This document shows positions 1-32,931 of a stretch of 32,931 nucleotides of DNA, one piece after another. The notes below the pieces were generated by a model. That model was not told where the DNA came from, searched no databases, and was given only the letters and a program-made list of their open reading frames with translations. Position numbers and translations under genes: made by a program. The DNA comes from Isoptericola sp. (GTDB lineage: Bacteria > Actinomycetota > Actinomycetes > Actinomycetales > Cellulomonadaceae). Each line of letters starts with the position of its first letter. The stretch's first letter is position 1. The stretch lies in NCBI GenBank assembly GCA_031181105.1, contig JAPSLD010000009.1, positions 1-32,931 of the forward strand, in the 5' to 3' direction.

Positions 1-105
1 TGCGGTGGCGAGCTGCTCGTGCGCCGTGGACAGGGCGCCTGCCCGGCGAGGGGGGACGAAGGGTGCGTCAGGCAGTTCGGGTGTGGTGATCGACGACGTC
101 GTCAC
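1..105 (-). CDS. 5' end of an unidentified gene, cut by the window edge
   Basis: A GTG at 105-103 on the minus strand opens a frame that stays open to base 1, giving 35 residues beginning VTTSSITTPELPDAPF and ending AHEQLATA. A GGAGGA Shine-Dalgarno sequence (109-114 on the plus strand) sits three bases upstream of the GTG, which is the main support for a real start here. The fragment is rich in Ala, Pro and Thr, and no catalytic motif falls inside it. It resembles the variable leader of some actinobacterial Glu/Leu/Phe/Val dehydrogenases, but that is a weak impression and not an identification. It lies downstream of the aldo/keto reductase on the same strand and is separated from it by a hairpin, so it probably has its own promoter in 106-233. 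Confidence 0.5.
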   Translation of the reverse strand, partial: MTTSSITTPELPDAPFVPPRRAGALSTAHEQLATA

Positions 106-194
106 GGGTCCTCCAGGACGGGTGCCGACGGCCTTCGTGAGGGCGCCGGCATGGGTTTCGCGGCCCGGGTTTGTGGGCCTCGTCACCACCGTAA

Positions 195-221
195 CGCCTC
201 GTGCGCGCCAGCCACGAGGCG
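195..221 (-). terminator. Hairpin after the aldo/keto reductase
   Basis: A perfect 9-bp inverted repeat (CGCCTCGTG at 195-203, CACGAGGCG at 213-221) with a 9-nt loop lies 13 bases past the reductase stop. There is no U-tract, which is common for actinobacterial terminators. It separates this gene from the partial gene at the left edge. Confidence 0.6.
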
Positions 222-233
222 GGCCGGGGGTGG

Positions 234-1064
234 TCAGTGACCGAACTCGTCGGAGTCCGTGACCTGGTCCTCGCCGCGGTCCAGCCCGCTGATGTCGTCC
301 AGGTCCCTCGGGGTGAGCTGCACCTCGACGCTCCGGAGGTTCTCGAGCCGCCGCTCGCGCGAGCCCGACTTCGGCACGGTGACGATCCCGCGCTGCGTCA
401 GCCACCGCAGCGCCACCTGCGCCGGGCTGCAGCCGCGGCGCAGGGCGACCTGGGCGATGACCGGGTCCTCGAGCATCGTCGCGGGCTTGAGCGGGCTCCA
501 CGCCTCGGTGACGATCCCGTGGGCGACGTGGTACGCGTGCGTCGAGGCACGCGTGGCGTAGGGACTGAGCCTGATCTGGTTGACCTCGGGCGCCACGCCG
601 GTCGCGTCGAGGACGCGGTCGAGGTGGTGCGGCTTGAAGTTGGAGGTCCCGACCGCACGGACGAGGCCGTCCTCGCGGAGCCGGAGCAGGCCCTCGAACG
701 CCTCGACGTACCGGTCCTGGTCCGGGTTCGGCCAGTGGATCAGCAGCAGGTCGACGTACTCGAGGTCGAGCCGCTCGAGGCTGTTCTCGCAGGCCTGGCG
801 CGCGCCGTCGACGCTGTGCCACCGCTTGTTGAGCTTGGTGGTGACGAAGAGCTCCTCGCGCGGGACGCCGGCGTCACGGATGCCGCGGCCGACGCCGCTC
901 TCGTTGCCGTAGTTCTCCGCGGTGTCGACGAGGCGGTAGCCGTCCTCGATCGCGGTGCGGACGGCCTCGGCCGCCTCGGCGTCGTCCATGCGTGCGGTGC
1001 CGAGGCCGAGCAGCGGCATCTCGGTGCCGTGGGACAGGGGCACGGTGGGGGCGGCGGTCGTCAT
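234..1064 (-). CDS. Aldo/keto reductase (AKR5 / 2,5-diketo-gluconate reductase type)
   Basis: A 276-residue cytosolic NADPH-dependent oxidoreductase that should reduce small carbonyl compounds; the true substrate cannot be read from sequence. The four AKR catalytic residues are all visible: Asp47 (VDTAENYGNE), Tyr52, Lys77 (VTTKLNKRW) and His110 (LLLIHWP). The barrel continues with GTSNFKPHHL and a C-terminal coenzyme-binding segment VTVPKSGSRERRLENL, in which KS, R and EN are the usual 2'-phosphate contacts of NADPH. The frame opens upstream at 1100, but the ATG at 1064 is preferred because it follows a TACGGT -10 box by 7 nt and starts where the family normally starts. The gene stands alone, 88 bp downstream of bioY on the same strand, with a hairpin after its stop. 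Family assignment is secure; the physiological role is unknown. Confidence 0.93.
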   Translation of the reverse strand: MTTAAPTVPLSHGTEMPLLGLGTARMDDAEAAEAVRTAIEDGYRLVDTAENYGNESGVGRGIRDAGVPREELFVTTKLNKRWHSVDGARQACENSLERLDLEYVDLLLIHWPNPDQDRYVEAFEGLLRLREDGLVRAVGTSNFKPHHLDRVLDATGVAPEVNQIRLSPYATRASTHAYHVAHGIVTEAWSPLKPATMLEDPVIAQVALRRGCSPAQVALRWLTQRGIVTVPKSGSRERRLENLRSVEVQLTPRDLDDISGLDRGEDQVTDSDEFGH

Positions 1065-1071
1065 GCCAGGC

Positions 1072-1077
1072 ACCGTA
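1072..1077 (-). promoter_or_regulatory. -10 box for leaderless aldo/keto reductase transcript
   Basis: TACGGT on the minus strand, 7 nt before the ATG at 1064, with no Shine-Dalgarno sequence in between. This matches the TANNNT-plus-6/7-nt pattern of leaderless actinobacterial genes. No transcript data are available. Confidence 0.55.
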
Positions 1078-1120
1078 CGGTCGACGCCGGGTCCTCGCAC
1101 CGGCAGCCCCGGCGCCCCGG

Positions 1121-1165
1121 TGTCAGCGGGCGCGGTGTCAGCGGGCGCGGTGTCAGCGGGCGCGG
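1121..1165. repeat. 15-bp tandem repeat x3 across the bioY stop codon
   Basis: Three exact copies of TGTCAGCGGGCGCGG (1121-1135, 1136-1150, 1151-1165). The third copy contains the bioY stop (TGA on the minus strand, 1155-1153). Because 15 is a multiple of three, each further copy supplies another in-frame TGA in the bioY 3' region. Confidence 0.9.
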
Positions 1166-1749
1166 CGCCAGACGGCCGGCAGCAGGGCGCCGGCGAGCGC
1201 GGCCTTGACCGCGTCGCCGGGCAGGAAGACGACGGCTCCGGCCGTCAGCGCCGCGCCGAGCGGCATGCCGGCGACGGCGGCGAGCCACGGCACGCCGACG
1301 GCGTAGACCACCGCGGTGCCCGCGGCGTACGCGGCGACGGTCGACAGCACGCGCCGGTCGGCCCCGCGCCGGGCGAGCGCGCCGACGACCGCGGACGCCG
1401 CCACGAACCCGAGCAGGTACCCGCCGCTCGCGCCGGCCACGACGTCCCACCCGGACGCGCCGCCCGTGAAGACCGGAAGGCCCACGAGCCCGGCGCCGAC
1501 GTACAGCACCTGGGCGAGCGAGCCGCGCAGCGGGCCGAGCGCGGCGGCGCCGAGGAGCACGGCGAACGTCTGGCCCGTGACGGGCACGGGGAGGCCGGGG
1601 ACCGGGATGCGGAGCTGGGCGGCGAGCGCGGTGAGCGCCGCGACGCCCACGACCAGCGCGACGTCGCGCGCCACGCTCCGTGGGAGCAGGTCGGCCAGGA
1701 CGCGGCGGGTGTGGGCGGCGGGCAGGGGCATCGCGGCGGCTGCGGTCAT
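1153..1749 (-). CDS. bioY: BioY biotin transporter substrate-binding subunit
   Basis: A 198-residue integral membrane protein of the BioY family, the S component that captures biotin for uptake, alone or with an ECF ATPase/transmembrane pair. Visible signs are about six hydrophobic helices, the family motif around VPGLPVPVTGQTFAVLLGAA, and GGASGWDVVAGASGGYLLGF in the middle. No bioM or bioN gene is adjacent, so it works alone or with ECF parts encoded elsewhere. The ATG at 1749 is preferred over the upstream in-frame start at 1833 because a TAGCGT -10 box lies 7 nt before it and the extra N-terminal stretch looks non-coding. MPLPAAH at 1731 is a second possible start. The 3' end carries a 15-bp tandem repeat that includes the stop codon. 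Confidence 0.93.
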   Translation of the reverse strand: MTAAAAMPLPAAHTRRVLADLLPRSVARDVALVVGVAALTALAAQLRIPVPGLPVPVTGQTFAVLLGAAALGPLRGSLAQVLYVGAGLVGLPVFTGGASGWDVVAGASGGYLLGFVAASAVVGALARRGADRRVLSTVAAYAAGTAVVYAVGVPWLAAVAGMPLGAALTAGAVVFLPGDAVKAALAGALLPAVWRRAR

Positions 1750-1756
1750 GGCCACG

Positions 1757-1762
1757 ACGCTA
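1757..1762 (-). promoter_or_regulatory. -10 box for leaderless bioY transcript
   Basis: TAGCGT on the minus strand, 7 nt before the ATG at 1749, with no Shine-Dalgarno sequence between them. Confidence 0.55.
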
Positions 1763-1819
1763 GGGCGCGACCCGCCGCGGGGCAGGGCGGGTGAGGCCCA
1801 ACGAAGGTCGGCCCCGGTT

Positions 1820-1834
1820 TGTGCGTGTCGCACA
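1820..1834. promoter_or_regulatory. Palindrome upstream of bioY, possible operator
   Basis: TGTGCG-TGT-CGCACA, with perfect 6-bp arms, lies about 60 bp upstream of the bioY -10 box. It does not match the TGAAC-type BioQ site known in corynebacteria, so its binding protein, if any, is unknown. Confidence 0.3.
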
Positions 1835-1890
1835 CCCGTGCGCGGGTGGGCGGCAACATCCGCCGGTTCCGTTGTGGGGATCGTGCACGC

Positions 1891-1970
1891 GCTACCTCGC
1901 GGCGCGGCGCGCTACCTCGGCGTGGGACGCGCTACCTCGGCGGGGAACGCGCTACCTCGCGGGTGGTCAG
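1891..1970. repeat. 20-bp tandem repeat x4 at the 3' end of the PAS-AraC gene
   Basis: Units start at 1891, 1911, 1931 and 1951 with an exact 20-bp period. Read in the sense of the AraC gene, each carries the invariant core GAGGTAGC followed by a GC-rich linker starting GCG. The last unit (1951-1970) contains the AraC stop codon (1969-1967). The same family recurs at 14961-15020. The rest of 1750-1966 holds the bioY -10 box and one palindrome but no gene. Confidence 0.92.
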
Positions 1971-2737
1971 ACGCGGCGGGCGCGGCGGCGGAAGGACGAC
2001 GGCGTCTCGCCGGTCAGGCGCGCGAACGTGCGCGTGAACGCGGCCTGGTCGTAGAACCCCGCGGCGGACGCGACCTCGGCGAGCGGCGTCCCGGTCGACG
2101 CGAGCAGGTGCGCGGCCCGGTCGACGCGGGCGCGCAGCACGAGCTGGCGCGGCGTCAGCCCGAACACGCGCCGCACCCGCCGGTCGAGGACCGCGGTCGT
2201 GCACCCGGCCATGCGCGCCAGGTCGGCCGCAGTCAGCGACACGTTCGGCGTGGCGTCGAGGTGGCGCTCGACCGCACCGACGAGGCGCGCCATCGCGTCC
2301 ATCGTCGCGTCGTCGGCGTCGTCCTCGCGCAGGTCCTGCGAGACCGACACGAGCCCGACGACGTCCCCGGCGTCGTCGTGCACCGGGAGCTTGGACGTGA
2401 GGAACCAGCCGGGCACGCCCCCGACGTGCCGGATGAGCTCGAGCTCGTTGCGCAGCGGGCGGCCGGTGCGCAGGACCTCGTCGTCCTGGGTCGTGTAGCG
2501 CTCGGCCAGCTCCGGGACGAACAGGTCGCCGGCGCGGCGGCCGACGACGTGGCGGCGGGAGCGCTCGTTGGTCCGGCGGACGAAGACCTGGTTCACGAGG
2601 ACGTAGCGACCGGTGGTGTCCTTGGCGCAGAACATCACGCCGCTCAGCTCGTCCATGAGCGCGACCATGGCAGGCGCCATCGCGGCCAGGAGGGCGTCCG
2701 CCTCGGGCCACGTCGTGTTGTGCGAAACTCCGCCCAT
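1967..2737 (-). CDS. PAS-domain AraC-family regulator, probable activator of putA
   Basis: A 256-residue cytosolic transcription factor. Residues about 20-130 form a PAS-like sensor (MDELSGVMFCAKDTTGRYVLVN ... PGWFLTSKLPVHDDAGDVVGLVSVSQDL). Residues about 165-255 form the AraC double helix-turn-helix (LTAADLARMAGCTTAVLDRRVRRVFGLTPRQLV and LAEVASAAGFYDQAAFTRTFARLTGETPSSFRRR). It is transcribed divergently from putA with only 53 bp between the start codons. Genes of this build are often found beside proline catabolic genes in actinobacteria, so control of putA in response to proline or redox state is the best inference. A TACGAT -10 box lies 10 nt before the ATG, so the leader would be only a few bases. 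The 3' end merges into a 20-bp tandem array. The family is certain; the ligand and target are inferred. Confidence 0.9.
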   Translation of the reverse strand: MGGVSHNTTWPEADALLAAMAPAMVALMDELSGVMFCAKDTTGRYVLVNQVFVRRTNERSRRHVVGRRAGDLFVPELAERYTTQDDEVLRTGRPLRNELELIRHVGGVPGWFLTSKLPVHDDAGDVVGLVSVSQDLREDDADDATMDAMARLVGAVERHLDATPNVSLTAADLARMAGCTTAVLDRRVRRVFGLTPRQLVLRARVDRAAHLLASTGTPLAEVASAAGFYDQAAFTRTFARLTGETPSSFRRRARRV

Positions 2738-2747
2738 CGCGCGCCCG

Positions 2748-2753
2748 ATCGTA
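2748..2753 (-). promoter_or_regulatory. -10 box of the PAS-AraC gene
   Basis: TACGAT on the minus strand in the 53-bp divergent gap with putA, 10 nt from the ATG at 2737. No clear putA -10 box was found in the same gap. Confidence 0.45.
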
Positions 2754-2790
2754 CAAGACGAGCGGTGCCGATCCGGGGCACCCTGGGACC

Positions 2791-5700
2791 ATGAGTACCC
2801 CCGTCCCGGCGCACCACCCCGCGCCCCCCGTGAGTGCCGAGAGCCTCGTCGACGACGCCGTCGCGCTGGCCCGCACCTGGATCGACGCCGCCGCCGGTGA
2901 CGGCGGTGCCGCGCCCACCACCCGCGCGGACCGTCGCGCCCGCGCCACCGCCGAGCGGCTCGGCTCGCTCGTGTCCGACCCGGCCGGTCTCGAGCTGGCC
3001 GTCGGCTTCGTCGACGACGTCGCCCGCCCCCAGGACGTGCGCGTGGCCGCCAAGGCCCTGTCCCGCCTGGGCGCCGACGCGGGCTCGGCGTCCTTCCTGA
3101 GCCCCGTGGACCGCGCCCTGTTCAAGGTGGGGGCGGCCGTCGCGCCGACGCTGCCGTCGGTCGTCGTGCCCGCCGCGCGAGTCCGCCTGCGCCAGCTCGT
3201 CGGCCACCTGGTCGCCGACGCCGGCGCCGGCCTCGGCAAGCACCTCGCCCGCACCCGGGCCGAGGGCTACACGCTCAACGTCAACCTGCTCGGCGAGGCC
3301 GTGCTCGGCGAGGACGAGGCCCGGGCGCGGCTGCAGCGCACGATCGACCTCGTGCGCCGGCCCGACGTCGACTACGTCTCGGTCAAGGTCTCCTCGGTCG
3401 CGGCACAGCTCGTCACGTGGGACCTCGAGGGCTCGCGCGAGCGCGTCGTCGAGCGGCTCCTGCCCCTGTACCGGGCCGCGCGCGACCACGGCGTGTTCCT
3501 CAACCTCGACATGGAGGAGTACCGGGACCTCGCGCTGACGACCGCGGTGTTCCGCGACGTCCTGGACCGCGACGAGTTCCGCGGCCTCGAGGCCGGCATC
3601 GTGCTCCAGGCGTACCTGCCGGACGCGCTCGGCGCTCTCGACGAGCTCACGGAGTGGGCGCAGGGGCGGGTCGCGGCCGGCGGCGCCCGCATCAAGGTCC
3701 GCCTCGTCAAGGGCGCGAACCTGGCGATGGAGCAGGTCGAGGCCGAGCTGCACGACTGGCCGCAGGCCCCCTACACCTCCAAGCCCGAGGTCGACGCGAA
3801 CTACGTGCGGCTGCTCGAGCACCACCTGACCCCGGAGCGCACCGCCGCCGTCCGGGTCGGCGCCGCCTCGCACAACCTGTTCCACGTGGCGCTCGCGGTC
3901 CTGCTCGCGCGGTCGCGCGGCGTCACGGAGGGTCTCGACATCGAGATGCTGCAGGGCATGGCGCCGATCGAGGCCCGGCTGGTCCGGGCCGAGGTGGCCG
4001 AGGACGGCGGCCGCGTGGTGCTGTACACGCCGGTCGTGCGCGACGAGGACTTCGACGTCGCCATCTCCTACCTCGTGCGCCGCCTCGAGGAGAACGCCGC
4101 CGAGCAGAACTTCCTGCACGCCGCGTTCGCGCCGGCCGGCGGCGGGGGCACCGAGTCGGGCGCCGTCCCGCCGATGGACCGCCAGGAGGCGGCGTTCCGC
4201 GCATCGGTCACGCACGGCGTGCACTTCACGCCTGACGACGTCGCCCCGCGCCGGCGCCCGCGCTTCGGCGCGCGCCAGCCGTGGGAGGACGCCCCCGAGT
4301 TCCGCAACGCCGTCGACACCGATCCCGCGGTCGCCGCCCACCGCGAGTGGGCGAAGCGTGTCACGGGCCCCGAGTCCGGGTTCGTGCCGGTGCGGACGCC
4401 CGAGACGACGAGCGTCGAGGAGATCGACGCGGCCGTCGCCCGTGCCGTCGCCGTCCGCGAGACGTGGGCCGCCGTCGCGCCGGCCGACCGTGCCACGGTG
4501 CTGCGCGCCGCGGCGCGCCACCTCGAGGCGGCCCGCACGGACCTCGTGGCCGCGGCCGTGCACGAGCCCGGCAAGACCGTGGCCGAGGCCGACCCCGAGG
4601 TGAGCGAGGCCGTGGACTTCGCCAACTACTACGCCGCGTCGGCCGAGGCGCTGGAGCGCGTCGACGGCGCGACCTTCGCCCCCGAGGGCGTCACGCTGGT
4701 CACGCCGCCGTGGAACTTCCCCGTGGCCATCCCGATCGGCGGGGTGCTCGCGTCGCTCGCGGCCGGCTCGCCGGTGCTGGCCAAGCCGGCGCCGCCGACG
4801 CCGCGCTGCTTCGAGCTCGCGGTCGACGCGGTGCACGCCGCGCTCGACGAGGTGGCGCCCGAGATCGGGCTGGACCCGGAGGTCGCGCGCGACGTCCTGC
4901 AGCTCCTGCGCGTGCCCGACGGGGCGCTCGGCCAGCACCTCGTCACGCACGCCGACGTGTCCCGCGTGATCCTCACCGGCTCGATCGAGACCGCCGAGCT
5001 CTTCGCGAGCTGGCGGCCCGAGCGCCCCGTGCTCGCCGAGACGTCCGGCAAGAACGCGCTGGTCGTGACGCCGTCGGCCGACCTCGACCTCGCGGTGGCC
5101 GACGTCGTGCGCAGCGCCTTCGGGCACGCGGGGCAGAAGTGCTCCGCCGCGTCGCTCGTCATCCTCGTCGGCTCGGTGGGCGACCCGACGACGGTCACGG
5201 GCGAGCGGTTCCGCCGCCAGCTCGTCGACGCCGTCCGCTCGCTCGCCGTCGGCCCGGCGACGTCGCTCTCGACCGTCATGGGCCCGCTGACGGAGCCCGC
5301 GCAGGGCAAGCTCCTGCGGGCGCTCACCTCGCTCGAGCCGGGCGAGTCCTGGCTCGTCGAGCCGCGCCGCCTCGACGAGGTCGCCGCCGAGCACGGCATC
5401 GACCCCGACCGGCTGTGGACCCCGGGCCTGCGCGACGGCGTCGCGCCCGGCTCGTTCTTCCACCTCACCGAGGTCTTCGGTCCCGTGCTGGGCATCATGC
5501 GGGCGGCGGACCTGGACGAGGCGCTCCGCCTGCAGAACCAGGTCTCGTTCGGGCTCACCGCGGGCCTCCACTCGCTCGACTCCGACGAGATCGCCACCTG
5601 GCTCGACCGGGTCGAGGCGGGAAACGTCTACGTCAACCGGCACATCACGGGCGCGATCGTGCAGCGGCAGTCGTTCGGCGGGTGGAAGGCCTCCGTCGTG

Positions 5701-6288
5701 GGCCCGGGCGCGAAGGCCGGCGGCCCCAACTACGTGGCACAGCTGGGCTCGTGGTCCGACGACGCGGTCGTGGTGCCGTCGCGCGGCAACGACCCCGACG
5801 GGTGGCTGAGGTTCGCCGAGGCGTCCGACGCGGCGGCGTGGGAGGCCGAGCTCGGCGTCGGGCACGACCGGACCGGGCTGCGCGTCGAGGAGAACACCTT
5901 CCGCTACCGCCCGGTCGAGCGGGTCACGGTGCGCGTCGGCGACGGAGCGCTGCCCGTCGAGGTGATGCGCGTGCTGGCCGCGGCGCGGCGCGCGGGCGTG
6001 CCGACCGTCGTCGTGCCGGTGTCCGACGCCGGGTGGGGCGTGCCGCACGAGGCGCCCGTCTCGCACGAGGACTTCGCCGCCGCCGTGGCCGAGGGTCGCG
6101 TCACGGGCCGGATCCGCGTGATCGGCGACGCGCCGGGCCTGCACGAGGCCGCGGCGAGGCGCCTCGGCACCGTGACGGTGCTCGACCGGCCGGTGCTCGC
6201 CTCCGGCCGGCGCGAGCTGCTGACGTTCCTGCGCGAGCAGGCCGTGAGCCGCACGCGGCACCGGTACGGGCACGTGCACCTCGCCTGA
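2791..6288 (+). CDS. putA: Bifunctional proline dehydrogenase / L-glutamate gamma-semialdehyde dehydrogenase
   Basis: A 1165-residue PutA that oxidises proline to glutamate in two steps: an FAD proline dehydrogenase, then an NAD-dependent aldehyde dehydrogenase with substrate channelling. The proline dehydrogenase barrel spans about residues 70-480, with LVKGANLAMEQVEAE, and YLVRRLEENAAEQNF near residue 425, which carries the substrate-binding RR-EN motif. The aldehyde dehydrogenase spans about 540-1010, with TPPWNFPVAIPIGG near 637, general-base region ETSGKNALVV with Glu750, and catalytic Cys784 in GQKCSAAS. About 155 residues follow, consistent with the C-terminal domain of long PutA proteins. 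There is no ribbon-helix-helix DNA-binding leader as in enterobacterial PutA, so repression must come from elsewhere; the divergent PAS-AraC gene is the obvious candidate. A strong hairpin and a 90-bp repeat follow the stop. Confidence 0.97.
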   Translation: MSTPVPAHHPAPPVSAESLVDDAVALARTWIDAAAGDGGAAPTTRADRRARATAERLGSLVSDPAGLELAVGFVDDVARPQDVRVAAKALSRLGADAGSASFLSPVDRALFKVGAAVAPTLPSVVVPAARVRLRQLVGHLVADAGAGLGKHLARTRAEGYTLNVNLLGEAVLGEDEARARLQRTIDLVRRPDVDYVSVKVSSVAAQLVTWDLEGSRERVVERLLPLYRAARDHGVFLNLDMEEYRDLALTTAVFRDVLDRDEFRGLEAGIVLQAYLPDALGALDELTEWAQGRVAAGGARIKVRLVKGANLAMEQVEAELHDWPQAPYTSKPEVDANYVRLLEHHLTPERTAAVRVGAASHNLFHVALAVLLARSRGVTEGLDIEMLQGMAPIEARLVRAEVAEDGGRVVLYTPVVRDEDFDVAISYLVRRLEENAAEQNFLHAAFAPAGGGGTESGAVPPMDRQEAAFRASVTHGVHFTPDDVAPRRRPRFGARQPWEDAPEFRNAVDTDPAVAAHREWAKRVTGPESGFVPVRTPETTSVEEIDAAVARAVAVRETWAAVAPADRATVLRAAARHLEAARTDLVAAAVHEPGKTVAEADPEVSEAVDFANYYAASAEALERVDGATFAPEGVTLVTPPWNFPVAIPIGGVLASLAAGSPVLAKPAPPTPRCFELAVDAVHAALDEVAPEIGLDPEVARDVLQLLRVPDGALGQHLVTHADVSRVILTGSIETAELFASWRPERPVLAETSGKNALVVTPSADLDLAVADVVRSAFGHAGQKCSAASLVILVGSVGDPTTVTGERFRRQLVDAVRSLAVGPATSLSTVMGPLTEPAQGKLLRALTSLEPGESWLVEPRRLDEVAAEHGIDPDRLWTPGLRDGVAPGSFFHLTEVFGPVLGIMRAADLDEALRLQNQVSFGLTAGLHSLDSDEIATWLDRVEAGNVYVNRHITGAIVQRQSFGGWKASVVGPGAKAGGPNYVAQLGSWSDDAVVVPSRGNDPDGWLRFAEASDAAAWEAELGVGHDRTGLRVEENTFRYRPVERVTVRVGDGALPVEVMRVLAAARRAGVPTVVVPVSDAGWGVPHEAPVSHEDFAAAVAEGRVTGRIRVIGDAPGLHEAAARRLGTVTVLDRPVLASGRRELLTFLREQAVSRTRHRYGHVHLA

Positions 6289-6300
6289 GCCCGGCGCTGC

Positions 6301-6334
6301 GGCTCGGGCGGCGGTGCTTGATGCCGCCCGAGCC
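6301..6334 (+). terminator. putA terminator hairpin
   Basis: A perfect 12-bp inverted repeat (GGCTCGGGCGGC, 10-nt loop, GCCGCCCGAGCC) starts 12 bases past the putA stop. The right arm belongs to the first 90-bp repeat unit, and a near-identical hairpin with one mismatch forms at the junction of the two units. The position between converging genes suggests it serves both strands. Confidence 0.7.
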
Positions 6335-6490
6335 TGCGGCTCCGCTGCGGGCGAGTGCCACGTTCCTCGGCCCTCACCCTGCGCTGCGCCTGCGGCTCAG
6401 GCGGTGCTTGATGCCGCCCGAGCCTGCGGCTCCGCTGCGGGCGAGTGCCTCGTTCCTCGGCCCTCACCCTGCGCTGCGCCTGCGGCTCAG
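6311..6490. repeat. 90-bp direct repeat x2 between putA and cebR
   Basis: Units 6311-6400 and 6401-6490 are identical except at 6360/6450 (A versus T). Each contains several small palindromes, such as GAGCC-TGC-GGCTC and GCCTG-CGGCT-CAGGC, giving a REP-like texture. The second unit includes the cebR stop codon (6489-6487), and the first repeats that TGA in the same frame. Part of the unit (TGAGCCGC then AGCGCAGGGTG) recurs after the kinase gene at 28004, which suggests a dispersed family. No gene lies in 6289-6486. Confidence 0.92.
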
Positions 6491-7500
6491 GCAGTCTCGC
6501 CCTCGACGAGGCGCGGCGCGAGGATCCGTGGCTCGCCGGGCACGGGGGTGCCGGCGAGCAGGTCGAGGAGCGTCGACGTCGCCGCGGACACCATCTGCAC
6601 GAGCGGCTGCTCGACCGTCGTGAGCCGCGGCGTGGTGCGGTCCGCGGCGCCGAGGGCGTCGAACCCGACGACCTTGACGTCGTCGGGCACGGAGCGGCCC
6701 CGCGCGCGCAGGACCTCCAGCGCGCCCGTGGCCATGAGGTCCGACGCCGCGAACAGCCCGTCCACGTCCGGGTGCTCGTCGAGGATCTGCTCCATCGCCG
6801 CGGCACCACCGGCGACGGTGAAGTCGCCGTGCGCCACGACCTCGGCCGGCAGGCCCGCCTCGGCGAGCTCGCCGCGCCATCCCTCGAGGCGGTCGAGCGT
6901 CGCGGTCATGTCGAGCGGCCCCGTGATCGTCGCGATGCGGCGGCAGCCACGCTCCACGAGCCGGTGCGTCGCCGTCCGGCCGCCACCGACGTTGTCGACG
7001 TCGACGTAGTGCAGGCCCTCGGGGCTGAAGGGCCGCCCGACGAACACGGCGGGCAGGTTCGAGCGGGACAGCTCCGGCTCGAGCCGGTCGTCGCGGTGGT
7101 GCGAGGCCACGATCGCGCCGTCGACGTGGCCGCTGCGCAGGTACCGCGCGATGTGGCCCGGCCGCTCGTCGGGGCGCGACAGCAGCAGCACCAGCTGCAG
7201 CTCCGTGCCGGTCAGCCCCTCGCTGACGCCGCGCAGCACGCCGGCCAGGAACGGGTCGGTCAGGATGCGCGCGTCGGGCTCGGGCACCACGAGCGCGATC
7301 GAGTCCGTGCGCCGGGTGACGAGCGAGCGCGCCGCCCGGTTCGGGGAGTACCCGAGCCGGGCGACGGCGTCGTCGACAGCGGCCTGCGCCTCGGGCGAGA
7401 CCCGCTCGCCGCCGTTGATCGCGCGCGACGCGGTGGACCGGGACACGCCCGCGGCGCGGGCGACGTCGTCGAGTGTCGGGGCGCCGTGCACGGTGGTCAC
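6487..7500 (-). CDS. cebR: LacI-family repressor, CebR/CelR type
   Basis: A 337-residue LacI/GalR repressor. The N-terminal helix-turn-helix is clear (LDDVARAAGVSRSTASRAINGGERVS, residues about 10-35), with the minor-groove hinge motif YSPNRAARSLVTRRT following. The rest is a periplasmic-binding-like effector domain (DSIALVVPEPDARILTDPF ... VDGLFAASDLMATGALEVL). The GTG at 7500 gives the standard family length; the frame continues upstream to 7749, but that part overlaps bglC. It is the last gene of the cello-oligosaccharide cluster, 10 bp after bglC. CebR and CelR, in Streptomyces and Thermobifida, bind TGGGAGCGCTCCCA and are released by cellobiose. That exact box lies in front of the binding-protein gene here, so orthologous function is a strong inference. 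Its 3' end lies in a 90-bp repeat. Confidence 0.92.
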   Translation of the reverse strand: MTTVHGAPTLDDVARAAGVSRSTASRAINGGERVSPEAQAAVDDAVARLGYSPNRAARSLVTRRTDSIALVVPEPDARILTDPFLAGVLRGVSEGLTGTELQLVLLLSRPDERPGHIARYLRSGHVDGAIVASHHRDDRLEPELSRSNLPAVFVGRPFSPEGLHYVDVDNVGGGRTATHRLVERGCRRIATITGPLDMTATLDRLEGWRGELAEAGLPAEVVAHGDFTVAGGAAAMEQILDEHPDVDGLFAASDLMATGALEVLRARGRSVPDDVKVVGFDALGAADRTTPRLTTVEQPLVQMVSAATSTLLDLLAGTPVPGEPRILAPRLVEGETA

Positions 7501-7510
7501 GACCGCGAGA

Positions 7511-9097
7511 CTACTGGCCCGCGGCGTCGGCGTGCTGCCCGGCTCGGCGGGCGGGCACGGCGTTGTCGCGGGCGACCTCGGCGTACCAGCGGCCGGACGC
7601 CTTGACCGTGCGCTCCTGGGTCTCGTAGTCGACCCGCACGATCCCGAACCGCTTCGAGTAGCCGAGCGCCCACTCGAAGTTGTCCATGAGCGACCACGCG
7701 AAGTAGCCGCGCACGTCGGCGCCCGCGTCGATCGCGTCCGCGACGGCACGCAGGTGGGCGTCGATGAACGCCAGCCGGTCCTGGTCGTCGACGCTGCCGT
7801 CGGGCTGGACGACGTCGGGGTACGCGGCCCCGTTCTCCGTGACGAACAGCGCGGTGCCGCGCGGGCCGGTGTAGTCCTGCTGCAGGCGCACGAGCACGCG
7901 CGTCAGGCCCTCGGGCTGCACCTCCCACCCCATGTCCGTGGTCGGCAGGCCACGGCTGTGGTGGTGGATCCCGTCGGGGACCGGGTTGGGGGAGCGGGTC
8001 TCCCGCACCGGTCCGTCGGCCGGCGTCTCGCGGGCGCCGTCGGGGCCCGCGGTGCCCTGCGGGGATCCCGCGGCCTGCTGCGGGCGCGCCGACACCGCGC
8101 CGCCGTTGTAGTAGTTGACGCCGAGCACGTCGATCGGCGTCGAGATGACCTCGAGGTCGCCCGGGCGGACCACGTCGGCGAAGCCGAGGTGCGCGACGTC
8201 GTCGAGCACGTCCTGCGGGTAGGCGCCGCGCAGGACCGGGTCGAGGAAGATGCGGTTGAACATGCCGTCGTCGCGGCGTGCGGCGTCGACGTCGGCCGGG
8301 TCGCGGGGGTCGACCGGGTCGGAGACCGTGAAGTTGAGCGTGATGCCGAGCGACGCCTCCGGGTCGCGCTCGCGCAGGGCCTGGACGGCGAGCCCGTGGC
8401 CCAGCATGAGGTGGTGGGCGGCGGCCAGCCCGAGCTCGGGGGACTTCTTGCCGGGCGCGTGCGCGCCGGAGGTGTAGCCGAGGAACGCCGAGCACCACGG
8501 CTCGTTGAGCGTGGTCCACACCCGCACCCGGTCGCCGAGCGCCTCGTGGACCGCGACGGCGTAGTCGGCGAAGCGGTGGGCTGTGTCGCGCGCGGGCCAG
8601 CCGCCGAGCTCCTCGAGCGCCTGCGGCAGGTCCCAGTGGTACAGCGTGAGCCACGGCAGGATGTCGGCCTCGAGCAGCTCGTCGACGAGTCGCGAGTAGA
8701 AGTCGAGCCCCTCGGCGTTGACCGTCTTGCCGTCGGGCACGATCCGCGCCCACGACGTCGAGAAGCGGTACGTGTCGAGGTTCAGCCGCTGCATGAGCGC
8801 GACGTCCTCGCGGTACCGGTGGTAGTGGTCGCAGGCGACGAGGCCGTCGTCGCCGTCCCGCACGGCGCCGGGGACGCGGCAGAACGCGTCCCAGATCGAG
8901 TCCTGGCGGCCGCCCTCGGTGCCCGCGCCCTCGATCTGGAAGGCGGCGGTCGCCGTGCCCCACAGGAAGCCGTCGGGGAACGGCACGCGCCCGGTGGCGT
9001 GCGGGGTCGCGCCGGCGAGCGGGGCGGTGGGCATGAAGGGCACCGGCGTGCCGGGTGCGGGGAGGCGGAGGCCGGGTCCCGGCGTACGAAGAGTCAT
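7511..9097 (-). CDS. bglC: GH1 beta-glucosidase
   Basis: A 528-residue family 1 glycoside hydrolase without a signal peptide, so it would hydrolyse imported cellobiose and short cellodextrins to glucose in the cytosol. The retaining pair is visible: acid/base Glu199 in WTTLNEPW and nucleophile Glu421 in FVTENGAAYPD. The barrel starts at FPDGFLWGTATAAFQIEGA, residues about 40-58, and ends with GYFAWSLMDNFEWALGYSKRFGIVRVDY. An insert rich in Pro, Gly and Ala (about 335-385) lies between NYYNGG and TDMGWEV; inserts here occur in other actinobacterial members. The ATG at 9097 was chosen because the long upstream frame overlaps the permease gene. It follows the cebG-type permease by 116 bp, with a hairpin in that gap, and precedes the repressor. 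It corresponds to BglC of the Streptomyces ceb cluster. Confidence 0.95.
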   Translation of the reverse strand: MTLRTPGPGLRLPAPGTPVPFMPTAPLAGATPHATGRVPFPDGFLWGTATAAFQIEGAGTEGGRQDSIWDAFCRVPGAVRDGDDGLVACDHYHRYREDVALMQRLNLDTYRFSTSWARIVPDGKTVNAEGLDFYSRLVDELLEADILPWLTLYHWDLPQALEELGGWPARDTAHRFADYAVAVHEALGDRVRVWTTLNEPWCSAFLGYTSGAHAPGKKSPELGLAAAHHLMLGHGLAVQALRERDPEASLGITLNFTVSDPVDPRDPADVDAARRDDGMFNRIFLDPVLRGAYPQDVLDDVAHLGFADVVRPGDLEVISTPIDVLGVNYYNGGAVSARPQQAAGSPQGTAGPDGARETPADGPVRETRSPNPVPDGIHHHSRGLPTTDMGWEVQPEGLTRVLVRLQQDYTGPRGTALFVTENGAAYPDVVQPDGSVDDQDRLAFIDAHLRAVADAIDAGADVRGYFAWSLMDNFEWALGYSKRFGIVRVDYETQERTVKASGRWYAEVARDNAVPARRAGQHADAAGQ

Positions 9098-9130
9098 CTC
9101 TCTGCGATCTTCCCATGCTGTGGAGGGTGG

Positions 9131-9161
9131 CGCCCGGGCCGGCTGGTGCCGGGCCCGGGCG
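9131..9161 (-). terminator. Intercistronic hairpin between permease and beta-glucosidase genes
   Basis: CGCCCGGGCCGGC, a TGGT loop, and GCCGGGCCCGGGCG form a 12-13 bp stem with one bulged G. It lies 52 bp past the permease stop and ahead of bglC. It may be an attenuating terminator or an mRNA-stabilising 3' structure. Confidence 0.45.
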
Positions 9162-9213
9162 GTCGGGTGGTCTGGTCTGGCGGGTCGGCCCGGCCGCGGG
9201 CCGTGCGTGGTCG

Positions 9214-10137
9214 TCAGCCCTTCACGGCGCCCGCCATGATGCCCGCGACGAGCTGGCGGCCGACGAAGACGAAGATCACCAGGAGCGGGAGGGTCACCAG
9301 GAAGATGCCGCCCATGACGAGCGAGTAGTCGACGAAGTACGTCGCCTGCAGGGAGCGGACCACGAGCGGCAGCGTCGGGTTGTCCTGGTTGAGCACGATC
9401 GAGGGCCAGAAGAAGTTGGTCCACTGCTGGACGAACGTGAACAGGCCGAGCATCGCCGCCGCGGGCCGGGCCGTGGGCATCGCGACGGACCAGAACGTCC
9501 GGATCATCGACGCGCCGTCGACGCGCGCGGCCTCGATGAGCTCGAACGGCAGCGCCTCGGACAGGTACTGCGTCATCCAGAACACGCCGAACGCCGCGAC
9601 GAGGCCCGGGACGACGACGGCCTGCACCTTGCCGATCCAGCCGATCTCCGACATGAGGATGTACAGCGGGATGACGCCGAGCTGGGTCGGCACCGCCATC
9701 GTCGCGATGACGAACACCAGCAGCGGCCCCCGCCCGCGGAACCGCAGCTTGGCGAACGAGTAGCCGGCGAGCGTCGAGAACAGCACGACCGAGGCCGAGA
9801 CGGTGACCGCGATGACCACGGAGTTGAGCAGGGCCCGCCAGAAGTTGATCTGGGTCGACTCGACGACCGTGGCGAACTGCCGGAACAGGCTCGAGTCGGG
9901 CAGCCACTGCGGGACCGGGTTCTGCGCGATCGCCACCGGCTCGGAGGAGCCGAGCACGAGGGTGAAGTACAGCGGGAAGACGGAGATCAGCAGCGCGACC
10001 CCGAGCAGCGTGTAGACGACCCACCCGGGCCGGCGTGACGCCGCGCGCGACGCGCGGGACCCTCGCTGGCGGCGGCGGGCGGCCGCCTTGGCCGCGCCCT
10101 TGCCCGCGGTCTGCGCGGTGACGGCGACGGAGCTCAT
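9214..10137 (-). CDS. cebG: Sugar ABC transporter permease, MalG/CebG type
   Basis: A 307-residue inner-membrane permease of the MalG family. After a basic N-terminal leader, six hydrophobic segments follow (WVVYTLLGVALLISVFPLYF near 40, and four internal ones). The cytoplasmic EAA loop that docks the ATPase is clear (EAARVDGASMIRTFWSVAMPTARP). The ATG overlaps the TGA of the upstream permease gene (ATGA, 10137-10134), so translation of the two is probably coupled. With the preceding permease and the binding lipoprotein it forms the importer of cello-oligosaccharides. No ATPase gene is in the cluster; in Streptomyces the shared MsiK ATPase serves CebEFG, and the same arrangement is inferred here. 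Confidence 0.92.
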   Translation of the reverse strand: MSSVAVTAQTAGKGAAKAAARRRQRGSRASRAASRRPGWVVYTLLGVALLISVFPLYFTLVLGSSEPVAIAQNPVPQWLPDSSLFRQFATVVESTQINFWRALLNSVVIAVTVSASVVLFSTLAGYSFAKLRFRGRGPLLVFVIATMAVPTQLGVIPLYILMSEIGWIGKVQAVVVPGLVAAFGVFWMTQYLSEALPFELIEAARVDGASMIRTFWSVAMPTARPAAAMLGLFTFVQQWTNFFWPSIVLNQDNPTLPLVVRSLQATYFVDYSLVMGGIFLVTLPLLVIFVFVGRQLVAGIMAGAVKG

Positions 10138-11291
10138 CGGTCCTCCTCGGGGGTCGTGCCGGCACGGGCCGCGCCTGCTCGCGCGCCGCCCGACGGCGGG
10201 GCGCCGGTCCCGGGCGCGGGCCCGGCCGCGGGCGGGGTGGTCGTGGCGGCCCCCGCGGCGCGGGCTCGCTCGAGCAGCGCCCGGGTGTGGCGGCGGCTGA
10301 CCTTGGGCGTGCTGGGACCCGACGTCGAGATCCGCCGCGTGAGGAGGAAGTTGATCATGCCGATGCCGATGATCAGCACGAAGAGGATCCAGGCGACGGC
10401 GGCCGCGCGGCCGAAGTTCTTCTGGTTGCCCCACGCGACGTCGTACAGGTAGAGGACGGTGGTCATCCAGTTCTTGGAGGGACCGCCGAGCCCGGCGGCG
10501 TCGTACATGCGGACCTCGTCGAAGATCTGCAGGCCGCCGATGGTCGAGGTGATGACGACGAAGATGATGGTCGCCCGGATCTGCGGCACGGTGACCGAGA
10601 AGAACTGGCGGACGCGGCCGGCGCCGTCGATCACCGCGGCCTCGTAGAGCTCGCGCGGCACGGCCTGCATCGCGGCGAGGAAGATGAGCGCGTTGTACCC
10701 GGTCCAGCGGTAGTTGACGATCGTGGCGATGGCGAGGTGGCTCGCGAACCGATCCGAGTGCCAGCCGACGGGGTCGATCCCCACGATGCCGAGCAGCGCG
10801 TTGACGAACCCGTACTGGTCGGCGAACATCCGGCCGAAGATCATGGAGACGGCGACCGGCGCCACGATGTAGGGCACGAGCACACCCATGCGCCAGAAGG
10901 TGGCGGCGCGCAGGTTCTGGTCGAGCAGCGCGGCGATGGTGATCGCCAGGAGGACCTGGGGCACGCTCGACAGGACGAAGATCGAGACGGTGTTGACGAG
11001 CGACCGCCAGAAGACCGGCTGGTCGAGCACGTCCGCGTAGTTCTGCAGCCCGACGAAGTCGCCCTGGCCGCCCAGCAGGTTCCACTGGTGGACCGACACG
11101 AACGCCGTGTAGACGAGCGGGAACAGGCCGGTGACGGCGAACAGGACGAAGAACGGCGAGATGTACAGGTAGGGCGAGAGCTTCACGTCCCAGCGGCCCA
11201 GCCGCTGGGAGAACCCGACCCGCCGGGGAGCCCGGCGGCCCGGCGGTCGGCCGCGCGCGGGCGCGGGCTGCGTGGGGGAGAGGACGGCCAT
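10134..11291 (-). CDS. cebF: Sugar ABC transporter permease, MalF/CebF type
   Basis: A 385-residue inner-membrane permease of the MalF family and partner of the downstream CebG-type protein. It has a short basic leader, then YLYISPFFVLFAVTGLFPLVYTAF as first transmembrane helix, and about six helices in all. The EAA loop is EAAVIDGAGRVRQFFSVTVPQIR. The ATG at 11291 has an AGGAAG Shine-Dalgarno sequence six bases upstream. After the last helix (WILFVLIIGIGMINFLL) the protein continues for about 70 residues in a Pro/Ala/Gly/Thr-rich, basic tail; relatives usually stop soon after the last helix. The gene follows the binding-protein gene by 113 bp that contain two strong hairpins, and it overlaps the next permease by 4 bp. 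Confidence 0.92.
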   Translation of the reverse strand: MAVLSPTQPAPARGRPPGRRAPRRVGFSQRLGRWDVKLSPYLYISPFFVLFAVTGLFPLVYTAFVSVHQWNLLGGQGDFVGLQNYADVLDQPVFWRSLVNTVSIFVLSSVPQVLLAITIAALLDQNLRAATFWRMGVLVPYIVAPVAVSMIFGRMFADQYGFVNALLGIVGIDPVGWHSDRFASHLAIATIVNYRWTGYNALIFLAAMQAVPRELYEAAVIDGAGRVRQFFSVTVPQIRATIIFVVITSTIGGLQIFDEVRMYDAAGLGGPSKNWMTTVLYLYDVAWGNQKNFGRAAAVAWILFVLIIGIGMINFLLTRRISTSGPSTPKVSRRHTRALLERARAAGAATTTPPAAGPAPGTGAPPSGGARAGAARAGTTPEEDR

Positions 11292-11327
11292 GAGCTGCTT
11301 CCTGTGCGTCGTCGCAGGGCGGAGGTT

Positions 11328-11370
11328 CCCGCGCCGGGCCGGCGGCCGTGGGCGGCCGGCCCGGCGCGGG
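11328..11370 (-). terminator. Strong hairpin between binding-protein and permease genes
   Basis: A perfect 16-bp inverted repeat (11328-11343 with 11355-11370, arm CCCGCGCCGGGCCGGC) with an 11-nt loop, upstream of the cebF Shine-Dalgarno sequence. Together with the hairpin at 11375-11399 it probably protects the 3' end of the binding-protein message or reduces read-through into the permease genes. Confidence 0.65.
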
Positions 11371-11374
11371 GTGC

Positions 11375-11399
11375 GGTCCCGGGGGTCGGGCCCGGGACC
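11375..11399 (-). terminator. Hairpin directly after the cebE stop
   Basis: A perfect 9-bp inverted repeat (GGTCCCGGG and CCCGGGACC) with a 7-nt loop, beginning 5 bases past the binding-protein stop codon. Confidence 0.6.
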
Positions 11400-11404
11400 T
11401 GCGC

Positions 11405-12748
11405 TCAGAGGCCGAGCGAGGCGAACTCCTCGAGCGCGCCCTGCCAGCCGGCCTCCGCGTCCTGCTCCTTCGTCACGTCGACGCGCAGCAGCGCGTTCTG
11501 CACGGACTGGTGGATCGAGAAGTAGTTCGGGCCCTTGAACGGGGCGCCCTCGATCGCCTGCGCGCGGGCCGAGAAGATCTGACCGACCGGCGCGTCGCCG
11601 AAGAACTCGTTGGTGAACGACTGCACCTGCTCCGAGGCCTGCGCCTCGACCTGCGACGGGAAGGTGCCCGCGAACTCGAACGCCGCGATCTGCTGCTCGG
11701 GCGCGGTCAGCCACGCGGCGAGCTGCTTGGCCTCCTCGGTGTGGGCGCCCGAGGCCGGGACGGTCAGGAACGAGCCGCCCCAGTTGCCGCCGCCACCCGG
11801 GAAGACGTCGGCGACGTCCCAGCCCGCGACGCCGCCCGCGCGCTCCTCGATCGGGCCGGTCATCCACGCCGGGCACAGCATCGTCGCGAAGCCGTCGTTC
11901 TGGAACGCCGCGTCCCAGTCGCCGCTCCACTGCTCGAGACCCGCGGACAGGCCGTCGGTCACCGCGGCCTGGACGACCTGGTCGTACAGGTCCTTGACGG
12001 CGGTGTTCGACGCGAGGTCCTTGGGCTCGCCCGTCGCCGGGTCCTCGTAGGCGTCCATGACCTGGTTGATCATGCCCTGGTAGGTGGGCGTGGCGCCGTC
12101 GAACCAGGCCGCGTCGGAGCTCGCGACGAACTGGCGGCCCACCTCGAAGTAGTCCTCCCAGGTGGCGTCGGCGCCGCCGAGCAGCTCGGCGACCTCCTCG
12201 CGGTCGCTCGGCAGCCCGGCCGCCTCGAACAGGTCGGCGCGGTAGCAGATCGCCTCCGGGCCGATGTCCGTGCCGTAGCCGATGAGCTTGCCGTCCGGGG
12301 TGGTGGCCTGCTCGACCTTCCAGTCGAGCCAGCGGCCCTCGATCTCGGGGTCGGACAGGTCGGTGAACAGGTCCGGGTACTGGGTGAGCTCGGGCAGCCA
12401 GTCGACCTCGATGGCCTCGATGTCGGCGAGGCCCTCCCCGCCCGCGGCGAGCTTGGTGGTCAGGTTGGTCCGGGCGTCCTCGGAGCGGGCCGCGGTGACG
12501 TGCTCGACGGTGACGCCCGGGTTCTCCTCCTCGTACCGGGCGAGGAGCTCGTCCGTGTAGCCGAAGTTGTTGAACGTGGCGACGGTGAGCGTGATCTCCC
12601 CCGAGCCGCTCTCTTCACCCGAGCCAGAGCCCGAGCCGTCGTCGGAGCCGCTGCCGCACGCGGTGAGCGCGAGGGTGATGCTGGCGAGACCGGCGGTGGC
12701 CGCGGCGGTGCGGCGGGACCGGCCGGCGTGGCGAGTGCTGCTGAGCAC
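11405..12748 (-). CDS. cebE: Cello-oligosaccharide-binding lipoprotein of an ABC importer
   Basis: A 447-residue extracellular solute-binding protein (family 1, MalE-like) anchored to the membrane as a lipoprotein. The signal sequence has an Arg-rich n-region, a hydrophobic core and the lipobox LTAC with Cys31 as the lipidated residue. A Gly/Ser/Glu linker (about 32-50) follows. The mature domain starts ITLTVATFNNFGYTDELLARYEEENPGV, typical of the family. The start is a GTG at 12748, with AAAGGAG 5 bases upstream; no ATG fits. It is the first gene of the cluster, directly behind a perfect CebR/CelR operator. By position and operator it corresponds to CebE, which binds cellobiose and cellotriose in Streptomyces. 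The exact sugar preference cannot be read from sequence. Confidence 0.93.
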   Translation of the reverse strand: MLSSTRHAGRSRRTAAATAGLASITLALTACGSGSDDGSGSGSGEESGSGEITLTVATFNNFGYTDELLARYEEENPGVTVEHVTAARSEDARTNLTTKLAAGGEGLADIEAIEVDWLPELTQYPDLFTDLSDPEIEGRWLDWKVEQATTPDGKLIGYGTDIGPEAICYRADLFEAAGLPSDREEVAELLGGADATWEDYFEVGRQFVASSDAAWFDGATPTYQGMINQVMDAYEDPATGEPKDLASNTAVKDLYDQVVQAAVTDGLSAGLEQWSGDWDAAFQNDGFATMLCPAWMTGPIEERAGGVAGWDVADVFPGGGGNWGGSFLTVPASGAHTEEAKQLAAWLTAPEQQIAAFEFAGTFPSQVEAQASEQVQSFTNEFFGDAPVGQIFSARAQAIEGAPFKGPNYFSIHQSVQNALLRVDVTKEQDAEAGWQGALEEFASLGL

Positions 12749-12786
12749 GGTGACTCCTTTGTCTGGACGATCGATCGAGGATGTGT

Positions 12787-12800
12787 TGGGAGCGCTCCCA
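12787..12800. promoter_or_regulatory. Perfect CebR/CelR operator
   Basis: TGGGAGCGCTCCCA, a perfect 14-bp palindrome identical to the box reported for CelR of Thermobifida and CebR of Streptomyces. It lies 39-52 bp upstream of the binding-protein GTG, in the expected promoter region. It predicts cellobiose-inducible repression of the whole cluster. Confidence 0.92.
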
Positions 12801-12809
12801 CCGCCATGG

Positions 12810-12823
12810 TGGTAGCGCTTCCA
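12810..12823. promoter_or_regulatory. Second, degenerate LacI-family operator
   Basis: TGGTAGCGCTTCCA keeps the central AGCGCT and the outer TGG/CCA of the perfect box. Its centre is 23 bp from that of the first box, about two helical turns. Cooperative binding of two repressor dimers is inferred. Confidence 0.7.
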
Positions 12824-12924
12824 CGACCGCGTCAGATGCTTGCCGGGCGGCGGGGGTCGCGTCAAGTGCGTGACCGGATCGTTACGCGGACGCGGCGCAG
12901 GCCGTCGCAGGCCGTCCGGCGGCG

Positions 12925-13440
12925 TCAGCCCTCGGAGCCACCTCGGGCGAGCCACTCGCGGGCCGCGGCGGCGTCGGCCTCGAGCGTGCGCCGCACGGCC
13001 TCGGCGGCCGCCTCGGCGACGACCGAGCCGAAGAGCGGGACGGAGGCGTGGACCTCGCCGTCGTAGACCTGGCGCGTGCCGCCGCCGGGCAGCGGCTCGA
13101 GCGAGATGGTGCCCGTGACGCGGACCGGGGCGCCGGCGATCTCGAGGGCGACGGTGCCCACCCGGCGCTCGTTCGAGGGCCCCTCCCACGCCTCGACCTG
13201 GCGGAGCTCGACCTGGCCCCCGACGAGGTGGCGGACCTGGTGCGGGATCGTGTCGACGGGCAGGGTGCGCCGCACGGCCACGGTGAACCCCGAGTCGAGG
13301 CTGCCGGTGACGTCGGCGGCCTCGACGGTGCCGCCCGTCGTGCCGCGCACGGCGCGCCACCGCACGGAGGACTCGTCCGCGAGCATGGCGGCGACCTCGG
13401 CGACGTCGGCCGGATACGTGAGCTCCACGGTCAGGTGCAC
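12925..13440 (-). CDS. DUF2505 protein (SRPBCC fold)
   Basis: A 171-residue soluble protein of the DUF2505 family, found mainly in actinobacteria and related to START/polyketide-cyclase ligand-binding folds. The start has the expected strand pattern (VHLTVELTYPADVAEVAAMLADESSVRWRAV). The middle is rich in paired beta segments (VRVTGTISLEPLPGGGTRQVYDGEVHASVPLFG), and the end is a long helix (VVAEAAAEAVRRTLEADAAAAREWLA), as in SRPBCC domains. The biochemical function of the family is unknown. The GTG at 13440 was chosen over the TTG at 13446 because a TAGTGT -10 box lies exactly 6 nt before it. It is transcribed divergently from the PdtaS-like kinase, 41 bp away. A 10-bp direct duplication (12897-12916) follows its stop. 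The remaining 12749-12896 holds the cebE promoter and operators. Confidence 0.85.
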   Translation of the reverse strand: MHLTVELTYPADVAEVAAMLADESSVRWRAVRGTTGGTVEAADVTGSLDSGFTVAVRRTLPVDTIPHQVRHLVGGQVELRQVEAWEGPSNERRVGTVALEIAGAPVRVTGTISLEPLPGGGTRQVYDGEVHASVPLFGSVVAEAAAEAVRRTLEADAAAAREWLARGGSEG

Positions 13441-13446
13441 ACGCAA

Positions 13447-13452
13447 ACACTA
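13447..13452 (-). promoter_or_regulatory. -10 box for leaderless DUF2505 transcript
   Basis: TAGTGT on the minus strand, 6 nt before the GTG at 13440, with no Shine-Dalgarno sequence. It lies back to back with the pdtaS -10 box, 17 bp away. Confidence 0.6.
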
Positions 13453-13469
13453 CCGACCGCGTGCGCCCG

Positions 13470-13475
13470 TAGGCT
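13470..13475 (+). promoter_or_regulatory. -10 box for leaderless pdtaS transcript
   Basis: TAGGCT followed by 6 nt (GGGCCC) and the GTG at 13482. This is the textbook leaderless actinobacterial arrangement and fixes the pdtaS start. Confidence 0.7.
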
Positions 13476-13481
13476 GGGCCC

Positions 13482-14972
13482 GTGTCCGCCATGAGTGACC
13501 TGATCGCCAAGCACGCCGACCTGTCGGCCTCCGACGTCGAGTGGCTGCACCTGCTCGTCGGCGACTGGCAGGTCGTCTCGGACCTGGCGTTCGCCGACCT
13601 GGTGCTGTGGCTGCCGACGGCCGACGGTGCGTTCGTCGCCATCGCCCAGTGCCGGCCGAGCACCGGCGCGACGGTGCACTACGACGACATCGTCGGCTCG
13701 CCCGCGCCCGAGGGCCAGCGTCCCCAGCTCGCGGCCGCGCTGGCCGAGGTCCGCTCGCAGCGGTCGCGCGAGCCCCGGTGGTTCGGCGCGTACGCCGTGC
13801 GCGAGGAGGCCGTCCCGGTCGTGCACGAGGGCCGCCCGATCGCCGTCGTCGCGCGCCAGACGAACCTCGGCTCCGGGCGCACCCCGAGCCGGCTCGAGCT
13901 CAACTACGTCGAGGCGGCCGACGACCTGCTCGCGATGATCGCGCGCGGCGAGTACCCGGCTCCCAACGCGGCGACCGGGCCGCGGCGGGGCGCCCCGCGC
14001 GTCGGCGACGGGCTCATCCGCCTCAACTCCGAGGGCGAGGTGCTCTACGCGAGCCCCAACGCGCTGTCCTGCTTCCACCGGCTCGGCGTGATCGGGCCGC
14101 TCGTCGGCCAGTCCCTGGTCGAGGTCACGGCCGACCTCGTGGAGCACCAGAGCACCGTGGACGAGTCGCTGCCGCTCGTGGTCATGGGCCGCGCACCCTG
14201 GCGGACGGACATCGAGGCGGCCGGCGTCGCGCTGTCGCTGCGCGCGCTGCCGCTGACGGACCACGGCCAGCGCATCGGTGCCGTGCTGCTGTGCCGCGAC
14301 GTGTCCGAGCTGCGCCGGCGCGAGCGCGAGCTGATGACCAAGGACGCCACGATCCGCGAGATCCACCACCGCGTGAAGAACAACCTCGCGACCGTCGCGG
14401 CGCTGCTGCGGCTGCAGGCCCGGCGCATGGACGTGCCGGAGGCCCGCGCCGCGCTCGAGGAGGCGATGCGCCGCGTGGCCACGATCTCGCTCGTGCACGA
14501 GTCGTTGTCCCAGACGCTCGAGGAGCAGGTCGAGCTGGACGACATGCTGCGCCGCGCCCTGCGGCTCGCGGCCGACGTCGCCTCGACGGCGACGCGGGTG
14601 CGCACCCAGCAGACCGGGTCGTTCGGGCTGGTGCCCGCGCAGGACGCGACCCCGCTCGCGCTCGTGCTCACCGAGCTGGTGACCAACGCCGTCGAGCACG
14701 CCTTCCCCGAACGGGAGGCCGGGGTCGTGGCGATCGACGTGCAGCGCGAGGGGTCCTCCCTGCGGGTGGTCGTGTCCGACGACGGCGTGGGGATGGCCGA
14801 CGGCATCGACGTCCTCGGGCGCGCGTCGCGCAGCGGCCTCGGGTCGCAGATCGTCCAGACGCTCGTCACGAACGAGCTCGGCGGGACCATCCGCTGGGAG
14901 CCGCGCGAGGGCGGCGGTACGCAGGTCGTGCTCGAGGCCGAGCTGCGCGACGGCGCCGCGTCGTCGAGGTAG
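13482..14972 (+). CDS. pdtaS: PdtaS-like cytosolic sensor histidine kinase
   Basis: A 496-residue soluble histidine kinase. A GAF-like N-terminal domain (about 1-155) is followed by a PAS-like domain (about 170-285, LIRLNSEGEVLYASPNALSCFHRLGVIG). Then comes a HisKA_2 dimerisation box with EIHHRVKNNLATVAALLRLQARR, where His295 or His296 is the phosphoacceptor. The HATPase domain has LTELVTNAVEHAF, VSDDGVGM and SGLGSQIVQTLV. There are no membrane helices. In Mycobacterium, PdtaS signals to the antiterminator PdtaR and lies beside whiB1 (Rv3220c and Rv3219). The same convergent pdtaS/whiB1 arrangement is present here, which supports orthology; no PdtaR gene is in the window. The GTG start is supported by the leaderless promoter. 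The TAG stop is the first of three copies in a 20-bp tandem repeat. Confidence 0.92.
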   Translation: MSAMSDLIAKHADLSASDVEWLHLLVGDWQVVSDLAFADLVLWLPTADGAFVAIAQCRPSTGATVHYDDIVGSPAPEGQRPQLAAALAEVRSQRSREPRWFGAYAVREEAVPVVHEGRPIAVVARQTNLGSGRTPSRLELNYVEAADDLLAMIARGEYPAPNAATGPRRGAPRVGDGLIRLNSEGEVLYASPNALSCFHRLGVIGPLVGQSLVEVTADLVEHQSTVDESLPLVVMGRAPWRTDIEAAGVALSLRALPLTDHGQRIGAVLLCRDVSELRRRERELMTKDATIREIHHRVKNNLATVAALLRLQARRMDVPEARAALEEAMRRVATISLVHESLSQTLEEQVELDDMLRRALRLAADVASTATRVRTQQTGSFGLVPAQDATPLALVLTELVTNAVEHAFPEREAGVVAIDVQREGSSLRVVVSDDGVGMADGIDVLGRASRSGLGSQIVQTLVTNELGGTIRWEPREGGGTQVVLEAELRDGAASSR

Positions 14973-15020
14973 CGCGCGCCCCGCCGAGGTAGCGCGCGTC
15001 CCGCCGAGGTAGCGCCGGGA
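14961..15020. repeat. 20-bp tandem repeat x3 containing the pdtaS stop codon
   Basis: Units 14961-14980, 14981-15000 and 15001-15020, consensus CCGCCGAGGTAGCGCGCGTC. The TAG inside the first copy is the pdtaS stop. Since 20 is not a multiple of three, the three TAGs fall in three different frames. The core GAGGTAGC and the 20-bp period match the array at 1891-1970, in the same orientation relative to the upstream gene. Confidence 0.92.
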
Positions 15021-15025
15021 CGCGA

Positions 15026-15063
15026 GAACGCCCCGCCCGCTCCGAGGAGCGGACGGGGCGTTC
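15026..15063. terminator. Bidirectional terminator between pdtaS and whiB1
   Basis: An 18-bp stem with one mismatch (15026-15043 with 15046-15063, outer arms GAACGCCCCG and CGGGGCGTTC) lies between the two converging genes, 17 bp from the whiB1 stop. Confidence 0.85.
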
Positions 15064-15080
15064 CTCCGTCTCTGCCTGCG

Positions 15081-15329
15081 TCAGCCGGCGCGGCGGGCGC
15101 GCGCGGTGCGCCGCTTGAGCGCGCGGCGCTCGTCCTCGCTCATGCCGCCCCACACACCGGCGTCCTGGCCGGACTCGATGGCCCACTTCAGGCACGTGTC
15201 GACCACCTCGCAACGGCGGCACACCGCCTTGGCCTCCTCGATCTGCAGCAGGGCGGGGCCGGTGTTGCCGATCGGGAAGAAGAGTTCCGGGTCCTCATCG
15301 AGGCAGGCGGCCTTGTGGCGCCAGTCCAT
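15081..15329 (-). CDS. whiB1: WhiB1-type iron-sulfur transcription factor
   Basis: An 82-residue Wbl protein. The four cluster-binding cysteines are visible at 9, 37, 40 and 46 (AACLDEDPELFFP ... AVCRRCEVVDTCLKWA) and would hold a nitric-oxide-sensitive [4Fe-4S] cluster. The GVWGGMSEDERRALKRR segment is the turn and basic tail used to contact sigma factor and DNA. Length and the DWRHKAACLDEDPELFFPIGNTGPA leader match the WhiB1/WblE group rather than WhiB2 or WhiB3. The ATG at 15329 has GAGGAGAC just upstream. It converges on the PdtaS-like kinase gene as in Mycobacterium, where WhiB1 is essential. The upstream 226 bp (15330-15555) hold a long leader and an inverted repeat, but no convincing promoter for this gene was found. 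Confidence 0.95.
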   Translation of the reverse strand: MDWRHKAACLDEDPELFFPIGNTGPALLQIEEAKAVCRRCEVVDTCLKWAIESGQDAGVWGGMSEDERRALKRRTARARRAG

Positions 15330-15474
15330 GTCAGTCTCCTCAGCCTTCGTCGCGGACCTCGGGGCGACTGCGTCGCCTGGGCGTGCCAGGGCATGCCCGA
15401 CCGAGGCCGGATCGTTCAGGAATTAACAGAATCTGCTGTCCAGGGTGACGCCTCGTGAACCGGCGCACAAGGGG

Positions 15475-18400
15475 TTACGGAGAAGTTTCTCCGGAGTGAA
15501 CCGTGAGGCCTTGATCACACTGTCGTGAAACCCCAGGTCGCACGTATCGTGGCGTGTGATGTCCCCCGCTGTCATCCCTTCCGAGCCTACGGGCACCGGT
15601 TCTGCGTCGCACCCGGTCGCCCTCCGCCTGGTCATGGGCGCGATCGCGCTCGAGGCCGTGCTCCTCGGCGTCGCGGCCGGCGCGGTGCTGGTCGAGCTCG
15701 TCGGCGGCGGTTCCGGCTCGGTGGCGGTCAGCCTCTTCCTCACCGTGTTCTTCCTCGGCGTCGCGGCGGTCCTGCTCGCGGCCGCCCGCACCCTGTGGGC
15801 GGGGCGTCGGGGCGGGCGCGCGCCCGTCGTGACGTGGCAGATCCTGCAGGGTCTGGTCGGCATCACGCTGCTGAGCGCCGGACCGCTCTGGGCCGTCGCG
15901 GGCGGCGTCGCGCTCGTGCTCGTCGCCGCGGCGGTGCTGCTCCTGGTCATGACCCGTCCGGTCGTCGACGCCACCAACCACTGAGCCTGGGCCGCCGGGC
16001 AGCGCGACCTGGAGCGGCACGACGGCGCCGGGCCGCACCAGCGCGCCGCGGCCCGGCCGCGGGGGGCCGGGGTCGACGGCGTCGGCCAGCGGGGCGCCGA
16101 GCACCTCGTCGGACCCGCGCTCTCCCGGGGCGAGCACGACGCCGGTACGCCGGCCGCGGAGCTCGGCCAGCACACCGCGGTGGGCCAGCAGCGCACCCGT
16201 CGTCGTCGCGGACGCCACCACCGCCCACCCCTGGGCGACGAGCGCGCCGAGCTGCTCGGCCTCGACCGGGGCGGTCTGGGCGAGCACGTCGAGATCGTCG
16301 ACGACGAGCACGCCCGCGTCCCCGGGGGCGCCGTCGAGGCGGGCGAGGAGGTCGCGCAGGGCCGCGCCGGCGTGGTCCGACGACGGCACCCCGGCCGCGT
16401 CGTCGAGCAGCTCGCGGTCCCGTGCGACCACGCCGCCGAGCCGGCCGGTCCGGGCCAGCCGGCGTGCGACCAGGCGCAGCAGCGCCGTGCGTCCCGAGCC
16501 GCGCGGACCGACGACGAGCGCCCCGGCGGCGGCGTCCAGCGCCACGGGCCCGGCGTCGTCACCACCGAGCCCGACCACGACCTCGGTCGGTGCCGGCGTC
16601 CGGGCCTCACCGGCGGAGGCCAGGTCCGTCTCGTGCACCGCGGCCGGCAGCGGACGCAGCCGCGGCGGTGGCAGGAGCGGGCCGCACTCCGAGGACCAGC
16701 CGTCCTGCGCGCCGAGCGCGGGCAGGAACACCTGGCACACCAGCGCGCCGTCGGTGCCGAGCCAGGCGCCCCGGCCGGGCGGTCCGCCGGCGCCGGCCAG
16801 CTCGGACGGCGCGCCCAGGACCACGTCGGCGTGCTTGTCCGTACCCAGCAGCACGAGCCGCGGGCCGACGCGTGACGCGACACCGCCGACGGTGGCCCCC
16901 TCGGCCGTGAGCGCGAACGCGGCACGACCCGCGGCGAGCGCCGTGGTGAGCGGGTCCCACCGGTCCGCGCCCGCGAGGACCGACCGGAGCTCCTCGACAC
17001 CGTCGACGACGACGAGCACGGGCGTCCCGTGCCGCCCGGAAGGCTCCGCGGGAGCGCTCGTCGACACCACCCGGAGCAGCCGGCCGGCGCGTCGCGGGTC
17101 GTCGGGGCCGGCGAGCGTCCCGAAGCCGGGATGCGCGACCAGCGGCGCGAACGTCCCCGCCGCGGCCGGCGGGACGAGCGCGTGCACGTGCCAGCCCCGC
17201 TCGAGCGCCGCGCGCGCGAGCGTGAGCAGGGCGGTCGTCCGGCCGGAGCGCGCGCGGCCGATCACGGCGAGGTGGCCCTGCACCGGGTCCCAGCCCACCA
17301 CGACGCGGCGCTGGCGCGCCGGGTCGTCGCCGAGCGCGAGCGGGAGCGCACCGGGCGGCAGGTCGGCATCCGCGCCGTCGGCGCCGTCGGCGTCGCCCGG
17401 GCGCGCGCGGGCGGGCAGCGGCGGCAACCACGGTGCCGTTCCGGGGGCCAGGCCGAGCCGCGCCGCCGTGGACCGCGCGGCACCGACGAGCTCGGTCACC
17501 ACGTCGGCCGGGTCGGCACGGCGGCGGTCGGCCGGTGCCGGCGCGGCGCGCACGCCCGGCCCCGACCCCCTCGACCACGGCGTCGCCCGGCGCACCACCG
17601 GCCCGACGTCGTCGGGCAGGCCGCCGGCGTGCGCGCACTGCAGCGCGACCGGCGCGCCGGCGCCCACGCGCAGCACCGCGCGCCCGGGCGTGCCCACGGG
17701 GATCCGCGCGGCCGCGCCGGTGTCGACGACGTCGTGCGAGTCGGCCGCGTCCACCACCCGCAGGGCGAGGCGCGCGGAGACGTTGGCGCGCACGTCGGCG
17801 CTCACCGCGCCGGCCGGCCGCTGCGTCGCCAGGACGAGGTGCACGCCGAGCGAGCGGCCCTGCGCCGCGACGCGCAGGAGCCCGGGGAGGAACTCCGGCA
17901 GGTCGTCGGCGAGCGCCCGGAACTCGTCGACGACCACGACGAGCCGCGGCACCGTGCCGGCCGGAAGGTCCGCGGCGTCCGCGACGCCGTGGGCCGCGAG
18001 CAGCCGTTCCCGCCGCTGCAGCTCGGCGCGCAGCCCCGCCAGGGCCCGGCCGGCGAGCCCGGGCTCGAGGTCGGTCACCTGCCCGACGACGTGGGGCAGG
18101 CGACCGCACGCGCCGAACGAGGCGCCGCCCTTGAAGTCGACGAGCGCGAGGGCGAGGTCCGCGGGGGAGCGGCGCAGCGCGAGGCCGAGGACGAGCGTCT
18201 GCAGGAGCTCCGACTTGCCCGCCCCGGTGGTGCCCGCCACGAGCAGGTGCGGTCCGTCGGCCACCAGGTCGAGCTCGACGGGCCGCCCGTCGACGCCGAC
18301 GCCGAGCGGGACGGTCCAGCCGCTCGCGGAGCGCCACGCCGCGCCGAGGGAGGCGACGCCGTCGAGCAGGCCGAGCAGCGGCACGGCAGCCGGCAGGCGC

Positions 18401-20043
18401 GGGTCGGTCGGGTCGACGTCGCCCGTCGGACCGGTGCCGGTGGGGTCCGGCGGGCCGGAAGGGGCCGAGAGGTCGGCCAGGCCGCGCCGCAGCGCCCCGA
18501 GCCCGGCGAGCCGGCGCGCCGCCCGTTCGGCCCACGCGGGCGTGACGCCGACGAGCGGCGCCACGGTGTCCGTCCCGTCGGGGGCCACCCGCCGCACGCG
18601 TCCGTCCCCGTGCACCGTCACGACGGCGCGGCACCATGCGGGCGGGGTCGCACCGCCCGGCAGGCACAGCACGACGTCCGCGCCGCGGCGACGCGCGGCG
18701 TCCGCCTCCGCGAGCGCGCTCGCGGCGTCGCCGTCCCCGTCCCCGTCGACGCCCCCGACGCCCCCGACGACGTCGACGACGACGAGCCGGCCGCCGGCGT
18801 GGCCGGGCAGCCACCGGCACCACTCCCACGCCGCGCGGCCCGGGCCCGTGACCTCGACCGACGCCCCGTGCGCCGCGAGGTCCACGACGACGGCGCGTGC
18901 CACCGCGCGCACGGCCTCAAGGGGGCCCCGCACCGCGAGGGCGCCGTCGGGCAGCTGCGGTGCGGCGGTGCCGACCCCGCCGACCTCGCCGAGTCCGCCG
19001 GACGCGCCCGCCCGCGCGCGTGAGGCGTGCGCCGCGGTCGCGCGCCGCCAGGCGCCGTCCGAGGCCTGGTGCGCCGCCACCAGCCGCGCGAGCAGGGCGG
19101 CGGGCGCGCTCCCGGGCTCGGGCGGTGCCGACGCGCCCGGCGCGGCGCCGCCGGCGGACGAGCCGGCCGGCGCCGTACCGTCCGCGCGTGCCGCGCGCCG
19201 GCGTCGCGCCAGCCCCACGAGCTGCGGCACGAGCGCCAGCAGGCCCACGAGCGAGAAGAGCGCGTACGCGGGCTGGCGCAGCGTCGCGGCGAGCACCAGC
19301 GACCCGACCACGGGCACGGCCGCCCCGGCCAGGACGCCCGTGCCGGGCGCGGACGCGACCGTCGCCGGAGGGTCGGGCGCGAGCCACGCCACCACGTCCC
19401 CGGACCGGTGCAGCCCGTACGCGGTGCCGCCGACGACGAGGGCGGCGCCGGGCCGCCACCGGCGGGGCAGCAGCCCGACCCGTCGGCGCCGGCCGGCGCC
19501 CGGCGGGGTCCCGGCGTCGGCTGCCGTCCCGGTGCGCGGGCCGACGAGCGAAACCGCGCCCCGTGCGCGGGGGGCCCGGCGCACCTGCACCCGTCCGGGG
19601 CGCCGCGCGTCCGGACGCACACGCACCCGGGCGCCTCCGCCGGCGAGCGTCGTCGGCCCGCGCAGGGCCGCGAGCTCGCCCGCGGCCGGGCCGGTCTCGC
19701 GGGACAGGACCCACGCGGCGCGCACGGCGACCTCGTCGGCGGCGGCCGCCGGGACCTCCGGAGCACCGCCGGGCGACCGCGCGGCGACGCGCACGGTCGC
19801 GCCCGCGAGCAGCGGCCGCCGCCCGACGACGTCCCCGTCGCCGAGCGGGACCCCGTCGGCCTCCAGTGCCGCCCGGTGGAGCTCCGGCCGGCGCAGGAGC
19901 GCGGCGAGCGGTGCGCGCAGCTCGCCGACCGTCACGCCGCCGCGCACCTCGACGTCCTCGCCGGGGTGCACCGTGAGCCGCACGACGCCCGCGGGCGCAC
20001 CGCCGGCGGGAACGGGAACGGGCACCCCGGGGGAGTCGGACAT
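15475..20043 (-). CDS. Large EssC/EccC-like FtsK/SpoIIIE-family membrane ATPase
   Basis: A 1522-codon frame. Residues 20-90 form a small beta-rich leader domain (FHA- or ubiquitin-like, as on EssC), and hydrophobic segments lie at about 200-215 and 233-280. The first P-loop ATPase domain has Walker A GTTGAGKS (604-611), Walker B LVVVVDE (701-707) and ATQRPAG. A second domain has a P-loop GRARSGRT near 929 and VLVVVDGVEEL. A third has GPRGSGRT near 1179 and VLVVDDLDVL. Two transmembrane helices followed by three ATPase domains is the build of the type VII secretion motor. No WXG100 or other ESX gene is present. It follows an FtsX-like exporter gene by 51 bp. From about residue 1353 the frame runs antisense to the membrane-protein gene at 15556-15984 and turns hydrophilic and low-complexity. 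The true protein may end near there, or carry this odd tail. Confidence 0.82.
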   Translation of the reverse strand: MSDSPGVPVPVPAGGAPAGVVRLTVHPGEDVEVRGGVTVGELRAPLAALLRRPELHRAALEADGVPLGDGDVVGRRPLLAGATVRVAARSPGGAPEVPAAAADEVAVRAAWVLSRETGPAAGELAALRGPTTLAGGGARVRVRPDARRPGRVQVRRAPRARGAVSLVGPRTGTAADAGTPPGAGRRRRVGLLPRRWRPGAALVVGGTAYGLHRSGDVVAWLAPDPPATVASAPGTGVLAGAAVPVVGSLVLAATLRQPAYALFSLVGLLALVPQLVGLARRRRAARADGTAPAGSSAGGAAPGASAPPEPGSAPAALLARLVAAHQASDGAWRRATAAHASRARAGASGGLGEVGGVGTAAPQLPDGALAVRGPLEAVRAVARAVVVDLAAHGASVEVTGPGRAAWEWCRWLPGHAGGRLVVVDVVGGVGGVDGDGDGDAASALAEADAARRRGADVVLCLPGGATPPAWCRAVVTVHGDGRVRRVAPDGTDTVAPLVGVTPAWAERAARRLAGLGALRRGLADLSAPSGPPDPTGTGPTGDVDPTDPRLPAAVPLLGLLDGVASLGAAWRSASGWTVPLGVGVDGRPVELDLVADGPHLLVAGTTGAGKSELLQTLVLGLALRRSPADLALALVDFKGGASFGACGRLPHVVGQVTDLEPGLAGRALAGLRAELQRRERLLAAHGVADAADLPAGTVPRLVVVVDEFRALADDLPEFLPGLLRVAAQGRSLGVHLVLATQRPAGAVSADVRANVSARLALRVVDAADSHDVVDTGAAARIPVGTPGRAVLRVGAGAPVALQCAHAGGLPDDVGPVVRRATPWSRGSGPGVRAAPAPADRRRADPADVVTELVGAARSTAARLGLAPGTAPWLPPLPARARPGDADGADGADADLPPGALPLALGDDPARQRRVVVGWDPVQGHLAVIGRARSGRTTALLTLARAALERGWHVHALVPPAAAGTFAPLVAHPGFGTLAGPDDPRRAGRLLRVVSTSAPAEPSGRHGTPVLVVVDGVEELRSVLAGADRWDPLTTALAAGRAAFALTAEGATVGGVASRVGPRLVLLGTDKHADVVLGAPSELAGAGGPPGRGAWLGTDGALVCQVFLPALGAQDGWSSECGPLLPPPRLRPLPAAVHETDLASAGEARTPAPTEVVVGLGGDDAGPVALDAAAGALVVGPRGSGRTALLRLVARRLARTGRLGGVVARDRELLDDAAGVPSSDHAGAALRDLLARLDGAPGDAGVLVVDDLDVLAQTAPVEAEQLGALVAQGWAVVASATTTGALLAHRGVLAELRGRRTGVVLAPGERGSDEVLGAPLADAVDPGPPRPGRGALVRPGAVVPLQVALPGGPGSVVGGVDDRTGHDQEQHRRGDEHERDAARDGPERSGAQQRDADQTLQDLPRHDGRAPAPTPRPQGAGGREQDRRDAEEEHGEEEADRHRAGTAADELDQHRAGRDAEEHGLERDRAHDQAEGDRVRRRTGARRLGRDDSGGHHTPRYVRPGVSRQCDQGLTVHSGETSP
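15478..15493. promoter_or_regulatory. Inverted repeat upstream of whiB1 and the small membrane protein
   Basis: CGGAGAA-GT-TTCTCCG, with perfect 7-bp arms, in the divergent gap. Three GTGAA motifs (15455, 15496, 15525) surround it. It could be an operator for either gene; no known binding motif was recognised. Confidence 0.35.
15545..15550 (+). promoter_or_regulatory. -10 box of the small membrane protein gene
   Basis: TATCGT, 5 nt before the GTG at 15556 and 8 nt before the next in-frame ATG at 15559. This suggests a leaderless message. Confidence 0.5.
15556..15984 (+). CDS. Small hypothetical membrane protein
   Basis: A 142-residue protein with no recognised family. Four hydrophobic segments can be seen: about 24-48 (VALRLVMGAIALEAVLLGVA), 56-78, 94-110 and 112-132. 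They are joined by short basic loops (WAGRRGGRAP), so it is probably a four-helix inner-membrane protein. The start is GTG ATG, with the GTG at 15556 or the ATG at 15559, five and eight bases after a TATCGT -10 box and without a Shine-Dalgarno sequence. The whole gene lies inside the antisense extension of the EssC-like frame. Its regular helix pattern and promoter make it the more believable of the two overlapping readings. It may be co-conserved with whiB1, to which it is divergent. Function is unknown. Confidence 0.72.
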   Translation: MMSPAVIPSEPTGTGSASHPVALRLVMGAIALEAVLLGVAAGAVLVELVGGGSGSVAVSLFLTVFFLGVAAVLLAAARTLWAGRRGGRAPVVTWQILQGLVGITLLSAGPLWAVAGGVALVLVAAAVLLLVMTRPVVDATNH

Positions 20044-20094
20044 GCTCCCCAGGGTGCCCGTTCCGGGCGGCGGCCGTGAGCCGCCTGTGGACAG

Positions 20095-22656
20095 CTACTC
20101 GGTCGCGAGCGCCTCGACCGGCGAGGTCCGCACCGCGGTCCGGGCCGGCACGACCGACGCGACCAGGCCCGCCACCGCGGCGACGAGCAGCACGAGCCCG
20201 ATCTCGCGCCACGGCACGGCGAGCACGACGTCGCCCATCACGCCGAGCGCGGCGGCCGAGCCCGCCCACCCGTACACGAGCCCGAGCACGACGCCGAGCA
20301 CCGCGCCCACGCCCGCGATGAGCAGCCCCTCGATCGCCAGCATGCCGCGCAGCTGCGCCTTCGACAGGCCGATCGCGCGCAGCGTCGCGGACTCGCGACG
20401 GCGCTCGATGACCGACAGCGACAGCGTGTTGGCCACGCCGATGAGCGCGATCACGACCGCGACCCCCAGCAGCCCCAGCACGATGCCGAGCATGGTGTCG
20501 ATGACCTGCTCGTACGCGGCGCGCTCGACCGCGGCGCCCGTGACGCCCACCGCGTCGCCGGCGTCGGCCACGGCGTCCTGGACGTGCGGCACGACGGCGC
20601 CCGCCTCGCCCGGGTCGTCGAGACCGACCCAGAGGGTGCTCGCGGCGGCGTCCTCGGCCAGCCCCGCCAGGTCGGACCGGGTCAGCACCGCGCGCTCCAG
20701 CTCGGCGTCGGTGACCGCCACCGTGAGCTCGGCCGACCCGGCCGGCCCCTCGAGCGTCAGGGTGTCGCCGTCGGCCACGTCGACCTGGCTCGCGTCCCAG
20801 GCGGACAGCACCATCGTGCCGGGGGCGAGCTCGGCGAGCGCGTCCGGGAAGCTCAGCACCGGGGCGACCGCGGCCGGGTCGACGCCGTCGACGCCGAGCG
20901 ACGTCTCGCCGCCCGCGACGGTGACCGTCGAGGTCGCCACGGGTGCGACCGCCGCGACGCCGTCGACCGCCGCGACCTCGGTCGCGAGGCTCTCGGGCAG
21001 CGCGACGGGGTTGCCCTGCTCGTCCCACGTCTGCGCGGTCAGGGACACGTCGACGGGGTACTTGGTGTCGAGCGCGGTCGTCAGCGAGACGCGGGCGCTC
21101 GCGGCGCCCGTCGACATCATCGCGACGAGCGTGACGCCGATGAGCAGCGCCGTCGACGTCGCGGCCGTGCGCCGCGGGTTGCGCCGCACGTTGGCCGAGG
21201 CGAGGCGCGCGGTCGGGCCCGACGTGCCGGCGAGCCGGCCCGCGAGCGCAGTGACGCGCGGCAGCCAGAACACCGCGCCGACCGCCACGCCGACGAACGA
21301 CAGCACGCCGCCCGCGATGCCGAGCAGCAGCCCGACGACGGCGTCCTGCGCCATCGTCCCGAGCGCGGCGCCGGCGCCCAGCAGAGCGAACCCGACGACC
21401 GTCGCGAGCAGCGACAGCACGAGCCGTGCGCGGCCCGCGCCGCGCGACGTCGTGGGCGCCTCCGCGGGGCGCAGCGCGGCCAGCGGGGCCACGCGGGTGG
21501 CCACGCGGGCCGGCACGAGCGCCGAGACCACCGTCACCAGCGTGCCGACGACGACCGGGACGACGACGACCTGCCACGTGAGCGAGATCGAGGTCGGCAG
21601 CGGGACCTCCAGGTCCTGGGTGCTCGCGATCCACAGCGCCGCCTGGCCGAGCACCGCACCGAGGACGACGCCCGCCACGGACGCCACCGCGCCGAGGATC
21701 CCGGCCTCCACGAGCACGCCGCGACCGACCTGAGCCTTGTTCGCGCCGACGCAGCGCAGCAGCGCGAGGGTGCGGGTGCGCTGGGCGACGAGCACCTGGA
21801 ACGTGTTCGCGATGACCAGCCCGGCCACGAGGAGGGCGATCGCGGCGAACGTGAGCACGAAGATGAGGAACATGAGGTCCTGGCCGCCCGTGAGCTCCGC
21901 CGCCACCTCCGCGGCGTGCTCGTCGGGTGTGCTGACCTCGAGGCCCGTGCCGAGCGCGGCGCCGACCGCGTCGCGGACGCTCTCGACGTCGGCCGACCCG
22001 TCGAGCGCGACGAGCGCCTCGGTGTAGGTGGTCGGCGCGCCCGGCCCGGCGGCATCGGCCGTCCACCGCGCGACGACGTCCGCGTCGACGACGGCCGCCC
22101 CGCCGAACACCGCGTACGCGTTGAACGGGTCCTCGACGACGCCCGACACGACGAGCTGCTCCTCGACGCGCCCGAGCTCGCCGTCCGGCTCGGCGACGTC
22201 GCGCGTGACCGTCAGCGGGTCGCCGACGCCCACGCCGAGGCGTTCGGCGACCTCGGGCGGCAGCGCGACCTCCCCGTCACCGACGGGCCAGTCGCCCTCG
22301 GCGATCTCGAGCGGCATGAGGTCGGGGTCCGACGTCGTGGCGATCGCGCCCTGGAAGATGGTGCGGCCGCCCGCCGACAGCTCGAGGTACGTGTGCGCGA
22401 GCGGCTCGGCCGCCGCGACACCCTCGACGTCGCGGACCGCCGCGACGTCCTCCTCGGTGACGGACGGGTCGTTCCCCTGCACGACGAGGTCCGCGCCGGC
22501 GTACCGGGCGGCGATCGAGTCGTAGGTGGTGCGGGTGACGATGTTGCCGGCCAGCAGGGTCGCCGCGACGAACGCCGTGCCGATGACGATGGCGATGCCC
22601 GCGGCCGTCAGCCGGCCGAGGCTCCGGCGCATCTGCGCCAGGGTGATCCGCAGCAT
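20095..22656 (-). CDS. FtsX-like ABC transporter permease
   Basis: An 853-residue permease with two FtsX/MacB units. Helix 1 is at the N-terminus (LTAAGIAIVIGTAFVAATLLAG), followed by a large extracytoplasmic MacB periplasmic-core-like domain (about 40-255). Three helices follow (LMFLIFVLTFAAIALLVAGLVIANTF and two more), then a second set after SANVRRNPRRTAATSTALLIG, and the C-terminal FtsX domain VIALIGVANTLSLSVIERRRESATLRAIG. Such proteins export or sense peptides, lipoproteins or antibiotics, or act as cell-wall mechanotransmitters; the substrate cannot be named. The ATG at 22656 shares its A with the TGA of the ATPase gene (TGATG), so the two are translationally coupled. The EssC-like gene follows 51 bp downstream. 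A two-component pair lies just upstream, as is usual for antibiotic-sensing exporters. Confidence 0.93.
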   Translation of the reverse strand: MLRITLAQMRRSLGRLTAAGIAIVIGTAFVAATLLAGNIVTRTTYDSIAARYAGADLVVQGNDPSVTEEDVAAVRDVEGVAAAEPLAHTYLELSAGGRTIFQGAIATTSDPDLMPLEIAEGDWPVGDGEVALPPEVAERLGVGVGDPLTVTRDVAEPDGELGRVEEQLVVSGVVEDPFNAYAVFGGAAVVDADVVARWTADAAGPGAPTTYTEALVALDGSADVESVRDAVGAALGTGLEVSTPDEHAAEVAAELTGGQDLMFLIFVLTFAAIALLVAGLVIANTFQVLVAQRTRTLALLRCVGANKAQVGRGVLVEAGILGAVASVAGVVLGAVLGQAALWIASTQDLEVPLPTSISLTWQVVVVPVVVGTLVTVVSALVPARVATRVAPLAALRPAEAPTTSRGAGRARLVLSLLATVVGFALLGAGAALGTMAQDAVVGLLLGIAGGVLSFVGVAVGAVFWLPRVTALAGRLAGTSGPTARLASANVRRNPRRTAATSTALLIGVTLVAMMSTGAASARVSLTTALDTKYPVDVSLTAQTWDEQGNPVALPESLATEVAAVDGVAAVAPVATSTVTVAGGETSLGVDGVDPAAVAPVLSFPDALAELAPGTMVLSAWDASQVDVADGDTLTLEGPAGSAELTVAVTDAELERAVLTRSDLAGLAEDAAASTLWVGLDDPGEAGAVVPHVQDAVADAGDAVGVTGAAVERAAYEQVIDTMLGIVLGLLGVAVVIALIGVANTLSLSVIERRRESATLRAIGLSKAQLRGMLAIEGLLIAGVGAVLGVVLGLVYGWAGSAAALGVMGDVVLAVPWREIGLVLLVAAVAGLVASVVPARTAVRTSPVEALATE

Positions 22657-23474
22657 CAGGCACCAGCCTTCGCGGCGCCGTCGTGCACGGGGGCCTCGAG
22701 CGAGCGGAGCGCGTCGAGCCCGGCCAGGACCGCCTCGGGCGTCGGGTCGGTGATCTCGCCGGCGATGCGGCCGTCGGCGAGCAGGACGACGCGGTCCGCG
22801 TACGCCGCGGCGGCCGGGTCGTGCGTCACCATGATGATCGTGCGCCCGAGCTCGCGCACCGAGCGGCGCAAGAAGCTCAGCACCTCGGCGCCCGAGCGGG
22901 AGTCCAGGTTGCCCGTGGGCTCGTCGGCGAACACGACCTCGGGCTGGGCGATCAGCGCGCGGGCGATCGCGACGCGCTGCTGCTGGCCGCCGGACAGCTC
23001 GCTCGGCCGGTGGGTCAGCCGCTTCTCGAGGCCGAGCGTGCGCACGAGCACCTCGAGCCACTGCCGGTCCACGGTCCCGCCCGCGAGCTCGACCGGCAGG
23101 GTGATGTTGTCCTCGGCCGTGAACATCGGCAGCAGGTTGAACTGCTGGAAGACGAAGCCGATGCGCTCGCGCCGCAGCTGGGTCAGGGCCTTGTCGCCCA
23201 TGCCCGTGACCTCGGTGCGGCCCACGAACGCCTGGCCGCTCGTCGCGGAGTCCAGGCCGGCGAGCAGGTGCATGAGCGTCGACTTGCCCGAGCCCGAGGG
23301 CCCCATGATCGCGGTGAATCGGCCCGCCTCGAAGTCGACGTCGACGCCGTCGAGCGCGCGGACCTGCGCCTCGCCCTTGCCGTAGGTCTTGGTCAGGGCG
23401 CGCGCCCGGACGGCGAGCGTCGGGGTGGCGGGTGCGTCGCGGTCGGCGACGGGGACGAACACGGTCGTGTCCAC
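22656..23474 (-). CDS. MacB/LolD-type ABC transporter ATPase
   Basis: A 272-residue ATPase that powers the FtsX-like permease encoded next. Walker A GPSGSGKS is at 58-65, the Q-loop is in IGFVFQQFNLLP, the signature is LSGGQQQR, Walker B is VVFADEPTGNLD, and the switch His is in MVTHD. The FNLLP and EPTGNLDS wording is typical of the MacB/LolD branch. The GTG at 23474 is preferred because GGAG lies six bases upstream; the frame extends to an ATG at 23549 without a ribosome site. It overlaps the permease gene by one base. The upstream gap contains an inverted repeat likely to be the regulator site, and a hairpin ending the regulator gene. Confidence 0.94.
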   Translation of the reverse strand: MDTTVFVPVADRDAPATPTLAVRARALTKTYGKGEAQVRALDGVDVDFEAGRFTAIMGPSGSGKSTLMHLLAGLDSATSGQAFVGRTEVTGMGDKALTQLRRERIGFVFQQFNLLPMFTAEDNITLPVELAGGTVDRQWLEVLVRTLGLEKRLTHRPSELSGGQQQRVAIARALIAQPEVVFADEPTGNLDSRSGAEVLSFLRRSVRELGRTIIMVTHDPAAAAYADRVVLLADGRIAGEITDPTPEAVLAGLDALRSLEAPVHDGAAKAGA

Positions 23475-23612
23475 GGTGGTCTCCGGTCTCGTATCAGTGC
23501 GGTTGGTGCCCCGGGGGCCTCGCCGTACGAGGCTCCCCAGGACACCCACGACGCTACGGACCGGCCCCGTGCGCCGGCGTCGGCCCGGGGGAGGGTTGTG
23601 CCGCTGCCCGGC

Positions 23613-23630
23613 GTCATACCCAGGTATGAC
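23613..23630. promoter_or_regulatory. Inverted repeat, probable NarL-type regulator operator
   Basis: GTCATACC-CA-GGTATGAC, with perfect 8-bp arms, lies about 140 bp upstream of the ABC ATPase start and downstream of the response regulator gene. It is AT-richer than its surroundings, as operators often are. Binding by the adjacent NarL-family regulator is inferred. The rest of 23475-23726 shows no gene. Confidence 0.65.
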
Positions 23631-23647
23631 CGGACCCCGGGTGACGT

Positions 23648-23683
23648 CAGGCCCGGGCCGGGGTCTACCCCGACCCGGGCCTG
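23648..23683 (-). terminator. Terminator after the NarL-type regulator gene
   Basis: A 16-bp stem with one mismatch (23648-23663 with 23668-23683, CAGGCCCGGG outer arms) and a TCTA loop, 43 bp past the regulator stop. No U-tract follows. It separates the two-component operon from the ABC operon. Confidence 0.75.
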
Positions 23684-23726
23684 AGGGTCGTGCGCAGCCG
23701 AGGCGTGCGCGGTGGTGCGACGAAGG

Positions 23727-24401
23727 TCACGCGCCCGGGCGGACCAGCCCGGTCTCGTACGCGGTCACCACGGCCTGCACCCGGTCCCGCGCGCCCAGCT
23801 TGGCCAGGACGCGCCCGACGTGGGTCTTCACCGTCGCCTCGGCGACGTACAGCTCCGCGGCGATCTCGGCGTTCGAGCGTCCCCGGGCCATGAGCACCAG
23901 CACCTCGCGCTCGCGCTCGGTGAGCTCCTCGAGCGCCGCCCGCTCCGGCGTCGCGCCCTGGTCCGCGGGGAGCGCGGTCACGAGGTGCTCCAGCAGGCGC
24001 CTCGTGGACGAGGGCGCGATCACCGCGTCGCCGCGGTGCACCGTCCGGATCGCCGCGAGCATCTCCTCGGGCGGCGCGTCCTTGAGCAGGAAGCCGCTCG
24101 CCCCGCTGCGGATCGCCTCGAGGACGTACTCGTCCAGGTCGAACGTCGTCAGCACGATGACGCGCGGCGCCTCCTGCGCCGCGGTCAGCCGTGCCGTCGC
24201 CGACAGGCCGTCCAGGTGCGGCATGCGCACGTCCATGAGCACGACGTCGACCCGGTGGGACTCGAGCAGGCGCAGCGCCTGCGCCCCGTCGCCTGCCTCG
24301 ACGACGACGTCGAGGTCCGGCTGGGAGTCGATGACCATCCGGAAGCCGGCGCGGACGAGCTGCTGGTCGTCGACGAGCGCGACGCGGACGGGGTCGGTCA
24401 T
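23727..24401 (-). CDS. NarL/LuxR-family response regulator
   Basis: A 224-residue response regulator. The receiver domain (1-120) has acidic residues Asp11/Asp12, phosphoacceptor Asp57 (VVLMDVRMPHLDG), Thr in VLTTFD and Lys in FLLKDAPPEEML. The C-terminal LuxR helix-turn-helix is LTEREREVLVLMARGRSNAEIAAELYVAEATVKTHVGRVLAKLGARDRVQAV. The ATG at 24401 shares its A with the TGA of the kinase gene; a GTG one codon earlier is possible, but the GGAGG ribosome site spaces better to the ATG. It forms one operon with the kinase, and the ABC exporter downstream on the same strand is its likely target. Confidence 0.95.
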   Translation of the reverse strand: MTDPVRVALVDDQQLVRAGFRMVIDSQPDLDVVVEAGDGAQALRLLESHRVDVVLMDVRMPHLDGLSATARLTAAQEAPRVIVLTTFDLDEYVLEAIRSGASGFLLKDAPPEEMLAAIRTVHRGDAVIAPSSTRRLLEHLVTALPADQGATPERAALEELTEREREVLVLMARGRSNAEIAAELYVAEATVKTHVGRVLAKLGARDRVQAVVTAYETGLVRPGA

Positions 24402-25810
24402 CACACCTCCGTGCGGGGTTCGGCGGGCTGAGCGGTGGCGACGGGCGCCGCGCCCGGTCTGTCACCGGCGTGGGACGCGGGCGGCACCGGCATCGTGAAC
24501 CGTACCCGCCAGCCGCCGCCGGGCCGCGGACCCGCGGTCACCGACCCACCGAAGACGGTCGCGCGCTCCCGCATGCCGAGGAGCCCGTAGCCCGGGTCCA
24601 CGGGCCCGGCGACCCCGTCGTCCGCGGCCGCGCCGCGCCCGTCGTCGGACACCTCGAGCTCGACGTCGCGCTCGGCCCACCGCAGCACGACGGTCACGCG
24701 AGGGTCCGGCCCGGCGTGCTTGCGCACGTTCGTCAGGGCCTCCTGGCAGATGCGGTGCAGCGTCAGGCCGGCGCCGGGCGGCAGGAGCCGCGGCGTGCCG
24801 ACGCGCACGAGCGAGACGCGCATCCCGGCGTCGCGCGCCTGGGCCACGAGCGGCTCGAGGTCGGCGTCGTCCGGCTGCGGGGCCAGGGGAGCGGTGACGG
24901 ACGCCGGTGCTGCAGGTCGCGCGGGCGTCGCGCCTGGCCCGGTCGTCAGCGCGCCCGCGGCGCTCCTGGGCCGGCCGACGGCGAGGGTCCTCGGCGCGTC
25001 GTCGAGGTCGGTGCCCTCGTCGTCGTCGGCCCGCAGGACCCCGAGCAGCCGGCGCATGTCCGCGAGCGCCGCACGGCCGGTCTCGCTGACGACCCCGAGC
25101 GCACGCACCGCGGCGTCCGGGTCCGACGTCGCGGCGTACCGGCCGCCGTCGGCCTGCGCGACGACGATCGACAGCGAGTGCGCGACGATGTCGTGCATCT
25201 CGCGCGCGATGCGGGCGCGCTCGGCGGCCGTGGCGATCCGCGCCTGCTGGTCGCGCTCGATCTCGAGCCGGCGCGCGCGGTCCCGCAGGGCGTCGAGCGT
25301 GACACGCCGGGAGCGCCGCACGAGCGCGAACGCCCACACGACCAGCGCCGACATGCCGCAGAATACGGCGAACGGCAGGCCGTCGAGCACCGCCGTCGGG
25401 CTGCCGGCGCGGACCGCGAGCGCGACCGGCAGCAGGAGGCAGCCCACGAGCGTCGACGCGATCGCCACGCGGTGAGACCAGGTGGGCCCGTGGACGGTGA
25501 CCGCGTAGAGGGCGACGAGCACCGCGACGTCGCCGACCAGCAGGACGGGGTAGCCCGCGAGCAGGTGGCTGAGCGCGACCGCGTACACGGCGACGGCCGA
25601 CCCGACCGGGCGGGTGCGGCGCCACGCGAGCGGGACGCACAGCGCGGCGGACCACACCATGATCGCGCCGCGGTCCGCCCACGGGCCGGCGCCCAGGAAG
25701 ACGTCCGTCGCGGTCGCGACGGCGAACAGGCCGAAGCCCGCGGCGAGCACGGCGTCGACGGCGAACCGGTGGTCGTCGAACCAGCGGACCGTGCGGTCGT
25801 ACCAGGACAT
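24401..25810 (-). CDS. NarX-type membrane sensor histidine kinase
   Basis: A 469-residue kinase. The N-terminal half (about 15-165) has several transmembrane helices with short loops and no large extracytoplasmic domain, as in intramembrane-sensing kinases that accompany ABC exporters. The HisKA_3 box is ERARIAREMHDIVAHSLSIVV, with His206 as phosphoacceptor. The ATPase domain has LHRICQEALTNVRKHAG, VSDDGRGA and GYGLLGMRERATVFGGSV. Between them (about 265-325) lies a variable Ala/Pro/Asp-rich linker longer than usual. The ATG at 25810 follows a TAGCCT -10 box by six bases and has no ribosome site, so the message is probably leaderless. The stop overlaps the start of the response regulator gene. 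Confidence 0.94.
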   Translation of the reverse strand: MSWYDRTVRWFDDHRFAVDAVLAAGFGLFAVATATDVFLGAGPWADRGAIMVWSAALCVPLAWRRTRPVGSAVAVYAVALSHLLAGYPVLLVGDVAVLVALYAVTVHGPTWSHRVAIASTLVGCLLLPVALAVRAGSPTAVLDGLPFAVFCGMSALVVWAFALVRRSRRVTLDALRDRARRLEIERDQQARIATAAERARIAREMHDIVAHSLSIVVAQADGGRYAATSDPDAAVRALGVVSETGRAALADMRRLLGVLRADDDEGTDLDDAPRTLAVGRPRSAAGALTTGPGATPARPAAPASVTAPLAPQPDDADLEPLVAQARDAGMRVSLVRVGTPRLLPPGAGLTLHRICQEALTNVRKHAGPDPRVTVVLRWAERDVELEVSDDGRGAAADDGVAGPVDPGYGLLGMRERATVFGGSVTAGPRPGGGWRVRFTMPVPPASHAGDRPGAAPVATAQPAEPRTEV

Positions 25811-25816
25811 GGTGCG

Positions 25817-25822
25817 AGGCTA
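25817..25822 (-). promoter_or_regulatory. -10 box for leaderless histidine kinase transcript
   Basis: TAGCCT on the minus strand, 6 nt before the ATG at 25810. The gap 25811-25979 holds this and the divergent OmpR-type regulator promoter. Confidence 0.6.
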
Positions 25823-25967
25823 TGCGCAGCGTGCGCACACCCGCGTCCGCCCGCGGGCGGACGCGCGCGGCGGCGGTCTGCGCCCGTGGTCGTACGGTCC
25901 GCCGCACGCGACGACTTGGCAAAGAGATCCGTCGTGCGGACGACTCCGGGACCAGGGTCGATACGGC

Positions 25968-25973
25968 TAGCAT
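25968..25973 (+). promoter_or_regulatory. -10 box for the OmpR-type regulator gene
   Basis: TAGCAT followed by 6 nt (GGGGGA) and the ATG at 25980. The GGGGGA is too close to the start for a good Shine-Dalgarno sequence, so leaderless initiation is likely. Confidence 0.55.
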
Positions 25974-25979
25974 GGGGGA

Positions 25980-26663
25980 ATGACCCACGTACTGCTGGCC
26001 GAGGACGACCCGGCGATTGCCGAGCCTTTGGCGCGAGCTCTCACGCGTGAGGGTTACGACGTCGTGGTGCAAGGAACTGGTCAAGGAGCCGTCGACAACG
26101 CCGGGAACGCCGACATCGTCGTCCTGGACCTCGGGCTGCCCGACATGGACGGCCTCGACGTCGCGCGGGAGATCCGGGGCAAGGGGCTCGCGGTGCCGGT
26201 CCTGGTGCTCACGGCCCGTGCCGACGAGGTCGACCTGGTGGTCGGCCTCGACGCCGGCGCGGACGACTACGTCACCAAGCCGTTCCGCCTCGCGGAGCTG
26301 CTCGCGCGCGTCCGTGCGCTGCTGCGCCGCACCCACGGCGAGACGACCGAGGACGAGGAGCTGCACGCGCAGGACGTGCGCGTCGACGTCTCGGCGCACC
26401 GGGCGTTCCAGGGCGAGCGCGAGCTGCACCTGACCACCAAGGAGTTCGACCTGCTGAAGGTGCTCGTCGCCAACGCGGGGTCCGTCGTGCTGCGCGACAC
26501 GCTCATGCGCGACGTGTGGGGGTCGGACCCGGTCGGCTCCACCAAGACGCTCGACATGCACGTGTCGTGGCTGCGCCGCAAGCTCGGCGACGACGCCAAC
26601 TCCCCGCGGTACGTCTCCACGGTCCGGGGCCTCGGGTTCCGGTTCGAGCTCGGCCAGAGCTGA
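25980..26663 (+). CDS. OmpR/PhoB-family response regulator
   Basis: A 227-residue response regulator. The receiver domain has acidic pair Asp9/Asp10 after Glu8 (LLAEDDPA), phosphoacceptor Asp50 (IVVLDLGLPDMDGLD), Thr in VLTARADEVD and Lys100 in YVTKPF. The winged-helix effector domain has LTTKEFDLLKVLVANAGSVV, the recognition helix region SDPVGSTKTLDMHVSWLRRKLG, and the wing YVSTVRGLGFRFE. Its kinase partner begins three bases after the stop. Both genes run divergently from the other two-component operon, so two unrelated systems sit side by side. No target is evident in the window. Confidence 0.95.
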   Translation: MTHVLLAEDDPAIAEPLARALTREGYDVVVQGTGQGAVDNAGNADIVVLDLGLPDMDGLDVAREIRGKGLAVPVLVLTARADEVDLVVGLDAGADDYVTKPFRLAELLARVRALLRRTHGETTEDEELHAQDVRVDVSAHRAFQGERELHLTTKEFDLLKVLVANAGSVVLRDTLMRDVWGSDPVGSTKTLDMHVSWLRRKLGDDANSPRYVSTVRGLGFRFELGQS

Positions 26664-26666
26664 GAC

Positions 26667-28004
26667 GTGCGCCGCCGCGTCCTGCTGGCGACCATCTCCG
26701 CGGTCGCCGTCGCGGTGCTGCTGCTGGGCATCCCGCTCGGCTTCTTCGCGGGCCAGCTCGTGCTCAGCGGCGAGGCGCAGCGCATCAACGACCGTGGTGC
26801 GGCGCTCGCCAACACGATCGACCGGGCGATCGAGCGCGACGAGCTCCCCTCGGACGCCGTGCTGGAGAACGCCGCGCAGGGCCGCGGCGGCGACCTCCCG
26901 GCGCACGTGTCGGTCAGCATGCCGGACGGCACCCAGATCGAGCACGGCGAGCCGGTCGAGGGACCGGTGCTCGAGTGGGGCACGACGACCCCGGCGCGTG
27001 CCGGCGTCGTGATGACGGCCTCGGCCGTCGGCGCCTACTTCAAGGTCGCGCAGGCCGTGGTGCTGGTGGTGGTCGCCGCGGTCGTCGCCGTGGCGGCGAG
27101 CGTGGCCGTCGCGGTGTGGCAGGCCAACCGGCTCGCGGCGCCGCTGGTGTACCTCGCGGCGTCGGCCGAGCAGCTGGGCTCAGGACAGGTGCGGCCACGG
27201 CTCGAGCCCTCGGGCGTCGAGGAGATCGACCTCGTCGCGGCCGAGCTCGCACGGAGCGCCGACCGGCTCGCGGGGCGCCTCGCCGCCGAGCGGCAGTTCA
27301 CGCAGGACGCCTCCCACCAGCTGCGCACGCCGCTCACCGCGCTGACGATGCGGCTCGAGGAGATCATGCTCTCCTCGAAGGAGCCCGACGTCGTGGAGGA
27401 GGCGCGCATCTCCCTGGAGCAGGTCGAGCGGCTCGTGAGCGTCGTCGACGACCTGCTCGCGGCGTCGCGCCGGTCCCAGGGCGGCACGACCGAGGCGGTC
27501 GACCTGTGGGAGGTCATGCACCAGCAGGAGGAGGAGTGGCGGCCGACCTTCGAGCGCGCGGGCCGCCGCCTCGTCATCGACGTCCCGGACGACACGCGTG
27601 TCCTGGCGACGCCCGGCGCGCTCGCCCAGATCATCGCGACGCTGCTGGAGAACTCGCTCAAGTACGGGGACGGCACGACGACCGTGCGGTCGCGCCCGTC
27701 GGGTCCGACCGGGGCCGTCGCGATCGAGGTCGCCGACGAGGGGCCGGGCGTGCCCGACGACATCGCGCCCAAGATCTTCGAGCGCGGCACGACGACGGGC
27801 GGGAGCACCGGGCTGGGCCTCGCGCTCGCGCGCGACCTCGCGGCGGCCGACGGGGGCCGGCTCGAGCTGGCGCAGCGCCGCCCTCCCGTGTTCGCGCTGT
27901 TCCTGGCCGGCGTGCCGCGCACCCTGGACCCCAGGGTGGTGCTGCCGCCGGGGACGACCATCTCGTCGCGTGGCCGGCGCCGCGGCTGGCTGCACCACGA
28001 CTGA
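26667..28004 (+). CDS. EnvZ/BaeS-type membrane sensor histidine kinase
   Basis: A 445-residue kinase and partner of the preceding regulator. The first transmembrane helix (ATISAVAVAVLLLGIPLGFFAG, about 8-30) is followed by a short extracytoplasmic domain (about 31-125). The second helix is about 128-153 (VVLVVVAAVVAVAASVAVAVW), followed by a HAMP linker. His217 is the phosphoacceptor in FTQDASHQLRTPLTAL. The ATPase domain has IIATLLENSLKYGDG, VADEGPGVPDDIAPKIFERG and STGLGLALARDLA. The start is GTG at 26667, three bases after the regulator stop, so the two are co-translated. The stop TGA begins a 15-bp palindrome, and this end of the gene is duplicated 33 bp downstream. Confidence 0.93.
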   Translation: MRRRVLLATISAVAVAVLLLGIPLGFFAGQLVLSGEAQRINDRGAALANTIDRAIERDELPSDAVLENAAQGRGGDLPAHVSVSMPDGTQIEHGEPVEGPVLEWGTTTPARAGVVMTASAVGAYFKVAQAVVLVVVAAVVAVAASVAVAVWQANRLAAPLVYLAASAEQLGSGQVRPRLEPSGVEEIDLVAAELARSADRLAGRLAAERQFTQDASHQLRTPLTALTMRLEEIMLSSKEPDVVEEARISLEQVERLVSVVDDLLAASRRSQGGTTEAVDLWEVMHQQEEEWRPTFERAGRRLVIDVPDDTRVLATPGALAQIIATLLENSLKYGDGTTTVRSRPSGPTGAVAIEVADEGPGVPDDIAPKIFERGTTTGGSTGLGLALARDLAAADGGRLELAQRRPPVFALFLAGVPRTLDPRVVLPPGTTISSRGRRRGWLHHD

Positions 28005-28048
28005 GCCGCGGGCTCAGGCGTACCTGGGCACGACTGAGCCGCGGGCTC
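27996..28048. repeat. Duplicated gene end: 20-bp repeat x2 with the kinase stop codon
   Basis: CACGACTGAGCCGCGGGCTC occurs at 27996-28015 and 28029-28048, 33 bp apart. The first copy encodes the last two residues and stop of the kinase; the second repeats the TGA in the same frame. The sequence after the second copy (AGCGCAGGGTG) is shared with the 90-bp repeat at 6311-6490. Confidence 0.85.
28002..28016. terminator. Palindrome at the kinase stop, possible terminator
   Basis: TGAGCC-GCG-GGCTCA is a perfect 6-bp-arm hairpin starting at the stop codon itself. A near copy follows at 28035-28048. They lie between the converging kinase and GtrA genes and may end both transcripts, though the stems are short. 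Confidence 0.4.
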
Positions 28049-28063
28049 GGCGAGCGCAGGGTG

Positions 28064-28564
28064 TCAGAGCGGCGGGCGTGGCGTGCCGGTGAACACGAAC
28101 CGCCGGTACATGACGTACCGGAACGCGGTGCCCAGCACGAGCCCGACGCCGTTGGCCGAGACGTTGTCCGCGAGCGGGGACCTCAGGTCGAGAACGTAGT
28201 GCGAGACCGCGAGGCAGCCCACGGCGATGGCCATGCCGCCGACGTTCACCAGCACGAACAGGGCGAGCTCACGGCCGCGGCTGCGGGTGCGCTGCCGCGA
28301 GAACGTCCAGTACCGGTTGCCGAGCCAGGCGACGAGCGTCGCCACGGCCACGGACACGACCTTGGCCGTGAGCGGCTTGTGCTCGAGCAGCTCGCCCGGG
28401 CCGAACCGCAGCAGGTTGAACACCCCGATGTCGACCAGGAAGGCGAGCAGGCCGACCGAGCCGAAGCGCGCGAGCTCGGCCAGGCGTCCGCCCAGGACTC
28501 CCGTCCGCGGCAGCCCGGCGGGACGTCCGGCGCGGGTCGCGGACGGCGGCGTGGGGCTCGGCAT
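28064..28564 (-). CDS. GtrA-family membrane protein
   Basis: A 166-residue integral membrane protein of the GtrA family, whose members are thought to move polyprenyl-linked sugars across the membrane or to assist cell-wall and teichoic-acid glycosylation. Four helices can be seen: LARFGSVGLLAFLVDIGVFNLL (about 31-53), AKVVSVAVATLVAWLGNRYWTF, LALFVLVNVGGMAIAVGCLAVSHYVL, and ANGVGLVLGTAFRYVMYRRFVF at the end. The NRYWTF and FRYVMYRRFVF motifs are characteristic of the family. The ATG at 28564 follows a TAGGGT -10 box by six bases, so it has its own leaderless promoter in the 29-bp gap after the ROK gene. No glycosyltransferase is adjacent to reveal its sugar. Confidence 0.92.
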   Translation of the reverse strand: MPSPTPPSATRAGRPAGLPRTGVLGGRLAELARFGSVGLLAFLVDIGVFNLLRFGPGELLEHKPLTAKVVSVAVATLVAWLGNRYWTFSRQRTRSRGRELALFVLVNVGGMAIAVGCLAVSHYVLDLRSPLADNVSANGVGLVLGTAFRYVMYRRFVFTGTPRPPL

Positions 28565-28570
28565 ACCGCA

Positions 28571-28576
28571 ACCCTA
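28571..28576 (-). promoter_or_regulatory. -10 box for leaderless gtrA-like transcript
   Basis: TAGGGT on the minus strand, 6 nt before the ATG at 28564, inside the 29-bp gap after the ROK gene. Confidence 0.6.
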
Positions 28577-28593
28577 TCGGCGGCGGCCGGCCG

Positions 28594-29814
28594 TCATGCG
28601 CCCGGGAGCCGCAGGGTGTGCACCGCCGACTGGATGGCGGTCGCGGCGGCGCCGCGCGCCCACGCGACGAACCCCGAGTCGTCGACGTGCAGCGTGACGG
28701 GCGTAGCCTCCGGGTCGCGGTCGGCCTCGAGCTGCGCGCGCGCCGCTCGGCCGGCCACGTCCCAGAGCCCGAGCCCCTCGCCCGAGAGCACGATCGTGTC
28801 CACGAGCGCGAGGTTCGCGATGTACCCGAGCAGCCGGCCGAGCGCGCGGCCGGCCGCGTCCGTCACGGCCACCACCTCGGGGACTCCCGCGGCCGCGAGC
28901 CGCAGCACCTCGTCGTAGGTCACGGCCCTGCCGAGCGCCCGCGTGACCGACGCGACGATGCTGGGCGACGCCAGCATCGCCGACGAGCAGCCCACGTGAC
29001 CGTCGAGGCACCGCGGACCGCCGGGGTCGAGCGGCACGTGCCCGCCCAGGCCGAGGCCGGTGTCCGGGGTGACGACGACGCGGTCGTCGACCACGAGCCC
29101 GTAGCCGACGCCGGCGCCGACCGTCACGACCGCGAACGAGCGGGCGTCGCGGGCCGGGCCGAACCACAGCTCGGCCGTGGTCAGCGCGGTGACGTCGTTC
29201 TCGACCGTCGTGGGCAGCGACGTCGCCTGCTCGAGCCGGTCGGCGAACGGCACGGCCCGCCAGCCGAGGAACGGGGCGCGGGTCACCACGCGGCCGCCCT
29301 CGACCTTGCCGCCCACGCTCACCCCGAGCCCGGCCAGCGGGGCCGGCCCCGGCTCACCGCGGGTCTGACGACCGGTCCCGCCGTCCTGCGCCCCGTCCAG
29401 CGTGGCCACGAGCTCCGTCACCAGGTCGGCGAGCACGCGGACGACGGTGCCGACGTCGTGGTCGGGGAGCGTGCGCTGGGCGCTCGCCAGCGGCGTGGCC
29501 CGCAGGTCGGTCACGACGGCGAACACGGCGTCGCCCGTGACCTTCGCGCCCGCGAACCGGGCGGCGTCGACCCGTGCGTCGAGCGGCCTCGTCGGGCGGC
29601 CGGTGGCCCCCTGCTCGGCAGCGGACTCCACGAACAGCCCGCGCTCGAGGAACGGCTTGCTCAGCCGGGTCAGGCTGGCCGGCGACAGGTCGAGCCGCCG
29701 GCCGAGCTCCGCCCGCGAGATCGGCCCGTGCACGAGGACGAGGCGCGCGAGCTCGCCCGACGTCGTCCCGGGGGAGGGCGTCGTCGCAGGCAGGGCCGGG
29801 GTTGAGCGTGGCAC
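28594..29814 (-). CDS. ROK-family transcriptional regulator of the alpha-galactoside locus
   Basis: A 406-residue ROK protein. The N-terminal winged helix-turn-helix (about 16-75, LVLVHGPISRAELGRRLDLSPASLTRLSKPFLERGLF) marks it as a repressor rather than a sugar kinase. The rest has the ROK fold: LAGLGVSVGGKVEGGRVV, ENDVTALTTAELWFG with the Asp that is catalytic in kinases, and VVTVGAGVGYGLVVDD. Two usual motifs are altered. The ExGH sugar/zinc motif reads GLGLGGHVPL, without Glu, and the CxCGxxGC zinc motif reads CLDGHVGC, with Asp for the second Cys. The GTG at 29814 was preferred over an upstream ATG at 29886, which lies beyond the divergent promoter. It is transcribed divergently from the GH36 alpha-galactosidase, its likely target. 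Confidence 0.92.
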   Translation of the reverse strand: MPRSTPALPATTPSPGTTSGELARLVLVHGPISRAELGRRLDLSPASLTRLSKPFLERGLFVESAAEQGATGRPTRPLDARVDAARFAGAKVTGDAVFAVVTDLRATPLASAQRTLPDHDVGTVVRVLADLVTELVATLDGAQDGGTGRQTRGEPGPAPLAGLGVSVGGKVEGGRVVTRAPFLGWRAVPFADRLEQATSLPTTVENDVTALTTAELWFGPARDARSFAVVTVGAGVGYGLVVDDRVVVTPDTGLGLGGHVPLDPGGPRCLDGHVGCSSAMLASPSIVASVTRALGRAVTYDEVLRLAAAGVPEVVAVTDAAGRALGRLLGYIANLALVDTIVLSGEGLGLWDVAGRAARAQLEADRDPEATPVTLHVDDSGFVAWARGAAATAIQSAVHTLRLPGA

Positions 29815-29840
29815 CCGCTCATTCTCCCAGGAACGGGCCG

Positions 29841-29870
29841 TTGACACGCGGGTTATTTCCGCTGTAGAAA
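29841..29870 (+). promoter_or_regulatory. Promoter of the alpha-galactosidase gene
   Basis: A perfect -35 box TTGACA (29841-29846), an 18-bp spacer, and TAGAAA (29865-29870) as -10 box. The ATG at 29878 is 7 nt further, with no Shine-Dalgarno sequence, so the message is probably leaderless. This is the best sigma-70-type promoter in the window. Confidence 0.8.
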
Positions 29871-29876
29871 AAAACC
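29851..29876. promoter_or_regulatory. Probable ROK operator over the -10 box
   Basis: GGTTATTTCC and GAAAAAAACC are imperfect inverted arms (8 of 10 pairs) around a 6-bp centre, covering the -10 box and start point. The AT-rich half-sites resemble those of NagC/Mlc-type ROK repressors. Confidence 0.55.
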
Positions 29877-29877
29877 C

Positions 29878-32013
29878 ATGCAGCACTCAGCCGTGCTCCA
29901 CCTGCGCAACGGGGGCACCAGCGTCGTCGTCGACGCCCGCGACCACCCGCTCCCCGTGATCGTCTGGTGGGGGGCCGACCTCGGCGACCTCACCGAGGTC
30001 GAGCTCGAGGACCTCGCGACCGCGGCCCGGCCGCAGCGCGTCTCCGGCGGCATCGACGAGCCGGCCCCGCTCACCCTGCTGCCGCAGGAGTCCTCCGGCT
30101 GGTTCGGCACGCCGGGACTGACCGGCCACCGGCCGGGTGGCAGCGGGTTCTCGACGCTCCTGCGGACCCGCGACCTCGAGGCCTCCGGGCGCGCGGGCCG
30201 GCTCACCGCCGTCGTCGTCCGGGCCGCCGACGACGAGGCCGGGCTCGCCGCCGACCTCGAGCTCGAGGTCACGGACGCGGGACTGCTGCGTCAGCGCGTC
30301 ACGCTGACCAACCTCGCCGACGACGTGTACGAGCTCCAGGCCCTGGGCCTCACCTTCCCCCTGCCCGCGGGCGCCGACGAGCTCGCCGACACCACAGGCC
30401 GTCACCTGCGCGAGCGGTCGCCCCAGCGGCACGCGTTCACCGTCGGCACGCACGTCCGCGAGAGCCGCCGCGGCCGGCCGGGCGCCGACGCCAGCCTGCT
30501 GCTGCTCGCGGGCCGCCGGGGCTTCGGCTTCGAGCGCGGGCTCGCGCACGGCGTGCACGTCGCCTGGAGCGGGAACCACCGGCTCCTCGCCGAGCGCACC
30601 CCGACGTCGGAGTCCTTCCTGTGGGCGGGGGAGCTCCTCGCACCCGGCGAGGTCGTGCTCGGCGCCGGGGAGTCCTACCGCACGCCGTGGGCGCTGGGCT
30701 CGTGGGGCGACGGTCTCGACGAGCTGGCGCGCCGGTTCCACGACGAGCTGCGCGGCCGCCCGCACCACCCGCGCCGTCCCCGCCCGGTCACGCTCAACAC
30801 GTGGGAGGCGGTCTACTTCGACCAGAGCCTCGAGCGGCTCGCGGCGCTGGCCGAGCGCGCCGCCGCCGTCGGGGTCGAGCGGTTCGTGCTCGACGACGGG
30901 TGGTTCCGCGGGCGCCGCGACGACACCGCCGGGCTCGGCGACTGGTACGTCGACGAGACGGTGTGGCCCGACGGCCTCGGCCCGCTGATCGACGTCGTGC
31001 GCGGCCACGGCATGGAGTTCGGCCTCTGGGTCGAGCCCGAGATGGTCAACCTCGACTCCGACCTCGCCCGGGCCCACCCGGACTGGATCCTGCGCGGGCG
31101 GTCGGAGCTGCCCGTTCCCGCCCGCCAGCAGCACGTGCTCGACCTGTCGCGCCACGACGTGCAGACGTACCTGCTCGAACGCCTCGACGCGCTGCTCACC
31201 GAGCACGACGTCGCGTACCTCAAGTGGGACCACAACCGCGACCTGCTCGAGGCCGGCTCCGCCGACGACGGCCGCGCCCGCGTGCACGAGAACGTCGAGG
31301 CGCTCTACGGGCTGCTCGACGAGCTCCGGCGTCGCCACCCGAACCTGGAGATCGAGTCCTGCGCGTCCGGCGGCGCACGCGTCGACCTGGGGATCCTCGA
31401 GCGCACCGACCGCGTGTGGACCTCCGACACGCTCGACCCCGTCGAGCGCCTGCAGATCCAGCGGTGGACCGGCCTGCTCCTGCCGCCCGAGCTCATGGGT
31501 GCGCACCTGACCTCGCCCACGGTCCACTCGACCGGCCGCACCGTCGCGCTCGACCTCTCCGCCGGCGTGGCGCTGCCCGGCCACCTCGGCATCGAGTGGG
31601 ACCTCACGACGCTCGACGCCGCCGGCCTGGCCGACGTCGCCGCATGGGTCGCGCTGCACAAGCGGTACCGCGACCTGCTGCACTCGGGCGTCGTCGTCAA
31701 CGCCGACACCCCGCCGGACCGCGACGTGCGCGGCGTCGTCGCGCGCGGGCGCGACCGGGCGGTGGTCACGTACACGCAGGTGACGACGTCGGTCACCTAC
31801 CCGCCCGGACGGTTCACGGTGCCGGGGCTGGACCCCGACCGCCGGTACACCGTGCGCGTCGTGGCCGGCAGCGTGGACGAGGGACCGGGCCAGTCCCCGC
31901 TGGCGTGGGCGCGACGCCCCGTCACGCTGACGGGCCGCCAGCTCGGCCGGGTCGGGCTGCAGGCGCCGGTCCTGCACCCGGGCCGGCTCGTCGTCCTCGA
32001 GCTCACGTCGTAG
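29878..32013 (+). CDS. GH36 alpha-galactosidase
   Basis: A 711-residue family 36 glycoside hydrolase that releases alpha-linked galactose from melibiose, raffinose and related oligosaccharides. The N-terminal beta-sandwich (about 1-300) is followed by the barrel beginning PVTLNTWEAVYFDQSLERL. The catalytic nucleophile is Asp451 in VAYLKWDHNRD, and the acid/base is Asp517 in RVWTSDTLDP. Other family marks are LDDGWFRGRRDD, GLWVEPEMVN and EIESCASGGARVDLGIL. There is no signal peptide, so it acts on imported sugars in the cytosol. Codons from the ATG at 29878 are supported by the leaderless promoter. A binding-lipoprotein gene follows after 41 bp, so both belong to an uptake operon that continues beyond the window. 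Confidence 0.96.
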   Translation: MQHSAVLHLRNGGTSVVVDARDHPLPVIVWWGADLGDLTEVELEDLATAARPQRVSGGIDEPAPLTLLPQESSGWFGTPGLTGHRPGGSGFSTLLRTRDLEASGRAGRLTAVVVRAADDEAGLAADLELEVTDAGLLRQRVTLTNLADDVYELQALGLTFPLPAGADELADTTGRHLRERSPQRHAFTVGTHVRESRRGRPGADASLLLLAGRRGFGFERGLAHGVHVAWSGNHRLLAERTPTSESFLWAGELLAPGEVVLGAGESYRTPWALGSWGDGLDELARRFHDELRGRPHHPRRPRPVTLNTWEAVYFDQSLERLAALAERAAAVGVERFVLDDGWFRGRRDDTAGLGDWYVDETVWPDGLGPLIDVVRGHGMEFGLWVEPEMVNLDSDLARAHPDWILRGRSELPVPARQQHVLDLSRHDVQTYLLERLDALLTEHDVAYLKWDHNRDLLEAGSADDGRARVHENVEALYGLLDELRRRHPNLEIESCASGGARVDLGILERTDRVWTSDTLDPVERLQIQRWTGLLLPPELMGAHLTSPTVHSTGRTVALDLSAGVALPGHLGIEWDLTTLDAAGLADVAAWVALHKRYRDLLHSGVVVNADTPPDRDVRGVVARGRDRAVVTYTQVTTSVTYPPGRFTVPGLDPDRRYTVRVVAGSVDEGPGQSPLAWARRPVTLTGRQLGRVGLQAPVLHPGRLVVLELTS

Positions 32014-32054
32014 CCGCACGACCCTCCCGCACCACCTAGCGCAAGGAGGCGCAG

Positions 32055-32931
32055 ATGCACGTCCACCCACCCCGGCGCCGCGGCCCGCTCGCCGCGACCG
32101 CCGCCGTCGCGCTCGCCGCGGGGCTCGCCGCGTGCGCGCCCGCGGACGCCGACGGCGTCGTCGAGCTGGACTTCTTCCAGTTCAAGGGCGAGGCCGTCGG
32201 TGCCTTCGACGAGATCATCGCGGAGTTCGAGGCGCAGAACCCGGACATCCGCGTCGTCCAGAACGCGGCACCGGACGCGGACACCGCGATCCGCACGCTG
32301 CTGGTCAAGGACAAGACGCCCGACGTCATCACTCTCAACGGCGCGCGGCCGTACGGGCAGCTCGCCGAGGCCGGCGTCTTCCACGACTTCACGGGCGACC
32401 CGCTCCTCGAGCGCATCAACCCCGCCGTGCAGGAGGTCGTCGCCGACCTCGGGACGTTCGAGGACGAGGTGAGCTCCCTCGGCTACGTGAGCAACGCGGA
32501 CGGCATCATCTACAACCGCGCGATCTTCGCCGACCACGGCCTCGAGCCGCCGACCACGTGGGACGAGCTCATCGAGGTCTGCGAGACGCTCGAGGCCGCC
32601 GGCGTCACGCCCTTCTACGGCACCCTCGCCGACGCGTGGACGGCGCTGCCCGCGTTCAACGGCATCGGGGCCTACGCGGCCCAGGACGGGTTCTTCGAGA
32701 CGATGCGCGAGCAGGGCACCGACACGGGGCCGGGCTCGGCCGCGTCGTTCGAGCAGGACTACGCGCAGACGCTCGAGCGGCTCGCCCAGCTCTACTCCTT
32801 CGCGCAGGACGGCTACCGCGGCCGCGCCTACGACGACGGGAACGCGGCGTTCGCGGCCGGGGAGTCCGCGATGCTCCTGCAGGGGGTGTGGGCGCTCGCA
32901 CCGATCAAGGAGAACAACCCCGACATCGACG
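32055..32931 (+). CDS. Sugar-binding lipoprotein of an ABC importer, 3' end missing
   Basis: The first 292 residues of an extracellular solute-binding protein (family 1, MsmE-like). The ATG at 32055 has AAGGAGG five bases upstream. The signal peptide is short and Arg-rich, with lipobox LAAC and Cys27 as the lipidated residue. The mature part starts VVELDFFQFKGEAVGAFDEIIAEFEAQNPDIRVV, which is the family pattern, and continues through GYVSNADGIIYNRAIF, PPTTWDELIEVCETLEAAGVTPFYG and AAFAAGESAMLLQGVWAL. The frame is open to the window edge. Lying behind the GH36 gene, it most likely captures raffinose-type alpha-galactosides, and permease genes are expected next. It is only distantly similar to the cellobiose-binding protein in this window. 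Confidence 0.93.
   Translation, partial: MHVHPPRRRGPLAATAAVALAAGLAACAPADADGVVELDFFQFKGEAVGAFDEIIAEFEAQNPDIRVVQNAAPDADTAIRTLLVKDKTPDVITLNGARPYGQLAEAGVFHDFTGDPLLERINPAVQEVVADLGTFEDEVSSLGYVSNADGIIYNRAIFADHGLEPPTTWDELIEVCETLEAAGVTPFYGTLADAWTALPAFNGIGAYAAQDGFFETMREQGTDTGPGSAASFEQDYAQTLERLAQLYSFAQDGYRGRAYDDGNAAFAAGESAMLLQGVWALAPIKENNPDID

Follow-up and report, generated by a model that had tools for sequence, protein, structure and literature searches.

Phased tandem arrays at gene ends in Isoptericola, candidate sites of gene-end punctuation

Introduction

Two regulatory genes lying 13 kb apart on one contig of an Isoptericola draft genome end beside the same short tandem repeat, which raises the question of whether such arrays are accidents of replication or members of a functional family. 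The window analyzed here is the whole stretch of 32,931 nucleotides from that contig. An earlier note on this DNA described four 20-bp units with an invariant core at the end of a PAS and AraC-type regulator gene, saw the element recur at pdtaS, and held chance slippage to be an incomplete explanation. It also pointed to helical phasing and to TAG in all three frames as possible grounds for the constraint. The repeat is followed here through its own genome, the genus and more distant relatives. A functional family is likely, as the arrays occur genome-wide and are gathered at gene ends.

Genomes and Sampling

Most counts come from two genomes. G000 is the window's own Isoptericola draft genome (2.75 Mb, 74% complete), and G001 is a genus mate in a single contig, recorded as 100% complete. 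G001 was sampled systematically in 60 evenly spaced 20-kb stretches covering 1.2 Mb (36% of the genome), in which 48 arrays were found at 29 loci; stretches of G000, chosen for holding arrays, contributed 35. One G001 array with 19-bp spacing and a core mismatch (L086) was excluded from the placement statistics, leaving 47. For the count of gap types, two G001 arrays at stretch ends were unassigned and one lies in a coding sequence, leaving 45 assigned. Genes in the samples were predicted with a home-made caller trained on codon-position GC; gene starts are therefore individually unreliable, and the counts rest on stop codons. Constraint on the core was measured with half-word anchors, by finding one half together with a neighbor at 20 bp and reading the other half. 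Comparing orthologous gene ends between G000 and the sampled part of G001 gave 62 matches, 60 of them far enough from stretch ends, with ends that share one gap counted separately.

The Two Arrays of the Window

Table 1. Coordinates of the two arrays and the features beside them in the window.
Feature	Position	Strand	Details
Array 1, four CGAGGTAGCGC cores, exact 20-bp period	1889..1959 (1949-1959, 1929-1939, 1909-1919, 1889-1899)	-	7 nt 3' of the TGA of the AraC-type gene
Array 2, three CGAGGTAGCGC cores, exact 20-bp period	14965..15015 (14965-14975, 14985-14995, 15005-15015)	+	pdtaS stops at the TAG of copy 1
PAS and AraC-type regulator gene ahead of array 1	1967..2737, stop TGA 1967-1969	-	Pfam PAS_4, HTH_18, HTH_AraC
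pdtaS-type histidine kinase gene, end marked by array 2	13482..14972, stop TAG 14970-14972	+	Pfam GAF_PdtaS, HisKA_2, HATPase_c
Separate intrinsic-terminator-like hairpin 3' of array 2, ahead of the convergent WhiB gene	15026..15063	+	RNA fold 15018-15072: -42.1 kcal/mol, z -5.64
WhiB-type gene, convergent, past array 2	15081..15329	-	Pfam Whib
bioY gene downstream of array 1, tandem gap	1153..1755	-	Pfam BioY

The 20-bp period reported earlier is exact behind both genes (Table 1). The 8-nt word GAGGTAGC occurs on the minus strand at 1891-1898, 1911-1918, 1931-1938 and 1951-1958, and on the plus strand at 14966-14973, 14986-14993 and 15006-15013. All seven matches in the window fall within the two arrays, confirming the recurrence at pdtaS in gene-sense orientation, and none of 100 dinucleotide shuffles reached seven (mean 0.42). 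The invariant core is real, but it had been described too short: the full repeated word is the 11-nt CGAGGTAGCGC, not an 8-mer. That the array takes in the stop codon holds at pdtaS, where the TAG of the first copy ends the gene. At the AraC-type gene it does not, for the TGA lies inside the interval first noted (1891-1970) and outside the repeat array proper.

As RNA, array 1 (1880-1975) is no more stable than its shuffles (z 0.65), and array 2 (14955-15020) likewise scores z 0.12. No Rfam match reached the gathering score in the window. Since a strong separate hairpin stands directly behind the pdtaS array, the array cannot be the sole terminator there. The convergent WhiB-type gene ends without an own-strand copy of the core after it. 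A phage or plasmid origin was rejected: viral contigs gave no exact match to the core, and plasmids none to the region of the AraC array.

Other tandem repeats are present in the window. Two 90-bp units, 98% alike, occupy 6310-6492 between genes ending at 6288 and 6487. An exact 15-bp repeat, CGGTGTCAGCGGGCG, is found in 3.2 copies at 1118-1165, between the aldo/keto reductase gene and bioY and running into the bioY end.

Unit Anatomy and Abundance

In the G001 sample the repeat unit consists of CGANGTAGCGC and a variable 9-nt linker, the fourth base being free. Units anchored on GTAGCGC (n = 200) had CGA at positions 1-3 in every case, while position 4 was G in 147, A in 35, C in 17 and T in 1; units anchored on CGANGTA (n = 212) had G, C, G and C at positions 8-11 in 209, 211, 209 and 205. 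Half-word anchoring in G000 found positions 1-3 held in 142, 145 and 144 of 145 units and positions 8-11 in 139-142 of 142. Non-exact units lying between exact copies were changed at position 4 alone in 15 of 15 cases in G001; four non-exact units were seen in G000, two changed at position 4 and two at position 1. The G001 sample further contains 11-mers with one substitution, such as 62 that have C at position 7, in a count that did not require an array. Linker columns carry far less information than the core, except in their last bases.

These counts tell against TAG in three frames as the reason for the constraint, since ten of the eleven positions are held and not TAG alone, and since the CGAGTCAGC dialect described below has no TAG in that reading. 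Three copies place TAG in all three frames because 20 equals 2 modulo 3, which is arithmetic. Helical phasing, with 20 bp in some dialects and 21 in others, would fit better than three-frame stops.

Successive GAGGTAGC words up to 45 bp apart in the G001 sample were spaced by 20 bp in 96 instances, by 21 in 3, by 19 in 1, by 40 in 10, and by 41 and 42 in 1 each; the G000 stretches gave 106 spacings of 20 bp and 1 of 21. Fixed spacing near whole helical turns and an invariant core are the marks of iteron-like arrays, and both are found here. About 60 permuted 8-mers produced no pair at +20 bp in the same G001 sample, against 96 for the core, and cores are held while linkers are not, so the doubt cast earlier on chance slippage was justified. 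Linkers of the same array are often alike, from which it appears that arrays grow by local duplication. Isolated exact 11-mers amount to 18 of 167 in the 1.2 Mb sample.

Across whole genomes, G000 holds 181 pairs of GAGGTAGC at exactly 20 bp (reversed control, 0), G001 284, G015 115, G014 24, G007 13, G011 2, and G004 and G017 1 each. The ten remaining genus mates have none, and neither does any of 40 genomes outside the genus. A GTAGCGC word pair at 20 bp was seen twice in G078, from another genus; one gap of this genome (L232, 11760-12000) has copies of CGAGGTAGCGC beside a second word, CGAGGTCGCAC. When intergenic 8-mer repeats were counted without reference to the core, the peak fell on exactly 20 bp in four samples, those of G001, G000 (runs of N subtracted), G016 and G009, and a weak one lay at 20-21 bp in G017. 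No 20-bp peak appeared in G010, G002, G003, G008 or G012, whose small samples gave isolated peaks at other periods; small samples can miss arrays, as G010 and G012 carry them elsewhere.

Placement at Gene Ends

The arrays lie between genes and behind stop codons. Intergenic sequence holds 47 of the 48 G001 arrays, and none of the 188 divergent gaps in the sample has one. Among gaps of 40-600 bp, arrays occupy 27 of 399 convergent and tandem gaps versus 0 of 170 divergent gaps (p 1e-4). A same-strand stop codon lies within -27 to 100 nt of 33 of the 47 arrays, compared with 5.8% expected for random placement in the genome and 19.8% for random intergenic placement. Clustering in sense orientation within 100 bp after stops, the check proposed earlier, is thereby borne out (p ~1e-30 and 1e-13 for the two placements, respectively). 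The opposite orientation gave 17 of 47 and either orientation 41 of 47. Nor is the repeat limited to two places, randomly oriented or as common inside genes, the outcomes that the earlier note had named as telling against a family; 1 of 48 arrays lies in a gene, dnaX.

Sense orientation is the rule but not a strict one. All 22 convergent-gap arrays of G001 are sense to the gene that they follow, and tandem gaps hold 11 sense arrays and 12 that are not. These 12 of the 45 gap-assigned arrays do not follow a same-strand stop; all are in tandem gaps, and 8 form the far arm of a convergent inverted pair. Partnerless antisense arrays number 3 once L086 is dropped. In G000, 28 of 35 arrays follow a stop in sense orientation, and for 15 of these the stop is the TAG of copy 1. 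By gap, the G000 arrays divide into 20 convergent, 12 tandem, 2 at contig edges and 1 called divergent (L164).

Many arrays abut or contain the stop codon. The TAG of copy 1 serves as the stop in 13 sense arrays of G001 and that of copy 2 in 3, while 6 arrays begin directly after the stop. A TAG of the array is thus the stop of the gene in 16 of 33 sense cases, whereas of all 1092 genes 135 end in TAG (p 2e-7). Other hairpins occur in 4 of 12 convergent and 0 of 15 tandem gaps with arrays, against 34 of 68 and 62 of 304 gaps without them (stratified p 0.036); their lower number in array gaps, which would amount to substitution, is only nominally significant.

Along the G001 chromosome, the 12 stretches farthest from dnaA hold 2 array loci and the remaining 48 hold 27 (Spearman -0.28, p 0.03; Poisson p 0.07). 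Replichore polarity of the KOPS/Chi-like kind was rejected, as sense arrays are divided into 15 leading and 18 lagging compared with 715 and 425 for all genes, and the 151 forward and 133 reverse pairs of G001 also contradict it.

The sole intragenic array of the sample is found in the dnaX linker of G001 (L108, 14963-15117; gene identified by NCBIfam DnaX) and has 8 copies at 21-bp spacing. It is in frame and encodes a seven-residue repeat of the AEVARxD type. The codon GTA, which makes up 0.38% of Val codons, appears in the 7 copies listed; it could alternatively come from recent insertion. On contig 27 of G014 (38684-38796), 21-bp copies of another dialect lie 219 nt past the dnaX match, versus 240 nt in G001.

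Mirror Pairs and Folding

Arrays are commonly paired head to head. A convergent inverted partner lies within 1.5 kb of 36 of 47 G001 arrays and a divergent partner of none, while simulated random intergenic placement gave a mean of 2.8 for each. In G000, 24 of 35 arrays are paired convergently and 0 divergently. Among the places listed for G015, one pair stands back to back (contig 139). The inner gap between 11-mers measures 6-8 nt in 6 of 19 inverted pairs of G001. Inner copies overlap as a perfect palindrome once in G001 (20 bp) and in 6 of 15 pairs in G000 (five of 20 bp, one of 18).

Hairpins were sought at three levels. Whole-unit hairpins were rejected in G001, where the linkers of the two arms are no more complementary than by chance (0.438 versus 0.420, p 0.14); the free position 4 shows no covariation between arms (p 0.17). 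Hairpins within the unit were rejected as well, because the minimum free energy of 122 distinct units is no better than with redealt linker halves (p 0.17); one tested column pair within units reached z 3.0, and 46 folded arrays had a mean z of -0.29. Extension of an inner stem was rejected as a general rule: among pairs with a gap of at least 20, 1 of 10 in G001 and 1 of 9 in G000 reached 6 bp. These two stems are at orthologous loci. One locus keeps a 17-bp inner stem whose sequence differs between G000 and G001. Matching arms, linkers included, are frequent in the CGAGATAGA dialect (21 bp) and in G014, with sequences that differ between species. The 17-bp stem and these matching arms would speak for a hairpin at those sites.

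Conservation Between Relatives

Places are partly conserved. Among the 60 orthologous gene ends, arrays stand at 9 in both species, at 5 and 3 in one of them, and at 43 in neither (p 2e-5). Counted by locus, about 6 arrays are common to G000 and G001, and 3 and 2 are not. Shared arrays keep their cores save for occasional degenerate copies while copy numbers vary, and the adjoining genes are 80-96% identical. Linkers at 9 comparable orthologous arrays are 0.43 identical versus 0.41 for non-orthologous arrays (p 0.34), and best-matching linkers give 0.54 versus 0.53 (p 0.40). The strongest reason to think that the core itself is recognized is this persistence of cores beside changing linkers. 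Between paired arms, and between orthologous arrays, linkers resemble each other no more than linkers from unrelated loci do, so the arrays do not look like copies of one another.

At individual genes the record is patchy. The AraC array has 4 copies in G000, 2 in G001 and none in G015 or G014. At the pdtaS end, compared in 18 species, tandem CGAGGTAGCGC is found in G000 and G015, a single CGAGGTAG forms the stop in G001 and G005, and tandem copies with inverted arms surround a terminator in G014 (CGAGGTAGAA) and G010 (CGAGATAGAG); the other 12 species have no such word within 150 nt. The close relatives G002, G003, G008 and G013 are without this core, which implies that its function is dispensable or replaced there. 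Downstream of the AraC ortholog in G002, G017 and G016 (L127, L129 and L131), other palindromes built on CGAGGTCGTACC and CGAGATCGACC occur, and the core of the window is absent.

Dialects of the Core

Related words take the place of the core in other species. Pairs of CGAGRTAGNGC at 20 bp number 104 in G007, mostly CGAGGTAGTGC (T at N) among the matches listed, and fewer in G014, G011, G016, G004, G006 and G010; other genera gave 8 in G102 (control 1), 2 in G028 and 1 in G024. The word CGAGTCAGC forms 244 pairs at 20 bp in G012, 198 in G009, 2 in G002 and none in 15 others. Among the places listed in G009 and G012, close pairs of this dialect are often back to back (minus, then plus), the reverse of the CGANGTAGCGC layout. 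The word CGAGATAGA recurs at 20-21 bp, mostly 21 among the matches listed, with 20 pairs in G005, 11 in G006 and 23 in G010, and in other genera with 50 in G020, 54 in G066 and 3 in G028; G004 and G102, with 1 each, do not exceed the control. A few copies of CGAGGTAGAAC and others were found at 21 bp, and CGAGGTAG followed by AAC, TTC, TAC or GCA at 21 bp occurs a few times per genome, some possibly in coding sequence.

CGAGRTAGNGC had no match in 46 genomes from other families of the order, nor had CGAGATAGA in 45. A broad distribution of CGAGRTAG cores in the phylum was rejected in a survey of 217 genomes, which besides G000 included just 4 from the same order: G000 had 180 matches and 32 of the 216 others had 1-2, versus 18 with 1-2 control matches. 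A separate feature of G016 is a set of five TTTCACGTGAAA palindromes within about 3.6 kb (L185, 6052-9700), which resemble centromere-like parS sites.

Discussion

The reading preferred here, held tentatively and at somewhat less than even confidence, is that both window arrays are members of a genome-wide gene-end punctuation, in which phased sites for a putative lineage-specific trans-acting factor serve as insulators or terminators. It builds on what was observed: the sequence and its period, where the arrays lie and how they point, the constraint on the core, the dialects, and places that are conserved in part. Each array would be a row of putative recognition sites of 11 bp, which in this species group read CGANGTAGCGC. 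Their 20-bp step is about two turns of B-DNA, so that the sites would face the same side of the helix. A lineage-variable, sequence-specific factor would most likely bind each row cooperatively. The bound row would then stop RNA polymerase as it runs out of the gene, as a polar barrier or a terminator, and a convergent inverted pair would be a two-way insulator between neighbors.

Three parts of this proposal go beyond the counts. A trans-acting protein is the putative recognizer, given that a uniform 11-mer across the genome with free linkers needs a common reader. Action on DNA rather than on the transcript is favored by spacings of 20 or 21, both near two turns of B-DNA, whereas two turns of double-stranded RNA take about 22. 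Insulation or termination as the outcome would be favored by the position after stops, the scarcity in divergent gaps, the mirror pairing and the smaller number of other hairpins. Against the insulator or terminator reading count the 3 partnerless antisense arrays of G001, the 1 of 35 G000 arrays in a gap called divergent (L164), the back-to-back pair of G015 and the back-to-back CGAGTCAGC pairs, together with the pdtaS hairpin, the matching arms in other dialects, the inner stem and the missing cores in close relatives.

A bolder form of the proposal, which is somewhat unlikely as it stands, is that this would be a chromosomal punctuation system not previously described. Scores of gene ends per genome would carry phased arrays read by one fast-evolving DNA-binding factor, with lineage dialects (CGANGTAGCGC, CGAGGTAGTGC, CGAGTCAGC, CGAGATAGA and others) that keep phasing, gene-end position and mirror pairing. 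The arrays would serve as polar barriers to transcription in a genome very rich in GC. Literature text searches on the core strings and on tandem or interspersed gene-end repeats in actinobacteria found no description, which is not proof of absence. If the system is real, neighboring genes would be insulated by a dedicated site-specific factor, beyond hairpins or Rho alone. Site and reader would change together between sister species, so that the factor could be sought through a ready-made set of paired dialects, and GC-rich hosts would gain a small insulator part that works in both directions. Should the arrays turn out to be REP-like, they would still form an abundant class of repeats for which the text searches gave no description.

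Among other explanations, the one that deserves the most weight, although unlikely, is a family of REP/BIME-like repeats, which might be selfish or quasi-neutral. Spread or local expansion would account for the arrays, and purging from promoters and genes for their location after stops and their scarcity in divergent gaps. REPs are intergenic, likewise favor convergent and unidirectional gaps, form inverted clusters downstream of coding regions and sometimes enter replication genes (PMC3733652); the core also includes GTAG, and its presence is patchy among close relatives, as at the AraC array. Yet the unit is not palindromic, and the Y1-type transposase domain (PF01797; a search covering the Y1 family only) was absent from all 8 genus genomes, including G000 and G001, while its control was positive in 5 of 14 genomes; REPs mobilized by RAYT were rejected on these two grounds. 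Spread by copying is also hard to reconcile with arm and orthologous linkers that match no better than linkers of unrelated loci, and with cores that persist as linkers change. A transcript-level element, in which an RNA-binding protein on sense copies or hairpins from inverted copies end or protect the message, is distinctly less probable than an even guess and may be called doubtful. It would explain the strong sense bias after stops, the short inner gaps and palindromes of inverted pairs, and the often fully complementary arms, different in each species, of the CGAGATAGA dialect and G014. However, arm linkers and position 4 in G001 give no pairing signal, and neither the units, the 46 folded arrays nor the window arrays fold better than expected; free hairpins do not demand one 11-mer at every locus, and some arrays are antisense only.

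Sites of a topological or nucleoid system, of gyrase or nucleoid-occlusion type, placed where positive supercoils gather between converging genes, are improbable. The position between gene ends and the smaller number of loci far from dnaA in G001 suit them, but the dnaA trend is weak and such sites need not abut a stop codon. A DNA-uptake-sequence-like system with species dialects is very improbable. The uptake sequences (DUS) of Neisseriaceae have species dialects around a short common core and inverted pairs at gene ends (PMC3630211). The same source gives 1543-3770 copies per genome for some DUS, against 29 loci in 1.2 Mb here, and tandem phasing has no evident purpose in uptake; with very many dispersed single copies expected and 18 of 167 isolated, uptake sequences were rejected. 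Chance or plain replication slippage without function is hardly credible: the likeness of same-array linkers does indicate local duplication, but permuted words form no such pairs, and independent loci share a fixed unit length of 20 or 21 with cores held and linkers not.

Comparison With Known Systems

The arrays share features with several known systems. Plasmid iterons and other phased protein-binding direct repeats have invariant cores about two helical turns apart and variable spacers. The arrays have the same layout, but they stand at scores of chromosomal gene ends rather than at a replication origin, and their initiator-like reader is only putative. Bidirectional intrinsic terminators sit between convergent genes in inverted arrangement and are scarce in divergent gaps. 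The arrays agree with them in position, inverted layout and scarcity in divergent gaps; they differ in that the arms in G001 pair beyond chance through their cores only and in using the same 11-mer at every locus.

With GTAG-tagged REP/BIME elements (PMC3733652) the arrays have in common an extragenic place downstream of genes in convergent and tandem gaps (47 of 48 intergenic, 0 of 188 divergent gaps). They depart from them in a non-palindromic unit, head-to-tail phasing of 20 or 21 bp, free linkers, no Y1 transposase found and a first copy that is often the stop codon. Neisseriaceae DUS (PMC3630211) resemble the arrays as short words with a common core, species dialects and inverted pairs at gene ends; they are dispersed single words, whereas arrays at far fewer loci are found here. 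Although the defining REP and uptake features that were tested were not found, the arrays may work somewhat like BIMEs and bidirectional terminators, with dialects that recall uptake sequences.
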